Origin: Lanius collurio
Lineage: Eukaryota > Chordata > Aves > Passeriformes > Laniidae
NCBI GenBank assembly: GCA_020086605.1
Contig: JACBWW010000020.1
Span: 11,118,424-11,182,423 of the forward strand
Length of the DNA stretch: 64,000 nucleotides
Direction: 5' to 3'
The notes beneath the pieces are model-generated. The model was not told where the DNA came from and did no database searches. It saw only the letters and a list, made by a program, of their open reading frames with translations. This document shows, in pieces, positions 1-64,000 of this stretch. A program made the translations under genes and the position numbers. Every line of letters begins with the position of its first letter. Within the stretch, counting starts at the first letter, position 1.

Positions 1-29
1 TGGGAGATGCATTTTGGCTGGAGCGTAGG

Positions 30-190
30 ACCTAATGTTTTGGGGGCTTGAGTGAAATATTTGAGCAATAGTCTAGGTCACAATAGTCTAGGTGTGACTC
101 TTGAGGACGGTCCTGTTGCATAGCCAGGAGTTGTACTCAATGATCCTTGTGGGTCTCTTCAGTTTAGCATGTTCTGTGGTTCTGTGATTT
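30..190 (+). repeat. CR1 3'-end fragment
   Basis: The stretch matches the last part of avian CR1 elements: a 'ggtgtgactcttg' block, an 'aggagttgtactcaatgatccttgtgggtc' type block near 126-155, and an end at 'gttctgtggttctgtgatt', the usual CR1 tail octamer. A 15-base unit (caatagtctaggtca) is duplicated in tandem at about 66-92, which looks like a private change in this copy. The same module is seen in better shape at 60330-60425. It is 5'-truncated and has no coding capacity. Confidence 0.85.
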
Positions 191-962
191 AAGGAGTCTT
201 TGCTGTACCTGAGCACTGGTCCACCGTATGACCCGACTGGCTGAACTCAGTGTGTTTCTTCACTCTTCTGATAGGGCCATTGCAAAATCTAACCTCCAGC
301 AAGATAGATACTTGTGAAAAGATAGGGAAAAAGGATGAGGATAATTATTGTGTGAAGTATTAAGGAAAATGAATTTGAAGTCTGATGGGTGATTAAGTTC
401 TGCAGCACCTAAGGCCAGTAAGAACTTTGAATGTTATTCCTTTTAGATCCCAGAAAACATAAATCTGCTGGGAGATTTCTTTTCTGGAAGTTACCTGCAG
501 CATACTGAAAACTATTTCATTTTAGCGTAAGGATTTCTCATCCATTTCACCTACCACAAAGTGTGTAAATTAATTCTTAAAGTCTTCCAGTTTCCACAGA
601 GTTTCTTTAAACATACCAAGCTAGTAAATGCAATACTTACAAAACACTTTTCCCTCATTTTGTCTCTTCTAAAGAAAGTAAGAGAAACAATAAAGTATGT
701 AGCATAGGAAAATAAAGTCTCCATGGGGCTGGGGGAGTCTTACCTGGTAAGACCACATTTGGAGGTTGCATCTAGCTAGTACTTTTAATCAGTGTAAACC
801 TGTGAAGTTCTCTAGTTAACTTCAATGATTTTGTAAATGCAGTGACAACAGGGATAAATCTGACCTTCCAGGTTTAATTTCTACCCTACAGAATCTCTGA
901 TTCATGTCCTTTAGAAAGGAAAACCAGCAGGTAACTTGCAGTTACCTTCAACATAAAGCAGA
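191..962. other. No recognised feature
   Basis: AT-rich single-copy-looking DNA. I see no coding frame, repeat or promoter-like structure here. Confidence 0.6.
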
Positions 963-1080
963 TCCAGTGAGAACAGGTTACTCAGAGCAATGTTCACTTG
1001 ATTTCTGAAAATCTCCAAGGTTGGAGATTCACAACCACTTCAGGAAATATGTTCCTGGTAAGGAATGGGCAACCATTTTT
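963..1080 (-). repeat. Diverged CR1 fragment
   Basis: On the plus strand the segment reads like the reverse complement of the CR1 3' region. It has an 'acaggttactcagagc' block, then 'gaaaatctccaaggttggaga', then 'cacaaccacttcagg' and 'gttcctgg', in the same order as in the better preserved copy at 34650-34780. Divergence is high, so the insertion is old. A small open frame at 1021-1224 begins inside it and is not a gene. Confidence 0.7.
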
Positions 1081-2149
1081 AAAGTACTACCTTTTTATGC
1101 TTTTATCATCAAAGTTCTTCTTATGATGACTTTGATGGTCCTTCAGTTAAGTTGCTCAAGGATGTTGGTGGCTTTCTTATACTGGGGAGGCCAAAACTCG
1201 ACAGAGCACTCTGTATACAAGTGAGGAGATGAATAAACTCTTTCTAAAACAGATTATCATGTGATTGCCTTTCTGTATGCAGGGGCATGCCTATGATTTG
1301 CATTCAGTATATTCACAAAAATATTCAGATGTTTCTCTTCTCATGCTTTCTAGGTTTTCATCTTCATGCCTATACTCTTTCAAAGGATTAGTCCATCCCA
1401 GATTTTTGTGTGTACCTTTGTGGAATTCTGTGTATTCCCTATAAGACTATATCTCAGGCAATGTCTTCTATGTATTACTTCCATAGAATTATATATTCCC
1501 TATAGAAAATGGATCCTGAACTACATTTTGTGAATTTTTTTTGTAGTATTATATCTTATTTTTCTTCAAAACAATCAATCTGAAGAGTGGAAGAAAATAT
1601 TTTAAAGAGATTACATTGCAAATATTATTTTTTTCTGGTATTTCAGAAAGGTATTTCTGTTTCAAAGTCAAATATGTGACAGCAATTTGCTCATAAAGAT
1701 CTTCTTAACCAAAAATGCTGATTGAGAAATATTATTTGTAGACATGGAAAAATGTTCATTCTCACTTCCAGATTTTTCTCTATGAACAAGGATGAGAGAA
1801 ATAATCATTAGATGAAATGACAGAAATTTTTAGACAAAATTAACTGGTAGGTCTCGTTGACATGTTACACGAGGCACTTGGTCTGTGTCAACACAATTTT
1901 CTTGGGTTTTCAATATTTTAATTAAGCATAAGATGTTCATATTATGTGTGACCTTTTGGGTATTTATCCAAGATGAGAACTTTTCTGTAGTGTCAAGGAG
2001 ATGTTAAAAAATGATCATGAAGATTATAAACATAAGAAAACAATACTGGTTTTGGTAATATAATGTAGTGGCAATTTCTCTTCAATTAATATGTCTGGCT
2101 ACACTAATGCATCTCCCTGTCTGCTATGCTCTTAGGGAAAGAATTATAT
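1081..2149. other. No recognised feature
   Basis: AT-rich DNA without a convincing coding frame or repeat. There is a short near-repeat of 'attctgtgtattccctata' (about 1426-1445 and 1488-1505). Confidence 0.5.
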
Positions 2150-2230
2150 CCTTCCATCCTGCCTGCCTGCTTTCCTGCCTTCCTTCCCTCCTTTCATCCT
2201 TCCTACCTTCTTCTTTTTCTTTTCTTAACA
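2150..2230 (+). repeat. Pyrimidine-rich (TTCC/TGCC)n tract
   Basis: The plus strand is almost pure C/T for about 75 bases, with degenerate tetramer units (ttcc, tgcc, ttct). This is a decayed microsatellite. An open frame at 2068-2286 crosses it and its peptide composition simply reflects the repeat. Confidence 0.8.
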
Positions 2231-3365
2231 GCAAGGTGGAATCTATGAAATTAACAACCTTCTCTCAAAACCAAAGCCCTGGTTAGTTTTCAAATGCCAG
2301 CCATCAGTGTCTTCAAATATCTTTTCCTAGACAAAATCCAGAAACAAAACTACTAAGTGCTGGGCTTTACATTTTGATGTTAGCTTAGACTTCAGTTCTT
2401 TAAAGTCTTTTTCTGCAGAGACAGGGCTCTTGAACAAAAATCCAGTTCAGGCCTCTAACTCTCACTTCCATATCTTTTTCAGGGAACATAAACATTCTTC
2501 GCTAAATCCAGTGATCTTACTATCCTCACCAAGCTTTTTGATCTTTCCCTGTGGTATCTCCCTTTAGTCTTCAACTATTTTTAAGCCAGTGTATTAAAAA
2601 AAACTATGCTTATATGTCTGCATAAATCTTAGGTAAACCCTATATCAGGGACATCAGCTTTTAGACATTTTTTGTTTTAACTCTATAATCCTTTTTAAAA
2701 GAAAGACTGCTCATTCAATGTATATTGCAGTTACCATTCCAAATACTTTTGACATATTACCTGACTCCAGACTATGGTGGAACTCTCATTGACATCAAAC
2801 AAAGCTGTATGCATAGACTGAAAGCAGATAGCAGTCTTTTTAGCATTAATTATCAATCTGAACTCTATAGTAAAGCTTGTTCCTCTATATAACAAGCTAT
2901 AGTTAATTTAAGAAATTTTGTTAAAATTTTGCAAGAAATTATGATAATTAGGCCTGTTCATTTAGGTCAGATAAGTGCATCTGTTGGCTTACCAGCAGCT
3001 GAGCTATGCAAGTACTCTTACAGAATTATTAAGTTACAGAATTATGAGAATGACTTAAAAAATTACTTTTAGGTCTAGAGTATATATAAAATAAGTAAAA
3101 GTTAGTGACCGAAATCCAAGCACACCTCCACACAATCCAAAATAGTAATTAGTCGATTGCCTGTTCATGACTTGGCATCCTTTAGCTATTTACATTTTTA
3201 ATCCTCTCCAATAATGTACAGCAGTCTACTACAACAATAAGAAATTTCAAGGCCTCTTCCATATATAGAAAATGAAGTGAAGAAGAAAAATACATAAAAT
3301 ATATTATAATATTGTGTAAAAGCAGGCACTCATCATGTTGTTAGGCGTGTTTGTCAATAACTGGA
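2231..3365. other. No gene; possible ancient repeat traces
   Basis: AT-rich DNA. Near 2778-2805 'ggaactctcattgacatcaaac' resembles a motif widespread in amniote genomes (attgacttcaatgg type). I cannot delimit an element around it. Confidence 0.35.
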
Positions 3366-3420
3366 GAATCACAGAATCACAGAATGGTTAAAGGACCACT
3401 GGAGGTCAGCGGGTCCAACT
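3366..3420 (-). repeat. CR1 3' terminus, minus strand
   Basis: The 'gaatcacagaatcacagaatgg' start followed by 'aggaccactggaggtcagcgggtccaactt' is the reverse complement of a CR1 3' end. Only about 55 bases remain before a plus-strand CR1 begins. The two elements meet 5' end to 5' end, with their 3' termini facing outward. Confidence 0.85.
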
Positions 3421-3424
3421 TACT

Positions 3425-4190
3425 TGTGGAGGCCAAGTACAAGGTCTTACACTGCGGTCAGAGCATTCCCAAGCACAAATAGTGGCTGGGTGGAGAACAG
3501 TTTGAGAGCAGCTCTGAGGAGAAGGACTTGGGAGTGTTGGTTGATGAGAACCTCAACATGACCCATCAATGTGCCCTTGCAGCCCAGAAAGCCAAACACA
3601 TCCTGGGCTGCATCAGAAGAAGTGTGACCCAGCAAGTCAAGGAATAGGATTCTGCCCCTCAGCTCTCAGGACATCCCACCTGCAGTACTTCATCCAGCTC
3701 TAAGATCCCCAAAACAGAAAGGACATTGACCTTTTCAAGCAAGTCCAGAGGAGGCCATCAAGGTGTTTAGAGGCATAGAGCACCTCTCCTGTGAGAAAAG
3801 GCTAAGAGAATTGGAATTGTTCAGCCTGGAGAAGAAAAGGGCTCATCGTGATCTAATTGCAATCTTCCAGTACCTTTAGTATCTGAAGGTTGAGAGGAAC
3901 TTTTCACAAGGACATGTAGTGACAGGACAAGGGGGGATGGCTTCAAAATGAAAGAGAATAGGTTTAGATTTTAATTGGGAAAAATTTTTTTCTGTGAGGG
4001 TGGTGAGGCACAGGAACAGTTTGCTCAGAGAAGTTGTGGGGGCCTCATCCCTGAAAGCGTTCAAGGCCAGGTTGAATGGGGATCTGATCCAACTGGTCTA
4101 TTTGAAAATGTTACTGCCCATGGCAGAGGAGTTGGAATTAGGTGATCTTCAAAGTCCCTTTCCAACTCAAATGGTTACATGATTCTATAA
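3425..4190 (+). repeat. CR1 fragment, 3' half of ORF2 and tail
   Basis: About 765 bases match CR1 in order: the 'ctgggtggagaac' block, 'gaggagaaggacttggg', 'gcagcccagaaagcc', 'caagtccagaggaggcc', 'ttcagcctggagaag', 'gtgagggtggtgaggcac', the terminal 'aggtgatcttcaaagtccctttccaact' block, and a tail ending 'gattctataatt'. The coding part corresponds to the end of the reverse transcriptase ORF, but it is broken by stops and shifts, for example a stop at 'caaggaatagg'. It is 5'-truncated, as is usual for CR1. Small open frames on both strands (3447-3635, 3876-4064, 3994-4182) are by-products. Confidence 0.93.
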
Positions 4191-4978
4191 TTTGGCAGTC
4201 ACAAGGCATTTAAAAAAAAGTGTCAATGTGAAATGTTTCCATCCCCTATATCAGAAAGTAATCATCAGTGCTTTGCAAGAAACTCCTGGATTGTTTGTGC
4301 CTTGCTGTGTTGCTCCTCCCTCAGATGTCTTGGTATTGGATGCCCCCATGAGAACCAGGGCCTGTAACTGAGTGGTTGCTACCAACTATCTATAAAAGGC
4401 CTCATATGCTTCTTCCTCCTGATCAAACACCCACAAGACTGTCACCTTTGCTACACTCCCCATAAATTCCTGTCTCTCTTATCCTCCTCCCAAGAAAGAG
4501 CTCCATACATTCCAGATGTTTTCTTACATTAAGATTAGTCCACCACCCTACCTTCTTGGACTGTCAGTCCTAAAAGGCATGTAGTCATCTATGACATTAA
4601 GTCATGTGAGCTATCCTACCACATCTTTAATTGCCTTGCAACTACACAGGTCACTAAATTTTCCTGGTTTTTTTTTTGCTTTTTCCCATACTACGTTCAT
4701 GCTCTGTTATACAGGCACTTCAACAAGGTATTTGAGTTTGTCCATTTCCCAGGAGGGGTGCAAGAGGATACCACATAGTCATGTCTTGTATCCACTTCCT
4801 GGGTTGCATGTTGTTGCTGGAAGTATCCTTACTTGCGTTTTGCTTTGCAATGTGAGTGATTTCTACAGCTCTCCCCGATCTCTTCTAGTTCAAGCTTCTC
4901 CTTAGCAGGTAGGACAGTCTCTTGGCCAAGACAAACATTACCCAGTAAGGAGGAGAAAGAATTCAAGCCTTGGTAAAC
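4191..4978. other. No gene; TATA-like site near 4390
   Basis: The sequence 'ctataaaaggcctcatatgcttcttcctcc' at about 4390 has the form of a core promoter or a decayed LTR, with 'cataaattcc' about 70 bases downstream. I found no matching ends or target duplication, so I leave it unassigned. The 104-residue frame at 4591-4905 has no recognisable domain. Confidence 0.35.
4973..4978. repeat. Target site duplication, left copy (GTAAAC)
   Basis: GTAAAC directly precedes the TG that opens the LTR and is repeated exactly at 5621-5626, after the closing CA. A perfect 6-bp duplication of this kind marks retroviral integration. Confidence 0.88.
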
Positions 4979-5620
4979 TGTTGTTAAGCTGCGGGGGGTT
5001 TCCCCCGGCCCGGGCTGGATGGGGTCAGAGGCTCAGACCCAAGAAGCCGTAGCGGACCCAGAGAGGTGATCCCGTGAGGAGCCGTCTCCCAGGGGGTCGT
5101 GGCTTCTCTCAGCCCTCGGCCAGGGCTGCCTGCAGAGATGCCTGGCTCAGCAGGCTGTCAGCTCTTAGTGATTCAGGGAGTGATTTCAGCTCTGCTCTGC
5201 AAGGCAGACCCCCCTTGGCCAGGCCTGGATAGAGAGAGGAGAGGTCCTTCTGGTGGTTCCGCAGAAGCAGCTTTATTCTTGCATCTTCTGCGAAGGGGTG
5301 ACCAGAGACAGATCCTCCCCCAACTCAGGGCAGAGGGGTCTCTTTTATGGGGGTACAGAGGTGGGTGTGCAAGGGTGAGAAACCAATGGGTACTAGGGTA
5401 TTTTACATACAGTTTCCTAGAGGATCTTGGGTCTATCTTTTCTAACTAAAAAGTCTCTTTGTTTCCCCAAGAGGGGCCTGGAGAGAGATTGCGCTACCTC
5501 CTTATCTCCAGGCCTCCCTGCCAGGGCAGGGGCCTGTCAGACCCCACGTCTGGAGATGTTGCAGTTCCCTTTATCTAAACAAGGGCTTCCTGCCAAGACA
5601 GGGGCTTGTCAGACCCTACA
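4979..5620 (-). mobile_element. Solo LTR of an endogenous retrovirus
   Basis: A 642-bp block starts TG and ends CA and is bounded by the exact 6-bp repeat GTAAAC. Its GC content is far above the flanks. On the minus strand it carries a TATA-like 'cataaaaga' (5343-5351) and an AATAAA polyadenylation signal (5272-5277), giving the order U3, R, U5 from right to left. No internal retroviral sequence is present, so this is a solo LTR left by recombination between two LTRs. The 6-bp duplication would suit an ERVK-like (class II) virus, but that is an inference. The open frames inside (5099-5449, 5427-5624) are not genes. Confidence 0.88.
5513..5620 (-). repeat. Direct repeats in the LTR U3
   Basis: A unit of about 36 bases occurs at 5513-5548 and again at 5585-5620. 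Both share 'cctgcca', 'caggggc' and 'tgtcagaccc', with about six differences. In minus-strand terms this is a tandem-like repeat at the outer end of U3, where retroviral LTRs often carry enhancer repeats. Confidence 0.75.
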
Positions 5621-5626
5621 GTAAAC
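5621..5626. repeat. Target site duplication, right copy (GTAAAC)
   Basis: This is an exact match to 4973-4978 across the LTR. Confidence 0.88.
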
Positions 5627-8600
5627 CATATCTTATTAATAAGAAATTTTTAGATGGTTCTTAAATAGCTCTGTCAATGTGTTGGTTTCAGGAATTTCAT
5701 GTTGCTGAGCATTCCATCATTCAGCTATATTTTCAGTGAGCTCATGTTAAAGAATAAGGATACTGCTTCTATTAGGCAAAATAGAGGGCAGCAAGGCATT
5801 AACTTCTTTTGATGTTTAGTGAATAATGGGTGTTGGAGTTTCCCCACATTCTGCAAGTATTAATCCTGTTTTATACTTAAAGATATTTCTTTCACTTGAT
5901 AAAAATATAATTTAATAAACAAAAGTACGCATGGAGGAACAAGACAGGTTGAAGATTTAACCACAAGTAGGCTACATTTTATAATTTATAAAACTAAGAC
6001 GCCTAAACCCCTGTAATACTCAGATTTCAAGAGTAATTAAATAATGAAGCCTTTTAACCTGAAGGACACATCCATGTGGTTGGGCCTTACTTTTTACATT
6101 TTTTCTTATTGATTCACCTAAAAGTCTTCTGTTAAATTTTACCACTTTAATGTGCAGGATATTACTTTTAGGCTACTCGATTTGAGAGGTAAAACATGTA
6201 GAATTGCTTAAAAAGAGTATGATGCTATAGTTAAAAATGTTAAAATCCATACATAATATATACGATTTTTTCAGAAAATATTTTCAGTTATTATTTTCTA
6301 TTAATGACAAATTGAAACCACAACATGAAAAAGTTAACAATCCTACTAAATTTAAATGTCAAATTATAACTCAGCAAGACTCAAGTTTAAATTTATAAAG
6401 TTCTATTTTGAATCTGAGTCCAACTGTAAGCTTACCATGAGCTCTGAATATGTGATAAAGCAGTTTTGCTATGTATGGTCTGTGACTTAAATGTTCACAA
6501 AAATACACCTTCCAATTAGTAATTTTTGGGCTGGGAAGGAGCATTTTCCATCACCATTCCCTCCAAGCTGCAAGAATGTCTCTCATGCTTTTAAAGTGTG
6601 TCACTCATACTTTCTAGTAAACTGAGCAAGTGAAGTAAAAAAATCTGCACACTGTAACATCTCTGCTTCCACTCCAGCTCTAAAGACAAAAGAGAGACAA
6701 ACAGGCTGGGCCATCACCTGGTTCTCTGAGAGCAGCAGCAACTCTATTTGTAGAATATAATTAGGCAACAAATCTCACTTGCAGATAATTATCTGGCACT
6801 GGAGCAACAGAATTCTTCTTTTCATGAAAAGAATGCTTCAATTTCTTGTATAATCACTGATGCTTAAATTTTGACATATGAAAAATAAGTCATGTAAGAC
6901 TATCTCTGTAAAGGCAAATCATTTAATGAGGTATTCATAGTACTAAAACATCTTTTAAATCAGAAGAATATGAAAGACTTCAGAAAGCAAGAGAGTGAAA
7001 AAAAAAAAAATAAACCAGAGCTTAATTTATAGCTTTTAACAAAAACCTGATTAATTACTCATTTTATTAAGACAATGAAACATAATGCATTTTATCCTAA
7101 GGGGAAAAAATTGCTATCTTTCATTGATAGACTATACAAAATATGGAATATTAATACAGTTTTATTCTTAGCTTTGCATGAATTGGCTGAAATTCTTGGA
7201 AATTAAGATATTTAGAATAAAAGGAAAATAAAATATTTTACCACTAACTGTCTGGATATGAAAGGGCCAATAGATACCAGAGAATTGATACTCAGTTGGC
7301 CAGTAAATAAGTACCAATTCACATGGAGGGTATTGTATTACAAAAGCAAGGCTAGTCTGGTTTTGTCTTTATCATTAAATAAGAAGGATTTTTAATTTTT
7401 CTCCTTTTATTTTCCATAAAAAAAGTATACATAAAGTACACTGAGAGGGTAGAAGTAATAATAAACATATGAAACCTACTTGAGTATAAGGTTTCCTTTT
7501 TTTTTCTCCCATAATCCAGAGGGAAAAAACAGAGAGTACAGGAGCATAACTATTGAACTAAGCCTCTAGAGTTCAGAAGGAAAATACCTACAATATAAAA
7601 CACACATGCTGCTGATAATAGAATTATCTATAATAATTTAGGTTAGAGCACTGTCTTCCTGAGGCAACAGGCTGTTTATACTAACTCTTGTCAAAAATCA
7701 GAATTCATTTGTACATTTTTGATTAGTGAAACATATTAGAGTTTCATTTTATTCTTTGTATTTAAATTGCATTTTGCCTAGGGCAGTCATTTAAGATAGA
7801 GTTCATTAAACTACGTTATTCCATTTTAGCTTTTGTGTAGACAGCAAAAAGCAAAAAAAGCTATGCTCAGAAGTGAAAGGCTTTGATATGTAATTTATTT
7901 TGACAACTGTACTGTTAGAGCAGCAAGGTAAGAAAATCTATTTTAACAGGACTTACACAAAATTAAATTTTTCCATTTGCATTGCAACAAAGAAAATATA
8001 TCTGAAAATATTTTGTCTGTCATATAGCAAAACAATTACTGTAGCACTTGGGCATGTATTTGTAAAAAAAAAATGAATTTACTGGATCATTTTTCAATAT
8101 GCATTATTTTTAAAAAGCCAGTTAAATGTTTTCAGTCTGAAAAGATTAGGAGAGTTACAGTTAATTGTATATTTTTTAAAATGCAAAACTTCTTAAATTT
8201 GGTCAGAAATGGTATGCAGTGTAAGTAGACTATTCAAAGGAAATAAACATTTGATATGATTCTGAAAGGCAGAAAGTGATGCTTGTGAAGTAAACAGAAT
8301 TTTACTTTTAAAATGTACATTCTCCTACAGCTTGTATAATTTGATTCTTAATGATCTGAACAACAATTGTGAGATTACGCTCCATTCACCACAGTGAAAT
8401 GGGGAATTAAGTGCAAGCATTCAAAGCTTCAGTGTTAAATTCCATTTGGAAAATCAGGAATAGGAATACCTATAGTCTGAGATCTATCTTGAGTCTTTTT
8501 AATTATTAAGAGACTTTTAAAAATAGTATTTTTTTAGTTACTTTGCTTAAAATCTCTAAACTGATAGACTGGTAGGCAATATGACAGACTGGGTAGATAT

Positions 8601-8639
8601 CATACTGGAGAAAATACAAAGACTACAGTTTGAGGGGCC
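5627..8639. other. No recognised feature (3 kb, AT-rich)
   Basis: No coding frame above background and no CR1 or LTR landmark. The stretch at 6655-6800 is more GC-balanced (ctctgcttccactccagctc onward) and could be conserved non-coding DNA, which a multi-species alignment would show. A-runs occur at about 6998-7010 and 8063-8073. Confidence 0.5.
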
Positions 8640-9378
8640 ATAACTTCAAGTGAGATATGCTAGAGAGCCCCTGAGGGAAGAAACTCTTCAGTTGCACTGG
8701 ATCTCATTCAAAGTGTTAAGAGTTGAAGACCTGCTTGAAACAGTGGCCACAATATATGTGGGAGAAACATTTGTCAGGGTCACAAAAGGAACCAAAAAAA
8801 GGAAGAAAAAATTTAAACATCATATCTGGTCATATATGGTCAGGGCTTTCAGGCCATGACTTAGAGCTAGAGACTGAGCCTGTTGGCCTTGACCGATGAG
8901 GAAAGGAGGTTAAGGTGTGTGAGCTGTTCACAGCTGTGCGAGGAGAAATTACAAACACAGCGCGGTTTCAAGCGGGGGCAATAGAACAGTCTGGGAGCTC
9001 AGGTTTTTTACTGGGGTGGTAGTCCAGCATATGACACAGGAGAGTGTAGAATCTGCATTTTTTGAGGTTTTTAAGACTCAGCTAGCCAAAGTCCCAGTGA
9101 CAAGATCTCATGTTGACGATTCTGTTAGAGGCTGGATGTTGGATCAAACAACTTCCAGAGATTTCTTCCAAGCAATGTTGCTGCAATTCTGTGGAGGAAA
9201 TCAAAACTGAAACAGATGAAAAAAAGCCAGGGATGGACAACTTAGCTGTAAATCAAAACAAAGGAGACCTCTCTCATTTTACTGACCTGAGAGTGCAGAT
9301 TGTCAGAGTTGCTCTGGGCTTGCCTTGGTTTCATCTGGTTTTATGTTACTTGGATTGGTGGCTAGTGGCCAAGTCATC
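8640..9378 (+). repeat. Composite repeat, copy 1 (CR1-like module inside)
   Basis: This segment has a second copy in inverted orientation at 21478-22060. Shared blocks in order are 'gacctgcttgaaacagtggccac', 'gtgggagaaac', a 'gttggccttga' block, 'atctcatgttgac', a 'ggctggatgttggatca' block, 'acttccagagatttct', 'gctgcaattct', and then about 180 bases ending near 'ttggattggtggct'. The part at about 9040-9190 resembles an old CR1 3' region ('gaggtttttaagactcagct' onward), but the homology continues past where CR1 should end. It is therefore either a composite repeat family or an old inverted duplication. About 160 bases (roughly 8945-9105) are present here and missing from the other copy. Frames at 8650-8859, 9016-9210 and 9110-9412 have no known domain. 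Confidence 0.7.
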
Positions 9379-11376
9379 AGTGAGGCCAGCATTTCCAGGA
9401 TTTTATCTATAATCCTCTAAGGTCTCTAGTCTATTTCTTTCAAATCCCCAAAAGGTGAGGGAGCAAAGCAAGTAACAGCAGTGTCTGTTCTGTATCTGTG
9501 CTGGGCGGTAGGCATTGATTTTCAGACAGGCTTTGTCTTTTTTACTGGCAGTTACAGAATGCTCAGTGGAGTATCACTATCATTAAAATGATTAACTTCT
9601 GTAAGATCCAACCGATTTATCTTTTATTTCTAATGAATTTCACTTTTTCTTGGCAATTTGACACAAGTCATTGTATCCCTTTGGCAGTGATTTTTGCTTA
9701 CTAGGTTAATCATTACAAAGGTAAGAAAAGCATTGTTACAATTACACTTGCTACTCCCTTTCTGACTTACAGAGGAATTTGTTTGTTCTCTGTTCACCCA
9801 CGGGTCAGTAGCTTTATATAGGAAACACAAAGTCTCAGTTCAAACTTATTATCTCACAAAATTGTTCATTTGAATGAACAGACAGTCTCAAAATGAGCTT
9901 AGCAGAAGCAGTTGGTGAAAAGCGACTGTGTAAGCCTGTCCATCTGGCTGGAAACACAAAGTAAACTTTGTAACAGAATTTATATCTGATTTACATCCAG
10001 ATGGGCTTCTCTTGTACCGGATTAGGTAATAACTAACAATTTTAAGTATATGCATAAACAAGTCTTAACCAGTGAGTTTAAAACTACTCAGCTTGTGTTG
10101 TTTCCTCCAAGTCTGCCACCTTCATTTCAAAGATAAAAGTATAGAGTACTTCAAGCATGAAATGAGTGAACTGACATCAAGAAATAAAATTTTCCATTCA
10201 ACTTCTGCTATGAATAATAAAGTGATTGAATTTCTTTTGATGTAAGTCACCAAATTGCAAGACTGAAAACCCTTACACAGTCATAGATGTACCATTCCTA
10301 CTATATCAAAAGACAGGATTGTCAGAAAAAGTGAGTAAAGTACACTGTGAAAGTTTATTGAACAACTTACTCAAATGCTGTTATGGTGCCCCAAAATCAA
10401 AGAACAAGTAGACATCTAGATCAACTTACGGATACAATCAGGAGTTTCAATCACTTCTGTCTGCTGTTGGAAGATGGTTCTCTCACCAAAATTTTTCTCA
10501 TCATTTAGCAATTCGAAAATGCATAGAAGAAGTTCTCTGAGTGTTTGATGATTTTCAATGTAGAAAGGATAAAATCTTGAGAAAGTGTATTGAGGTAGGC
10601 TCAAGTCGTGCATCTTTAGTGACAAGAAAATTGACACATTGCATTACCAACACTATTTGAAGCACAGACAATTAAAGAAAAAAAGTATGCAAGCTACTAT
10701 AAAGAAATCTATTATTTTCTATTTCTAAGAAATCTATTATTATCTATTAATAATCTATAGATTATTAATATGACAGAAAGAAAATGTTATATATGTGTGC
10801 AATACACTTTCAGGGATTTTTTTACTACGTGCATTTCTGTCAGCTAACATTCCATGTCACTAAATTCCAGTATTTATTGTAAACAAACTGAGAACCACAG
10901 GTCTTCAACTGATCTATTAATAAGAAGAAAAGCTAAATATAGCCTCAAGAAAAAACCCAAACAAAATACATGATTTCCCACAGTATCTTGCATAAAAGCA
11001 TTCTCAATAAATAGCAATATTGCAGTATTAATCTGCTCTTCTCACTTGTGTAGAGGTAATAGCAAAATTTTAATATGCCTTTCCAAATTAAAAAAAAAAA
11101 TAAAATTCTTCTATAAGGACAAAATACTTCAGTATTTATGGTAGTGCTTGAAACATTCTGAAAAATAACAAATCAAAACTGACATAGTTAATGCAAAGAA
11201 AAGAAGCCAAAGTGAGCTCTGCAATTTCTTTTTTGCTGACTTGTGCAGAAGCAAACATCACTCTATAAGGATGCATTATGACACAAAATAACAGGGAATG
11301 AGAAGGAGGAAGAGGGCAAATGAAGGGCTGAAATTCTTCCTGCAGCATTACCAAAAGATTTAAAGGCACTCACTGA
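9379..11376. other. No gene; one AT-rich palindrome
   Basis: Nothing coding is recognised. The frames at 9630-9830, 10416-10637 and 11136-11369 lack recognisable domains. The only structured item is the palindrome at 10745-10770, listed separately. Confidence 0.5.
10745..10770. repeat. 26-bp perfect palindrome
   Basis: A perfect inverted repeat of two 13-base arms with no spacer, centred on 'ctatag'. It lies beside a short direct repeat 'aagaaatctattatt' (about 10703 and 10728). In AT-rich DNA such palindromes can arise by slippage, so a biological role is not implied. Confidence 0.8.
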
Positions 11377-11426
11377 TTTTTTTTTTTTTCTTTTTTTCTT
11401 TTTTTCTTTCTTTTTTTTTTTTTTTG
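11377..11426 (+). repeat. T-rich low-complexity tract
   Basis: About 50 bases of T runs broken by single Cs (tttttttctttttttc pattern). On the minus strand this is an A/G tract. It may be the relic of an oligo-A tail or simple slippage. Confidence 0.85.
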
Positions 11427-12862
11427 CTAGGGTAAGCACAAATCAACAGCTTAGTTGCCAGTGTTAGGGAACATGGAAATTATGAAGTAATACTAATTAA
11501 CACTGTGAGGAATCCTGAGGTAAATGAGAAATGAATATAAAAATACACTGCAAAAAGAAACAGATTTATTTGCATAAGTATGTCAGATTGGTGTGTAAAA
11601 TATATAAGTAAAAATTTTTGAAAACACTGTATTTCCAAAGCCAAACCCATCTTATATTTAACAGATTTTTAAAGAACTTTCAATAGAAATTTGGCTGCAA
11701 TTAGACCTATGAATTAGGTGGATGTGTTCTTGAAAGCCCATCTTTGTATGCTTTTTAAGGATATTTTACAAGACTGTGGAAGTGACTTTTATGAAAAAAT
11801 ATTTTCCTAGCAGAATAGTTTCCTTCCATGACTTGGAGGTAATAATTAAGGACATTTGTTTGCATTTTTTCAAAGTAGCAGAAAATACTAGGGTTTAGCA
11901 TTCTTTGCTTACTTGGATACAGCTCTTGGGTCACATCTACAATTTCAGATGTGTATCAATTAATAAACAGCAGACAACAAAGTGAATATGTTGTATTATG
12001 TACATACAGGAACTATCCAGATCAGCTGTGTAAGAACCAGGCTAGCTTCCTACATGCATAAATTGTATAGAAACATTCATATTATGTGCTGTGTGGAGGT
12101 GGGTCCAAACTACCCAGATATGGTTTTCTTTGGTATTCACTTAGATGGATGAAATTATATCAGAGGAAGGCTTGTAAGACAATGATGTTAGAAAGATTTT
12201 AGAACTATAAAGAGAGTCTGTTAGTACTTTTCCCTGAGTTACAGAGGTATCCTGTGGGATTCTAGGATGACATATGAGCCCTACCTTAACCTCAAAGTGA
12301 ATTAGGGAAAAACTGAGGGGAAAAAAAGAGATGCCTGTTTAGGAAATTATATTTTGAGGCTTGATCCCAATTATTCAGTTTCAATGTACATCAGTACTGA
12401 AAAGCATGCCATCAGGACATGTTGTTGTTCAAAACCATACAGAATTATTAAAAATATTTTTGTATCTTGGGATTTTTTCCCCAGAATGAATGTTCAACAG
12501 AAGTTCTATTAAATTTATTAATTAAATATCCTTAAATCCTCGAAATTTGATGCAAAGTTTTAACACTTCAAAGAGTATTATAGCTATTAAGGATAAAAAA
12601 TAGATTTTAAAATAATTTTTGTAAATTAAATTTAGTAAGAAATTAATTTGACATATCAAAAATTAATTATGATGATGTTAGATTATGGATGCAAAAAGGC
12701 TAAAGCAGAGAAATTCTTCAGTTTTCTCTCACAAGTATGTGGGAAACTTGTGAAACTTCTTTCACATGCAGCCTAAGGGAAACAGATAGTACATTATATA
12801 AACTACTTTTCTGTCCTTGCACCTGTTGATTTTCACTGTATTGTTTTGGGAACTCTAAGACA
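11427..12862. other. No recognised feature
   Basis: AT-rich DNA without a convincing frame or repeat landmark. Confidence 0.5.
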
Positions 12863-13062
12863 TGTTTTGGATATGGACGCCTTGCCATCCGACCTATCAC
12901 CTTGGAGAGGTGGTGGATCAATGGGCCAATCATGAATTTTCTGTAGCAAACCACGTTATAAAAGGTAGATTTTTCATTAAAGCTTTGCTTCGGCCATGTG
13001 TTCCTGACCTGAGTCTGCAGTCTCTTTTTTGTCACTACCTGAGGTCTACAGTGACAGTAGAT
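12863..13062 (+). mobile_element. LTR (partial or short), plus strand
   Basis: The order of promoter signals is that of an LTR: CCAAT at 12926-12930, TATAAAAG at 12957-12964, then ATTAAA at 12976-12981 followed by a U5-like 'gctttgcttcggccatgtg' region ending near 'acagtgaca'. The proposed start is the TG at 12863 ('tgttttggatatgg'), but the U3 may reach further left. I found no clear target duplication. Open frames over it on both strands (12718-13065 and 12862-13080) are not genes. Confidence 0.6.
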
Positions 13063-13069
13063 CATTCTA

Positions 13070-13275
13070 TAGGATCATAGAATTAAAATATCAGAGACTT
13101 TTTGAGACAGAAAGGGAACCTCTTTGAGACAGAAAGGTAAACCTTATAGTTCAAACTCTCAGCTCAAAGAATGGTGAGCTAACACAAGCTGGTGAGGAGC
13201 AAGTTCAGTTGGGTTCTCAATATCTCCACAGATGGATTCCACATTCTCTCAATGCCTGAGTTATGGGTGCTAGAT
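13070..13275 (-). repeat. CR1 3' region, minus strand
   Basis: It begins with 'aggatcatagaatta', the reverse complement of the CR1 tail, and continues with 'ctcagctcaaagaatgg', 'agttgggttctcaatatctcca' and 'gatggattccaca', blocks in CR1 order. A unit of about 22 bases (tttttgagacagaaaggg) is tandemly doubled at about 13098-13141. It is short and 5'-truncated. Confidence 0.8.
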
Positions 13276-14624
13276 GTGCTCTGATCCCAAACCCCCGATT
13301 TATCCATTTTGTTTGAGGTTGTAATAAGAGAACTAGATTGAAGTGAAAGCCCTCTGGAAGGTAAATTTCATTCAAAGTAAAGTAGACTTGAGGAATTTCT
13401 TTAGGTACAGATTTCTTATTGATCTCTCATCACATTTTAATATATTAAAAACAAACAAACAAACAAACAAAAAAAACTAAAGCCCAAATTATTTATGTAG
13501 TCCCATAATTGTGTTTCCATGATAGAAACACTTTATAAAGTGCTGTTGTTTTCCTTAGAAACTGATATTTATAAAAGTGCCTAGAAAATTATATTCCTTA
13601 GAAACTGATATTCATGAAATTCCCAATCATTTAACTGTGGCAGAACTGCAAAAGAAATTAATTAAGAATGTGGGGTAAAGTTAGAAAGAAATAAGAATGA
13701 TGAAGATATCTTTGGGTGCCTGCAGGGAATAACCAAAATGAAGAATATATTAGAATAAATGCCACACAAACTCACAACAACTCACACAAGCACTCACACA
13801 AATTATATAATACATAATTAACTATTCTAGAGATACAGTAAGATAAGCAACTTGTCTAGTCAAATCCTCATCTATTTTAAGTGAGATAAACATTGAAATT
13901 TTACTGGTTTGGACCAGATGTACAGGATTAATTTTCCTGGTAATTTAAAAAAATTTCAGTACTACCTAGAAATAATTATTATTTAATGGTTTAAATTTTA
14001 TTCTTGACTTATTTCAAGAGTCCATTTTTAATGAAAGCAAAAGGTTAATTTAATAATCTTGAATTTGAGAATAAATGATACAATGAATGGATGCCTGGAG
14101 TTTTCTTGCTTCACCAGATACAGGTTAGAGTGATAAAGGTTACCTTTAGTGTAAATAAATGAAAGTAATTGCAAAATCATTGACAATTTAAGAAAAAACA
14201 CAGTAATTAAAGAACTTTTATCTACCTTTGACATATGTATTGATTATCTTTTGAAAACACTCCAAAGTACTTGGGAGAAGGAGGGAGGAGACTTATTTTC
14301 TTCTTGTTTTTTATCCATGAAAAAACTCCGCTTGGAGTCAAGACTTCAGACCCTATATCCACAACAGACATCACTCTGTCTCTCCTGCTCTCACAGTTCA
14401 AAATTTAAAGTTAAGTAAAATATATTTTCAGTAGGTTCACTAATGGCTTTGCACAGATAAAATTCATGTTGCATGGAAAAGAAAGCTGTAATTGCCAATT
14501 GCTATAGATAACGCAATTGTAAAAATATACATCTGTGAAAAGATCACTAGATTATGAGAAAAACATACTACCCTTTGAAACTATCACACTAAGTGATGAT
14601 TGGACTATATAAAAGTTAGTTAGG
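13276..14624. other. No gene; minor simple repeats
   Basis: This contains the (AAAC)n tract listed separately and a direct repeat of 'ttccttagaaactgatatt' at about 13551 and 13594. The rest is AT-rich DNA with no recognised element. Confidence 0.5.
13448..13478 (+). repeat. (AAAC)n microsatellite
   Basis: Five tandem aaac units followed by an A run. It is a short simple repeat. Confidence 0.9.
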
Positions 14625-15085
14625 TGAGCAGCAGCAGCAGCTACAGTAACTTCTGGGGACTGAACACCGGAATGCGTTGGGCACGGGGTTCCTGGAATTT
14701 GGGGAACCTGAGTCAGAACCCACCACGAGTCAGCAGAGCTGGCAAGCAAGGCTGATGTGCTGGGGGCACTGCCAGGGGCAGCTGCAGAAGATTTAAGGAG
14801 CTCCTGGGAGCAGTGTGAACAGGGCAGGCAAACAAGGCGGGGTTCGGCAGTTCTCACAGGGGGGACAGGCACCCTCCCAGCCCCAGAGGGGAGCTCAACT
14901 AGGGGTCAGTACCCACCCAGCTAGAGCAGACCTAGCTTTGTTTTCACCTGGTCAAAAGTTGTCATCAGAAGGAATCTGGCAACTCAGACAGAACTGCCAC
15001 GTAAACAGGCAGCTATCTAAATCTCCAGCTACAGGGAGTGCCCAGCTGCAGGCAGTGCTTGGGGATGCCATGAGTATATTATAAA
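14625..15085. other. Unclassified GC-rich block
   Basis: About 460 bases stand out sharply from the AT-rich flanks in base composition. The left side starts with a short (AGC)n run and the right side stops at 'atgagtatattataa'. Open frames run on both strands (14552-14872 minus, 106 residues; 14815-15084 plus, 89 residues), both rich in Ser, Pro, Gln and Ala, but neither shows a domain I know. It could be part of an ERV leader or gag region, a CR1 5' region, or an old processed copy of a GC-rich transcript. Minus-strand 'gtgcccaacgc' faintly recalls retroviral primer-binding sites, but this is weak. Confidence 0.45.
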
Positions 15086-16012
15086 AAAATTGGTCTTGTT
15101 CTTTTCATAGGTTCAGATAAAATGAAATATTGCAAACTAAATTGTGAGGGGAAAAAAAAACCCAACTTTTTAAATATGCAATTTTCTTTTTAGTTGAATA
15201 TTTTTCATTGTTCTGTTCCTTACACAGAAAAAATCCACTTTCCCAAAGTTTCTTTCAGAAAGTTCATTAGGATAAATTTTGTGTGCATCAGAGTTGCCAA
15301 AAACCCTTCATATCTGAGTGGAATACCTCTATTTCAGTAAAAGAAGACTCACCTCAAGTCTTTCTGATCTTGTAGGGATTCTTGCCATGAATTAAGATGG
15401 TACTGAGATCAAGTCCCACATGTTTCACTGGAATCAGCAGAAACACTGAAAATTTCATCTAGAACTGAAGGCTTTGTATAAGAAGAAATAATTATAGTTT
15501 CTATTAATATTCAAGTATGTTTGAATTACATATCATCAGTGTAGTAGAAAAATTATGTGTAAACATTTATATTTTTCATTAACTAAAACTGATATATCAC
15601 ACCTTTAACCATTAATGTTTGCTTTATCCTTCAAGAAATTAAATGTTTTTCAGTTGTAGTAAGAAAGATTGTTTATAATTGTTATTCTCTGCCTGTATGA
15701 GCTCATAAAGCTTACAATAAATCTACTTTTCTTTTTCCCTGCAAGATATCATTATCAAACCATGATATCAGATAGCTTAAAATTTATGGAATATTTTCAG
15801 GAAATGATAGGAAATATGCTCATATATTACAATTGGTAAAAAATAACTAGGTAGCATCTCTTTTATATATAAAACATTGTATCTTTATACTAGTATCATT
15901 ACCCCAAAACATGTAAATTCTATTTCACTAGCAAAGTTTGAATATAGTCCAGAACAATTATGCTACTTGGATTCATGGTATTGAGATTCTCTCTGACTTC
16001 CTGTAGCTACTT
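15086..16012. other. No recognised feature
   Basis: AT-rich DNA without a recognisable element. A small TA-rich patch lies at 15865-15895. Confidence 0.5.
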
Positions 16013-16107
16013 TTCTGATTTAGAATTCCAGTGCAAGACATGAAAACACTACTAATCAACACCATATTTGATAGTCGTGCAATTGTCGGTGTTTAGTAAA
16101 ACTTTTG
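16013..16107 (+). repeat. Unnamed dispersed repeat, copy 1
   Basis: About 95 bases align in the same orientation with 23175-23268. Shared blocks are 'aattcca.tgcaa', 'catggaaac.ct', 'atatttgatag', 'gtgcaa', 'ggtg' and 'tttagt.aaactttt'. By eye roughly three quarters of positions agree. A CR1 starts about 40 bases downstream, so the right end of this copy may have been cut by that insertion. Confidence 0.6.
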
Positions 16108-16149
16108 CTTCACACACTGGTATTATATACCACTGTAAGTGAAGGTTTG

Positions 16150-17690
16150 AGACTAATGAAATTGAAAAGCCACAAGTCTATGGGGCTGGATAACATGCAT
16201 ATATCCAAGGGTCCTGATGGAACTGGCTGATGCTGTTGCCAAACATCGTATTTGAAATGTCATGGCAGTAACACAATGTCCCCAGAGACTGGAAAAAGGA
16301 TAACATAACTCCTATTTTTAAAAGAGGGAGAAAGGCAGATCCTGGGTACTACAGATCAGCTAGCCTCACCTCTGTGCCTGCTAAGATCATGGAGTAGGTC
16401 CTCATGGAAACAATGTTAAAGCATATCCAAGACAAGGAGGTGATTCAAGATGGCCAGCACGGCCTTATCAAAAGACAACTGTGCCTCATCAGTCTGGTGC
16501 CTTCCATGACAGGGTGACTGCAATGTTTAACAAGAGAAGACCAGCCTAAAATTCTATGAGGCCTTTGACATGGTCCCATGTCCCACTCTTGTCTCCAGAT
16601 TGGAGAGATACGTTGGAAAGGTGGATTATTTGCTGGATTAGAACTTGACTGGATGGACACAGCCAGTGAGCTGTGGTCAATAGCTCTATATCTAGGTGGA
16701 GGCTGGTGACAAGGGGCATCGCCCCGGGCTCTGTCTTTGGGCTGGTGCTCTTTAATATCATTATCAACAGCACAGACAGCAAGAGTGAGTGAGCATTCAG
16801 CAGGTCTGCAGATGGCCCAAAGCTGAGTGGTGCAGTTCCCCTGGTAGAAAAGGATGCCATTCAGAGGGACCTGGACAAACTTGAGAAGTGGGCTCATGGG
16901 AACTTCATGAAGTCCAAGAAGTCCAAGTGTGACATGCTGCACCTGGTTCAGGGCAATCCCAGATATGAGCACAGGCTGGGCAAAGAGCTCATTGGTAGCA
17001 GCTCTGTGAAGCAGGATTTGAGAATTCTCATGCATGAAAAGCTGGACATGAGCAAACAGCAGGCCAGAAAGCATGCCAACTCACACCCCAGAAAGCCAAC
17101 TTCATCCTGAGATCCATGAAGAGATGAGTGGCCAGCAGGTTGAGAGCAGTGATTCTCCCCCTCTACTTGTGAGATTCTGCCTGGAGTATTTCACCCAGGT
17201 CTGGGTCTTCAGCATGAGAAAGATGTGGGCCTGTTGGAACAAGTCCAGAGGAGGACCACAAAGATGATCAGGGGGTTGAAGCACCTCTCCTATGGAGACA
17301 GGCTGAGGGAGTTGTAGTTGTTCAGCCTGGAGAAGAGAAGGCTCTGGGGACATCTTATAGACTTCTAGTATTTAAAGGGAGCTTGTAGAAAAGAGGGGGC
17401 ATGGATTTTTTTACACGGGCAGATAGTGATAAGACAAAAGGGTATGGTATTAAACTGTAAGAGGAAAAAATTAGATCAGAGCTCAGGGGAAAATTTTTTA
17501 CTCTAGGGGAGGTAAGGCACTAGAACAGGTTGCCCAGAGAAGTTGTGGATGGCCCATCCCTGGAAGTGTTCAAGTCCAGGTTGGATGGGGCTTTGAGGAA
17601 CCTGTTTTTGTGGGTGTTATCCTTCCCCTTGGTGGGAGACTTGGAACTAGATGATATCTAAGGGACCATCAAACCATTCTATGTTTCTAC
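16150..17690 (+). pseudogene. CR1 retrotransposon with decayed reverse transcriptase ORF2
   Basis: This is the longest CR1 in the window, about 1.54 kb, truncated at its 5' side inside the reverse transcriptase. Read in shifting frames, the DNA encodes typical CR1 RT blocks: a 'KSMGxDN' opening, 'PxDWKK'-like and 'KADPGYY'-like segments (about 16280-16360), an 'FDMV' block (about 16562), a 'GSVFGxVLFNI' block (about 16727-16760), a degenerate 'ADxPKL' segment where the catalytic YxDD/FADD region should lie (about 16800-16825), then the thumb and C-terminal region to about 17600. Frameshifts and in-frame stops interrupt it repeatedly, so no active enzyme can be made. The 3' end carries the usual 'gaactagatgatatctaaggg' and 'accattctatg' tail. 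The 209-residue minus-strand frame (16445-17074) is antisense to it. Confidence 0.93.
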
Positions 17691-17735
17691 AGGTAAGTGA
17701 GTTTTAAGTGACACATCAAAATGGTTGCAATATTT

Positions 17736-17980
17736 TGTGGAGGTGGGTCCCTGTCCCTGTCCCCAGGTCACGTGTGCCCCATACCTGTTCCTGATTGGGT
17801 GGTGTGTGTGCCTGGAGCTGGGGCGGGAGAAGGACCAGGAAAGAGTCGGCTTGGGAACTCCGGCCATGCGGTTGGAGAAATAAAATCATCCCTGAACATC
17901 TACAAAAATACTGCTTCATCTGTCCTTCCAACTCCATCGCCTCATATATATTGTTGTAAGGGTTCCCCGCACTGCAACAG
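17736..17980 (+). mobile_element. Short solo LTR (family A), plus strand
   Basis: This matches, in inverted orientation, the 3' LTR at 37659-37914. Both have the same 'ggaggtg', 'ccaggtcac', 'tgccccat.cctgttcctga.tgggtggt' and 'aataaaat.atccctgaacatct' blocks, the same 'tgcttcatct.tccttc' segment and a 'ttgtaaggattcccc' type end. AATAAA lies at 17879-17884. It starts at a TG (17736) and closes near 'caaca(g)'. The pentamer TATTT lies just before (17731-17735) and just after (17981-17985), a possible target duplication if one extra G is allowed at the right end. No polypurine tract or internal sequence precedes it, which fits a solo LTR. Several small frames overlap it and mean nothing. Confidence 0.82.
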
Positions 17981-17985
17981 TATTT

Positions 17986-19855
17986 AGGCTCTATGTCACA
18001 AAAATACAGGTCTGGAATATTCTCCTTCTGCCTTTATTTGATTTTGTTTTTTGTTTTGTTTTAAGACATGTCTCCTTCTTTAAGAATGGAAAGAAGCAAA
18101 ACTGCCATCTCAGCAGGATTTTCTCCTTTGGTAAAATTGTTCAGCATGTATATATTAAAAAAAATTGTCTGCTTTTGCATGTCCATACATACATGTAAGA
18201 ACTTACAGGCACGCAGAAGCAGACTTTTTTTTTTCTTTTTTTTAATGGCAACTATAGCACAGGAAGTGAGTATCATGAAAGAATATGGAGAAAGAATCAT
18301 AATGGTTACATTTAAGGAACTAAGAGCTATACAAAATTGTACAAGGATGATATTAAAAGTTACAGATAACCAGTAAATATCAGCAGGAATCACTTGGATA
18401 TAGTACTATGTAAAGGGGTCCCACCATTTCAGGGAAAATCACATTTTGTAAAGGTCTTAATTTTCTAAATTTTTTCTATTCCTAGTCATCAAGCCCCTAA
18501 TTTGTTATCAATTGCTGTTCTTACAATTTCATTCCATTGTTGCAGTGAAATGTGATCTATGTATGTCAAATGAAAATCTGACAGCTGTAGATTAATCAGT
18601 AGACTGCTCTTCAGAATTTTTTGCAGCATTCTACATCAGTTCAAAAAAGTTTAACATGACATTTCAAAGCACTACACAACATACTACTAGCTTAATACTC
18701 ATTAAAAGTTTGCTGAAATACCTCAAAAATACAAGCACATTATAATTCAGACATTGTTTTGAATGGAAGTACTGCAATGTCTGCTTGTTTTTATTAGCTA
18801 CTAGCACAGCAAATGATGCTGTTATCAAGACTGATTACACTCCTTGCAGAGTTGATTCTGCTAAAAATATTTATTGATTAATAGAAAAGAGTTGGGACAA
18901 AATGGCAGTAAAAAAATAGATGAGGAAAAGCAATGAGTTGATTCAGAGTTTCATGTGTAAAAAGATAGAGGGAATATTTATTCATTTGTCAGAGATATTT
19001 TTTTTCTTAAAAACTTCTCTAAAATTACTTTCTTAAAGTCTGGGATTTCTAAAAGTAGAAATTTCCTGCAGCAATGAGTGGAACATGATATTCTGAATCT
19101 CATTTGCAGTGAGGATATGCCTTAGTCCTATGGACTCAGGGAAGATTTTATTTTAGATTTTATTGTAGCTTCATATTTGCAAAGAAGGTTAAGAAACTCT
19201 CAGGCTCATGACTTGCTGCTCTTCCATGTTGGAAGTAATAGATTCATATATTCTTAAATGGTCTTAGGAGTTCCATAAATATGCAAATGGAACATAAATT
19301 CTTCAAATTAAAAATAAATAAAATATTACTTGTGGCTAATGTTAAGGCTAAATACTAAGATACTGTGGAAAATAAAGAAACTACAAAACTCAGACATGAT
19401 GTTGTTTGACTTGCTCAAATTGCATTTTTTTTCCTCCTTTTGAGGAGAAAGCTATCATTAAGGATTGTAATTTTGCAGGATCAAATAAAATGTTAAGTAT
19501 CATAATTTCAGAATTTATTTTATTTCGGATGCTCTTGACATTACTCAGAACCACCAGACCAACTAAATACAATTATCTACGAAGGGAAACCTGAATTTTG
19601 ATACAGTTGTGGCTTTGTACTACAGAATTTTAGGATATGGATATATTACATCTGATCACTCTTATTAAAACAATGATGTTAATTCACCATTAGTGCTTTA
19701 AGTTCCACAGTGTAATTCTGAGGATCCCTAATATCCATAAACCCAATGAAATTAAGATTATAAAGACAGTTTCCAGAATGCTGTTGTTTGGATAAGTTTG
19801 TTATCATTTTGTCTTTCTAATGTTTGGAGTATTGTCTTCTCTTTTCCTACTATGC
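17986..19855. other. No gene (1.9 kb)
   Basis: AT-rich DNA with a T-rich patch at 18223-18243. Overlapping frames of about 100 residues on both strands at 18061-18393 have no recognisable domain and include a lysine run produced by that patch. No other structure was seen. Confidence 0.5.
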
Positions 19856-20935
19856 TGTATTGCATTTGCATGGACAGGTTTTGGTAGGAGGGCAGGCTAC
19901 AGGGGTGACTTTTGTAAGAAGCAGCCAGAAGCTTCTCCCACGTCTGTCAAAGCCAATTCCAGCTGGCTCCATGATGAACCTGGCCAAGAATGAGCCCATC
20001 AGCAGTGGTGGTATTGCCTCTTAAGGGTACAAACTGCCGCCCAACATCAACCAGAGAGCAGAGGAACATGTTAGAGGAACAGCTCTGCAGACACCAAAGT
20101 CAGTGGAGAAGGAGGGGAAGGAGGTGCTCCAGGCACTGGAGCCAAGGGGAAGATCACTGCACCCATGGAGAAGATCGTGCTGAGGCAGCTGTGCCCCTGC
20201 AGCCCATGGAGGACCAGAGTGAAGCAGACGTCCTTCTGCATGCTCTGAAGGACCCTGTACTGGAGACTGTGGAAGCCCAAAGGAAACAGTGACCTTGTGG
20301 AAAATCCTCACTGGAGCGGGGTCCTGGCAGGACCTGTGACCTCATGGAGAGAGGAGCAGATTTGCTGGCAGGACTTGGGACCCTGCAGGGAACCCATGCT
20401 GCAGCAGTCTGTTCCTGAAGGACTGCACCCTGTGGGTTGAATCCATGCCAGAGCAGTTTGCAAAGAACTGTCTCCTGGGGGAAGGGCTCACATTAGAGAA
20501 ATTCAAGGAGAACTTCCTCCTGCGAGAGCAAGCCCACGCTGGAGCAAGGGAAGAATGTGAGGCGGAAGCAGCAGAGACAGAGTGTGATGAAGTGACCACA
20601 ATCAGCAGTCCCTGCCCTTCTGGGCAACTTGGGGGGAAGAAGCTGAAAAATCAAGAGGGAAGTTGAGCTGGGGAAAAAAGGAAGTGGATGGGAGAAAACA
20701 TGTTTGAAGATTTTTTTCTCATTACCCTACTCTGATTTGATTGTAATAAATTAAATTAATTTCCCCAAGCTGAATCTATTTTATCTGTGACTGTAATTGA
20801 TGAGTGATCTCTCCCTGCCCAGGGATCTCAACCAATGACCCTTTTGTTATATTTTTAATCCTGCCCAGATAAGGAGGGCCGTGATAGAGCAGCTTTGGTG
20901 GGCACCTGATGTCCAGCCAGGGTCAACCCACCACA
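19856..20935 (+). mobile_element. Long solo LTR (family B), plus strand
   Basis: A 1.08-kb element starts 'tgtattgcatttgc' and ends 'gggtcaacccaccaca'. It matches, in inverted orientation, 36483-37462. Internally it carries several degenerate copies of a cassette of roughly 50 bases built around 'ccacgctggagcag' and 'gaaggactgcaccc'. AATAAA is at 20745-20750, followed by a U5-like stretch to the closing CA. The flanks TATGC (19851-19855) and TATAC (20936-20940) agree at four of five positions and may be a decayed target duplication. I recognise the pattern as a common avian LTR of ERV type but do not assign a family name. Frames inside (19824-20666) follow the cassette repeats and do not look like host genes. 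Confidence 0.85.
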
Positions 20936-21477
20936 TATACATAATTAAGCAATAAATTATCAAAATGAAGTTCAGTTAAAAATACTTCTAAAAATAAACA
21001 ATAACACACACCCCACCCCCCTTCCCCCAAACCCCCAGATATAAGAAAATACAGATTATGACAGACTTCATTGTCATTGGGCAGAATTAGGACTATGAAT
21101 ACTGTTGCCAGACCTGATTCTGATCCTGTCTTTCTGGCTTTTCATCCTGGCTCCTCACAAGCAAGGACAGTTCTCTGTACAGTTTTTGTGTGACTCCTCA
21201 CCTTCCCATGCAGAGCAGCCAGCCCTTGCTGCTTACTTCCAGTTACAGCAAATTGCCATCAGCACTCCCTCATTTGGCACTGAAGGAGGATGATGGTATT
21301 TATGCAGCAGGTTTCTTCATCCTTAGTCCTGGGCTCTACCTGAGACATTTTCATATGTTCTCCTCATGAATCTGCTTACTTCATCTCTCAGGCAGACTGA
21401 CATAAATGTTAGTAAAAGTTTTACTATGGATGGCATTTACAGAGCTTCAGCTGAAGCAGGTGAGGTCGTACCGATCA
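20936..21477. other. No gene; holds a C-rich tract
   Basis: A C-rich tract at 21011-21036 is listed separately. The rest, to 21477, has no recognised element. Small frames at 21105-21293 and 21366-21548 show no domain. Confidence 0.5.
21011..21036 (-). other. Candidate G-quadruplex motif
   Basis: The plus strand has four C runs (4, 6, 5 and 5 bases) separated by A, TT and AAA. The minus strand therefore has four G runs of at least four with loops of one to three bases, a textbook quadruplex pattern. It starts 76 bases to the right of the family B LTR. Confidence 0.75.
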
Positions 21478-22060
21478 CTTGGCAACCAGCCACCAATCCA
21501 AATAACATCAAACCAGCTGAAACTGAGGCAAGCACAGACCAACCCTGACAATCTGCACTCTCAGGTCAGGAAAATGAGAGAAGTCTACTTTTTGATTTTT
21601 ATTTACAGCTAAATTGTTAATTCATGGCTTCTTTTGTTTTAGTTTTGATTTCTTTCATAGAATTGCAGCAATATTTTTTGGGAGAAATCTCTGGAAGTTG
21701 TGTGATCCAACATCCAGCCCCTAATAGAATTGTCAACATGAGATTTTACATAGCTACAAACAGTGTACTCCTTAACCTCATCTCCTTCTGACTGATCAAG
21801 GCCAACAGGATCAATCTTTAGTTCTAAGTGATGGCCCAAAAGCCCCTGACCACTCAGACATGACTTTGACACTTTTTGTTCCTTTTTTTGTTTACTGTTT
21901 TTGGCACTGACAAGTGTTTCTCCCACATGCACTGTGGTCACTATTTCAAGCAGCTCTTGAGCTCTAACCCTTTTCATTGGAATGAATAAATCAGTGCTCC
22001 TGACCACCATGCAGTCCTCTATTGGACACTCTCAAGTGTCTTGAAATTCCTCTTCAAGTA
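21478..22060 (-). repeat. Composite repeat, copy 2 (inverted)
   Basis: The reverse complement of this segment aligns with 8640-9378 over most of its length, about 80% by eye. It lacks the roughly 160-base CR1-like stretch present there. A 123-residue minus-strand frame (21639-22010) spans it. Its C-terminal part, around 'GWMLD.TTSRDF', has the same reading in the frame at 9016-9210 of the other copy, but that DNA corresponds to a CR1-like 3' region, so I do not call it a gene. Confidence 0.7.
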
Positions 22061-22354
22061 GAGGCTCAAATCATTTCCAGGTGTGGCCTTTTCTGTGCAG
22101 TGCAGAAAATGGCAGTCACTTCCCTCTTTTGTTGGCTCCATGTCCTCTAATGTAGTTCAGTTCTGGGCTGTGGGGGCATTTTGATTAATTGGCAAGTGAG
22201 AATGCAGTTCTGGCTTATGGTCACTTGAGTCATTTTCATCAGGGCTATTATTTTCTATAATAGACTATAATAATATAACTAATATAACTATTTTCTCCCA
22301 AGTTTAAGGATATATGTAGTTATTTCACTCTACGTACACAAATTCTTAATTTAC
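22061..22354. other. No recognised feature
   Basis: Mixed-composition DNA. A few 'taatataac' iterations lie at 22270-22290. Confidence 0.45.
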
Positions 22355-22474
22355 CTTGTTAAACTGATGCAAATGGAAATAACAAATTTCTTGGTTTTAC
22401 ATGGATGTACTTGGGAGGGACATTGAATATCTATTTTTCATTCTGTTTTTTCATGTGAACATACCTCATGAAGA
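22355..22474 (+). repeat. Left arm of a young inverted repeat
   Basis: These 120 bases are almost the exact reverse complement of 23489-23609. I count two substitutions and one single-base indel. The arm runs from 'cttgttaaactgatgc' to 'cctcatgaaga'. Identity stops abruptly at both ends. No flanking duplication was found. Confidence 0.88.
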
Positions 22475-23488
22475 CAATTTTTGTTCTGGGTCCTTATAAC
22501 CAATTTCTTTCATTTCTTAATCTTCTAACTAGTTTATATTAGACATTTTGTGGGCAACTTCACCTTGAATAGACCAAGTCTAAAAGTGTTCCACTGATTT
22601 GGAAAGTGACCACTAATGCTTGAGCATAAAAGAACATTAGTGAAATGAGTAGACAATAGAAATTTTACATAATTTCAAAATGTTTTCTAAAGGAACTTCA
22701 TAATTACAGGAAATACTAATTTAAAAGAGTAATTTTGTGAAATAGTGTTTAAATTATTGAGTAATTTCATACAAATTTATGTTACAGTACAGAGACCTCA
22801 TGTAAAATCTCTCAGATTAGTTAGCTTTTCTATGTGTGATTTTTAAATTTTTTATGTCTGATATTTGTTAACATTTTTTCATCTAGTTGAGCTGGTAAGT
22901 AGAACAAATGTGCCTATTATTAGTAACTGTTCTGTTTTCTCCTATGCCCATGAGCACTAAATTTAGAAAGAATGGCTGGATACTTATTCTTGCACATTTT
23001 ACCTGAATTTTCAATTTGGATATCCAGTTCTTTACAATTTGCTCCCACTGATTTCAGAAAAGAACATAAAACAGATTTAAGTTAGACTCTGAATAAAAGT
23101 GTTCACATAAAAAAACCCCAAAACATAAAAAACATTTGTATATTGAGGTATAATTTCAATATTTTAAACTTCATTCTATTTACAATTCCAATGCAAAGCA
23201 TGGAAACGCTAGTAATAAAAATTATATTTGATAGCTGTGCAAGCATTGGTGTGTTTAGTTAAACTTTTTTTCCTCTTGTTTTCCAATGTTTGAAATTTTT
23301 CCTTACCTACTCCTACTATATAAAAAAGGTTTGAATGCCTGCCCCAAAACCACCTGCAGTCAAATGAGAAGGATGCATGAATTTCAAAACATAATAAGAA
23401 AATTAGTTTTCTGACAAGTGTGTCAACTTTCTCTTTCAGTTTTGTACTACAAGACCAGAAAATGATCAGATCATGTAATATTACTGAA
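22475..23488. other. Spacer between the inverted arms
   Basis: About 1.0 kb of AT-rich DNA. It contains copy 2 of the small dispersed repeat (23175-23268). No transposase-like frame is visible. The 117-residue minus-strand frame at 23209-23562 has no domain I know. Confidence 0.5.
23175..23268 (+). repeat. Unnamed dispersed repeat, copy 2
   Basis: It aligns with 16013-16107 in the same orientation. It lies inside the spacer of the inverted-arm structure, about 220 bases from the right arm. Confidence 0.6.
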
Positions 23489-23609
23489 TCTTCATGAGGT
23501 ATGTTCACATGAAAAAAAAGAATGAAAAATAGATATTCAAAGTCCCTCCCAAGTACATCCATGTAAAACCAAGAAATTTGTTATTTCCATTTTGCATCAG
23601 TTTAACAAG
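23489..23609 (-). repeat. Right arm of a young inverted repeat
   Basis: This is the reverse complement of 22355-22474 with only three differences. If the pair were the ends of a transposon, the unit would be 1255 bp long with terminal inverted repeats of about 120 bases. Confidence 0.88.
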
Positions 23610-24224
23610 CAAAATGAAAAAATGCTTAATTAGATAAATGTATGAAAAAAAAAATCTGATGGGAAAATAAGATCTCCCTTCTGTTGCCTGGGTCACACAG
23701 TTTTTTCAGGATTGCCAGAGTAGATTTTTTACAAGACTAGTCTTCACTAGGATAGTACAGTTCTGTCTTTTCCAGTCTATTATTAGAAACCTGAAAGAAA
23801 AAGTGCCTCTAAATGTTATTTTCTAATAGAAAACCTAATGAACCTTAAAAAAAAGAATAAAGTAATAATGTAAAAAGCATCCAGTTTTTTTGAGAACAGA
23901 GGACAATTACAAAACCTGACTCATTAAAAATTTGCCTGAAGTAACTTCCTATCCTGCCTTGTCCTACAAGTTTATCAGGGGCTCTAGAGAAGTGTCCTAT
24001 TTGATTGATTTGGCATCATCGGTGCTGTAGAAGTGCCCAGAGGTGTAAACTGTGTTCATTAGATGCTTGCAAAGACTAATGTTCAGTAATACTTAAACAG
24101 ACTTTTACATGAATAAATGAAAAAAAAGAACTCATTTCTCAGGTCTCTCTGTACCAGAAAATGTAATTAATAAAATCCCATATTCTTGTATTTAAAGTAA
24201 TTGCTGCTTTTATTACTACAGTGC
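23610..24224. other. No recognised feature
   Basis: AT-rich DNA with several A runs (for example 23645-23653 and 24119-24127). No element was recognised. Confidence 0.5.
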
Positions 24225-24700
24225 TGTGGTGGATTGTCCTTACCCAGCAGCTGAGCATCCACTGAATGATTTGCCCACTGCCCTCTCCTGTGAGTTGAAG
24301 AGAAATTAGAATAAAAGTCCAGAAGATTCATGGATTGACAAATGAAGCAGTTTAAAAGGTGAAATAAAAGCTACATGTGAAAGGAAAGTGAAGAAGGACT
24401 TTATTCCTCACTTCTACCAGTAGACAGATGTGAGCCACATCCTGGAAATCCAAAGTTTCCATACCTGTAACAGTTAAACATGAATGTCCACACTCACTCC
24501 AGTTTTGCTGAGCACAACATTTAATATTAAATACCCCTTGGTCAGTTAAGGAGCACTGGCTCTCCTCCTGGCTGTCTTCCTGGCTACTCTTGCTCCCTCT
24601 CAGCATACTTATTGGATGACAGGGCAAGCACAGTGGGAAAAGTAAAAAGCATTTATTGTCAACATTTTTACTAACAAATACAAAATGTTAGTAATTTTTA
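24225..24700 (-). mobile_element. Diverged LTR (family C), minus strand
   Basis: The left edge 'tgtggtgga' is the reverse complement of an LTR terminus ending CCACCACA. Moving right, the blocks resemble a very common avian LTR read backwards: a 'cagcagctgagcatccac' block, a 'gttgaagagaaatta' region, a block at 24450-24480, and 'ccttggtcagtt' near 24540, and 'ttattgtcaacatttttact' near 24655. A related piece lies in the opposite orientation at 42650-42915. It is old and degraded, and the right (U3) end is unclear. The 91-residue frame at 24352-24627 is not a gene. Confidence 0.65.
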
Positions 24701-24990
24701 TGAACAAATACAAAATGCAGAGGTTCTAATGCTTCTAGGGAGAAATACAATCCTTCTGTGATCTAGTACAGTCCACACCTTTTATTCCATATCATTGGTA
24801 TCATTTTCAGGTCCTGCACTGCCCAATATGTGAACAGCCACCATCGGCCCTGTCTTTTGATGTGATATCATTCTCTTTGTCTGTGGTCGGCTGCCACGGA
24901 ATGAATGTCCACAAAAATGGAGTCCATTTAGTCCATGACTTGAGCTCCAACTCTTGAGGTGTTCACTCAGGACAGGAGAAGTAACATAGA
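24701..24990 (-). mobile_element. Possible ERV remnant next to family C LTR
   Basis: It lies where the 3' end of the internal region would be if the LTR at 24225-24700 were a 3' LTR on the minus strand. The 24890-24985 part ('gaatgaatgtccac', 'gacttgagctccaactcttg', 'caggacaggagaagtaac') looks like a repeated avian sequence to me, but I cannot place it with certainty. Confidence 0.4.
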
Positions 24991-27474
24991 CTAGATTTTA
25001 GCAAGAAATTCTTTAAAGAAATTCTTTGTCATTAATGTAGTGAGAAAATGGGACAGATTTCTGCCTCTGAAAGCCAGAAAATATTTTTTTTCTGTTATGA
25101 ATGGATCTCAGATACAGTCATATGGTAAATAAATCTGACACTCTATAGAAAGTTTTGGAAGAAAACTAGTATTTAGGAGTCAAATGAGTATTGACAAAAA
25201 CAACCTGAAAGAGCTTTCTTAAAAATACTGGGAAAAAAAATTGATTATTTATCTTTGTGCAGTCCCCTTACCCTACAAATAAAAAATACACAAAGACAAA
25301 AATTAAAGTGTAAAATATATACTATCTGAATAAAAGAGAAACACAGGGAGATAAATTGTAGGCATAACAGACAGCTTAAAAATAAGTGGAAAAAAGGCCT
25401 CTAATTTAGGACAGAGAACACACAAGCAAGAATTAAAGAGAAGCTGAATAAAAATACTTGAAAGCTTTATGGATTGGAACAATGTTGCTATGTCTGTGTT
25501 ACATTTAAGATATCAAAAATAAAAGAATCTATTTTTGTTCCCCTAAATTAACTAATACTGTATCTTCTGAAGTACTGATAATGATCGATATTGTCAAATG
25601 CCTCATTTTTGCTAATGAGTTAAACATCAAAAAAGTGTCCTCATTTCTTCTGATAAGCAGGTCCTTCCAAGTCACCTGTACTGAGATATGTAAAAGCTAC
25701 ATCAAAGTGATCAGTATTCATTAAGCACTTTCAGTATTCATGCTGTTCTATATTTTGTAGACTATTAATACACTGAATAATGGTAATTATCCTTTCAGTG
25801 TAGTATATGCGTATGATAAACACAATGCTCGAGATTAGTAGAGTATGATCTGCAATTCCAGGTCCCAGTGTGCCAGTTTACATCTCAGAGTGGAACTCAC
25901 ATATTTTTCCTTTACTTTTCTGTTCATTTTTGGGGAGGGGGGGTGGCTTGTTTTGCTTTTCCCGTCATAGCACATCTGTCTTCACTTTATAATGTACCTT
26001 TTATGAGAAAGCATTACATGACACTGGTCAACTGAAATTATTTATGCCTACAAGCAACTTTCTGTTACAAACAGTTATTTCTATGTTAGTTTTTTTTCTT
26101 TCCTTACAATCCTAAAAGTTATGCAAATAAAAGAAACAAAGTGACAAACAGCTGTATTGACAAAACTGTGTCACCTTATCATTAAAGACTTCAATCATTC
26201 AAAACATAAAACAATAGTTCCTGGCAGAGAGTCTTGCTAAGCAAATAGATTTCGAGGTACAAACTAGAATAAGCTTTTCTTTTATAGACTGCTAAGGTTC
26301 CATTTTATCTTATATTTCAATTGTTAAGACATACTAGTGCTGTGATACAGTTGCTTTTTTACAGAATTAGCAGACTTTCAACCTAAAAACATCTGCAATT
26401 TTTTATGTCTTCTACAAGCAACAAAACAAAACCACATGGAAATAAAACCACCCTTTGAGCTGTATATCATATTTATATTCTAAAAGTTTTTGCTGAGTTA
26501 TTTTGCAATTTGCTTTTGTAGTCAATTAAATTTTACATTTGTTCCTTCATGTTAGAAATAAACTCACAAATGTTCCCACTGGACAGCTGAAGTACTTCAG
26601 TTTTGCAAATTCCAATCAATTAGTGGAGTGACCTAGTCTTGAACCAGATTCAACCACTTAATACCAGCTTCAAATTTCCTGAACTATTGAGGTCTACTGC
26701 ATTTGAAAGGCTGCATGTGGCATTCTGATCAATAAAGAAAGAAAATAATTTTCTGTTCTGTGCAGTGTTTTATAAAAGAGATTCTGAAGTACAGGTTGCT
26801 GTAGGAAAATTCTGCCTCAGTGTTCCTTTTAAGTTGTTTCCTCCTCAAAAATTGTGATTATACCATTTACTGCCTTTCTAAAATGCAAGGTCATAGGTAA
26901 ATTTTCACAATTCTCCTGCACAGACATTGTTGCTAGGTCTGATGACGGAAAAAATACTTAGTGATTTGTAGCAAAAAGTTAGTAAGGATGATAAAAGCCT
27001 GTAGAAAATTTGTAACTCAGCTGGCAAAGAAGAAAACACCTTTTTAAAAATAGTAATTTTTTTCTGGTATTATAATTAATAAATGCAATAGATTGGGTAG
27101 GAAAACATTTTGAGAGATACATACATATATTTATATTTTGTATGCAAGCTTTCAAATATTTTTACCATTTGCTCTTAACACACAATTTTTTAATACATTT
27201 GGAACTCTGTGTGAAATGTGATCTTTTGTAAAAACAAATAACCATAGTAATTACAATTTTTTTAGCCAGAAAAAACTGTTTTCTGGAGCTGTGTTCATTT
27301 CCGAGGCTAGCTTTATCTTTTTTAGTAGCACTATGCTGATACTCTTTCCTTCTGCCAGTTAAAGACTTTATTGCTGTGCTGCAACAACAGAATCATCTCA
27401 CAAAAAGATTAATGCTTTTAATCAAGATTAAATGAATGAGGAGCAATTTTTTAAAGTCCTTGGGTTTAAATTTT
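24991..27474. other. No recognised feature (2.5 kb)
   Basis: AT-rich DNA. It has no frame of interest and no CR1 or LTR landmark. A G-run (11 Gs with one interrupting A) is at about 25932-25943. Confidence 0.5.
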
Positions 27475-27632
27475 CTTTTGGGGGGGTGGATTTTTTTTTG
27501 TTGTTCTGATTTTGTTTGGATTTGTTGTTGTTTGGGGTTTTTTGAAGTTTTTTTTTTTTTGGGGGGGTTCTGTTTGTTTGGGTATGGTTTGTTTTGGCTA
27601 TGGGTTTTAAGGGTTTGGGGGCGGCGGGTTAG
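27475..27632 (+). repeat. G/T-only strand-asymmetric tract
   Basis: For about 155 bases the plus strand is nearly free of C and poor in A, with G runs of 4 to 7 separated by T runs. The frame at 27436-27636 (66 residues, mostly Phe, Gly, Leu, Trp) is a product of this composition. Confidence 0.8.
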
Positions 27633-28974
27633 GTGATTTTTTTATGTTATTTTTGTTGGAGAGGTTGAGATAGCTATAAAATGGAAAGTTACCACCCAAA
27701 TATGAACCCATATATGGTTCTTCAGATTCAAAATCTTCCTTAATGTGCAAATTGCTACCTAGAGGAATGCTTTGATTATAGTTGTGTGACCAAAACAGTG
27801 CAAGAGAAGCAGTGGTAATTCCGAAGGAGAAAAAAAGAAGGGTGATTGTGATTGAGATCGATACAGATACTCAGTCACAACCACAAGAAGCAAAAGGAAA
27901 GTGAGCTACTGGTTAAGATCAGTAAGGAGGAAAGTTTCTTCTGCTACTTGATTTTTTATTGCACCCATTCAATAGATATGCTGGAGTTTCAGAATTTCTC
28001 CATGTGACACACAAAATTTCTATCGGAAAAAAATATTTCAAGTTATTTCTTTTCCAAGAGCACTTGGATCTCTAAATTGACTGACTACCTTTTAGTTACA
28101 GAATATTTTCTTAGACCATGTGATTTTGCACTCAAAACCTTAGACAAACATGCCTCTGTTCCAAGGATTCATTCTGTTTTCCTCTTGCAGTTGACAGTTT
28201 AGATTGAGCTCAAACTCATGAAAAGTTCTTGTGCTTGCCTTATTCTCTCCAAGCATATTCCTATAGAACACATCATTAACTTTTTCACTGATTTATAATG
28301 CAAAACAAAAGAACAGAAAATTGTGGTACTGAGTTACTTTCTGTTTTGCTGTTGACTTAGTGTTACTTGTTCTTCATTTACAGTGCACATTGGACCATGT
28401 CCATAGAACCTTCTCTGCATTTGCTCATAGTCCATTCTTTCATGGAATTTTCTTCTGAATTATTCCAGACATACTGTTGAAAGATATAGATTCCTTGATA
28501 TTTAAATTATTTCATTTTATTAAAATTAATGGAAAGTACCATTACCTAGCGCTGTCATACATGAGAATGTAAAAAAAACAGGGATAGAGTAAAAATTTGT
28601 TTGAAGAATACTTATGAATACTGTCAGCAGTCACACAGCTTTGCTTAAGACTTACTGTCCTTTATTTTCCTGCTTCATGCATTAAAAAACAAAAAATGGG
28701 GTATTTTTTAAAAGCATCTTTCTTTCATCAATCCTTTCTTCTAGGCTTGAGAATTCTCATCTTTTTTAGGATCTTTACATTGTAACTGGTGTTTCATTCA
28801 AATCCATTGAGCAAGAAAAGAGAACACACCATATATACAGAGCAAACATAGTCTAGAAAATGCTCTAAGGGTTTTGTGGAAGACTACCATTAATACTTCC
28901 ATCAAAATAGCTATACTAAAGCTTCTTACTGTCTGTTTTGGAATATCCCTTTGGGTGCTCCTGTCTTTCTGCAG
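27633..28974. other. No recognised feature
   Basis: AT-rich DNA without recognised elements, ending at the exon-like segment. Confidence 0.45.
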
Positions 28975-29104
28975 ACGCTGTTAAGTCACTGTAAAGCCTT
29001 TCCTCTTTCACAAGAAGCAGCAAAAGTCGCATTCCTGAAGGTACATGAGAACCAGCCACACACCCTGAAGACCAGTACCTTTCCCTCCAGGGAAAAGGAT
29101 CAGG
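28975..29104 (+). other. Exon-like segment bounded by splice consensus
   Basis: A pyrimidine-rich acceptor 'cctgtctttctgcag' ends at 28974, and a donor 'cag|gtagga' follows 29104. The 130-base interval is less AT-rich than its flanks and is open in one frame (part of 28951-29271). It could be an exon of a non-coding transcript or of a gene lying outside the window. Splice consensus this good also appears by chance, so confidence is low. Confidence 0.3.
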
Positions 29105-30179
29105 TAGGAATTAAAAAACAGGCCATTATCCAAAGTGTTCAAATGAAAAGGGAGTTTTCAAATAAGTGTGACTCAACATGGAATAAAAAAGGGAATCATC
29201 AATATGAAATGAACCAGTTTGCTCCTTACTGGTTTAAAATTGGCTTGCAAGTTTCTATTAAATTTAGCTAATATCGTATTCAGCACAGAGACCTTTGCTG
29301 CCTCTGTGTTGTCAATATTTTTCTGTTTCTGCATTGTTGGGTTGTTATTTGTTTTTTGAAGATGACTAGGGAAAAAAAGGAGGAAAATATATTTGCAAAA
29401 ATTCAATTTTTAAGTCTTGTGTTTCTTAAAGGACAACTCAGATAAATGTCTTTTTAAAAAAGAGCTGTCATTGGAATTGTCTTTTGACATCAACAGCCTT
29501 CTTTGGTAATAGTTAAGGTTTGTTGCAGATGCTATGTGGTCCATAGAAATGATTTTAAAGGACATTATCTTCTATAGATAAAGTATATAATGTTCACCAT
29601 TTTTGTGTATTAATGATCCAGAATATATGAGAGTAAATATATCTGTTCACCCTTTCAGTGAATTATTAATCTAGATCACCAGAAAAAAAGTTGCATGTGA
29701 TGCAACACACTGGAAAAATATTTAGTAATGCAATAAAAAAATCACTAGAAGATACTGCACTTAATTTTAATGTATTCAGTACATTAGTTCTACTGAATCT
29801 GTGTGACTATTTGCATGCCAAAATTCATTTTGTATTGCCAGTATTTTCATGTTGTAATTTGTGCAACAGTTTGTTCAATGACTCAATATCTAAAATGTTC
29901 GGTTGTTTGGGATTTTTCTTTCAACAATGAAAATTAAGAACAAAGAAACCATAATACATTTCCAAAGACGTTTTTGTCATTAATTCAAATTATTTTACTT
30001 ATTTTGAATCTTTTTGGTGTATGATACTTGGGATCAAATGTAATAGCTTACAAAGGAAACTACTTCAATATGCTTATTCAAAGTTATGTTTATAAAATAA
30101 AACATTTCTTTTTGGTCATGTGATTAAAGACTTATATACATAAACAACATCAAAAAACCCCAAACAATACCCCCAAACC
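29105..30179. other. No recognised feature
   Basis: AT-rich DNA. The frames at 29173-29406 and 29691-29930 have no recognisable domains. Confidence 0.45.
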
Positions 30180-30940
30180 CTACAGATATGCAAAAGAACA
30201 ATAGCAGGTCAAAGAAACCCAAAAACCTAATCAGAGTAATTGGTGTGTCAGTCACATCAGAGCAAAGATCCCCATGGGCTGAAAATGAGACTCACAGGGT
30301 GAACCGAAGGGAGCAGCTCTCAGGGTGTCTTTTTAAATTGAGGGGGAGTCATTTCCTGGCAGTGTGGGATATTTTATGAGATGCAAGGGAAGGCCTTTCT
30401 GGGATTGCATATGGCTTATTGTGGGATATTTAGAGGATAAACCAAAGACAGACAAAAGAGGGGTCAAAGTGGTTTGGGGAAGAATACACATGCTGAAACA
30501 CATGGATAAGGAGATAAAAGGGACTGGGCTGTATGTAAATGTTGCTGATCAGAATGCTTCTCTGGCCAAACCTGCACTTTTCATTACAATCTGTCCTCCA
30601 TTATTAGCTGTTTTCCTGGATGAAGGGATCTCCTTTGTGTATGCACAAATATACAGTGCTGGGTAACAGACCACAGGTCAGAGGCCTTGCATGTATGTGG
30701 TGCCAGAGATCAGAGAATGTACATACCTTATAGGTAGATATCAGTGCATACTCACTAGTAAAAACCACACCATGGTAGCTGACAAATAGGATAAGAGGCC
30801 TAGGAGCCATTGTATTGAAATATTTATAAATCTATGTTGGATATTGGAGAGAATAAAGTCTAGGAGATGGTTATTAGAGTGGCCAAGAAGCCCAAATCAG
30901 ATCATTGGTCTCATGGTCAGTGGAGAGACCTGTTTACATA
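30180..30940 (+). mobile_element. Probable degraded LTR sequence
   Basis: GC-balanced DNA with promoter-like order: a doubled 'tgtgggatattt' (30364 and 30420), a TATA-like 'agataaaaggg' (about 30513), and at 30698-30714 a stretch, 'tggtgccagagatcaga', that agrees at 12 of 17 positions with the leucine-tRNA primer-binding site known from ERVL-type viruses. Further right a second TATA-like site ('tatttataaat', 30822) precedes AATAAA (30852). These signals suggest one or two degraded LTRs, but I cannot set the ends or find target duplications. The 100-residue frame at 30364-30666 has no domain. Confidence 0.4.
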
Positions 30941-32517
30941 GGTGTGTCTTTGTACCTGGTGCATATGAAGATTATAATATAAGAGATATCTATGAAAATA
31001 AGAGATATCTATGAAAAATATATCTTTACAGCTAAAAGCCATTCATACCACAGAGAAGAATGGAAATAATATGATTTCTGCATATGCTGTGAGTCCCAGG
31101 TGTGAAATGGAAGCTTTCTTAGTACTATAAATAGAAGACTGAACTCTATGTATGTATGTATGTATGCACGTATGAATGCATTCCATCAGGATAAAAAAGA
31201 CAATTTCTACATCATTCACCATGCACTAAGATGTACGTCCCAGGGAGCTGAGATGGATCTTTGAGAACATATTCTCTCTTCACTCCTTTTTTTCATCAAT
31301 AACACCCACAGGTTGGTCAAAGCCACTCACTCACAGACTGGGCTAAACTGGATGTTAGACTGCTAAAGTGGATCACACCTTAATATAAGGGAAATTGCAC
31401 CTTGGTATATGTTTATTTTTTTTCACACAGTTCTTGTTATCAGTTTAAGGCTTATGGACTGGTATAGAGTGCAGAAGTTTTTACAGCAAATTTGTGCAAG
31501 CTTTCTACAATTCATTCTTCACATGAATATAAACATGTATAATAATTAATAGTGATGGTCTAAACCTTTTGTACTAATAAAGAATGGGGAGTTGAGTTTA
31601 TTTTTTTTTATTCTCAGATTTAACTTCTGAAGGCCTTTCCAAGAGCTTGAAAGCATTGGTTGAGTTTGTGCTCTACTTCTTTATGAATCAGGTGTCTTTT
31701 CTGTACTCTACTGCTGTTTAAAGATCCATAGATCCTTAGAATCCTTTCTTAAGAACTGAGTACTAAAATAACATGAATCCTCTGGAGTCATAATTACCTG
31801 GTAGAGTGCTGGGCAAAAGATTCACAAAAATAGTTTTGAAGCATACCGTGCAGATTTTCAGGGTAAGAACTACCAAAGTCAAACAGCTTTTTTCCCTTTT
31901 GTTTCCAAGAAGGGAGTGGGGGTGCAGGGACATATATATATATCTTTTTTCTTTTATCATATATTTGGACTGTAAATTCACAGGAATCTTTGATGGGATT
32001 TTAGTGAACTGTGATGATGTGTATTTGTATTGCATAGTATTTGTGATATCAATATTTGGAAGAATTGCCAGCAATAAGAAAGATTTTTACTATGTAAATG
32101 TTGAGAAATTATGCAAAGCAAAATTATTTCAATCTAATACATCTAGGGACAAATGCAACATTTGTCTAAAAGATGATGCTGCATAGGTAGCCAATGCATC
32201 ATTTAATACAAGAACATTCACTGCACTGATGGACATAAAAGGAGAATTAGACTTTTGTATGTCTTCTTTTGGCTGATATCTAGAATCAGATCTTTGGGTC
32301 CTGATGAAAATATCAGATGGCAAATCAAAATGTAATTATGTGCAAGGACAGGATAAGGACAAAGATAATAACAGTATTTCTGTTGTATTTCTCTTTGGTT
32401 GTCTTTGATTCTTTTTTTTCTCCCCCATAAACCATTTCACAAAGAATCTGGAAATTATCTTATTTTGACTTTCTTTAGAATTCCCAAGTTATGTTGAGTA
32501 CAAATTGAAGAAATATA
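30941..32517. other. No gene; short tandem repeats only
   Basis: This contains a doubled 'ataagagatatctatgaaaa' at about 30980-31017 and the TATG tract at 31148-31180. Overlapping 103- and 126-residue frames at 31763-32186 have no recognisable domain. Confidence 0.5.
31148..31180 (+). repeat. (TATG)n microsatellite
   Basis: About five tandem tatg units, followed by imperfect units (cacg, aatg). Confidence 0.85.
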
Positions 32518-32765
32518 ACTGTTCCAGTTTTTCATCACTCTCATTATAGATATTTTCCCCCTTATATCTAGTCTAAATCTACCTTCTTTTACTTTAAAAC
32601 CATTACTATGTCACTGCAAGTCCTACTATATAGTCTGTCCCCATCTTGCTTATAAGACACCTTGAATTACTGAAAGACATCAAAAATGTCTTCCCAGAAC
32701 CTTCTTTTCTCCAGACTGGACAATCCCAGCTCTCCCAGCCTCTCTCCCACCATACCCAACTGATT
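32518..32765 (-). repeat. CR1 fragment, minus strand
   Basis: The plus strand reads as reverse-complement CR1: 'ctgttccagtttttcatcactct', 'cttatatctagtctaaatctacc', 'tttaaaaccatta', 'tctgtccccatcttgcttataagacacc', 'cttcttttctccagactggacaatcccagctctcccagcctct'. It lacks the 3' terminus. The 189-residue minus-strand frame 32606-33175 runs through it and is not a gene. Confidence 0.85.
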
Positions 32766-34599
32766 TGAAGGGATTGGACATGATTTTTCTGTGAATGAGT
32801 GTATGAGTGAATGAGTAAGGGCAACATAGGGACTGCTGGGCCAACTGGAAAGGGGTGAAAGAGAGCAGAGAAAATCTCAGTCGTTTTGTCTCCAACAGTA
32901 TAACAGCATAATATTCTCTGAAATTCTTTGAAATTACATGTTTTACCAGAACTAATCTTTATGTTAAAAGTACTATATATCTTTATGTTAAAAGTTGTAT
33001 ATTTTAAAAATATACAAGAAAATGTATTCATGTATATTTGTAAAATATGTCCTTTTATCTTCGAGGAAGATTCTTTCTTGATGTCTAGAGTTATCTGAAA
33101 TACTTGTCCTATTCCACAGCACCATACTCTTATCTTTGAACAGCAGTGATGATAATGTTCTTGGTAATCTAACACCTTTTAATCTTCTTAATTAATTTCA
33201 GCTTTCTAGGTACTGGTGACCTGGAGTTTAGTTGGGTTTGTTATTTTTAATAGCATTAAAATATTTTTTTGAAAATGTTTGTTGTTTGTCATAATTCTCC
33301 GTCAAAACATGACAGAAACAAGAGAAAAATAATATCATCAGCATTTAGATTTATTCAGAGCATAAGCTTTTAAGTATTTTATTAGATATTCAGAACTAGT
33401 CAAAAGCACCACTGCAATTTAAATCATTCTATCTCTTTTAAAGACAGGTCCAAGCTTGGAGGTATGAATGGAGATCTGGAACTGCTGCTGACAGGTCTGT
33501 CAATCCATGTTCTCAAGGATAATTTCTGAAAAGAAACATTTTGTCACAAAATATTTTACTTCAAGTCTGTTATAAATGGACTGAGTAATAGAACTATTAA
33601 TAAGTATTTTAATATGGAAACTTTCTTGTTTGCATAATGATATAATTGTAAAGTAAATAGAGGCATCGCATATTTTTTGCAATGATTGAATAATCACAGT
33701 AAGGCTTTCAGAAAAAAGTAAATTATGCTTGCTATTTGTTCTGTGACTGTTGTTATCTGTTTGTTGTGATTGTGTTGCAAACTATATTTAGAAAGAGAAA
33801 ATAAGCATTGACTCTGACATAGATAGCTTTGCCATGACAAGCATGCAAAATGTTTTGTATCCTAAAATAATTGCATAAGCTTCAAAGTCATAAAAGTACT
33901 AAAATATTTTTTTGAAGATTTGGATATTTACAAATAGTACCTAAAACCTTACACAGGTTTTCTCAAATCGCTTGGTTTCAAGAATGAGACCTAAAGTAGA
34001 AGATATTCTGTGTGTATTTATTGTGGCATTTTTGCAAATATAGAATAGAGAACAGTTATTTAATTTTACAGAAATATGGGAATGAAGGAAGTAACCTGTT
34101 TGCACCACAAAACCCCCCGCTATTTAAAGAATTGATTTTCTAAAGCTTTTCCATGAAGAATAAAATGTTATTAATGTTTTATAAGGTCATTTGCAATGAA
34201 CATCATGCATACATAAACTGTGGGGAAATACAGGCTAGAATTTTTCTCATATTAAGGTTTATGAGTTTGACTCTACTTGAATTATAATGATTTATACGTG
34301 AAAAATAAAAGAATATTCCATTGAAGTCAATGGGAGATTTGGAATTGTATTTCCATGAGGTAGAATTTTATCCAGGCTCTGCTGTGTTAAATTAACCCCT
34401 AATTTTATTCCACCAATCAGAAAGAAGAATGGTCTCATACAACCTCAGCAATATGATGAACGGCTACATTTTATTCTGCAGTGATACTGCAATTCACCTC
34501 ACTGAGAGGGTGTGAACAATCATCCTAAAGCCTACTTACTTTTCCTCCTAAAACAGTACTGGAAGGGTCTCTTCCTTTAATGTGTTCTGGGACAAATGC
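32766..34599. other. No gene; one amniote-wide palindromic motif
   Basis: AT-rich DNA. A duplicated 'tctttatgttaaaagt' lies at about 32956-32990. 'ccattgaagtcaatgg' (34318-34333) is a near palindrome of the type seen in ancient amniote repeats. No coding frame was recognised. Confidence 0.5.
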
Positions 34600-35275
34600 T
34601 GGAAATAACATAGGTTCATGGGAAAATTCAAGATGGACAGGGCCTCAGGATTCCCAAAACACAGTCCTCTCTGAGGTCAGATTAGGCTGTTTAGGGCTTG
34701 GTCTGTCTAGGTCGCAAAAACCTTCAAGGACAAAGATTGCGCAGATCTTCAAGAAGCCTCTTCTAGCACCTGTTCTCATAGAGAAAAGTTTCTCTTTCTA
34801 CCTAGGTTCAATTTCTCTTGTTTCAATGTATGACTGTTATTTGCCATTTTCTCACCATGCACTAATGTAGAGACTCTCTCTCTGTCTTGGTAAGGTCTTA
34901 ATAACATTTTCCCTTGCTGGAGGGCTGCTGTTAGATCCTGCTGTTGTCTTTTCTCCAGGCTGAACAAGCCCAGCTTCAGTAGCTTCTCCTCAAAGAGCAG
35001 GTTCTCCAGTCCCTGACCAGCACGGTCACCTTCCACCAAATTCACCCATGTTTATAAATGTATTTTCTCTGTTTGGGCCCCCCAAAACTGGATGCAGGAA
35101 TCTAAATGTGGTCTTACAAGTGCTATGGAACTCGCCTTGATCTACTGCCTATATTCCTATTACTGCATCCTGGGTTGCTCTTGACCTTCCTTACTGCCAG
35201 GGTATTCTGCTGGCTCATACCCAGCTTGTAAACCACTTGCAATCCTTGTGGCTCATTCCTTTGGCCTAGTTAGGT
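34600..35275 (-). repeat. CR1 fragment, minus strand, 3' part
   Basis: About 675 bases match reverse-complement CR1 in order: 'ctctgaggtcagattaggctgtttagggct', 'aaaaccttcaagga', 'gagaaaagtttctctttctacctagg', 'tctccaggctgaacaagcccagctt', 'gcttctcctcaaagagcaggttctccag', 'ccccccaaaactggatgcagg', 'gtggtcttacaagtgct', and 'ctgctggctcatacccagcttg'. The last corresponds to the end of ORF2. No intact frame remains. The 96- and 89-residue frames at 34580-35045 are chance. Confidence 0.92.
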
Positions 35276-36482
35276 CCCTCTGGATGGCAGACTTGACCTC
35301 AAATATTTTGATGGGTCTGCCCTTCAATTTGTAGTCATATAGAAACTTGGCTGCAGAAGTTAATCTGCTTCCAATTATGTTTTTCCGAGTCCCTTGGCTG
35401 ATTTTGTGATAAAGTACATGATTTGTGAAATAGATTTGCATCCCCAGTAATTTGAATGAATAAACTGAGAAACTTCCTATTTTGAAAACAGGGTGAGAAG
35501 AGATACAGGCAACAACAATATGTCCAGTGACAATGTCATATGTTACACAAAGCAAAAAGAGTTTAGATGGAATATTAAAAAATATAAAACAAAATAACTT
35601 CCCCACCTTCCTCCACTACTATCAAATATGTTCATTTTTTATTTATCTTTAGACTGAGAAAACTAGAGAAAATTATGTTGCTCAGCTTGTCATTAATTTG
35701 GGGATTTTTTCAGATCTTAGATGACAAGCTTGGTTTGGAAGGGCAAACATTTTTCCTCATGCACATGCTCATTAGTAAAGACCTCTATTTTCTAGTAGAA
35801 TAAATTTACTTACCTTTTAGTGGGACCGTTCTTCAGTCTGTATTCTGAAACTTTTATTGACTAGTTGTGTAGTCATCTGTTGCTACAAAAGCAGACTTCT
35901 GCAGTGGCTGTAGCAAATGTAATATTGGATTGACTGCTTTTTGAAATAATGGATCCAGAAGCAATGGATGATTCCTTTTTGTGTTCATTTTAACTGCACT
36001 GCTATTATTATTTTAATGTTTCTAACAAATACTTGAGAACATAAAGTAATTTTAAAAAAAAAGAAAAATACCCCAGAGGGAAATGGGAGATAAATAGACC
36101 GACTACATTCCAATCAGTTTATTATCCATGTTAGGACTACAGAGCAACATCCATTTGCAAAGGTATACAAAGTATATAAACAGTCATATTTATATATAGT
36201 CACTATATATATAGTGGCCAAAACTCAGAACAAACAATAAACACTGTAGATTTTCAGTTTAGAATAACATACATTGACTAAATTTTCTCACAAAATCAAA
36301 CTAAATAACAAAGAATCAAGACAGCTCACTGCAATGATACATGCCTAGGAGTCCTTTCATTTCATAGCTGAAGACTTCAGCACATTTTAATCTCTCTCAG
36401 TGCCCAAGCCACTAAGTGAATCAGAATACCAAATACAGTTTCTCTTTGGCTTCAAGGTGTCTTTTTCTCATGCTGACACACC
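35276..36482. other. No gene; AT-rich palindromes
   Basis: A 117-residue minus-strand frame (35253-35606) has no domain I know. The AT-rich palindrome 'cactatatatatagtg' is at 36201-36216. No other structure was seen. Confidence 0.5.
36477..36482. repeat. Target site duplication, left copy (CACACC)
   Basis: CACACC precedes the family B LTR and recurs at 37463-37468, immediately after it. Confidence 0.72.
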
Positions 36483-37462
36483 TATAGTGGGTTGACCCTG
36501 GCTGGATACCAGACACCCACAAAATCACTCTCTTACTCCCCTCCGCTGCTGGACAGGAGAGAGAAATATAATGAAGGGTTCATGAGTTGAGATAAAGAAT
36601 GCTCACCAAATACTCTCATGGGAAAAACAGGCTCAAATTATAGATATTGATTGAACTTATTGCTAAAAAAATCAGAGCAAGATAATAAGAAGTAAAATAA
36701 AACCTTAAAACCGCCTTCACCCCAGCTCTCCATCCTCCTCAGCTCTACCTCCTCTCCCACAGCAGTGCAGACAGACAAGCAATGGGGGTTATGATCTGTT
36801 CATCAAAAGTTTTTGCCACTGTTCAGGAAGAGGAGTCCTTACCCTGCTCCAGCGTAGGGTCCCTCCCAAAAGAGACAGTTCTCCATGAACTTCTCCAGCA
36901 TGAGTTCTGTCCATGGGCAACAGTCCTCCCCAGACTGCTGCAGAGTGGGTTCCATGGCTTGAAGTCCTTCAAGGACAGGCTGCTCCAGCACGGGTTCTTC
37001 TCCCCCAGGGTCACAGCCTTCACTCAGGCTACAGTGTGAGTCTCCTCCACAGGCTGCAGGTGGATCTCAGACCTCCATGGGCTGCAGGGGTACAGCTGCC
37101 TCACTATGATCTGCACCACGGGCTGCAGGGGAATCTCAGTTCCAGTGCCTGGAGAGACTTCTGCCCCTCACTCCTGCACTGACCTTGGTGTCTGCAGAGT
37201 TGTTCTTCTCATGTGTTCTCACTCCGCTGTTCTCAGGCCACAACTATGTCTGCACGATGACTTTTTCTCTTTCTTAAATATGTTATCACAGAGGCATTGC
37301 CATCGTTCCTAATTGGCCCAGTTTGTCTGGCAGCACAGCCATCTTTGGAGCCTTCAGGGACTGGCTGTGCCACAAAGACATGGAGGAAACTTCCAGCAGC
37401 TCCTTACAAAAGCCACTCCTGTAGCCCTGACTATCAAAGCTTGGCTGTGCAAACCTGATACG
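36483..37462 (-). mobile_element. Long solo LTR (family B), minus strand
   Basis: A 980-bp element is the inverted counterpart of 19856-20935. In plus-strand view it starts 'tatagtgggttgaccctggctgga' (first bases TG changed to TA) and ends 'gcaaacctgatacg'. The cassette units 'ctgctccagcacggg', 'ggtcacagcc' and 'ggctgcaggtggatctc' recur. A TATA-like 'catatttaag' is on the minus strand at 37275-37284. The exact hexamer CACACC flanks both ends, which supports an independent insertion. The polyadenylation signal seen in the other copy is eroded here. Frames at 36782-37606 follow the LTR repeats and are not genes. Confidence 0.85.
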
Positions 37463-37468
37463 CACACC
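37463..37468. repeat. Target site duplication, right copy (CACACC)
   Basis: This is an exact repeat of 36477-36482. Confidence 0.72.
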
Positions 37469-37658
37469 ATGTATCTCATTTGTGTACTAAATCTCAATGT
37501 GGGAGACACACTGCCATCTTTAGAACACACAAAAAAAGTAATTCACCTCATATTTCATGTGGAAAATAACCAGTCACCAGATTGCTCTCCAAAGGGGAGT
37601 ACATAATATTCCATATAATTTATTATATACTATACATTATTTATGATATATACACTAC
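37469..37658. other. AT-rich spacer between two LTRs
   Basis: This short interval separates the family B LTR from the family A 3' LTR. It includes a TA-rich tract at 37607-37654. Confidence 0.5.
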
Positions 37659-37914
37659 TGTTGTAGTGAGGGGAATCCTTACAACATATATAAGGCAGTG
37701 ATGAATTTAGAAGGAAAGATGAAGCAATAATTCTTTAGATGTTCAGGGATTATTTTATTCCTTCAGACACATGGCTGGTGCTCCCAAGCAGCTCCCAGGC
37801 ACCCAAACCACCCAGTCAGGAACAGGAATGGGGCACGGGTGACCTGGGAGTAGGGACAGACCCGTACCCTGCAGGGTCCCTCCTCCCAGGATTTCAGGGG
37901 AAGGCACCTCCATA
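37659..37914 (-). mobile_element. 3' LTR (family A), minus strand
   Basis: On the minus strand it starts near 'tatggaggtg' and ends 'cactacaaca', matching 17736-17979 through most of its length. AATAAA on the minus strand is at 37754-37759. Unlike the copy at 17.7 kb, it is preceded on its own strand by a polypurine tract and internal sequence (37915-38060), so this is the 3' LTR of a truncated provirus. No target duplication was found. Confidence 0.82.
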
Positions 37915-38060
37915 ATTCACCCTTTCTTATTAAATAAAATAACATTGGAAACAGTTGGATAAACAACAAAACAATTTCAAAGAAAAGGAAGCCACTATCT
38001 TGAGTCCCCAAATGTCCAAACAGATTTTCTTTGGAGCATCAGAAGGGAGACAGGACTTGA
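37915..38060 (-). pseudogene. Endogenous retrovirus internal 3' end (polypurine tract and env-like tail)
   Basis: Next to the 3' LTR, the minus strand has the purine tract 'aataagaaagggtgaat', where plus-strand priming would occur. Upstream of it a frame (part of 37763-38011) encodes a strongly hydrophobic segment of about 20 residues followed by a basic RKG motif and then a stop beyond the LTR edge. This arrangement resembles the membrane anchor and short tail of a retroviral transmembrane envelope protein. The rest of env and all of gag and pol are missing, so it cannot make a virus protein. Confidence 0.55.
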
Positions 38061-40590
38061 GCACGCTTCAGATGGAAAATGAGGAAAGGATTTTCTTTTT
38101 TGTATCTTTTGGAATCTTAGAAAATGACAGTTAATTTCTTCCCTCCCTCCTTTTCACACTACGTACCATATACAATGCTGTATACAATATTTCTCAGGTT
38201 GGAAGGTGGGAGGGGAATCAGTTGGTGTCTGTGTTGGGTAGTGATGAGATAACCAATCTGGTTAGCTGCATGAGTCTGTAAGAAATGAAGAAAGAAAAAG
38301 AGGTGAAAAATACTTGTTTTTTTCCTGCCTCTTCTATGAGATTCCCTGTGAAGGCTGATCCCAGTATGTGGTTTTATGTCTACAAAAACCAATTATTAGA
38401 TTTGTGTTGATCTTTTAAAATTATCATTCAAGTCTGGAATATCTGAGATTGGGCAAGGAATATGATATTTTCATCTCCATGACTAATAGACTTTAATATT
38501 CAGTTATCTGCTAGAGTAAACTAGCTATTTGTCAGGCAGAGTAGGAGAAATATAGTCATTACTTTTTACTCTTCACCAAATATCTAGTAAGGGAAATTAT
38601 CTATTTTATGACAAGCATTGAAAAATTCATTGTGACTAATGTTTCAATACTTGCTGATAAATGGAAACATGAAGATAGAACTAAACTTTTCATTCTAATT
38701 TTAAGAATTGTATTAATATTCTATTGTGATAGGGATCTAAAGACCATCTATAAACAAGATTTCAGGTGTCATAAGAAGTTTTTTAAAATAGTGTTGCAGA
38801 CAGCAAAAATGTTTCTAAATAAAAATTAAATTCTAAATGAGAATATGGAATTTTATTTTAAAAAACGAGATTAAACCTTCCAAAATGTTGAGAGCTGGTG
38901 AGTTAGAATTAGTAATTTAGCTCCATCACTAAAACAGATTCCATTTGGTTGGATTGTAGACAAAACAATCCAATATCTACAACAGAGGACAAGCTCCCAG
39001 TATGCTAGGCCTAATATATGAAGGATTTGGCTATGAAAGAAAAGTTTATCCTGATTCTGAATTAGTCTTCAGTGCAGTATATATATTTTTACACATAAAA
39101 TCCATTTTACAGCTTCAATGCAAGCATATTTATCTGATGGAAAGCTTCACTACAAGAAAAATATAGCTAGTATTTAATGAACTTATTAGAACCCTATTGG
39201 GAAGATTCAAGACAGAATTATCTGTTGCATGCCATTTCTTGATTTATAAAAATGTCTGAGGAACTACATGATTGTACATTATAATGTATAAATACTATTA
39301 AAATATGAAATATTATCTTCTATAATTAGTATATCAATAAGCCCAGTAAATACTACTTACCCCACCTGTAATACTAATTTTTCTATTTGTCATTATCTAT
39401 ACATTTTTCTCTATAATGGAATATTCTTCAAGATTTATTTATTAATGTTTGATTTTTAGACTATAATTATCTGATGAAAATATCTGTTGGAGAATACATC
39501 TCTTTGGTTAAGATTTCAATCTTACTCAGTAATAGTTTTTTCACAATTCTCAGATTTTTCTTACAGTATTTTATAAATGCTTACACATTTCTCAGACACA
39601 CATTCAGTAATGGAGTAAAATTCTTGCATTTAATGGAACTTTTCATTCACTTCACACCTGGCAGTTTTCAATAATTTTTCTGAATTAGGAACTTTTGATT
39701 GTCTGGAGACTTCTTTATGATCCACACTTAATTCAATAGAGTTCAGACATGGGTGCCCATTTATATTTTTGCATCCTTACAAGGCAAGTTTCACACTCTT
39801 GCTTGATAATATGAAAAATTATGTGTATCCTAACCAATCTCCATAAAATTACATTATAATCACAGTTATTACCGCAAAATAAAGGCTATTTTATATAAAC
39901 AAGAAGGAAAGGTGCAACTGAGATACCTGCTGCTTAAAGAAAATATTACCACCTTTTGCATTTTTCACATACCATATCACTTGAAAATTATGCTAGCTTA
40001 CTGATATGTGGTGCTATTTTTCTTTTTCTCCTGTTCTTTTTATTTAGATTACTCTAATTCTCTCCTTCAAAAGCTCTGTTACGAGCTGTTTATAAAGGTG
40101 ATGTAATGAGCAGTCACTTAATATATCCCATTTTTCTCATGTCCCCAGGTCACTTACTGTAAAAATACATGACCAGTTCAGAAGTTCTTTATCTCAGAAA
40201 AATTATGGAGAAAAGAAGAACAGTAAGAGTTTACAATTATTCCTTCAGAAAGAGACATACTTTCTAAAGAAAATGGTCTTATTTATAAATTGTAGGTTTG
40301 AAAATATTACTTTACTATGCAACTGGAAATACATTTCTTTTCTAAATTGAACTAATATATATTTCAATTAATGACTTCATGACTCAGATTTTAAAGGAAC
40401 AAAGCACAAGATATTTTACCTTTTCTCTTGACCAAAACCCCCTTTTAAATTACTTCCCATTAAAAATTTTTATTAACCTAGTAATTTCAATGAGAAATAA
40501 AGAGAACAGTATTACTTTGTGTACTGAAAATAGTGTACTGATTTAATGGGATTGAAATTATTCACGTAACCTCACAAACAACAGAATTAT
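38061..40590. other. No recognised feature (2.5 kb)
   Basis: AT-rich DNA. Frames at 38159-38392, 38608-38829 and 39474-39674 have no recognisable domain. Confidence 0.5.
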
Positions 40591-40985
40591 TTCACAGAAT
40601 CACAGAATGGTTTACACCTGAGGGGACCTTTGAATGTCATTCGGTCTACTGCCTAGTTTAAGCAAAGTCAGCTATAGCAGATCATCCAGCGAGCTCAAAC
40701 AACTCCAAGCATGGAGACCCTGTAACCTCCCTCAGAAACCTCTGCCAGTGGTCAACATGGTCTCACCTTGCTGAATAAAGGCCAAGTATCAGCCTCCTTG
40801 AGGTGTTGGCACTGCTTTCATGAAAATGCTTTCCTGCAAGGATATATTGCTGGCTCATGCCAAATTTTGTGTCCATCAGGACCCACAGGTCTTTCTGAGA
40901 AAAGCTGCTTTCCACCCAGTTTGCCCCCAGGTGTGTACCATTATCTGGGATTATTCCCAGTAATCACTGAGGAAAACTTCATTCC
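40591..40985 (-). repeat. CR1 fragment, minus strand, with internal deletion
   Basis: It opens with 'ttcacagaatcacagaatgg', the reverse-complement CR1 terminus, then 'gaggggacctttgaatgtcattcggtct' and 'aactccaagcatggaga'. At about 40740-40850 it jumps to the more 5' block 'ttgctggctcatgccaa', then 'gtccatcaggacccacaggtcttt'. The middle of the 3' region is therefore deleted in this copy. The 88-residue frame at 40768-41034 overlaps and is not a gene. Confidence 0.87.
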
Positions 40986-42649
40986 TCTTCTGTTTTCCTC
41001 TCTTCCCATTATAGACTTCGCAATAATTGTATAAATAATAAAATGCATTCATTTGTTTGTTACAGCTTTTCTTTCCCTCATAGAAACATACAAACCAAGA
41101 GGTTTCTAATATCTTTTAGAGATATATCCTATTTACACTTAAAATGAAAATACATTATTTATAAAGTATAATATAAATATATGGAAACAAATAATTTATT
41201 TGAAAATTTTTGTCATCTTTTAGTACATGAATATTTTCATTTTACATTTAAATACTAGTGAAAAATGAAATGAAACCCAAAATACACACAAATCAAAGAT
41301 TTTTAAAAATTGCAAATATAAAATTGTGATAAAATTTAGATACTTGTGTGCAAATGGAAAAAGAGAAAAATGGTTGGGTATTTCAGAACTATTCAAGTCC
41401 TAAAAATAACTTGATACTATTCAGTACATAGATACATTCTCATAGATGTATGTAAGATAAGTTCTAATATTTATTCATTTTCTTCTCAGGATACCTTAGG
41501 AGGTAGAAAGTCCTTGGAAAGCAAGACTGACTGAATTCAGTGATAATCTTATCAAGCACAAATCATATATATATTTAATTTATAGGTAAATATTAATTAT
41601 AGTTGAGTTGTGTTAAATTTATATAGTAATAAGTAACCTATTTCCTATTATATATTATATGATATATAACATATTATGTATCTAAAATAAAATGTATAGA
41701 TTAACTATTTATCCAAATTAACCAAATTTTAATATGACAAAAATATTGGTATACTACAAAAGATGTTTGCCTTGGATAATTATAATTTTGACTTCCATAA
41801 ATAATAGTCTTACCATGAGGTTAAATATTTAATGAGGGATTCCAATAATCTAAATTCTGACAGAACTGAATGCTTTGACCAATGATACAGAAAATCTGTC
41901 ATAGAAAGTTAGCATCAGCACAATCAGAACTCAGATTTCTTGACTCTTAAGCATATTACAGTTTTTTATTTATCATGGAAATAGATTGTTTACTTTTTGT
42001 CGGGTAATTGGAAATGTCTATATAAAACATTTTGCCAACTTTCTTGATCTCTGCTTAATGAAAAACGTATGAAGCCAGCTGCTTCTTCATTCTTTCCATT
42101 TGGGGTGCTAGGCCATGACCGGGGCATGGCGGACGCAGCATTACTCACTTAATAACCCATGCTGACTGACAGATTGAAGTAGCTAGAGCCCTGTGCAAGT
42201 AATTTGCTTATTAGCTGTGGTTTAGACTGAGATTAAATAGACAAAGATGGTTCAAAAGATCCATCCATCTGAGTTAAACTGCCTTGAAATGTCATAGAAC
42301 ATTGACTTGAAGCATATAGAGAAAAATATTTCATCCTTTTCCCACCTCTCTCACAAGTGCACTGGATTTGTCTGGAATGGATTTGATTTTCCTCATAGCA
42401 GCCCTTGTGGTGCTGTGCTTTGTATCTGTGGTTAAGATAGTGGTGATAATTGGCCAGTGTTCAGACCCTTTCTGAAGAGTGCTTGCACAGCTCTGGCTCT
42501 TCATCACCACCATTCTTTTCAGCAAGTAGGCTGAGGTCAGACAAGAGGTTAGGAGAAAGTGTCTGCAGGACATCTGACTCAAATTGACCAAGGGGATATT
42601 CAATACTACATCACATCAAGCTCAGGGAAAGAAGGAGGAAGAGAAGACA
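40986..42649. other. No gene; small GC-rich patch at 42110
   Basis: The region 41550-41700 is a TA-rich tract. At 42110-42140 'ccatgaccggggcatggcggacgcagc' is unusually GC- and CpG-rich for its setting, but I cannot assign it. The 90-residue frame at 42331-42603 has no domain. Confidence 0.45.
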
Positions 42650-42915
42650 TTCATGGTTACAGTGTTTGTGCTCCCAAGCAATTTTTATATATGTTGTGGC
42701 CCTGCTTGCCAGGAAGTGGCACAACTGCCCGTTAATGGGAAATGATGGAGGATTTCCTTGTTTTGCTTTACTTCGGCACAGTTTTTGCTGTTAAATTTTA
42801 CCCCAAAGTATAGTCTTCTTACCTTCCCTATCCATTTTTTTTCTCAACCTGCAGGACAAGGGAGGGAGGGAGAGCATGGATGAATGTTTGGCTGTTGGTT
42901 AGAGTCACTCCAGCT
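42650..42915 (+). mobile_element. LTR fragment (family C), plus strand
   Basis: Blocks 'ggaagtggcacaactgcccg', 'aatgggaaatgatgga', 'ccttgttttgctttacttcggcacagtttttgctgttaaa' and 'ttggctgttggttagagtca' match the 3' half of a common avian LTR, whose reverse complement I also see at 24225-24700. The expected closing 'aaccaccaca' is lost. It is an old, truncated copy. Confidence 0.65.
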
Positions 42916-44582
42916 CAGTCACTGTACACATACTGGTTATTGTCAGCCCTTGAGCTAACAATAACAGCTATGTAGCTACTGAAGGGGAGGCTGTGTCACA
43001 CTTTCACTACATCAACAACACTTTTTTTTGTATTTTCCCAGTGTTGTCTACTTTCATATTTATTAACTGTGTTTTTTTAATTGAGCATTTTACATGGGTG
43101 ACATCTAGATCTACATCAGGTTATACTGTTACCTTTTTTCTTTACATTTTTATCTAATTGGATGATTATAAAATTACATTTTTAGAGTAGTTCATATTTT
43201 TAAAAATCAGAATACATTTTTACTTATAACTGCAGGAAGCTCTTCAGAAGTATGACAAATTTCATGTTCTGCTGAGTAAGGCAAAACCCTTTTTAAAGTA
43301 AAAGAAAAATATACTGATGAATACACAAGAAAAAGATAACCAACGTAATTGTAAATACTTTTTGATTCAGCTGCTGTGATTGACTAAAAAATCCTTGTTC
43401 TATCAGATGCATTATTAGTCTAAAATGCATCAGTATTATCAGAGGAATTCTACATACTGAGAACTTCATGAGCTCCATGGTGTGATAAAGATTTGTTTTC
43501 TGTCAAGTTAATGGCTCTATTTACCAAATATTTTCATATTTCTTATGCATTTTGGATGATGAAAAATTGGACAATTTGTAATCTGAAAATAATTAGTCTA
43601 TCAAATACTTACATTTTTTTCTTATTTATATGTTATTAAAACAATATGCAAAAAAAAAAAGGCAATAAGCCTATATAGCTTTACCTTCAGAAGACATAAA
43701 ATGGCAAGATTAAGGTTACACATATAAGACATTGCCTTCATGACTAGCCCAAAATTAAATCACAGCCTATTGATACTCTCATAAAAGGATATAACATTCA
43801 GTCCTTATTTCAAACTTTCCTTTGTGTGCATATGCACATCTGATCCCTGAGTGCAAAGCTATATTTGACCAAGTCCCAGTATGAATTTGTTGACTGAATA
43901 ATTTGTTCTGAGTCTGGGAAATTTTGAACATTCAGATTTATTGGGCTATATATATATACCCATATATATATGTATATACTCAATGCCTAAACCATCCCTA
44001 ACACTGAATTATAAAGAGATTAACTAATGGTCATGGAGCCTTAGCTGTTTTTTTATTTGATAAACATTGGATAGCAATAAAATGTCATGCCAATACATTT
44101 ACATTGAAATGGGTTAACTCTAAATAATATGGAGTACATATTTTAAGTTATGCTTACCAGGGAGCAGTGCCAGTGAACTAATTATTAATCACAGTAGAGA
44201 AGATATTTTTTTCTCTGAAAGAAGGTTTTAGTGATTTTTTTTTTCAGTTAAAATCTGCCTTGAAAACTAACAATATTTTTGCCATTACTGATTTAGTCTA
44301 TGAAAGTTAGATCAAAGATATATTGCTTTGTATTGGTAACAATTGAGAAACTGTAATACCAATGCAAATATACCTGTTAAAATGTCCATTAATAGTCAAT
44401 TACTGATGGCTTTATTAATTTTGCAGACATTTCTGCACTTTTTTTAACCTGCAATTAAAATATCAAAACCTACACATTCGAAGATGTGTATTTTTATGTG
44501 CCCCAGCATTACAAGAATCTAATCAATTCTATTTAAAAAGTGCAAAAGGTTATCAGAGTTTTAAACTCTATGAGAAAATCAA
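42916..44582. other. No recognised feature
   Basis: AT-rich DNA with (TA)n patches at 43948-43975 and an A run at 43650-43660. No gene or known repeat was seen. Confidence 0.5.
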
Positions 44583-45362
44583 CGGGATCTGGCCAGCCTG
44601 GATAGATGGGACTAGACCAACAGCTTGTGACTCAACAAGATCAAATGTCAGGTCCTAGACTTTGGCATGCAGCGCTACAGGCTAGGGGCAGAGTGGCTGG
44701 AAAGCTGCCCGGCAGAAAAGCTCACGGGGATGCTGGCAGACAGCTGAACACGAGCCAGTGTGCCCTGGTGGCCAAGAAGGCCAATGGCATCCTGGCCTGT
44801 ATTGGCAATAGCAGCCAGCAGGAATAAGGGATTCTTCCCCTGCAGAACAGGAGGCCACACCTTGACTACTGCATCCTATTCTGGGCACCTCAATTCAGAA
44901 AGAACGCTGAGGTGCTGGAGCAAGTCCAGAGAAGGGTAGCAGTGCTGGTGAAGAATCAGGAACATACATCCTATAAGAAGTGTCTGAGGAGCTGAGGCTG
45001 TTTAGCCTGGAGAAAAGGAGGCTTGGGAGTGACCTTATCAACCTGCAGCTACCTGAAAGGAGGTTGTTGCCAGGTGGAGATCAGCTGCTTCTCCCAGGCA
45101 GTAAGTAATAGGATGAGAGGACACAGTTGTAAGCTGCACCAGGGGAGGTCTAGATTGGACATTAGGAATAAATTCTTCACAGAAAGGTTGTTTAGATACT
45201 GGAGTAGGCTTCCCAGGGAGATGGTGGATTCACCATCCCTGGAAGTGTTAAAAAAAAGACTGGATGTAGCACTCAGTGCCCTGGTCCAGTTGGCAAAGTG
45301 GTGGTGGGTCATGGGTTGGTCTACATGATATTTTGTCAAACCTAATTGATTCTGTGACTCTG
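44583..45362 (+). repeat. CR1 fragment with ORF2 C-terminal remnant
   Basis: About 780 bases match CR1: the 'gccagtgtgccctggtggccaagaaggccaatggcatcctgg' block (about 44756-44797), 'ggagcaagtccagagaagggtagc', 'ctgtttagcctggagaaaaggaggcttgg', 'gacattaggaataaattcttcacagaaagg', 'ccatccctggaagtgtt', and a tail 'aattgattctgtgactctg'. It is truncated 5' and full of stops, so no protein is possible. Frames at 44606-44827, 45023-45328 and antisense ones are by-products. Confidence 0.93.
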
Positions 45363-48300
45363 AAAAGAAATTTTTTCCTAAAAAAGGGTTATATTTTACA
45401 ATGTAAAATCAAACCAAAGGCCAATTGTTATTTCAAATATATTATAATTCTAAACAGTTTAATGTTAGACTTCTGTGTGTTTTACAAAACAATTTCATGT
45501 TCACATACATGAGATCAGGTAAACTACAAACTCAGATTCTCATGTGTGGGTAAATCCTGGAGGTAGCTCTCCTGCTATATTTTATTTTAGAAGACCAGAT
45601 AGGAGAAGTTGTTTTTCTCTATGAAATTTTCAGTCATTTGGAGACTAAGAGATCATATTAAGATTATATCTTAAATATTTAAATTTTGCTAATACTTGAG
45701 GACAAGCATTAGAATACAATGCAATATTTTAGTAAAAGAAATTATATATTTAACAAGTAAGAGAAACTGATAATTTACTTGTGAATAATCAGAGGTTGAA
45801 AACTTCATATTAATCTCAATGGTCTCAGACAGAATTACCCATTTGGTCTTATCTCTTGATGCTTCTGGTGCCCTTTTAACCTAACCACAGTTTAAGTAGT
45901 TCAAAAAGAGTCGATAACATGACATCTCATTTCTTCATTTTGTAACTATATGAAGTTCATATATTTTGAAACTGAATTTCTTTGTATTTCTTGTCTGGAC
46001 CTTACAGTCTCTGGGAGTTACACATAATTATGTTTAATCCTTTCCACTGCTGATTCAGTACTATCTCTGTGGAGAGAGAGATGTTTCTCCTGAGTTTGTT
46101 CTCCAGTCTTCTTTTAAAAACTACAGGTGAGTAATCTATATTTCAAAGGAGGATGACCTTTGCTTGATTTAAATGAAATCTTTCTTTCAATATCTGAAAT
46201 GAGAAAGTGATTAAAGTTTTGGTAGATAGGTAAGATGTATTTTAAAAGCAGATAAGCTTAAAGGTCAGACACTGTCAAATGAAGGATTTTGGCTTTTTAA
46301 TATTTAAATACTTCATAAGAATCATGGTTTATGCATGCCTGGCACTTTTTTTAAGTTCTAAAATAAAATAGTTCTGCATTTTCATAAAATTCATCTTTGA
46401 ATGTTAGCTACATTTTGATACTGTGTGAGCAAGTACTTTGCAGCATTTGCTCTTTCTGCTTCATCTGAGGAAGTTTTCCCATTCTTTCTGCCAAATAATT
46501 TAAAAATAATATTTCAAATTAACATGAAGGAGCACCTGAATTAAAGCACCAGCTCCTTTTTCTTATATTAATCTCTATAGCTCTTCAAATGACTTAAATT
46601 CAGGAATTTTTAATGTAATTTATAAAAGTCAACGTGTAACACTTATATTGTATTATTTTGAGGATTGTGACTTGTGTATTTTAGCAAACTACCATTCTTG
46701 ATGCAGAGCATGAGATCAGCAGAGGCCATGTGAGTTATTAAACCAAATTTTTTTTGAATCACAAGCAAATAACTAATAATTTTTAACCTATATAAGAAAC
46801 CACTATCCAGAACTATAAGCAACAAGAAGATTTTTTTTTAAGATGAAAGATTTAAAAAAACCCAACTACTGATATTTTTCTTAGTGTCATAATCTTAATT
46901 TAATAAAGCTATATCTGGAGGATGCTAGAAAGTAAGAAATCTGCTTTTCTACATTTTTTTCAATACATACTTCTTTATTTCTAATTCTTATCTATAGCAA
47001 TTTACTCTATTCAAAGGTATGGCAATGCCATAGTTCTTTCAGATATCTGTGACTGATGAAATATAAAGGAATATTTATCACCAAACTTCAGAAACACAAT
47101 TTTAGTGATACATTTATGTTGAAATGCATGCATTTTGAAAGGATTAAGACAGTGAGAAGAATTTAAAGAATTTGATAGATAAAAAATTATGATGAATATG
47201 CAATGTACCAAACCCTCAAAGACTGGATCTTCTTTAATTTTAGAAAGAGAAATAACTTTTGAAGCTTAATTTGACCTGTTCTACCCCTTTCAGAAGAAAT
47301 CATATTAATCATTCTCAATTTCTGTCAGCCTTGCTACTTGTTGCCTTGAGTAATCTGTTTTCCTTTCCATAACACTGCTAACAGAAGTAAAAAATTATAT
47401 ATTTATTTTGCACTGAAATGAGAATTTAATTATCATCGCAATCACTGTTTTTCAGCTTTGATATAAATGAATAGTGCTTTCATCAGATACTGCTAAGGTA
47501 AAAAATGTAAGCCTTTCAGTTGGTCTGCTGGTTGTTTTACAGAAAGAGCTGTAAAAGATTGTTTTCCAGAACTATAAATTAGATGGTGCTTTCCCTAGGA
47601 AATTAAGATTTTCAATTTTCATAAATTTTCATAAATTTTCACCGTTTTTTGTTTCTTTCTCCCATAGATATTTTTGTTTGTAGTCAATACTAGAGATCTA
47701 GAGCAGATTTTCTGTCTTGGAAATAAGTTTTTACAGTCACATAATAGGTGTTTCACATAGTTTTGATTCCATTCTTTTTGCTTTTATTTTCTTTAACACT
47801 GAGACACTTCCTTCATGTACACTGTTATCTTGAATCATAATTGCTAATTCTCCATTTTATTTCCGAGGCTTGTCAAACTAGGATAGAAACGTAGTAGTTG
47901 TTTCTAACCTCACCTTTCCAACTTAGGATGAAATATCTTTGTGATTTGCGTTTATTTCCAGTGTTTCCCTTAAAATTCTGTTGTCTCTTTATCTATGTTC
48001 CCTCAGTTTTTCTTTTTGTTTTATGATGGGGGGTTTTGTGTAGTTGTTTTATTTTTAACCTCTTGATTGATCCCTGAGGCTATTTCTTCTGGCTACTCAC
48101 TTGGAGTTCAATATTTGACAAAATTAACGTCTTCAGGGTAACTACATGAGGGGGAAAAAGAATAAGTAGCTTCGTTTTTTGACCATTTGTTACCTTCTGT
48201 ATTTGCTAAACTCTCCTGTTCTCTTATAATCTGAGAACAGGAAAAATCCCACTAAGACAATTTTTAAGTTCCTTACATATTTTCCCAGGTTGTGTAAATT

Positions 48301-50650
48301 TATCCTTGACCCACATAAAAAATAAAATAAATAAATCTGAATTCACACTCTGAATGCAAAGTTGTTTTCTTTCTGCTACCAAGTTTCTTTTCAAGCCTAG
48401 GATAATGCCATAAATAGCAAGTCCCATGAGCCAGGTAGTAATAATTTTACCTACTGTAAAATGTTAAAAATTTGATGTCAAAACAAAGTCGTAATTTTAA
48501 ACAATTATCTGCCACACAATTAACAATTTTAATGGATCTCTAATTCAGTCATTTCCCACATGGTCTGTTTAATTAACCCTTAACAAAAGAGACCAGCACT
48601 TCAGAGTCTCAAAATAACAGAGAAGAAAACAGTATCTGCATAAACTGTTGTCACATACATTAAAAATGGCATATATATCTAGATCAAACTTAGCTAATGG
48701 ACTTTGTTTTCAATTCTGACCTTACATTCAAAGAGTAATAATTAAATCAGCTGCTCTTTAGATGACAGACTGAGAATGGCACTCTGGTCAAGCTGAGAGA
48801 ACATTATGCTATAACATGGGAAAATGTCTGAATTCTACTTATACTGGTGTGAAAGCATAGATACCACTCTTCATCTATCTTTTTCACCAGACTGCAGGTG
48901 ACTAAAGAGCTTTTATTTTCCTAATAAAATTGGATGTGCTAAATTATTAGCTTTGCTAATAATCTATGTTTTAGGGCTTTAGTCTTTTCTAGAACTGCAG
49001 CATTTAAAAGATATAGGAGACAGGAAAACATATGTTTCAAGCGGTGAACTTCAGAAATGTTCATGAAGCTGTGCTAAAACATGAAATCTCAAACTGTGGA
49101 ATGAGTAGTGTGCAGTACAAATAATGAGTTTCTTCCCTATTACCACATATCTATTTTTTAAGTAATATTTCCTGTCTTTCTTTTTACCTTTTTTTGATAT
49201 TTTAAAAGTATTCAGCCTACACTAACCTCTCCAAGCCTCCTGTGTTGTTTTTTTCTTTTTCTTTTTGCAATTTCTTTTTTAAAGTGTATTTTATTTTCTT
49301 CATCTTCAATCTTTGCTCTGGCCCTCTATTTTTACCCATTAGGTAGGAGTGCTGGTCTTTGAACACCAATACCACTTGATTCATCTTTTCTCTTTGGTTA
49401 TCTGTGCTGTGCAACACAAAAGAACATAGAAAAAAGGCTACTATCCTTGGACACATGTTGAATGTCTATATGCCTAAACAGTATTTAAAGAAGCTTACAC
49501 TTGGTTTAACAGGGTCAAAATGTACACAACCAATGTAGAAGCAGCACCAAACAGAGACAAATGAGGAAAAACATAATGCAATAAGGGCAATTAATACTCA
49601 GAAACAGAATGGATCAAAAAATCATTGAATTACTCATCTGTGTTTTCAAGTAACATATCTCTGCTATAATTTAATGTATTTTCCCCTTGATCTAGCTTGT
49701 GTCTACAGCTTTGTATGCCTAAAGGTAAGGCAGGATAAAGACAGCTTGAGGTGAGCATAATCTCACAATGAACACATAGGAACATAATGAAGAGAACTCT
49801 CCCTAATAAACAGTGCCATATGAAATGAAGAAAGATTGTGCCCTATGGTTTTATTTTCTGTAGGAATTGAGCAAGTTTGGTTTGCAATAATTAGATACAT
49901 ATATTAGCTTACTTGAAAAGTTATAGAAAAATACCATTTGTTTGAAGATTATCTAGTTTGGGGTTTTATGTTCATCTTCATGATATTTTAGCAAGTAGAA
50001 ATGAGGTTATTTAGAATGGATTTTTATTGTGCTGTTATGTGGTTTCTAATAGATTTCTTCTCTCTTAAAGTAGTAATGGAGTAATTGATCTGCCTGTGAC
50101 ATATGATTATAAAGTACAAAGCTGATTATTCAGTTTATAAATAGGAAAGTTGGCTCTATAAATTTGATTCATTTTGCAAGGCCCTTCCTTTACTTGTATT
50201 TTTTTTTCTTCTGTTTTTTAAAATTCAAATAGAAAATAGAGAGTAAGCTTTAAGGGAAAAAAAATAGGACAATCTAGAAAGAAACTTGCTTTAAGAAGAA
50301 AAGAACAGCTACTCTAAATTAACAGACTGAAAAAAAAATAACCCATATGCTTCCAAAAAAGCCCTCAAAACAGTTAACAAACTTACTAGCAAAACTATTA
50401 CCAGATCAAGGAGAAACAGAAAAAATTCCTTCTGCTCCTCTAGAAATTAAAGGCCAGGAATAAAAATTGTACTTATTTTCTATGTCACTTAAAGTAACAC
50501 TAGACTTGAAGGATATCAAACAGCTAAAGATTTTCTTCAATAGTCCATATAAAGAAATTACTCTAGTGCAAGGAAACTGAGAATCCAATGGCAGGATGAC
50601 CATGGACAGCGGATTAACAATTATTAGCCCATTCTCTCAGTCCCATGGAA
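45363..50650. other. No recognised feature (5.3 kb)
   Basis: This is the longest interval without any repeat I can name. It is uniformly AT-rich with T and A runs (for example 46829-46838 and 49230-49275). There is a small tandem 'ataaattttc' at 47620-47640. No frame over 80 residues with a domain and no promoter-like cluster was seen. Confidence 0.5.
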
Positions 50651-51060
50651 TTACGCATGTTCGTGTTCCTCTGATGGTATTGAATAAAGAGTTCCTTTAT
50701 AGTGTGAGGTACAGGTAGTGAAGTACAGGGACTTGAGAAATGTGGAAAGAGTGATTACCAGTGAAAACTGAAGCAAAAACCTGTTGAGTTCCTCAGTTGT
50801 CTTCACATTTGTTGTCACCAGCTCTCCTATCTTGTTATGGGGGAGTGGGGGGAGAGTAGAGATGTGGTGGTGGTCTCTAATTTCTTTACTCTTCCTTTTC
50901 TGAGCAATGTACCTGTAGAAGCCCTTCCTGTTACTCTTCACATTCCTTCTCAAATTCAGCTCCAATTGTTCCTTAGCATTCCTGACTCTACCTCCACACA
51001 TCAGGGCAGAGTCCTATATTCTTCCTAGGGCATCTGCCCCTGATTCCACTTCCCCTGCAC
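50651..51060 (-). pseudogene. Old CR1 ORF2 linker fragment, part 2
   Basis: On the minus strand a 116-residue frame (50651-51001) encodes the part of CR1 ORF2 between endonuclease and reverse transcriptase. Its first 40 residues carry the recognisable 'NAKEQLELNLRRNVK' and 'KGFYRYIAQKRK' blocks, followed by 'KIGELVTT'. After about 75 residues the similarity fades and the reverse transcriptase that should follow is absent. DNA to 51060 continues with CR1 coding sequence upstream of this. It joins 51336-51565 across a nested insertion. It is dead and truncated. Confidence 0.85.
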
Positions 51061-51098
51061 TTACTTCCACACTTTAGCCTGACCAGGATGTCATTATT

Positions 51099-51335
51099 CA
51101 TAGAATCATAGAATATGCCGAGTTGGAAGGGATCCACCAGAATCATCACATTCAACTCTTGGCCCTGAACAGGACACCCCAAGAATCACACCATGTGCCT
51201 GAGAGCATTGTCCAAATGCTTCTTGAACTTGGATAGGTTCGGTTCTGTTACCACTTCCCTGTGAAACCTGTTCCAGTGCCCAGCCACCCTATGGGTGAAA
51301 ACTTTTCCTGGTATCTAACCTAAACCTTCCCTCTT
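51099..51335 (-). repeat. CR1 3' end nested in an older CR1
   Basis: It starts 'tcatagaatcatagaatatgccgagttggaaggga', the reverse-complement terminus of a younger CR1 type, and continues with 'caactcttggccctgaacaggacaccccaagaatc', 'tgtgcctgagagcattgtccaaatgcttcttgaac' and 'cctgttccagtgcccagccaccctatgggtgaa'. It is about 237 bases long, 5'-truncated, and inserted into the older element on either side. It is much closer to the CR1 pattern than its host, which agrees with a later insertion. Confidence 0.9.
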
Positions 51336-51565
51336 CTGACGTGCCGATTCCTTGTCTTCCTTGCCTGATTTCTTACACATGGGAATGAAGAGCTATGGTA
51401 CATTAAGGAAACTGCTCTTAAAGAGCTGCCATGTCTCTTACTCTTCTTAATGCCATGAGGACAGTTTTTCAGATGGTCCCATCCACAAATTACTTGAATG
51501 GAAAAGGTCTGGACTTTAGTCTTCACCTGGTATCCCTGAAATACATCAAAGCATGACAACTAGGA
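51336..51565 (-). pseudogene. Old CR1 ORF2 linker fragment, part 1
   Basis: The plus-strand blocks 'ttgcctgatttcttacacatgggaa', 'tcttaaagagctgcca', 'atgaggacagtttttcagatggtccc' and 'gtctggactttagtcttca' match the reverse complement of the CR1 region that lies 5' of the linker in 50651-51060. Together the two parts form one older CR1 piece split by 51099-51335. The 79-residue minus-strand frame here (51320-51559) has no intact domain. Confidence 0.75.
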
Positions 51566-53654
51566 AGACAGAACCTTTATGCATAGAGTTTTTCAAGGGT
51601 TTTTTTGGGTTTTTTTTTTTAGTTCTGTTGTGTGGAACATTCATTCTTTATTATTTTACATCAATTCACTTTAATTTTGGGGGTTTGTCTCTTCTTTTAA
51701 TCCAGATATCAGCCATGATGAACTGCTCAACTTAAATGCAGCTTAACTAGTTTAGAAGCAACCACCAAAATTCAACTGTTACTGAAAGGAAGCAAATATT
51801 ATTGTTTCTCTTTAAAACAATAGGAATCATTATGCAGATAGGCAAATATCCAAAATTAATCATTGCACATAATGAGGTTTTATGATCAAGAGTAGTTGAA
51901 ACTGTTTTTTGCTGATTGTACTCTTATGCAATAGAACTGCATATTGAATTTTTTATTATTATTGTTTTAATATTTCTGCTTCTCTCTTTTCTTTTTAATG
52001 TTTTCGTGCAAAAAAAAAAAAAATGGCCCACTTCTAAGTTTTTGGCTGAAATTATTGACTGAACTTGAGAGCACTAAAAAACCCTTTCTTGGTTTTGGAC
52101 TCAAATTTGAGCTTTGGCTTCCTAGCTTTATAAGCAGTTTCCCACCCATCCGATTATAGTTTATTCTTCCTGTTGTCATCTTCTGTTGTATGATAATTTA
52201 GATACTAAGATAGGGCTACACTATGGGATTCCATGTCCTGGTGGCTAAGAAAAAATTGCTTATGATCTCTGAAAATCTTTGTTAAATTTCATAAAATGTG
52301 GTAGCTGTTACAGGAGATACTGATAGATTTACAAAGCTTCAGTGTATTCTGTAACATTATGGTCAGGGAATACAGGAAACTGGCAAGAGAACTGAGGCTT
52401 CAGAACTTTTTTGTTATTTTGTTGAAGAGTAAATTCCAGTAGAAGAGTCTTAAGCATGAATTAAATTGCTACATTACTGTTATTAGTTTTGTTTTAGCTT
52501 TAATTTTGTTGCGTGCATATAGTACACATTTCTGAACTGATTTTTCTTATCCCAATCAAAAGTCCATCCTTTTGTGCTGATTTGAAATAAGTGAAAAAAT
52601 GAACAATGTGGTAATAGAGATTATTATAATATCACTTTTTGTAATAGTTGTAACAATTATAATACTCAAGGACAATTGTGCCAAATAGACACAATAGTTG
52701 CTGAAAGTTGCACAGATATGTTTGTGGGATTTTTCACTGATTGGTTTGCCAGCTGTTTGGTTTAAGGGTTTTATTTTGAATTTATTAAATAAAAATAATG
52801 TTATATCTTTTTCTCTTTTCTGTCCTTATCACTTTGAACTATTTTTTAACCTATTTCAAGAGACAGAATAGCAAACAGTGGCTTAAAATTAGTTGCAATA
52901 TCCCTTAAAATTACAGTATAGGTAAGACAATAAGCTTATGGTGTTCAAGGACCATAATGCTACAGAGATTACAATGCCCTTGATGATTTTTTGCCTCTTT
53001 TTCTACTATTCCCTACATTTCTTTCAAAATACTCATATGTATTATAAATTCAGCAAAAGTGTTCTTGAACATCTGGAATAGATCACGTAGGACTTAACTC
53101 TCTGAGAATTTTTACCTTATGTGTTTTATTGTATGGTGATTTCTTTCCATAAAATTCAGTCTCTGTCAGAATTTTGCCATCATAATTATACTGTCCTCAA
53201 TTGACATTAGCCATACAGTTTTCTATTTATTTATTTTCTTATAAATCATGGAGATTTTGATCATTGCTGTTGTTTAATCTTGGAAATATTTACTTGGGAA
53301 TTTTATTTTAACCTTACTTTTTGACCCCATTTTTCTTTAAAATAATAAAGGAAATATCTTCCAAACTTGACAGGGCCTTAATAATTTCAACACTTACTGT
53401 TACACTTTGTCTTTCTGGGTGGGATTCAATGTATGTATGGGGTAAAAAAAGGACATTTGTATGGTTGGGCTTTTAGCCAACAGGACTTTCAAGTACTCCA
53501 GTCAAAAAATCTGTAATTAACACATGTACAAATATACTGCTTCTGAAATAGTCACAGTTAGCAAATGAGCTGAGAAAGTTTGAGACTACTTGGCTTATAA
53601 ATTCATCTTACCTATTTTTTTGAGGAAACCAGAACACAATCATATTTTCTTATC
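51566..53654. other. No recognised feature (2.1 kb)
   Basis: AT-rich DNA. There is an A run at 52009-52022 and a T-rich patch at 51599-51620. No gene or named repeat was seen. Confidence 0.5.
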
Positions 53655-54233
53655 TGTTGGGTTTGAATCTGTTTGTCACAGCTTTTAGCCAATGTCATTC
53701 TCTTGGGGAGTTTAGTGCCGTGTTGGCCTGACTAGGTTGTTCTTCAATACTGCTGACATCATCACTAGGGGGTGTGGCTTTGGGGAGAAGAAGAGGGAAG
53801 CACATGCTGCAATGTGGCCAGTCTGGCTTTTGGGGGTTTACCTGTTGATGGTTTGGATTATCTCAGGATCAGGGATGGGGGAAGAGATGAGATTGCAGGA
53901 ACAGCTGCCCTCCTGTCTTTGCCTGGGGGCCATATGGAAGTGACCTACAAGGAGCTTCTGTGATCTTGTCTTTGTCCCAGCAGCCATGTGGAACTAAGTC
54001 AAGATGGTGAACTCCTTCTTTCGGGGTAAACCACCTTCTTTTTTTTTTGTATAATTGTGTTATTAACATGGCCGCTTTTACTCTGCATTTCTTATTCCAT
54101 TGTCTTTTTGCTTTGAATAAATTGCTATCTCAACCCACAGCCTTTGCATCTGTCCCTGTCATACTGGAAGAGGTGTGGAAAAGGGAAGTAGCTTATTTGG
54201 AGTCTAATTTCTGGCTGGTGTGAAACCACCACA
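53655..54233 (+). mobile_element. Solo LTR, plus strand
   Basis: A 579-bp block starts 'tgttgggtttgaatctg' and ends 'tgtgaaaccaccaca'. AATAAA lies at 54116-54121, and the U5-like part that follows ('ttgctatctcaacccac', 'gcatctgtccctgtcatactggaagaggtgtggaaaaggg') has the form of a common avian LTR end. The CCACCACA terminus is shared with family B, but the body differs. A T-rich insertion-like run lies at 54033-54046. No target duplication is evident, so the left end is provisional. Frames at 53737-54069 are chance. Confidence 0.75.
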
Positions 54234-56016
54234 GTTGTAGAGAAGTAAATATTCTCTGTAAATATATAGTATTGTGTAATCATAATTCATGGAATAAATT
54301 TAATATCTTGAAGAATAGAGGTAGGGGTTGCCTGTCCTTTTCTTTACTCTCATTTTAGTCTCTGACAAAAAATGTAAAATAAGGGGACATTCGCAATTAC
54401 TTGAACTGACGAGAATTGAAAAAGACTGGTATACTTATAATGATTAGCAGAAAGCTTTTTCTTCAGGGAAAAAACTGAATTTTAAGAGAAGTGAGTAGTC
54501 AGACAGATACCACAATAATAGAGTACTTACCCTTTACTGGAGGGTGATGGCTTAGAAGTGTGAGCAAGTAGCTTGAAATCTTTAGTATCCCTGGAGCTCA
54601 CAGAATCAACTCCAGCCAGGTTTAGCTGAATCCTTCATCTTTATGTCTTCCAGGTAAGTAAAAAAATTTCAGCAGCTTGATGTACACACTATTTTTCTGA
54701 AAGTTCTGTAAAGTCAAGGCTAGACTTGAGGGCTACGATGCATTTTTCCATATTCATCTGCATTCATACCACAAAAAAAAAACTATTAAAAATTTTGAAA
54801 TATTGCTGGATATAAATAACTGACAAGTCTGGGAAAAGGTATTAATTGGGATGTCTCCTGGGAAAATAATTTTGTATTCTAGTGGACAATTACCTTCATT
54901 CTCGAAAGAATGATCAAAAAGTCAGTCAGGGATATATCCATTATCAAAGGGTCAGTGAAACTTATGTAACAGTGAAAAATAGTAAGGATTTCTAGATATA
55001 CATTTGATTTGTTTTGATTTTTTTTAAATGCAAGCTAATTGAAGGATAATAAAATTTTTTTTTCTGAAAAGGGAGGTTATTGACCGCTATTGAAAACTAC
55101 TAGGAATTAGTATATTTCTAAAACCCTTTGAAAAGAACATGTTACAATTCTGAAAACTTTCTTTTTTACTCAAATGATACTGCAGCTTTTTATGGAACTA
55201 GAGGTATCAGATTAAAACTTCATTCAGTGTTTGCCTTTGAGTCAATTTAAGTCAACTGAGCAAAAATATCTTTAAATTAATCCCAAATGGAGTTAACCTA
55301 AATCAACCAAAACAAGGACACTGTAACTTTGTGAAGACTTGATCTTGATGCTGATTGGTGTTGACACTTTATCAATGTTTCTAAATTTTCTTGTTTGCCA
55401 TCTTTTCCAGTTTGTTATTTTCTTTCTTTATTGATTCCAATTAACATTTTTTTCCATGAGTTTCCACTCCCCACAAACATATATCTATAAATAAATCAAA
55501 TAGTAGAGACCTTCATAACCCAGACCTGCAAACCATTTCCAGTCATTAATAGTAACATCTAGCTATTAGTAGCTATAAAAAAGCCCCTTTTTTCTTTTAG
55601 TTTGTTTTGGTGTCTTTGGATCAATAACTGGATATGCACTTGAATATCTAAAATTAAAATCAAATGCAGACACATTTTAATAGGTATTAAGAATTCCTGC
55701 CCCAGTTACTCTGATGCTTAATCCAGTTTTTAAAGCACTGAAATGACTGGAGTAAGGTGTGTTTTCTTCTTTCACAATTAGCAATGATAATTGTGTTATT
55801 AACAGGGAACCAACTTCTGAGCATAAGTCTAAAAACAGAATGAAAATTAAAAATAAAAACTGAGAAACCTGAAAAGATTTCCCAATATATCCACCTTAAA
55901 TGTTTAGATTGTGTCCTAGCAACTTTGGTTTTCAAAGCAAAGCAGGGTAAAGATCAGAAAATGTGATCAAAACATTAAAAAAACCAGTTTAGGATGCTTC
56001 CAGTTGTGCTTGCAAC
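54234..56016. other. No recognised feature
   Basis: AT-rich DNA. 'ttatgtcttccaggtaagtaaaa' at 54642 looks like a splice acceptor directly followed by a donor, but no exon is supported. Confidence 0.45.
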
Positions 56017-56490
56017 TGTGGTGGCTGGTTGGCCTGCGGTACAAGAGACAAAGAAAGTTCTTGGGTAAGACAGTCGCTGGTACCAGAGACTTATGTCATG
56101 GTCACGGTGAGCAAAGAAGCCTCTCCCAGAATGCTGGGTTCTGTTATGGTAATCTACCCCAGTTCTGCTTCCCTGGTTGGCTGTGGGCGCTCTTGCTACC
56201 TTATATGTTCCATATCCTAGAAAGTTCTCCACTCCAGGTTCCCCCATTGGCCTTTGACCCTTGCCACTCCCTGAGAGCTTCCCCATTGGTCCCAGTTCCC
56301 TGGTCCTGCCTTTCTACCTCCCCCACACTTAAACCTAGACCCTCCATTGTTCTTGGTCTTTGCCCCTGGGATCCTCCCCAGTGTGGAAGCAATAAATTGT
56401 GTGGAACTCCACACAAAGACCGTTTCAGCCTCTTTACTGCCAGCTGCTATCACTGAAACTATCCTTGTATTTGTGTGTGTGTGTATGCAG
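56017..56490 (+). mobile_element. LTR, plus strand
   Basis: It opens 'tgtggtggctggttgg' and is GC-richer than both flanks. In the U3 there are two inverted CCAAT boxes ('ccattggcc' at about 56243 and 'ccattggtcc' at about 56283). AATAAA is at 56391-56396, followed by a U5-like 'gaactccacacaaagaccg' segment. The right end is placed at the CA of 'gtatgca' (56490), but this is uncertain, since GC-rich sequence goes on to about 56600. No target duplication was seen. Overlapping frames of 103 to 179 residues on both strands (55975-56886) carry no domain that I recognise. Confidence 0.7.
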
Positions 56491-56512
56491 CTGATCCAGC
56501 TGATCCAGCTGA
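56491..56512 (+). repeat. Tandem GCTGATCCA repeat
   Basis: A 9-base unit (gctgatcca) is present twice plus a partial copy. It sits directly after a short (TG)n run at 56474-56485. Confidence 0.85.
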
Positions 56513-57829
56513 GTGGCTTCACTTTGGAGTCCCGTTTTAGAGATGGCAGCACCTTGCGCTCCAGCACAGAAGCTGCAGCGGTGAGATGGCGATATGCAAC
56601 AGCCTTCAAACTCAAAAAAATTATAGATGACTACTTAAATGAATATATGTTTTTCTGTACTTGGGCCATTCTACTCAGATTTGCAAGACTGAGTCCTAAA
56701 AAAACATTGTCCGTGAGGTGTCTCAGAACGGTTGATTCAATGATTAGTTGGCTTTACATCATCAGAGAAAGATGTCACATACTCTGCTGGGACACTGACA
56801 TCACTCTAAAATGCTCCAAGAACAGCCAAAGTTTAAAGAAAGGAGCTCTTTCTCTAGAAGATGGGAAAGATTTGGCAGCTGTGTAACTGTTAGGGACACT
56901 TTTCCCAAAGATTTATGCATTTTCAATGAAATGTCAGGATGCAGAGGGTCTGAAATAGTCTTCACACTGATGATGTGAGAGTGTGAGAATTCTGCTCTTG
57001 TAAACAAAATTATTTATACCATATTGCAAGAATCTATTAAAAACAAAACTGTAATTACCAATGTCATTGTGATTCAATGACAAAAGCTGAGCAACAAGAA
57101 ATCTAGCTTCTTTTATTGACCCAGGCAAATTCTTTAGTGACCTTGGACATTGAACTTAATTCCTCATGCTCTTGCTTTTATTTTCTCCCTTTGTTTATGT
57201 TGTGAGAACTAGCATCTCCTGCAATGACTTTAGGCAGGACCTAACACAGGAAATCTTGTAGATCATCTGCAGCATCTGAGGTATAGCCTTATGTAAAAAA
57301 AGAAGTGAAAAATTAATAAAGAATTTTGAATAGTATTTCTTTAAATATTTACTCCAGTTAAATGGTGTGATGCAAAAGGGTATAATACATAAAAAGTAAA
57401 AGAAAACAAAGGAAAAATTTCCAAAACCAAAATGTGCTGGGCCAATACCGAGAAGGTTGAAATTTCTATCAGTACACAACTGCTTTACTTGCCTTGAACT
57501 GGAAACATTTCTATTTTTGGTGAAATTTTTTAAGATTAGCAGTTTACATACTACTTCTCACTCCTGAGAAAACATATGTTTATTAATTCTAAACCAGCTA
57601 ATGTCTTTTTTCAGCACTTATGCATTTCTTCTATGAAGAGCTTTATGTATGAATATTCTCTCAAAGTCTTTTATTATTCTACACCACGAAGATTAAAATA
57701 TTTGATCTTCCAAGTTATTTGTAAAGAACATATGATTACAAAAATTATGAGTTAGTAATAGGCCAAAAAAGCATCCCATGGAAGTACAAGTTAGATTTTA
57801 AACAGACCCCATTTAAAGGCATAGGCCAA
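56513..57829. other. No recognised gene
   Basis: The first 100 bases are still GC-rich and may belong to the LTR. The long frame 56347-56886 (179 residues) begins in the LTR and runs into this area without a recognisable domain. The remainder is AT-rich. Confidence 0.45.
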
Positions 57830-58015
57830 GCAGTGTAGGTCAGCTGTTCTGCTGACAGTTAACTTTATTTAGCAAAGTCTCAAGTGTATCCACAACTGTG
57901 CAGGAGGGATCCCTCCTCCATCTTCTAGAAAAGACCGCAGGATGCCAAAGGCTGATTGGAAATTTGTCCTCACCCTAATCTTTATAAGGAATGCTCAGGG
58001 GTGAGCCCAGAGAAA
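57830..58015 (-). mobile_element. Probable LTR fragment, minus strand
   Basis: On the minus strand there is a TATA-like 'ccttataaag' (57981-57990) and, about 115 bases downstream, AATAAA (57864-57869). The GC-balanced body between them includes 'ccaatcagcc' (a CCAAT-type box) and 'ggaggagggatccctcctgc'. The order CCAAT, TATA, AATAAA is not quite canonical, since the CCAAT lies after the TATA, so the call is provisional. Ends and target duplication were not found. Confidence 0.4.
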
Positions 58016-59284
58016 CACTGAAAGAATGTATAAAGCAAGGATAGAAGGAATCTTTTATGGAAGTATTATAACTGCATTATTGTTAATAATTTTCTGTATT
58101 AATACTTTGGACCACTTATACATTCTTTGGGCTAAAGGTAAATTCTATGCTGAGATTTCCTCTTTCCACTCAGAACATGACAGAATTAATCAAAGTTGAA
58201 ACTGAACTGCAGTTCAGTTTATTGTATTCTTATTTTCCTGTTTTCATGGAGCACCACATAAAAAAAGCAAATAATTATTTATCACAAATTGTTTTGACAT
58301 TTTGATTTACTTTGAAAAAGAAAATGGGAATATTTGCTCAATTATTTAAATCTGTGCTATATGTTTTTACTGAGCTTCTTTCTTTTACATAGGTAACTGA
58401 TTTCAGTAAATGTATAAAAATTAGTAAAACTAATATTAATATGAAAGTATTTTTAAAGCTATAAACACAACACAATTGTTTATGTTTGGAATACAGGATG
58501 GCAAACATTATTTTCTGTATAGAATTGTTCATTATTAAGGCATTGTAAGTTTAGGTGAATAAACTGTAAGTACATATAAAAAGTTCCCTTCAAATCTGTG
58601 GAAATGACACTGCTATATTAAATTTTAATGGAAAAAAGAGTAATCCAAGGGGAAACCTGTATGATTAAGAGTAGCAAAACATCCTCACCTTGCAAGCTTT
58701 GCCTCTTACCTGCCTCAAAACCCAGTCTGCAGCCTCCACATTGTCATAGTTCAACTCCATCTGTATCTGCCATTACACACTCAAACAGTTGCCTTCTCCC
58801 CTGAGGGACACAACCTGGGTCTCAGCAAAGCATCCTGGCATCTCCACAAATGGGAAAATGTTTTGAGTCACTAATGATTAATAGTCCTGTCTCTCACACC
58901 ACCCCAGTGACTCAAAGTATTTGCTAATTTCTCCTCTTCTGCTGCTTACTCCAAATATTCTTCAAGAATGGTGACTTTCACTTAGACCAAAAGACAAAAG
59001 AGAGAAGAGAGAGGAGAGACAACACAAATCATAGTCCAATACAATGTGGTTACCAAAATGAAAAATAAAACAGTGGGCATCAGGAGTATAATCATACGGT
59101 GTGATTCGATTGTAACAATTCATAGGATAAAACTGGATCTGAATAGTTAAAATTACATCCTCCAATAATAACAAAGTTACAAACAGAAAAAACAGGATTT
59201 AATACTGGCACAAATACAATTCTCATTAGCCACAGCTCCCCACCCTGTTAACTTCCAAAGATTGGAGTGTTCTTTGTTGGGCTT
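58016..59284. other. No recognised feature
   Basis: The part at 58685-58960 is GC-balanced (for example 'ctgcctcaaaacccagtctgcagcctcc') and could be conserved non-coding or an old repeat. The remainder is AT-rich. Confidence 0.45.
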
Positions 59285-59565
59285 CGGGCACTATAGTGTA
59301 AGGATACAAAGCTGTTAGAGAGCATCCAAAGGAGGGCTATAAAGATCGTGAAGGGCCTTAAGGGGAAGTTGTGGGAGGAGCAGCTGAGTTAACTTGGTTT
59401 GTTCAACCTGGAGGAGACTGAGGGGACACCTCATTTCAGTTATAACTTTCTCATGAGGAGATGACAAGGGGCAGACACTGATCTCTTCTCTGCAGTGACC
59501 AGTGACAGAACCCGAGGGAATACCCTGAAGTTGTCAAGGGAAGCTTAGGTCTGGTAATTGAATAG
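59285..59565 (+). repeat. CR1 fragment, left of an ERV insertion
   Basis: Plus-strand CR1 blocks: 'gagagcatccaaaggagggctataaagatcgtgaagggcct', 'gttcaacctggaggagactgagggga', 'tctcttctctgcagtgacc' and 'acagaacccgagggaataccctgaagttgtcaaggg'. It stops at 'agcttaggtctgg'. The rest of the 3' part appears about 600 bases further right. Confidence 0.88.
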
Positions 59566-59656
59566 CTTGTACACTGCTTAATTTCTGTGGTGAGCTTGCC
59601 TCTTTATGCCTTGGAATATCTTAAATCATTTACAAACAGCCTAAATATTCCTCGAC
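59566..59656. other. Unassigned junction sequence
   Basis: About 90 AT-rich bases lie between the CR1 and the proposed LTR end. It may be part of the LTR (if that ends further left) or a separate insertion. Confidence 0.3.
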
Positions 59657-59999
59657 TGTGAAGCCCCACTTAAGCCAGTGCTAGTTGACAGCTACTCACC
59701 CGAAGCAGAAGTAGAGAAGAGAAATACAGCTCAAACCCCCTTTATGATCTTAAGTTATTTATTCCCTGTCCCAAGAGACAGAGCACCGACCTGGGCAAGA
59801 ATCAGCCGGGGTAAGAGACCGAGGCTTTGTGTCCAGTTGGTTTTATCACAGAGAGGGGGGAAAGGGGATACCAGGGGTGGAGCTGGGATAAACAACCAAC
59901 AGATCAGAGCCCGGGCTGATTGAACATAAGGCAAACCCAGCTATCTCAGAGTCACATGGCAGGGACCCAGCCGGGGCGGCCCAGGGAGGTCCACCACAG
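59657..59999 (-). mobile_element. 3' LTR of a truncated ERV, minus strand
   Basis: On the minus strand the block starts 'tgtggtggacctccctgggc' (59999) and carries a TATA-like 'tgataaaac' (59840-59850) and AATAAA (59758-59763). The proposed end is near 'gggcttcaca'. It is GC-rich against its AT-rich surroundings. A purine-rich tract and internal sequence precede it on its own strand (60000-60110), so it appears to be a 3' LTR. The frame at 59678-59923 is antisense to it. Confidence 0.7.
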
Positions 60000-60110
60000 C
60001 AATTCCCGTGTTTTTTTCTTTAAGCTGAGTGTGACTCTGAGCAGCATACCATGTGCAAACAATAATAACAGTGCAAAACATAATTGAAACTCATTGTCCC
60101 TACAACTCAA
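60000..60110 (-). pseudogene. ERV internal 3' end with polypurine tract
   Basis: Directly upstream of the LTR start, the minus strand reads 'aaagaaaaaaacacggg', a plausible polypurine tract. Before it a short frame (about 60099 to 60025) ends in a cysteine- and serine-rich tail, which recalls the cytoplasmic end of a retroviral envelope protein, though at about 24 residues this is only suggestive. Everything upstream of this point in the provirus is absent. Confidence 0.45.
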
Positions 60111-60174
60111 CATTACTCAGGATGTCTCTTTTCAATTTCCTAATAGAAAACTTTTGTAGGTTACTCAGGACATT

Positions 60175-60425
60175 TAGGGCAGGGAGTATCAGGACAAGAG
60201 TTTACAAAACAGAGTACCTTAGGCTGGATACTGGAAAAGGGTTCTTCACCCAGAGGGAACAGGCTCCCCAGAGGAGTGGTCACAGCACCGAGCGTGGCAG
60301 TTCAAGAGGTGTTTAGACAATACTTTCAGGCACATGGTGTGACTCTGAAGTGGTGCTGTGCAGGAGTGGCAGTTGTACTCGATGATCCCTGAGGGTCCCT
60401 TCCAACTCAATTTATTCTGTGATTA
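60175..60425 (+). repeat. CR1 3' end, right of the ERV insertion
   Basis: It begins near 'cagggagtatcagg' and continues with 'ccttaggctggatactggaaaagggttcttcacccagagg', 'gaacaggctccccagaggagtggtcacagcacc', 'gtgtttagacaatactttcaggcacatggtgtgactct', and the end 'gatgatccctgagggtcccttccaactcaatttattctgtgatt'. It follows on from 59285-59565 with a small overlap, so one CR1 was probably split by the ERV. The 87-residue frame at 60053-60316 is not a gene. Confidence 0.9.
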
Positions 60426-61654
60426 TATTAAAATAAATATGCTTGAAATCTGAAGTAATTTTTCAATTTCAAACTCAATTCTCAAATATTTCTATATGCA
60501 GAACTTCCCTTGAAGGCAATATGCTCTCATGTGTGAAATGGCCTGGATGATCATTGCAAGCATTGATATTGCTTGCAAAAACTATTGATATCAGTAGAAA
60601 GCTGTCCACTGACTTTGCTACAGTACTGTGGAAAATAAAATAACAAACTTGGATGTTTTTCATTAAGTACAAAATCATTTCAGGCAAGCAATCAAACTGC
60701 TTAAATACTTAAAGAAAGCAAACATTATTAATTAATTCCTGCCCTACCAAGACAGTTTCAGCTTATCTCACTGCACTACATTTTATCTTGAGAAGAGGTA
60801 CACTTTGGTCAAACATGGATTGAAATTATTTTGAAGAAAGAACAACACTTAATTCCCTAGCTGCACTCTCCTCATCATTTTCTATCTGCTTTGTTCATAT
60901 CAGGCTCTTTGCCTGTATCTGGGCAGATGAATATTACTTCTGCCTTTTTCTGTTCCCTGGATTTTGACTCATGTCCCCCACTTTTAGCTGTATGGGTATT
61001 AGATAACTAACCTATCATTCTAAACTTATTTAGTATGAAATTCCGTGGTTTGGAAGGAAGATTAGCCTGAATAAATAATTTTCTAGAAATGGCTATTACT
61101 TAGCTAGGAAATATTAATTTCTTCCTTCACTTGGACTAACTGCACAGCACCTTCATACACACATGCAGCTTTTCTCCATATACTCAGGTTAGCCCTTACC
61201 ATTCAATTATGTTGAGAAAGAAGAGGATTACAGGAAAGCAGAAACCATGATCTGACAACTTCTGTACTAATATCACCGAGTCTGAGAAAGTTTGATATGC
61301 ACAAAAGGGATGTGTAAGAGAAGTATCTAGTTGCAGCTAAGTACAGCATTTCCAACTCTGTCTTTACTGTGTACTGCACCAAAATAGAAGTGTAAAAGAA
61401 GCTCATAGGAGAATACTTCTGGAAATTACTATTGTGTTTAGAATACTGATTTTTATCAACAAAATCTTACCTTCTGTAAAATGATGAAGAACTTATGCTT
61501 CAAAAATAAATTTTGGAAAGGAAGAGAAAAGAAAGATAACATGAGAATTTTCATTCATCCTTAAATTACCTTTATAATTCAAGAAAGATGTAGGAAAACC
61601 CTGTCTTTCATTATGCAGATATAAATTATATTAAAATCAATAGAGTTGCTCTGG
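60426..61654. other. No recognised feature
   Basis: AT-rich DNA with no gene or named repeat. The 70- and 67-residue frames on the minus strand have no domain. Confidence 0.5.
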
Positions 61655-61984
61655 TATAAAAAGCAGAATTTATTTAAAATTCAACAGTTTTATTCCTTTC
61701 TGGAACATTAAATTCTAACACTTTGAAAACGGTGCATAATTTCATAGAAATGGAAAAATGCAAGCTAATATGTTTTTTAATGCTAGTAAATAATTATGCT
61801 TTTTAGGTAAAATTATCATTATTAGTAGAATTCATATCTTTTTGTTTCTATTTTGTATTGTTGTACTTGCATTTTTCCATTTCTATGAAATTATGCACCG
61901 TTTTCAAAGTGGTAGAATTCCAGAAGATTAATGTTCCAGAAAGGAAGAAAACCCTTGAATTTTAAATAAATTCTGCTTTTTATA
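61655..61984. repeat. Long near-perfect hairpin (inverted repeat with 101-base loop)
   Basis: Left arm 61655-61764 (110 bases) and right arm 61866-61984 (119 bases) are reverse complements. I count four mismatches and one 9-base insertion in the right arm, about 96% identity over aligned bases. The loop is 61765-61865. The outer ends are 'tataaaaagcag' and its complement 'ctgctttttata'. The ends TA...TA could be the TA target duplication of a Tc1/mariner-type miniature transposon, but that is an inference. Transcription through it would give a long double-stranded RNA hairpin. No coding frame is present. Confidence 0.93.
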
Positions 61985-64000
61985 TTCTTTATATATCATT
62001 ATGTCCATTTCAGACTATAATTTTCTTACAGATATCCCAGTACTAGAAAAGATGTGCCCAAGAATTGAATGAATGAGAAATAGAGTGAAATGATTCAAAG
62101 TAGTGTTTCACACAGCAGATTTTTTGCAAACCAAACACATCACTGTTCCACCCATACTTCGCAAATCTTCTGTGATAATTCAATGGTTAATCACAGTGAC
62201 ATCTGTTGCATTCTAGGACTATGCAGACAAGACCTTCAGTCTGTTTTACCATCTACCAAAAACAGTAAATTAGAATTATCCTGATTTTCCTTTAATCACA
62301 TTTAACTATGACAATGTATAACTATAACTATCTCACCAATTTTTTGTTTTTCTGACAATGTCATGGTCCTGCACTTACTGTTTGTTATTGAAATTCTGTC
62401 CATTAGTATACAGACAATCCAGGCAAGTCTTTTAACACCTACCCTTCTAAGCAGTCATGTCAAAATCCCCTTGTAACCTTCATGTCTGTGGTTTTTCTCC
62501 TTTGGTACCATTTCATCATGTCATTCTGGCCTTCCATTCCCATCCTTTAATGAACCTATGTTTAATTCCTTTTGCAGCTGGAAAGTCTATTTGCTGACCA
62601 ATAATCTTGGACACCAAAAAAATTTTGACAATCATTTATATGCTTGCATAATTCTTGTGGAAGAAAGTGTTTTCTGCCAAAAAAATCACCTGTCACTGAA
62701 GTAATAACTTGACAGCACTTTGCTATTTCCATACAATAGAGCCTTGGATATGTTTCCATTTTTCATCTTTGCCAGAAAAATAAATTAATTTGAAGACACC
62801 TGAAGGTATCTGCAACTTTGAAGGTTAATGGAGTCCTCTGAATACTTGAATAGACAGATATTTTTGTTTCATGTTTTTAGTGGAGGCTTGTTACTGTTGT
62901 GACATGCTCTACTCTTAATAATATTAAGAATGCTTCAGCCTTCTGGACATACCTTTTTATTCAGAAGAAGACAAAACTTTTTTGACTATAATATTTTAAT
63001 GCAAGCTAATATCCATTAACCCTTACTCTACCAATCAATTTTTCAAATGATTTTTGCACTGAATATTTGTTTTTAATACCAATCACAATCTCACTTACAA
63101 CCCATTCTCTAGGTACATTCAGATGTTTCTCTGTCATAGAACATTGTTTATGGAATCATATATGAGAAGTTACTGATTAAAAACATGGAAAAAATGTCAG
63201 CAATTTCTTGTAAAAACAATTCACAGCATAGCAGACATTCAATTTTAATGTCTTCCTTCCTTTCTTCTTTTCTTTCACATGTGTTTCAAACTCCTTTCTG
63301 GTGCACTTCAGCTAATTCCACTTTAGCATTTGCTATGAATGACACATTAGTAATAATTTCCTTCATCCATTTGTCATAAAATTATGAAGTGACACTTCAA
63401 AATTTAAGTGAGAAACTACAAATGGGTGAAGGACATAAATGTCACAAACTTTTTAGTAGTTCCTAAACACAAAGGTCCTAACAACAACAAGAGGAAATGT
63501 GTAGTAGACGTTGCAAGCACGGAGGAATACTGAAAAAGCACTAAAGTTCATCCAGATATTCCTTATAAAGGCTGCACTGACTGAGTTATCATATCGGAGT
63601 CAAAAATATGACACAAATGGGAATTAATGCCACACATTTAATATACACATTTATGAGTGAAAGGTAGATGTTGATCTCTGAATAAATTGATATTGCAAAG
63701 ATCTTTATGTGCCTTACAGACAAATGATAGAGCTTTATTTTTCAGGTTTTTCCATATATGTGATGTTATGCTATTGCACTGCACATAAGCTTGAGACTTA
63801 GTATTGGACATTTATATGCATTTTTTTCTTCTTCATCTTGTCATGTTTGAGCTGAGAGTTTGAGATGATCACACCAATGTTTCAACATACTATTAATAGA
63901 AGCACTGAGGAAAAACTTTAGCTGATTTGGTTATCATGAAAACACATGGTGAAAAAAAATTGATCCATTTTTCTTTAATCTTCTGAACCTTTATACAAAA
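61985..64000. other. No recognised feature (2 kb)
   Basis: AT-rich DNA to the end of the window. Small frames at 62090-62284, 62562-62759 and 63185-63379 have no domain. No repeat landmark was seen. Confidence 0.5.

What the first reader, a model, noticed from the sequence alone, without database searches (positions are those of the whole stretch)
61655..61984. Long nearly perfect hairpin in otherwise unremarkable DNA
Two arms of about 110 bases pair with about 96% identity around a 101-base loop. The arms differ by four substitutions and one 9-base insertion, so the structure is young or maintained. It could be a miniature inverted-repeat transposon with very long terminal repeats (the ends are TA-bounded), a foldback duplication, or, if transcribed, a hairpin RNA that could feed small-RNA pathways.
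Basis: seen in the sequence. Interest (0 to 1): 0.75.

Follow-up and report, generated by a model that had tools for sequence, protein, structure and literature searches.

The report
Single-copy inverted duplication, likely neutral
A 110-base stretch of DNA appears to have been copied backwards next to itself at one place in this genome, probably by a replication error, leaving a long hairpin; it looks like an ordinary mutation rather than a transposon or a working RNA gene.

Summary
Arms 61655-61764 and 61866-61984 pair around a 101-nt spacer: 106 of 110 gap-free columns match, plus a 9-nt indel, far beyond chance. The transposon reading is not supported: in a 1.097-Gb assembly the hairpin matches only itself, and the right arm at E<=10 only the two arms. 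TA ends are weak evidence, since symmetry makes one TA into two and TA is 7.6% of dinucleotides. No Rfam family matches.

I favour a one-off local inverted duplication by replication template switching or fold-back repair. It lies in AT-rich DNA (25% GC) rich in A/T tracts, the context reported for template switches in apes, where copied fragments reach 128 nt (PMC7954356, passages). Arm divergence suggests roughly 9 million years at a zebra finch rate, with wide error.

A second, unrelated inverted pair lies at 22343-22474/23489-23621; 0 of 19 sampled 10-kb stretches held one, though all 19 are richer in GC than the window. No relative's genome was held, so which arm is the copy, and whether the hairpin is transcribed, remain untested.

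The parts
61655..61764 (+). left arm of the inverted duplication (110 nt)
61765..61865 (.). spacer, 101 nt, no other match in the window or in the 190-kb sample at E<=1e-3; a weak resemblance to the outer arm end at 61787-61805 is not clearly above chance (33 to 71 of 1000 resamplings as good in four comparisons)
61866..61984 (-). right arm (119 nt), reverse complement of the left arm with 4 substitutions and 9 extra bases

Best explanation
A single local inverted duplication. During replication or break repair a polymerase switched to the complementary or the nascent strand, copied about 110-120 bases backwards, and switched back, leaving a reverse-complement copy about 100 bases from its source. 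The arms then diverged by four substitutions and one 9-base indel over millions of years. No function is needed. Shown: the inverted arms, no second locus found in this assembly, the AT-rich and A/T-tract-rich context. Inferred: the template-switch step, the neutrality, the age. Unknown: which arm is the source.
For: The whole hairpin and the right arm find only this locus in the assembly. Both arms and the spacer match nothing at E<=1e-3 in 190 kb sampled from 19 contigs, while an interspersed repeat of the same window gave 4 matches in that sample. The 330 nt have 25% GC (lowest 1.7% of 330-nt stretches of the window) and 15 A/T tracts of 4 or more (top 2.2%); template-switch events in great apes are enriched in poly(dA:dT) and AT-rich surroundings, 65.0% lengthen the sequence, and copied fragments have median 12 and maximum 128 nt (PMC7954356, passages). 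Template switching is proposed to create hairpin stems in a single event (PMC8794818, passages). A second, unrelated pair in the window fits a general mutational process better than a specific element (inference).
Against: 110 nt is at the far tail of the ape size distribution, and in the RNA-gene study the largest template-switch-like pattern was 59 bp (PMC8794818). Microhomology at the return junction is 1 base in one reading and 2 in the other (my reading of the flanks printed), so the junctions neither prove nor exclude template switching. All five differences lie in a 34-nt stretch of the arm (P = 0.028 for five independent events, 0.079 for four), which simple independent decay does not predict. 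No relative was available to show the empty site. The positive control for the whole-genome search did not complete.
Confidence: 0.78

Rival explanations
1. A miniature inverted-repeat transposon of a TA-targeting (Tc1/mariner-like) family, with 110-nt terminal repeats.
For: Symmetrical structure of about 330 nt; both ends can be read as TA.
Against: One locus in 1.097 Gb for the whole hairpin, and no hit beyond the two arms for the right arm at E<=10 (the tool scores only the best candidates and skips very common words). An end TA is mirrored in the other arm automatically, and TA is 7.6% of dinucleotides. Known bird mariner MITEs (galluhop) are about 500-600 bp; Tc1/mariner TIRs are about 28 bp (PMC5556988, passages).
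Confidence: 0.05
2. A young hairpin-RNA or microRNA-like locus: transcribed through both arms, cut by Dicer, silencing a target.
For: Very stable fold on both strands, -157 and -152 kcal/mol. Mammalian microRNA loci such as MIR633 show patterns consistent with birth by template switching (PMC8794818, passages).
Against: No Rfam match in the window at gathering score. The right arm has no second match in the assembly; Drosophila hpRNAs typically have complementarity to one or a few targets, ranging from a single siRNA to extended regions (PMC10317233, passages), so extended targets are not seen but single-siRNA targets are not excluded. The 101-nt loop and 110-bp stem are far from a usual vertebrate pre-miRNA (recalled). 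No expression data at hand.
Confidence: 0.07
3. Assembly or read artefact (fold-back chimeric read).
For: Inverted joins are a known sequencing artefact (recalled).
Against: The arms differ by four substitutions and a 9-base indel and are separated by 101 bases found nowhere else in the window, which a fresh chimera would not be expected to show.
Confidence: 0.03
4. An older inverted duplication whose arms are kept alike by repeated quasi-palindrome correction (template switching between arms), so that they look younger than they are.
For: Differences cluster mid-arm while 30 outer and 46 inner bases are identical. Homogenisation of imperfect inverted repeats by template switching is reported in yeast (PMC8604942, passages).
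Against: Clustering is only marginal (P 0.03-0.08). The yeast screen covered spacers of at most 70 bp, with arms of 7 to 16 bp, and found the affected repeats to have shorter spacers.
Confidence: 0.07

Closest known systems
Short-range template-switch mutations (four-point model; Walker et al. 2021, PMC7954356, passages)
   Same: Creates a nearby reverse-complement copy, often a new inverted repeat, in AT-rich DNA with A/T tracts; sizes reported up to 128 nt.
Template-switch-born hairpins such as the one behind MIR633 (PMC8794818, passages)
   Same: A hairpin that may have been made in one event.
   Different: No sign either way that this one is transcribed or processed; its stem is far longer (pre-miRNA size recalled).
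Long inverted repeats (LIRs) as catalogued by Lirex (PMC5414712, passages)
   Same: Arms over 30 bp and over 85% identical, within a 2000-bp search window; 656 were listed in one human contig.
   Different: That count includes arms shorter than 40 bp; no rate for arms of about 110 nt was seen in the passages.
Galluhop mariner MITEs of birds (PMC5556988, passages)
   Same: Inverted ends, TA ends.
   Different: Multi-copy (5 to 10,158 copies per genome), short forms about 500-600 bp; here a single locus.

Membership tests
Local inverted duplication (template switch or fold-back) | Two near-identical inverted arms close together, made of otherwise unique DNA | tested here: met
Local inverted duplication (template switch or fold-back) | Orthologous site in relatives has one arm only | not testable with these tools
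   no relatives held for this genome; one exact 30-base pattern scan of viral contigs found 0
Local inverted duplication (template switch or fold-back) | Microhomology at switch points | tested here: inconclusive
   1 or 2 bases at the return junction depending on which arm is taken as the insert (flanks printed)
MITE (TA-targeting) | Several to many copies in the genome | tested here: not met
   whole-genome positive control not answered
MITE (TA-targeting) | Target-site duplication TA | tested here: inconclusive
   TA at both ends, but implied by symmetry; TA is 7.6% of dinucleotides
MITE (TA-targeting) | Ends shared with an autonomous transposon | tested here: inconclusive
   right arm matches nothing else at E<=10, but the sensitivity of the first look for short shared ends is unknown
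hpRNA / miRNA locus | Stable stem-loop | tested here: met
hpRNA / miRNA locus | Known RNA family | tested here: not met
   0 Rfam matches at gathering score in the window
hpRNA / miRNA locus | Small RNAs from the arms | not testable with these tools
   no read data
hpRNA / miRNA locus | Complementarity to a target elsewhere (hpRNA) | tested here: inconclusive
   no second match for the right arm at E<=10, so no extended target seen; matches of single-siRNA length could be missed

The most novel reading that the evidence does not exclude
The hairpin is a very young, lineage-specific hairpin RNA locus, born by template switching and now transcribed and diced, in a bird-like genome (species not named).
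Probability: 0.04. Interest if true: 0.55.

Novelty: new member of a known kind. Interest (0 to 1): 0.15.

Why it matters
On its own, little: it is probably one mutation of a known type, though long for it. It would be a clean case for dating and polarising a 110-nt inverted duplication once relatives are aligned, and with the second pair in the same window it could help estimate how often such duplications of over 100 nt fix in this lineage. If it were expressed it would be a chance to see a hairpin RNA gene at birth.

Tried and rejected
MITE family: rejected on copy number. Known RNA family: none at gathering score. Third, decayed copy of the arm end in the spacer (61787-61805): in four comparisons 33, 37, 69 and 71 of 1000 first-order resamplings of the spacer scored as well, so not claimed. 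Relation between this hairpin and the second inverted pair: none at E<=1e-3. Exact 30-base arm pattern in viral contigs: 0. Gene context: 10 of the 13 open frames of 120 aa or more were searched and gave no Pfam match at E<=0.001; the other three (16445-17080 minus, 35253-35615 minus, 56217-56630 minus) were not submitted, and the 21 frames of 55 aa or more overlapping 58-64 kb were listed but not searched, so whether the hairpin lies in an intron is unknown. A wider survey of inverted repeats in the genome was planned but could not be fetched.

Limits: the genome search scores only the best candidates and skips very common words, so a highly diverged or low-complexity relative could be missed.

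Full report
What is there. The two arms are at 61655-61764 and 61866-61984, with 101 nt between them. Aligned, they share 106 of 110 gap-free columns; differences are at 61685, 61686, 61692 and 61718, and the right arm has nine extra bases next to 61710. The match ends abruptly: the 20 bases printed beyond each end show no further pairing. As RNA the 330 nt fold at -157.3 kcal/mol, z = -20.4, 0 of 100 shuffles as good. Arm-to-arm score is 160 bits against a best of 44.6 bits in 20 Markov resamplings of the whole window.

Is it a repeat family? The window lies at G000:C20:11118424-11182423 of a 1,096,898,245-base assembly of 2132 contigs. The full 330 nt find only themselves, in both orientations, at E<=0.001. 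The right arm alone, at E<=10, finds only the two arms. The left arm alone and the spacer did not complete or not asked of the whole genome (for the spacer), though both are part of the query. In 190 kb sampled from 19 contigs (850 of the bases read N) neither arm nor the spacer has a match at E<=1e-3, while an interspersed repeat from the same window (60299-60431) has four. The same kind of control for the whole-genome search was asked for and not answered. The MITE reading therefore fails its main test, with that caveat. The TA ends are weak support: any inverted repeat whose arm ends in TA shows TA at both ends, and TA makes up 7.6% of dinucleotides in the window.

How it probably arose. 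A unique stretch with a nearby reverse-complement copy is what a replication template switch or fold-back repair leaves. In great apes such events have copied fragments of median 12 and maximum 128 nt, 65.0% lengthen the sequence, and they sit in AT-rich DNA with poly(dA:dT) tracts (PMC7954356, passages). In a study of RNA genes the largest such pattern was 59 bp (PMC8794818, passages), so 110 nt is long for the class. Here the 330 nt have 24.8% GC, lowest 1.7% of all 330-nt stretches in the window, and 15 A/T tracts of four or more, top 2.2%; as the arm sequence is counted twice, this context is suggestive only. Microhomology at the return junction is 1 base if the left arm is the insert and 2 if the right is (my reading), which decides nothing.

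Age. Four substitutions in 110 sites give a Jukes-Cantor distance of 0.037. With the zebra finch pedigree rate of 2.0e-9 per site per year (PMC12047795, passages) and both arms evolving, that is about 9 million years; a Poisson interval on four events spans roughly 2.5 to 25 (my arithmetic). The species is not known to be a finch, so this is only a scale. All five differences fall within 34 nt of mid-arm (P = 0.028 taken as five events, 0.079 as four), leaving room for some arm-to-arm correction, as reported for much shorter inverted repeats in yeast (PMC8604942, passages); in that case the age is a minimum.

Function. Nothing requires one. No Rfam family matches in the 64 kb at gathering score. 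Drosophila hairpin RNAs typically have complementarity to one or a few targets, from a single siRNA up to extended regions (PMC10317233, passages); here the right arm has no second match in the assembly, which speaks against an extended target but not against a short one. Mammalian microRNA loci show patterns consistent with birth by template switching (PMC8794818, passages), so an expressed hairpin is not excluded; no read data were at hand.

How unusual. The window holds a second close pair, 22343-22474 / 23489-23621, 95% identical over 133 columns with a 1014-nt spacer, unrelated in sequence. With one detection rule (55 bits or more, spacer under 3 kb) the window gave three rows (the hairpin, this pair, and a 50-nt palindrome at 32999-33048), and 0 of 19 sampled 10-kb stretches gave one (loci L001-L003, which hold the hairpin itself, were scanned there too and are left out of this count). 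All 19 stretches are richer in GC (0.361-0.450) than the window (0.358), and the sample is small, so the window cannot be called a hot spot.

Literature. Searches touching birds or chicken with inverted repeats, template switching or hairpin RNA (4 of 4 papers listed, 15 of 382, 10 of 20, 10 of 104) listed no title on this locus or on long inverted duplications in birds. I saw listings with the start of each abstract, plus passages of the papers cited, and the outline with abstract of PMC7954356; no paper was read whole. That is a statement about those listings in an open-licence library, not about the field.

Noticed in passing
22343-22474 and 23489-23621: A second close inverted pair, 95% over 133 columns (inner core of about 120 nt with 2 substitutions and one 1-base indel), spacer 1014 nt, unrelated to the hairpin. 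Its whole-genome copy number could not be tested because the search tool did not complete.
   Followed up: partly
9102-9381 and 21470-21747; 8710-8918 and 21767-21973: Two blocks of 84% and 77% identical DNA in opposite orientation about 12 kb apart, perhaps two copies of one interspersed element.
   Followed up: no
17751-20931 and 36487-37859: Four inverted matches of 67-78% in mirrored order between these stretches, perhaps two copies of an old interspersed element in opposite orientation.
   Followed up: no
51097-51274 and 60256-60431: Repeat in opposite orientations, 72%; the parts 51097-51229 and 60299-60431 had 3 and 4 matches in 190 kb of sampled genome.
   Followed up: partly
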